Source: a bacterium (GTDB lineage Bacteria > UBP15 > UBA6099 > DSWB01). From it: 9,225 nucleotides of DNA. The notes under the pieces are model-generated. The model saw nothing but the letters and a program-made list of their open reading frames with translations, had not been told where the DNA came from and did no database searches. The position numbers and the translations under genes are program-made. The stretch lies in the NCBI GenBank assembly GCA_020061125.1, contig JAGUYV010000405.1, positions 1 through 9,225 of the forward strand, read 5' to 3'. Below are positions 1 through 9,225 of the stretch, in pieces (position 1 is the first letter of the stretch; each line of letters begins with the position of its first letter).

Positions 1-2
1 AC

Positions 3-251
3 CCGGTTCCGTGGCTGGCCGCGGCCGTGGCCGTGTCCACGGCCATCGCGGCCATGCACGCCACGCGCACCCTTCACCCGCCTGGAGGAGCCACCGCGCT
101 TATCGCGGTCATCGGCGGCCCCGCCATACACAACCTGGGGTTTTTCTACGCCGTGATGCCCGTGGGCCTGGGCGCGCTGATCATGCTCGCCATCGCCGTG
201 GCCGTAAACAACATTCCGGAACACCGCAAGTATCCGGACCACTGGATGTAA
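3..251 (+). CDS. HPP-family integral membrane protein, C-terminal part (5' end outside window)
   Basis: The reading frame enters from the left edge with no start in view and ends at TAA 249-251, leaving about 82 residues. It contains the signature HPPGGATALIAV that names the HPP family, flanked by two hydrophobic stretches (an Ala-rich segment before the motif, and AVMPVGLGALIMLAIAVAV after it). It ends in a short cytoplasmic-type tail with R-K-Y-P and W, as usual for the family. HPP proteins are four-helix inner-membrane proteins; members from cyanobacteria and chloroplasts have been reported to transport nitrite. Whether this one does is inference, but the downstream octahaem cytochrome makes nitrogen-oxide traffic plausible. 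The gene is separated from the respiratory operon by its own spacer and by a new promoter, so co-transcription is not required. A GC-rich inverted repeat (266-270 with 278-282) lies just after the stop but has no T-tract. Confidence 0.85.
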   Translation, partial: PVPWLAAAVAVSTAIAAMHATRTLHPPGGATALIAVIGGPAIHNLGFFYAVMPVGLGALIMLAIAVAVNNIPEHRKYPDHWM

Positions 252-322
252 ATCTGGCATGCGCCGCCGCCACGCACGCGGCAGAATAGGCAAACGGCAA
301 AAAGGATATTATTGGTACCATG

Positions 323-352
323 TTGCACAATCATGCGCACTCGCGGTATAAT
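323..352 (+). promoter_or_regulatory. Sigma70-type promoter for the leader RNA / respiratory operon
   Basis: TTGCAC (323-328) and a perfect TATAAT (347-352) are separated by 18 bp. The -35 box matches the consensus at only three of six positions, while the -10 is ideal. Transcription would start near 359. It is the best promoter-like sequence between the HPP gene and the Rieske gene, so it probably drives both the leader RNA and, by read-through, the operon. Confidence 0.6.
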
Positions 353-358
353 GGCGCG

Positions 359-500
359 AGAAACGACTTGTATCGTGATGCGTCGGACGGCGGCCCCAGG
401 GCCGCGAGGAAACGGGCAGTGGCCTCACCCTGTGCGTGTACTCGCCAGTTCAGATTGACATGACCGCGGGCGCGGCGCCGCTATAGCCGTGCCCGTTTTT
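359..500 (+). ncRNA. Structured leader RNA of the Rieske operon, or a separate small RNA (about 142 nt)
   Basis: The segment is bounded by a promoter with a perfect -10 box and by a strong intrinsic terminator, and contains no convincing gene. Visible helices are 363-366 with 373-376, and GCGGCC 390-395 with GGCCGC 400-405 (four-base loop). AAACGGGCA 410-418 is exactly complementary to TGCCCGTTT 490-498, which includes the 3' arm of the terminator. That long-range helix and the local terminator hairpin are mutually exclusive, as expected for an attenuator or riboswitch. The alternative is an independent sRNA that ends at the terminator. It does not match the core motifs I know for 6S RNA, SRP RNA, tmRNA, RNase P or common riboswitches. 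A 26-codon ORF (378-458) lies inside, but it has no ribosome binding site and no regulatory codon run. Confidence 0.5.
467..500 (+). terminator. Intrinsic terminator upstream of the Rieske gene
   Basis: A ten-pair stem, CGGGCGCGGC (467-476) with GCCGTGCCCG (486-495), includes one G-T wobble and encloses a nine-base loop. Five T residues follow at 496-500. It ends 35 bases before the Rieske start codon, so operon expression from the upstream promoter would need read-through. Confidence 0.75.
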
Positions 501-535
501 AATTGGAATAGAATCAGCTTTCGGGAGCATTGATC

Positions 536-1042
536 ATGACCCATGAAAACAATGACAGCGCGCAGCAACAGGGAAAGGAAACATCCCAAACGCCCACCAC
601 GAGCCGGCGCGGGTTCTTGAGCATTGCGGCCATGAGCGCAGGCCTGGTGGTGTCCTTCGGCGCTCTGGGCGGCATCGGCGCGAAGTTCCTCACGCCGCGA
701 AAGAAAACCGGCGGCAAGGTCGAACTGTTCATCGGCAAAGCCGCGTCCATCCCGCAAAACGCCTCGGCCATCGTCCACGATCTCTCGGGCGCGGAGATCA
801 TTGTTTTGAACACGCCCGATGGATTCAAGGCCTTCTCCAATGTTTGCCCGCACCTGGGCTGCCATGTGCATTGGGAAGCTGAAAAGAAGATTTTCTACTG
901 CCCGTGCCACGAGGGCGTGTTCGACGCCGGAGGCATGGCCACGAGCGGCCCGCCAGCCGACGCAAAGCAGAAACTCACCGCCGCGGAAATCAGACATGAC
1001 AAGAATTCAGGAAATCTGTTCCTGGTCACGGAAAGCGCATAA
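536..1042 (+). CDS. Rieske [2Fe-2S] iron-sulfur protein of a bc/b6f-type complex
   Basis: This 168-aa protein is the quinol-oxidising iron-sulfur subunit, membrane-anchored with its cluster on the outer face. The N-terminus has a twin-arginine motif (SRRGFLS, residues 23-29) and a hydrophobic anchor at about 30-52. Rieske box 1 is CPHLGC (104-109) and box 2 is CPCH (122-125). This gives ligands C104, H106, C122 and H125, and a C109-C124 disulfide. A GPP loop is at 138-140. The positions that hold Ser and Tyr after box 2 in high-potential mitochondrial proteins are here G127 and F129, which suggests a low-potential cluster suited to menaquinol. I chose ATG 536 because GGGAG (523-527) sits eight bases upstream; an in-frame TTG at 530 is too close to that site. 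The cytochrome b gene follows after 36 bases. The fold and role are near certain; the quinone type is inferred. Confidence 0.95.
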   Translation: MTHENNDSAQQQGKETSQTPTTSRRGFLSIAAMSAGLVVSFGALGGIGAKFLTPRKKTGGKVELFIGKAASIPQNASAIVHDLSGAEIIVLNTPDGFKAFSNVCPHLGCHVHWEAEKKIFYCPCHEGVFDAGGMATSGPPADAKQKLTAAEIRHDKNSGNLFLVTESA

Positions 1043-1078
1043 CGCGCTTCGGGACACTTTTGCAAAGGACTGCCGCAC

Positions 1079-2152
1079 ATGAGCCGCACAAACACGCAAG
1101 CTGCACAGGACAAAAAAGGGTTCTGGGCCACGGCATTGCCCGTGAACTGGGACGCGCTCAAGGAAATCGGCTCCGAGCCGATTCCCAATCACTTGAAAAA
1201 ATGGTGGTGGTGCCTGGGCGGCACGCCGCTGATTCTGTTCTCGATCCAGGTGGTCACCGGCCTGCTGCTGCTGTTTTATTATGTGCCCAGCGCGGACGGC
1301 GCTTATCAGAGCGTTGACCAGATCACGCATGTGGTGCCCTTCGGCTGGTTCATCAGATCCATGCACAAGTGGTCCGCGAACCTGATGATCGCGGCTGTGT
1401 TCCTGCACACTCTGCGGGTGTTTTTCACAGGCTCGTACCGGTCGCCGCGCCAGTTGACCTGGGTCGCCGGGGTGTTCCTTCTCGGGGGCACGCTGGTGTT
1501 CGGGTTCACGGGCTACAGCCTGGTGTACGAGCAGATGAGCTTCTGGGGCGCCACCGTGGCTACGAACATCACCGAAGCCGTGCCGGGGATCGGGCCTTCC
1601 CTGGCCTATCTGATGCGCGGGGGCAAAGAGGTGGGCGCCAACACCCTCACCCGATTCTTCGTGCTGCACACCGCCATCCTGCCCGTTGCGGTCATGGGCC
1701 TCATCGCCGTCCACATCCTCCTCATCCGCCTGCACGGGGTCACGGAACTGTATTTCGACGGTGAAGTCATCCCCGAGGAAAAGAAATACTTCAAATTCTG
1801 GCCGGACCACATCAGCACCGAAACCATCGTGGCCCTTGTGGTCATCTACCTGCTGGTGATCCTGTCGCTGGTGTTTCCGGCGCACCTGGGCGAACCCGCC
1901 AACCCCAACCAGACGCCCCTTCACATCAAACCCGAGTGGTACTTCTACTTCAGTTTCCGCATGCTCAAGCTCACCGCGCTCAAGGTCAATGTCATCATCA
2001 CGGGCGTGCTGCTGGCCGGGCTTATCTTCTGGCCCATGATCGAGGATTTTCTGCATGCGCGCCTGCGCATCCCGCGCAACATTTCCATCGTCATCGGCAT
2101 CATCGGATTCATCATATTTCTGGGATTCACCCTGTGGGAATCCTTTGCATGA
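1079..2152 (+). CDS. Cytochrome b, fused b6/subunit-IV type with haem ci cysteine
   Basis: This 357-aa membrane protein oxidises quinol together with the Rieske subunit and carries electrons across the membrane. I see about seven hydrophobic helices (near 46-68, 97-117, 126-146, 195-216, 247-267, 303-321 and 334-352), matching b6 (four) plus subunit IV (three) in one chain. Haem ligands are H96/H110 (14 apart) and H197/H212 (15 apart); the 15 spacing is that of b6f rather than mitochondrial bc1. C45, in WWWCLGG, lies 51 residues before H96, exactly as Cys35 lies before His86 in cytochrome b6, where it binds haem ci covalently. The Qo-site PEWY motif is at 285-288. AAAGGA (1064-1069) lies nine bases before the ATG. 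The gene sits between the Rieske and octahaem genes, with no cytochrome f or c1 gene beside it. Confidence 0.95.
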   Translation: MSRTNTQAAQDKKGFWATALPVNWDALKEIGSEPIPNHLKKWWWCLGGTPLILFSIQVVTGLLLLFYYVPSADGAYQSVDQITHVVPFGWFIRSMHKWSANLMIAAVFLHTLRVFFTGSYRSPRQLTWVAGVFLLGGTLVFGFTGYSLVYEQMSFWGATVATNITEAVPGIGPSLAYLMRGGKEVGANTLTRFFVLHTAILPVAVMGLIAVHILLIRLHGVTELYFDGEVIPEEKKYFKFWPDHISTETIVALVVIYLLVILSLVFPAHLGEPANPNQTPLHIKPEWYFYFSFRMLKLTALKVNVIITGVLLAGLIFWPMIEDFLHARLRIPRNISIVIGIIGFIIFLGFTLWESFA

Positions 2153-2197
2153 CCCCAACACACAAGGACAAGAGGAGCTGAAAGGAGAAACACGAAC

Positions 2198-3826
2198 ATG
2201 TCGCTGAACGCGAAACGCTGGGTCATCGCCGCGCTGTCCATCCTGCTTCTGGGCAGCCTGCTCGTGGTGGGCTACCGGGAGGTAAAACGCCAGTTGCCCG
2301 AGGAAGAACAAAAACCCGTGGTCACCAAAGCCAACGAGGGGTGCGTGAACTGCCACAAGCAGGCGTCGCCCGCGCTGGTCATGGAATGGGAACATTCGCT
2401 GCACGCCAAGCAGGGCGTGGGCTGCTATGACTGCCACAAGGCCGAACAGAGCGAGCCTGCGGCCTGGACGCACCAGGGCGCGGTGATTTCCACCCTGGTC
2501 ACGCCCAAGGATTGTTCCGAATGCCACCCGCGGGAATTCGAGGAATTTTCCGCCAGCCACCACGCCAAGGCCGGAGAAATTCTGGCCAGCCTCGACAATG
2601 TGCTGGCGGAAAAAGCAGAAGGCCGGCCCGGCGACCCGTACGCCGCCGTCAACGGCTGCTGGCAGTGCCACGGCACCATTCTTGACTTCGAACGGGACGC
2701 CAAGGGCGAAATTCTGCGCGCCAAAGTGGAAATCAAGGACGGCAAACAGGGCATGAAGCAGGAAAGCCAGCCCGTGTTCAACCACAAGACCTGGCCGAAC
2801 AGCGGCATGGGCCGCCTCAACCCCGACGGCTCGCGCGGCAGTTGCCACGCCTGCCACAGCCGCCACGACTTCAATTCCCGCACCGCGCGCCACCCCGACA
2901 ACTGCGGCAAGTGCCACATGGGGCCTGACCACCCGCAGATCGAAATTTACAACGAATCCAAGCACGGCATCGCGTTCCGCGCCAACGAGTCCCGCATGAA
3001 CCTGGACAAAAAAGGCTCCTGGGTTCTGGGCGTTGACTACTCGGCCGCGCCCACCTGCGCCACCTGCCACATCAGCGCCTACAAGACCCCGCAGGGCGAA
3101 CATGTGGCCAACAACCACGATGTGGGCAACCGCATTTCCTGGACCCTGCGGCCCGAGGTTTCAAAGAAAATCAATGATGTAATTTATGAAGACGGGTACA
3201 GGGAAACCCTCACCGACGACAAGCCCCTGCCCAAACCCGGCGACACCGTGGATTCCGTGTACAAAACCGTCGAAAACTTCAAGATGGTTACCCGGACCAA
3301 GCCGCGCAAGGTCAAGTCCGTTCTCACATGGCAGCAGCGCCGCCAGGACATGAAAGGCGTGTGCTACAGTTGCCACGAAACCTCGCACACCGAGAACTTC
3401 TATCAGCAGTACGACGGTCTGGTGAATCTTTACAACGAAAAATTCGCCAAGCCCAGCATGCAGATCATGACGGACCTCAAGGCCGACGGCCTGCTGCCCG
3501 GATCGCCGTTCACCAGCAAGGTGCAGTGGACCTACTATGAGCTGTGGCACCACGAGGGCCGCCGCGCGCGCCACGGCGCGTCCATGATGGGGCCGGACTT
3601 CACGCACTGGCACGGCACTTACGAGGTGGCCAAGCACTTCTACACCCACTTCCTGCCCGAAGTCGTCGAGCATGCCGCCAAGCTCGGAGGCCCGGAAATG
3701 GAAGCCAAGTACGATGAAAAGATTAAAGCCCTGCTCGAAGGAGACGATCACCTCTGGCTCAAGGGGCTTACACAGGAAGAGATGGACGCGCTCAAGCGCG
3801 AGAAGGAACTGCGTTACGGCAAATAG
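2198..3826 (+). CDS. Membrane-anchored octahaem cytochrome c, hydroxylamine oxidoreductase (HAO) family
   Basis: This 542-aa protein has eight CXXCH haem motifs, beginning at residues 49, 76, 106, 154, 216, 236, 287 and 389. HAO-family signatures are present: the stretch around CHSRHDF, CGKCHMGPDHPQIEIY and ESKHGIAF (216-260), then NFYQQYDGLVNLYNEKFAKP (400-419) and a C-terminal helical region. In this family the fourth motif (CWQCH, 154-158) normally binds the five-coordinate catalytic haem. The N-terminus is a hydrophobic segment (about 8-25) followed by charged residues and no clear cleavage site, so it is probably an uncleaved anchor with the haem domain outside. Unlike octahaem nitrite reductases of the ONR type, no motif is CXXCK. 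The expected position of the P460 cross-linking Tyr seems to be F468, pointing to a reductase (nitrite, NO or hydroxylamine) rather than an oxidase; this rests on alignment from memory. GGAG (2184-2187) precedes the ATG by ten bases, and the gene is 45 bases after the cytochrome b stop. Confidence 0.92.
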   Translation: MSLNAKRWVIAALSILLLGSLLVVGYREVKRQLPEEEQKPVVTKANEGCVNCHKQASPALVMEWEHSLHAKQGVGCYDCHKAEQSEPAAWTHQGAVISTLVTPKDCSECHPREFEEFSASHHAKAGEILASLDNVLAEKAEGRPGDPYAAVNGCWQCHGTILDFERDAKGEILRAKVEIKDGKQGMKQESQPVFNHKTWPNSGMGRLNPDGSRGSCHACHSRHDFNSRTARHPDNCGKCHMGPDHPQIEIYNESKHGIAFRANESRMNLDKKGSWVLGVDYSAAPTCATCHISAYKTPQGEHVANNHDVGNRISWTLRPEVSKKINDVIYEDGYRETLTDDKPLPKPGDTVDSVYKTVENFKMVTRTKPRKVKSVLTWQQRRQDMKGVCYSCHETSHTENFYQQYDGLVNLYNEKFAKPSMQIMTDLKADGLLPGSPFTSKVQWTYYELWHHEGRRARHGASMMGPDFTHWHGTYEVAKHFYTHFLPEVVEHAAKLGGPEMEAKYDEKIKALLEGDDHLWLKGLTQEEMDALKREKELRYGK

Positions 3827-3880
3827 CATTCAGAGCGCCCGGCGGATATTGTCCTCCGGGGCGCATGATTTGCCTGAATC

Positions 3881-3917
3881 AACGCCTGCGGCCAGCAAGG
3901 TCCGCAGGCGTTTTTTT
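3881..3917 (+). terminator. Terminator of the Rieske/cytochrome b/octahaem operon
   Basis: A perfect nine-pair stem, CGCCTGCGG (3883-3891) with CCGCAGGCG (3902-3910), is followed by seven T (3911-3917). Flanking AA/TT could extend it to eleven pairs. A second GC-rich hairpin (GCGCCC 3835-3840 with GGGCGC 3859-3864) lies between the stop codon and the terminator. Confidence 0.9.
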
Positions 3918-3947
3918 ATTTGCGTTCTCCGCGGCTGTTTTCCGGAT

Positions 3948-3982
3948 ACAAAAAACGGCTCCTGCAAATGCTGGAGCCGTTT
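3948..3982 (-). terminator. Terminator of the sigma-factor gene
   Basis: AAACGGCTCC (3953-3962) and GGAGCCGTTT (3973-3982) form a ten-pair stem with a ten-base loop. On the minus strand the stem runs into T residues (complement of 3955-3950). It starts 27 bases after the sigma-factor stop codon. On the plus strand it is followed by a broken T run and may back up the operon terminator just before it. Confidence 0.85.
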
Positions 3983-4009
3983 AGTTTTTGATTTACAAAT
4001 TTGATGATT

Positions 4010-5161
4010 TCAGGTGGTGCTTTCTTCGTCCAGGAACCCGCGCAGCCGTTTAATCTGGCCTGCCTGTTTGAGCTTGCGCAGGGCCTTGGCTTCAATCTGG
4101 CGGATGCGCTCACGGGTCACGCCGAACTCGTTGCCTACGACTTCGAGAGTGCGCGGATGGCCGTCCACAAGTCCGAAGCGCAGTTCGAGCACGCGGCGTT
4201 CTCGGTAACCTATGCTGTTGAGCATTTCGCGGATTTCCTCGCGCAGCGCGGTCTGGCTCACGGCGTCCTCGGTGCGCGGGGTGCGCTTGTCCTCGATGAA
4301 ATCAATGAGGTGGCTGTCCTCGTCGTCGCCGATGCTGGTGTCGAGCGAGATGGGCACTTTGCTCATAGTGATCATCTCGCGGATTTTGGCTTCGCTCATG
4401 TCCACGCGCTCGCTCAATTCCGCGCCCGTGGCTTCGCGGCCCAGTTCCTGGCTCAACTGCCGGCTGGTCTTGATGAGCCTGCGGATGGCGTCGGCCATGT
4501 GGATGGGCTTGCGGATGGTGGCGCCCTGGTCCGCGATGCCGCGGATGATGCTCTGGCGAATCCACCAGGTGGCGTATGTGCTGAACCGGGTGCCCTTGCG
4601 GAAATCGAACTTCTCCACCGCGCGCATGAGGCCCAGATTGCCTTCCTGTATCAGGTCCAGGAACGACATGTCCACATGGCCCACATACTTTTTCGCGATG
4701 GAGACCACGAGGCGCAGGTTGGCCTCGATGAGCTGCTGCTTGGCTTCCTCGTCGCCTTTTTCGATGAGCTTGGCGAGGCGGATTTCGTCCTCGTGCGTGA
4801 GCAGGGGCACGCGGCCCACATCTTTCATGTAAAGCTGGATGCTGTCGTCTATGGGCGCGTCGCTGCCCGTGGCGCTTTTCTCGAACAGCTCCTGACCTTC
4901 GTCTTCTTCGGCTTCCTCGTCTTCGTCCTCGGTGTTCTTGCCGCGGACAATGGCGTTGCCGTCCTCGTCCAGAATGGTGATCGAGCGCTCGGCGAACAGG
5001 TCCAGAACTTCCTCGATGGCTTCTTCTTCGAGTTCGGAATCCTGGCACAGGATATCAATGATCTGCTCGTACCGCACCTCGCCCTTTTTCTGCGAAATGG
5101 CCAGGAGCTTGGCGAGCTGTTTGTCAGGCCTCATGCCGCTGGGCCTCCCTGATTTGCGCAT
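4010..5161 (-). CDS. rpoD: Primary-type sigma-70 factor (RpoD/SigA family), short form
   Basis: This 383-aa promoter-recognition subunit of RNA polymerase has a region-1.1-like helical domain (about 11-65) and an acidic linker (78-91). Region 1.2 starts at 105, region 2 spans about 140-222 ([19 protein letters not shown], then YATWWIRQ), region 3 about 223-300 and region 4 about 304-380. Region 4.2 has the classic [18 protein letters not shown] helix (348-365) that reads the -35 box. The long non-conserved insert of E. coli RpoD is absent. Region 2.4 reads [10 protein letters not shown], so the position of E. coli Thr440 is I206, and the following ARTIRIPVH is GATIRKPIH. The ATG at 5161 has AAGGAC nine bases upstream. 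An internal ATG at 5134 has a stronger AGGGAGG (5150-5144) nine bases upstream and is a real alternative, shortening the protein by nine residues. No dnaG lies next to it. Being the sole primary sigma factor is likely but not shown. Confidence 0.93.
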
Positions 5162-5195
5162 AGTTTCTCTGTCCTTATACCCTGTTGTCAGAGTT

Positions 5196-5201
5196 AGTAT
5201 A
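5196..5201 (-). promoter_or_regulatory. Candidate -10 box of the sigma-factor gene
   Basis: TATACT on the minus strand (5201 to 5196) lies in an AT-rich spacer and would place the start near 5189, about 28 bases before the ATG at 5161. I find no good -35 at 16-18 bp, so this is a weak call. Confidence 0.35.
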
Positions 5202-5264
5202 CGAACCAATTGTAAAAAAAGTATTCATTTGAAAAATTGCCGAATCAAAAACGGGCGGCAAACA

Positions 5265-5293
5265 TAGACAAATGCGGCGCATTCTGTTAAGAT
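5265..5293 (+). promoter_or_regulatory. Candidate promoter of the coiled-coil/SUMF1-like gene
   Basis: TAGACA (5265-5270) and TAAGAT (5288-5293) are spaced exactly 17 bp. They match the sigma70 consensus at five and four of six positions. The start would be near 5300, giving a leader of about 80 bases. Confidence 0.4.
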
Positions 5294-5380
5294 TCACCGG
5301 GTTCAGCAATTGCCGGATAATCCGCGGGCCAGCCGGTTCTCCGCCGCCGTGTCCGCTCCCCCGGGTGGTGACTTCCGCTT

Positions 5381-7069
5381 ATGCCGCGCTCCACGCCCGT
5401 TACACTCATACTATCCGTTGTTCTCTGCCTTTTTTGTATGTTTTCTTATAACCCGGCGGCCCGCGCGGCTTACACCGGCGGCGAAGTCGTGACCGCCAAA
5501 CTGGCCGCAAGAATGCGCGCCCTCATCAGCCGGGACGATGTTACACCGGAGTACCAAGCCAAAGTCGAGGCCGCTCTTGACCGCACCTTCGACAAGGCCT
5601 GCGTGCGCGACTTCCCGGCCATGGTGCTTGCCCTGTGGGCGCCCGCAACAGCCGTGGACAACGCCAAAGCCGAAGCCCTGCGCCTGGCCGACAGCCTCGG
5701 ACTGGAAAGAAAAAATCTGGCCTCCCTGCAAACCCGGCGCGCGGAAAACACCGCAGCCCGTGATGCCGCCGTTACGCTCCTTCCGAAAAAGCAGGAGGCA
5801 AGAAAACAGATCGAGCCGGATTACGCCGCAGCCCAGGCCGCTCTTGACGCTTCCAGGCGCCAGGTCCAGTCCCTCATTGATATAGACGATTCAGCAAGGA
5901 AAAATGTTCGCTCCGCAAAAGAAAAACTCCAGGCGCTGGATCAGCGGGAACAAAGAATAGATGCCAGACTCCAGGTTTTGAAACAGGCCACGGAAAACTG
6001 CCAGGCACCGGAAACCACAGAACCCGAAACCAAAGACGAGACCGCTAATTCCGAAAACAAAAATGAAAACATCTCCGGTCAGGAGATTCTTGAGGAAATC
6101 AAGAAGTTGATGCTTGAGCTTGACGCCCTGCCTGCGGCCAGAGCCGCACTCGAAACAGAGCGCACAGCAGCGGAGCAAGCCCTGTCCGCGGCTTCGGATA
6201 ATCTTGCCGCGGGACAAAAGCGGCTTGCCGCAGACAGAGCCACATTCGACGATGTGGCGGATCGCCTGGGTGAGGTCAAAAAGCGCATCGCGGATCTCGA
6301 ATCGGAAATCGTGCAACGGAACGCAAGGGAAAAGGACCTTGATGCGCAAATCACGGAGTCCTTGACTCTGATCGCCAATCTTGAGGTCAAGCTGGCCGAG
6401 GCCAAGCGCGTGGCGGACACGATTTCCGACAAGGCGCTGGCCGAATACAAGGCTGCGCTCAAGCCCTTTGACAACTGGGGCTGCGCGTCCGGCATGGCCA
6501 TGGTCGAGGGCACATTCTGCATGGATATCTATGAGTACCCCAACCGCAAGGGCGACCGTCCGGCCGTGGGGGTGTCCTGGACCGATGCGGAACAGGCCTG
6601 CCGCGATGCGGGCAAGCGCCTGTGCACGGACGCGGAGTGGGCTTTCGCCTGCGCCGGGCCGGACTGTTTCATGCGCCACACGCCGAACGATTACAGCAGT
6701 GAAACATGCAATCTGGGCCTGGGCTTCTACGGCGAAGCCGGGCCGCGCATCTCGGGCTGGAGGCCGGACATGCAGGAAACCGGCCCCTACGACGACACCG
6801 TGAATCCCGAGCCTGCGGCCGGGGCCTCGTTCTTCGCGTGCGACAGCCCCTACGGCCCTGCGGATCTTGTCGGCAATCTCTGGGAATGGATCGCGGACAC
6901 GCACAAGAGGCCCAATGTGCATGGCGTGCGCATCGGGGGCAACCCCAGCCAGTTCGAGCCGAACTGCGGTGACGCCTCCTGGTACGACGCCTCCACCACC
7001 CTGCCCCACCTCGGCTTCCGCTGCTGCGCCGATCCCCGCAGCATGTTCGCCGAAACCGCATTGAAATAA
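5381..7069 (+). CDS. Secreted coiled-coil protein with C-terminal SUMF1/FGE-sulfatase-like domain
   Basis: The 562-aa product has a signal peptide (hydrophobic 7-22; likely cleavage after ARA, residue 29). Two long Ala/Glu/Lys/Arg-rich helical stretches likely to form coiled coils (about 95-205 and 235-355) are split by an acidic, Asn/Thr-rich linker (210-231). The C-terminal domain (about 368-550) has SUMF1-fold signatures: FCMDIYEYPN (379-388), GKRLCTDAEWAFAC (411-424), GNLWEW (498-503) and GFRCC (545-549). True formylglycine-generating enzymes use a Cys pair followed by Arg-Tyr-Arg before GFRC. Here that region has only C529 and no RYR, so sulfatase activation is doubtful and the domain may act as a binding or structural fold. 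No sulfatase gene lies nearby. The ATG has only a weak G-rich stretch upstream (5363-5368). The gene is divergent from the sigma factor and appears to be transcribed alone. Function unknown; an envelope-spanning or surface role is a guess. Confidence 0.85.
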   Translation: MPRSTPVTLILSVVLCLFCMFSYNPAARAAYTGGEVVTAKLAARMRALISRDDVTPEYQAKVEAALDRTFDKACVRDFPAMVLALWAPATAVDNAKAEALRLADSLGLERKNLASLQTRRAENTAARDAAVTLLPKKQEARKQIEPDYAAAQAALDASRRQVQSLIDIDDSARKNVRSAKEKLQALDQREQRIDARLQVLKQATENCQAPETTEPETKDETANSENKNENISGQEILEEIKKLMLELDALPAARAALETERTAAEQALSAASDNLAAGQKRLAADRATFDDVADRLGEVKKRIADLESEIVQRNAREKDLDAQITESLTLIANLEVKLAEAKRVADTISDKALAEYKAALKPFDNWGCASGMAMVEGTFCMDIYEYPNRKGDRPAVGVSWTDAEQACRDAGKRLCTDAEWAFACAGPDCFMRHTPNDYSSETCNLGLGFYGEAGPRISGWRPDMQETGPYDDTVNPEPAAGASFFACDSPYGPADLVGNLWEWIADTHKRPNVHGVRIGGNPSQFEPNCGDASWYDASTTLPHLGFRCCADPRSMFAETALK

Positions 7070-7126
7070 TCTTCGCGCAATCACTTGCGTGCTGGTTTCC
7101 ATCTAATAATATTATTTTGTTTCTGT

Positions 7127-7148
7127 AAAAGGACGGTTTTGTCCTTTT
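7127..7148 (+). terminator. Probable terminator of the coiled-coil/SUMF1-like gene
   Basis: AAAAGGAC (7127-7134) and GTCCTTTT (7141-7148) form an eight-pair stem with loop GGTTTT. The stem itself supplies the T-tract. It is symmetric, so it could work in both directions, and it lies 57 bases after the stop codon. Confidence 0.6.
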
Positions 7149-7159
7149 ATTGAAATGAA

Positions 7160-7176
7160 ATGGTTTTCAAAACCAT
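7160..7176. repeat. Perfect 8-bp inverted repeat upstream of the methyltransferase gene
   Basis: ATGGTTTT (7160-7167) and AAAACCAT (7169-7176) flank a single C. The one-base centre makes it a poor RNA hairpin but a good dyad for a dimeric DNA-binding protein. It lies about 34 bp before the candidate -10 box of the next gene, where an operator or activator site would fit. Confidence 0.4.
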
Positions 7177-7186
7177 AACTTATGCG

Positions 7187-7215
7187 TGGAAGCAGCCTTG
7201 ATGCGGGGCTATAAT
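7187..7215 (+). promoter_or_regulatory. Candidate promoter of the methyltransferase gene
   Basis: A perfect TATAAT (7210-7215) is preceded at 17 bp by a poor -35 (TGGAAG, 7187-7192). The start would be near 7222, about 35 bases before the ATG. The weak -35 beside a dyad repeat would suit an activator-dependent promoter. Confidence 0.45.
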
Positions 7216-7256
7216 GTGCGGTACGAGGAATATTTGGGCGGCGGGAGGCGCGGCGC

Positions 7257-8012
7257 ATGGACAAGAAGCAGAAAAGGGTGTTTATGGAGCTGTTCAGCGG
7301 GTTGCCGCGGCAAGGGCCGGGCAGCGCCGCAGCCACGGCGCGCGCGTTTTCCATGTGCCGCCTTCCAGAGGGAAAAACCCACATAGTGGATGTGGGCTGC
7401 GGCACGGGCGCGGCCGCCCTGGAACTGGCGCGCCTGGCCCCGGAAGCGGACATCACGGCCATTGACACCCATGCGCCTTTCCTCGACGAACTCGAAGCCA
7501 GATTTCTCGAGCACGGGTTCTCGGAAAGGCTCATCACCGCGGCCGAGCCTATGGAAGACCTTCCCTTCGAGGACGAAGCCATGGATGTGCTGTGGTGCGA
7601 AGGCGCCATTTACAACATGGGCGTGAAAAATGCGCTCGAATCGTGGAACCGTTTCATCAAGCCAGGCGGATATCTGGCGTTTTCCGAAGTGTGCTGGCTC
7701 ACGCCGGACCCGCCCGCCGTGGCCGCCGAATTCTGGGCCGCGGAGTACCCCGGCATTTCCCGGCCCGATGCCGTCATGGCGCTGATCCACGACGCGGGAT
7801 ACGAGCTTGCGGGCCATTTCGCCCTGCCCGCTTCGGCATGGACCGATGATTATTACATTCCCCTGCAACGGAATGTGGCCCGGTTGCGTGAGCAATACGC
7901 GAACGACGGGGCCGCGCTTGAAATCATAGATATGACGCAACGGGAAATTGATATATTCTACAAATACTCCGGCAGTTACGGATATGTGTTTTTCGTGGCG
8001 CGCAAGCCGTAG
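7257..8012 (+). CDS. Class I SAM-dependent methyltransferase, substrate unknown
   Basis: This 251-aa cytoplasmic protein has the Rossmann-type SAM fold. Motif I is VDVGCGTGAAAL (44-55), the acidic residue at the end of strand 2 is D70 (TAID), and a UbiE-like motif EDLPFEDEAMDVLWCEGAIYN runs from about 100 to 120. The post-I motif KPGGYLAFSE is at 135-144. The segment after it (SEVCWLT, then a Trp/Tyr-rich stretch through HFALPASAWTDDYYIPLQ, 143-204) resembles a broad family of small-molecule methyltransferases. No member of that family that I can recall has an assigned substrate, so I assign none. GGGAGG (7243-7248) lies eight bases before the ATG and fixes the start. It is a single gene with its own candidate promoter, converging on the dehydrogenase gene with only 18 bases between stop codons. 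Confidence 0.9.
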   Translation: MDKKQKRVFMELFSGLPRQGPGSAAATARAFSMCRLPEGKTHIVDVGCGTGAAALELARLAPEADITAIDTHAPFLDELEARFLEHGFSERLITAAEPMEDLPFEDEAMDVLWCEGAIYNMGVKNALESWNRFIKPGGYLAFSEVCWLTPDPPAVAAEFWAAEYPGISRPDAVMALIHDAGYELAGHFALPASAWTDDYYIPLQRNVARLREQYANDGAALEIIDMTQREIDIFYKYSGSYGYVFFVARKP

Positions 8013-8032
8013 CCGCTGATGCTCCGGCGGCT
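8011..8032. terminator. GC hairpin between convergent genes
   Basis: AGCCGC (8011-8016) and GCGGCT (8027-8032) form a six-pair stem that overlaps the stop codons of both convergent genes. No T-tract follows on either strand, so it is at best a weak bidirectional terminator. Confidence 0.3.
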
Positions 8033-9029
8033 ATGTCTGGCCCTCGATGCGGTTGCGCGGTTCTCCGCGCTCGAACGCGGCGATGTTTTCGGCCACTTCG
8101 TGGAGCAGGCGCTGGCGCGCCTCGCGCGCGCTCCAGGCCGTGTGCGGGGTGACGATCAGATTGTCGAGTTCTCTGGCCGCCTCGGTCATGATATGCCCCG
8201 GAGCGGGCGGCTCCTGGCTCAAGACATCGAACGCCGCGCCCGCGATGCGGCCCTGGCGCAGGGCGTCCAGAAGCGCGGGTTCATCCACGATTTTTCCGCG
8301 CGCCACATTCAGCAGATACGCGCCGGGCTTCATGAGCGCCAGCTCGCGCGCGCCGATCAGCCCGCGCGTCTCGGGCGTGAGCGGGCAGTGGATGGACACG
8401 AAGTCCGAGGCCCGCAAAAGATCGTCCAGGGCTACGCGCCCCTGTGGAGGCGGCCCCTGCTGTCCGGGCCGCTGGCTCACCAGAACCGTCATGCCGAACG
8501 CCTGCGCTGCGCGCTGCACGGCCAGGCCGATGGCGCCCAGCCCGATGATGCCCAGAACCTTGCCTTCCAGTTCCATGCACTGCCGGTTCAGAAGGCAGAA
8601 CAGAGAGCTGCGGTTCCAGTATCCCTCGCGCACATCCCGGCTGTACTGGGGAATGTTGCACGCAAAATTCAGAATGAATCCCATGGTGTGCTGCATGACC
8701 GCGGCCGTGGAATAACCAGCCACATTGCACACGGCGATGCCGCGTTCGCGGGCCGCGTCCAGGTCCACATTGTTTGCGCCCGTGGCCGCGATGGCGATCA
8801 GCTTGAGGTTCGCGGCCCGCGGGTTGTCCATCACATCCGCGCGAATCACAACCTTGTTGGTCACAGCCACATGCTGCCCTGACAGGCGCTCCGCAGTCTG
8901 CCCACGCACGGTCTCGGGATAAAACGCGCAATTCCAGTCATTGCGGAACCGGGACATGTCCATGTCGCCGCAATCCACGCTGGATGCGTCAAGAAAAACC
9001 ACATTGAGTTTTGTGTTCGTTGCATTCAT
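8031..9029 (-). CDS. D-2-hydroxyacid dehydrogenase (glycerate dehydrogenase / hydroxypyruvate reductase-like)
   Basis: The 332-aa product reduces a 2-keto acid, most likely hydroxypyruvate or glyoxylate, with a nicotinamide cofactor in the cytoplasm. The substrate loop ATGANNVD (82-89) resembles that of glycerate dehydrogenases. The nucleotide-binding GLGAIG is at 163-168, followed by HCPLTPETRGLIG (214-226). NVARGKIVDE carries catalytic R244, QEPP carries E273 and TPHTAWS carries H296. After the second strand the chain reads VSQRPG with no Asp, so NADPH use is possible. I start at ATG 9029 rather than the in-frame ATG at 9038: the latter overlaps a perfect TATAAT box, and a start from that box would fall at about 9029. 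Neither has a ribosome binding site. The exact substrate is not determined by sequence alone; the fold and catalytic triad are clear. Confidence 0.92.
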   Translation of the reverse strand: MNATNTKLNVVFLDASSVDCGDMDMSRFRNDWNCAFYPETVRGQTAERLSGQHVAVTNKVVIRADVMDNPRAANLKLIAIAATGANNVDLDAARERGIAVCNVAGYSTAAVMQHTMGFILNFACNIPQYSRDVREGYWNRSSLFCLLNRQCMELEGKVLGIIGLGAIGLAVQRAAQAFGMTVLVSQRPGQQGPPPQGRVALDDLLRASDFVSIHCPLTPETRGLIGARELALMKPGAYLLNVARGKIVDEPALLDALRQGRIAGAAFDVLSQEPPAPGHIMTEAARELDNLIVTPHTAWSAREARQRLLHEVAENIAAFERGEPRNRIEGQT

Positions 9030-9036
9030 AGGGGAC

Positions 9037-9064
9037 ATTATAGCAGAGGCGCGCGGCGCATCAA
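9037..9064 (-). promoter_or_regulatory. Promoter of the hydroxyacid dehydrogenase gene, probably leaderless
   Basis: On the minus strand TTGATG (9064-9059) and a perfect TATAAT (9042-9037) are 16 bp apart. The usual seven-base gap puts the first transcribed base on the A of the ATG at 9029. The -35 overlaps the stop codon of the upstream gene. Confidence 0.6.
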
Positions 9065-9225
9065 ATGCGCGACAGAGGGCCGGTGACGACCTGCGGCTCC
9101 GCCTGGTCCTGGATGATCATCTGGTGGATGGGGCCGGCGATGGAACGCGCGCGCGTGAGACGGAATTCGATGCGGCCCGCGTGCTGCGCGGCCATGCGCG
9201 AGGCGCGCAGAATGCCGTCGCGCGA
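9061..9225 (-). CDS. C-terminus of an unrecognised protein (5' end outside window)
   Basis: An open frame of 54 codons enters from the right edge on the minus strand and ends at TGA (9063-9061). The fragment has an Arg/Ala-rich helical part (ILRASRMAAQHAG, EFRLTRARSIAG), then GPIHQMIIQDQ and the tail TGPLSRI. I do not recognise the family. The early part faintly recalls the C-terminal helix of ATP-synthase gamma subunits (an R-M-A run, then a T/S-x-x-RAR stretch), but the ending differs, so I do not assign it. It is 31 bases upstream of the dehydrogenase gene on the same strand, so read-through into that gene is possible. The frame is supported by being open to the edge and by the tight spacing. 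Confidence 0.6.
   Translation of the reverse strand, partial: SRDGILRASRMAAQHAGRIEFRLTRARSIAGPIHQMIIQDQAEPQVVTGPLSRI

Follow-up and report, generated by a model that had tools for sequence, protein, structure and literature searches.

Octahaem cytochromes with quinol-linked partners

Electrons for periplasmic nitrite ammonification usually come through quinol dehydrogenases of the NapC/NrfH type, which conserve no energy themselves. For Caldithrix abyssi, electron transfer from a Rieske/cytochrome b pair to an octahaem c-type cytochrome (OCC), either direct or via the tetrahaem NapM, was proposed in 2017 (PMC5317091); the genes involved are Cabys_2558 (Rieske), Cabys_2557 (cytochrome b) and Cabys_2556 (octahaem 'epsilon-Hao'). 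The anammox R/b-3 cluster (kuste4569-4574; orthologue L131 in Kuenenia hertensis) combines a high-potential Rieske protein (+303 mV), with Ser and Tyr near the cluster, a b6-like cytochrome b, an OCC like hydroxylamine oxidoreductase (HAO) and a further multihaem cytochrome, hexahaem in L131 and L132. This locus also carries an NAD(P) oxidoreductase, and kuste4574 could not be modelled in its complex by the authors who described it (PMC12954380). In Desulfobulbaceae and Campylobacterota, OCC genes lie in clusters with a tetrahaem cytochrome, NrfC and NrfD (cf. TDIS_0606-0609, PMC5276818).

Here we compared with these systems a bacterial stretch of 9,225 nucleotides (contig JAGUYV010000405.1; the window), in which genes for a Rieske protein, a cytochrome b and an OCC form one run, all on the forward strand, with intergenic gaps of 36 and 45 bases (Table 1). 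Their products match, respectively, Pfam PF00355 (1.3e-10), Cytochrome_B PF00033 (8.3e-54) together with Cytochrom_B_C PF00032, and multihaem/cytochrome c554 families; the nearest PDB relatives of the cytochrome b are cytochromes b6. The predicted terminator is strong, with a GC-rich hairpin ahead of a T-run (-26 kcal/mol, z -6.4). Reading frames, Pfam matches and hairpin confirm the three-gene, single-terminator arrangement of the original prediction; the hairpin was missing from the list of a simple scanner. Because 2 promoter-like sites were seen against 1.1 expected, the site 5' of the Rieske gene is not evidence by itself. The operon adjoins genes for HPP and RpoD, and no gene for a NapC-type partner, like the HaoC that accompanies epsilon-Hao in Campylobacterota, is among its three reading frames. 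In several relatives, the OCC gene is followed by a conserved gene of ~205 aa with no Pfam match.

Table 1. Features of the Rieske/cytochrome b/OCC operon, in window coordinates
Feature	Position	Strand	Basis
Weak promoter-like site TGCACA-17-TATAAT, 5' of Rieske gene	324..352	+	motif scan
Rieske [2Fe-2S] protein; Tat-type RRGFL motif and N-terminal transmembrane helix	536..1042	+	reading frame, Pfam
Rieske ligand motif 1, CPHLGC	845..862	+	motif alignment
Rieske ligand motif 2, CPCHEGVFD; Gly and Phe in place of the potential-raising Ser and Tyr	899..925	+	alignment
Single-chain cytochrome b (357 aa) combining b6 and subunit IV regions	1079..2152	+	Pfam, PDB comparison
Cys45 of WWWCLGG, position of b6 cysteine holding haem c_n/c_i	1211..1213	+	alignment; in most, not all, relatives
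PEWYF quinol-oxidation (Qo) motif	1931..1945	+	alignment
OCC, HAO/IhOCC fold, 542 aa	2198..3826	+	Pfam, PDB search, alignment, fold comparison
Non-cleaved N-terminal transmembrane anchor of OCC; predicted helix 3-32	2198..2293	+	motif and helix prediction
CWQCH, haem 4 motif, presumed active-site haem	2657..2671	+	alignment with HAO, assigned by motif order
Asp244-His245, invariant, aligned with HAO distal-pocket Asp-His	2927..2932	+	alignment
Trp471 at HAO crosslinking Tyr position (Nitrosomonas Tyr467)	3608..3610	+	alignment
Intrinsic terminator closing the operon	3881..3917	+	hairpin prediction

The Caldithrix cluster, recovered here as a homologue, likewise consists of three genes in the same order, with an N-terminal anchor of the same type on the OCC and no cytochrome c1. 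The claim that such a module would be new outside anammox bacteria thus falls to the 2017 proposal (PMC5317091). Identity to the window proteins is only 31% for the OCC and 44% for cytochrome b, in which Caldithrix has Val instead of the b6-type Cys. Furthermore, the Caldithrix triple forms part of a Nap cluster that includes NapM, a context rather than a subunit, whereas the window operon stands alone between its HPP and RpoD neighbours in a host genome in which no NapA was found.

With the anammox cluster the window shares a Rieske protein, a b6-like cytochrome b, an HAO-like OCC and the lack of cytochrome f. However, b6 and subunit IV are split in R/b-3 and form a single chain here, and the window contains neither the additional multihaem cytochrome nor the NAD(P) oxidoreductase. 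In the HAO-family tree called for by the original prediction, the window OCC was separated with support 100 from kuste4574, which lies on the HAO/HAOr branch, and orthology was rejected. The parallel with kuste4569-4574 therefore stands as an analogy only, as the OCC belongs to another branch, the hexahaem protein is missing and the Rieske surroundings differ. OCCs of the NrfCD-type clusters are closer (45-49% identical) and, like that of the window, are paired with a quinol-linked membrane module of their own, frequently beside NapA, but they have a signal peptide in place of an anchor, and their module is of the NrfCD rather than the Rieske/cytochrome b type.

Co-inheritance of the three genes and the OCC anchor

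A search across genomes, also suggested by the original prediction, revealed the same gene order in 27 loci (window included) and in nine Calditrichota, a conserved module recurring in ~12 named phyla. Cytochrome b and OCC genes are 0-64 bases apart in the 27 loci (median 16), the cytochromes b of the triples form one clade (support 97), and distances among the OCCs rise with those among the cytochromes b (r = 0.89 overall, 0.61 within the main clade, p <= 0.0015). Chance proximity of the three genes is rejected, and cytochrome b and OCC have co-diverged.

The predicted N-terminal anchoring of the OCC was supported, and the anchor tracked the Rieske/cytochrome b genes perfectly: a motif of K[RQ] or QQ, 20 residues and Glu, defined after the sequences were seen, was present in 36 of 36 OCCs with adjacent Rieske/cytochrome b genes and in none of the 84 without (36/36 versus 0/61 when only loci with at least 1.2 kb of known upstream DNA were recounted). 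On the tree, all five independent pairs agree. Anchor identity is 68% in the Rieske/cytochrome b group and 9% in sister OCCs, while within-group conservation of the mature domain is similar in both (72% and 71%). Given the recurrent order, co-divergence and anchor co-occurrence, it is extremely improbable that the genes are mere neighbours encoding no joint complex. The anchor may also serve as a simple sequence marker distinguishing complex-bound from soluble OCCs in metagenomes.

Redox centres and direction of catalysis

Both Rieske ligand motifs and the Qo-site PEWY are present, placing the first two proteins among the Rieske/cytochrome b (cytochrome bc) complexes; all triples covering the Qo region have KPEW, as PEWY or PEWF. 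By alignment, Cys45 of cytochrome b would assign it to the b6f-type sub-branch, defined by the b6 Cys for haem c_n/c_i. At the two Rieske cluster positions, Phe occurs in all triples and Gly with few exceptions (Ala in L048), whereas the kuste4569-like Rieske protein of L131 keeps Ser and Tyr. Owing to this loss of Ser and Tyr, the window cluster is predicted to have a lower potential than its anammox kuste4569-4574 counterpart (alignment; PMC12954380).

A cytochrome c1/f gene elsewhere in the genome had been named as grounds for refuting the original prediction. Neither cytochrome c1 nor cytochrome f was found in the window; in the host genome (78.8% complete), c1 gave no match at E<=1 and cytochrome f none above the cut-off, a lone 16-bit match below it lying in a 1570-aa frame. 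The predicted complex therefore falls outside the canonical bc1 and b6f types, with the proviso that, at 78.8% completeness, genome-wide absence of c1/f is not proven.

The OCC contains eight CXXCH motifs (residues 49, 76, 106, 154, 216, 236, 287 and 389), which together with its fold make it a member of the HAO/OCC superfamily. Its top solved relative is the Ignicoccus OCC (4qo5; E 1.5e-40), followed by Kuenenia and Nitrosomonas HAO; the fold comparison with 4qo5 gave Z 22.6 (410 residues, 28% identity). The Ignicoccus protein is archaeal, shows no aligned transmembrane anchor and has PDV at the active-site motif, versus PDH in the window. With HAO and HAOr (4n4j, 1fgj, 6h5l) the window OCC shares eight haems, the active-site Asp-His and the fold (Z 18-19), but it differs in its tree branch, membrane anchor and Rieske/cytochrome b operon. 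Octahaem nitrite reductases of the TvNiR/TaNiR type were rejected, since all eight motifs are CXXCH and none is the CXXCK of their active-site haem.

The crosslinking Tyr, kept in 6/6 HAO-type anammox paralogues compared, is lost in the window OCC, which is thus not a hydroxylamine oxidoreductase proper. Trp occupies the same position in HAOr, which reduces nitrite (PMC12485887), and NapA adjoins the triple in relatives from Chlorobiota, Bacteroidales, Planctomycetota and Calditrichota. These two features make reduction, probably of nitrite, likelier than hydroxylamine oxidation, in agreement with the reductive role originally predicted. They also render it very unlikely that the OCC runs in the opposite direction, passing electrons from hydroxylamine, hydrazine or another donor to the quinone pool, even though its fold is common to HAO and hydrazine dehydrogenase and reverse operation of Rieske/cytochrome b complexes is possible in principle.

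A proposed quinol-oxidising complex with a catalytic octahaem subunit

On balance we favour, as somewhat probable, a b6f-like quinol-oxidising complex in which the membrane-anchored OCC takes the place of cytochrome c1/f and reduces a nitrogen oxide. Cytochrome b would oxidise a quinol, probably menaquinol, at its Qo site; of the two electrons, one would pass via the low-potential Rieske cluster directly into the haems of the OCC, and the other would be recycled via the b haems in a Q-cycle, adding to the proton-motive force. On the periplasmic side, the OCC would reduce its substrate at haem 4, most likely nitrite, with hydroxylamine or NO as possibilities. In that case quinol:nitrite reduction would itself be directly electrogenic, with neither cytochrome c1/f nor a soluble carrier involved. 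Many uncultured bacteria from soil, sediment, groundwater and hydrothermal habitats would then gain extra proton-motive force per nitrite reduced, which would change the energetics assigned to nitrate ammonification. The wider proposal, that a self-contained three-subunit Q-cycle complex of this kind, with the catalytic nitrogen-oxide-reducing OCC as its anchored high-potential subunit, operates in a dozen or more phyla, is plausible but falls somewhat short of an even chance. The HAOs known so far form trimers and cytochrome bc complexes form dimers, a stoichiometric mismatch that counts against the proposed complex.

We regard it as rather unlikely that the OCC is instead an electron relay or hub, passing electrons from the Rieske protein to other periplasmic acceptors such as NapA or extracellular-transfer cytochromes. 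Such a role would suit the placing of the triple in Nap clusters with tetrahaem NapM in Caldithrix and other relatives, as well as host contig C512, which bears a large cluster of multihaem and porin genes. However, the Asp-His and haem-4 region is invariant among 33 aligned OCCs, the same core is kept by sister OCCs without Rieske/cytochrome b, and 19 of the 27 triple loci have no further CXXCH gene within 5 kb.

Searches of the 79%-complete host genome found no NapA/NarG or NrfA: molybdoprotein matches were only formate-dehydrogenase-like or NuoG-like, and the NrfA search gave weak multihaem matches. If nitrite is the substrate of the favoured complex, its source would thus be external or encoded in the missing 21%. 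The lack of a nitrate/nitrite reductase gene is also consistent with reduction of another substrate, such as a sulfur oxyanion, or with NO detoxification, the nitrogen link in relatives being secondary, and octahaem cytochromes have broad substrate specificity (PMC5276818). This is distinctly unlikely, as Nap adjacency occurs in the Rieske/cytochrome b and NrfCD sub-clades of the OCC family alike.

The host has one OCC, compared with about a dozen matches in each of two anammox genomes; an anammox host was therefore rejected. The host RpoD had a top identity of 56% among 50 named genomes and pointed to no clear phylum. The relatives of the host comprise 6 genomes of the 'same order' and, beyond these, only genomes at the level of 'same domain', a gap which suggests a sparsely sampled, phylum-level lineage.

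A three-gene module with many hosts

The Rieske, cytochrome b and octahaem c-type cytochrome (OCC, HAO-like) genes are separated by gaps of 36 and 45 bases, respectively; the original prediction had their positions and gaps right.

Features of the window, the host's contig C512 and comparison loci
Feature	Position	Strand	Remark
Rieske gene	536-1042	+	Pfam match
Cytochrome b gene	1079-2152	+	Pfam match
OCC gene	2198-3826	+	Matches multihaem families (Pfam)
Predicted beta-rich insertion between haems 7 and 8	3167-3325		OCC residues 324-376
Strong hairpin with T-run	about 3881-3917		3' of OCC gene
RpoD gene	downstream of triple	opposite to triple	Unrelated
FGE-type protein, methyltransferase and hydroxyacid dehydrogenase genes	downstream of triple		Unrelated
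Protein with C-terminal FGE-sulfatase domain	5381-7069		N-terminal half long, probable coiled coil
Gene of about 205-220 aa directly 3' of OCC	L004:7615-8235; L005:3398-4021; L009:5234-5905; L027:5643-6254		No Pfam match
Alginate-export-like outer-membrane porin	L007:7916-9430; L009:5942-7483		Between triple and NapM-like tetrahaem gene
Second Rieske/b6/subunit IV set of host	L086:4929-19191 (C512)		No c1/f

The original prediction had proposed searching for the same triple across genomes. When named genomes were scanned with the OCC, 80 loci were returned, and 26 carried Rieske and cytochrome b genes upstream on the same strand, counting L017, although its contig begins inside cytochrome b; locus L122 is one more triple. 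The cytochrome b-to-OCC gap was 0-64 bases, with a median of 16 (27 triples measured, window included), and 19 of 27 triple loci had no other CXXCH gene within 5 kb. Host labels, individually fallible as nearly all hosts are MAGs, comprised Ignavibacteriota, Calditrichota, Latescibacterota, Zixiibacteriota, Binatota, Acidobacteriota, Gemmatimonadota, Myxococcota, Fidelibacterota, Planctomycetota, Bacteroidota, Chlorobiota and KSB1. Altogether, these three genes make up a genuine module of three subunits that occurs widely.

The cytochromes b of the triples formed one clade (support 97) against those of anammox bacteria and of the host's second complex. Distances among cytochromes b were correlated with those among OCCs (r = 0.89; 0.61 inside the main clade, p = 0.0015). 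None of the six genomes compared from within the host's order had any cytochrome b match or a window-type OCC, which suggests lateral acquisition or loss elsewhere.

An N-terminal anchor on the OCC

All OCCs adjacent to Rieske/cytochrome b begin with a hydrophobic helix that is not cleaved and whose geometry does not vary, with exactly 20 residues separating a K-R/K-Q/Q-Q pair from a Glu. This motif, defined after the sequences had been inspected, was present in 36/36 such OCCs and in 0/84 others (0/61 once the count is restricted to loci whose upstream DNA extends for at least 1.2 kb), whose N-termini, judged by eye, are mostly signal-peptide- or lipoprotein-like. Mean anchor-block identity was 68% in main-clade complex OCCs versus 9% in sister OCCs, which lack Rieske/cytochrome b, while mature domains were equally conserved inside each group (72% and 71%, respectively). 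In a tree built without the N-terminus, 5/5 independent pairs on supported branches agreed (sign test p = 0.0625, the minimum possible with five pairs). The predicted OCC structure (mean pLDDT 78, 33 sequences) matched 4qo5 (Z 22.6) and HAOs (Z 15-19) over residues 36-500, with helix 3-32 as an extra relative to this fold. The anchor pattern is taken as the best evidence for the OCC being a membrane subunit of the complex.

Relation to the anammox and Caldithrix complexes

The window triple is not the anammox complex. The kuste4569-4574-like loci of Kuenenia hertensis and Scalindua, the parallel originally drawn, carry a hexahaem cytochrome besides an OCC, and that OCC groups with the nitrite-reducing relative HAOr inside the HAO branch; in the proposed HAO-family tree the window OCC family falls outside that branch with support 100. 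The anammox locus also has split b6 and subunit IV genes and an NAD(P) oxidoreductase, and its Rieske protein, with Ser127 and Tyr129, has a potential of +303 mV (PMC12954380). In the window Rieske and its relatives, Gly (rarely Ala) and Phe occupy these positions; because of these replacements, and given mutant shifts quoted as 130 and 65 mV (PMC12954380), a potential below +200 mV is predicted, which would suit menaquinol.

Separately, anammox OCCs sharing about 60% identity with the window OCC (L088-L091; Kuenenia, Scalindua) have signal peptides or lipoboxes, with no Rieske/cytochrome b found alongside. A frame of >800 aa in K. hertensis (L095) seemingly fuses an HAO-like OCC to a cupredoxin-like-looking N-terminal domain.

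The real precedent is the Caldithrix abyssi cluster. A search of Calditrichota returned a single-contig 4.98-Mb genome with NapM-NapA-ferredoxins-NapH-like-Rieske-cytochrome b-OCC, matching Cabys_2564-2556 (PMC5317091) in gene order and taken as that cluster. All three window genes are homologous to it (OCC 31%, cytochrome b 44%, Rieske 29%). In the proposal of the authors who described that cluster, electrons pass from Rieske/cytochrome b to the octahaem protein, either directly or via NapM, in a process that may be electrogenic (PMC5317091). The originally predicted mechanism, in which the OCC replaces cytochrome c1/f in a quinol:nitrogen-oxide oxidoreductase, is plausible but has a forerunner in the Caldithrix proposal. 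What goes beyond Caldithrix is how widely the module occurs, its distinctness from the anammox complex, the anchor specific to complex OCCs and the low potential predicted for the Rieske protein. Some Calditrichota OCCs of about 440-450 aa appear to lack the predicted beta-rich insertion.

Predicted activity and the search for cytochrome c1/f

The column of the crosslinking Tyr467, placed by aligning Kuenenia and Nitrosomonas HAO, is Trp in HAOr, both anammox (R/b-3) OCCs and all readable complex OCCs; the window's Trp471 is invariant across 33 OCCs, as is Asp244-His245. HAOr, without the crosslink, slowly reduces nitrite to NO (PMC12485887). A NapA gene lies next to the triple in L083, L081, L074, L009 and the Caldithrix cluster, as it does next to sister NrfCD-type clusters; no NapA, NarG or NrfA was seen in the host genome (79% complete). 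Given the Trp, the HAOr activity and the relatives' NapA neighbors, nitrite reduction is the likeliest activity predicted from sequence.

A sister OCC clade (L051-L082; Desulfobulbaceae, Campylobacterota) is paired upstream with tetrahaem, NrfC and NrfD genes; as a side reading, quinol modules (Rieske/cytochrome b versus NrfCD) were swapped within one OCC family.

As originally noted, the window contains no c1 or f gene; the host genome, at 79% completeness, yielded no c1 and no cytochrome f match above cut-off. Around the host's second Rieske set are genes for numerous multihaem cytochromes and for an outer-membrane protein that looks like a porin, a cluster reminiscent of an extracellular electron transfer island.
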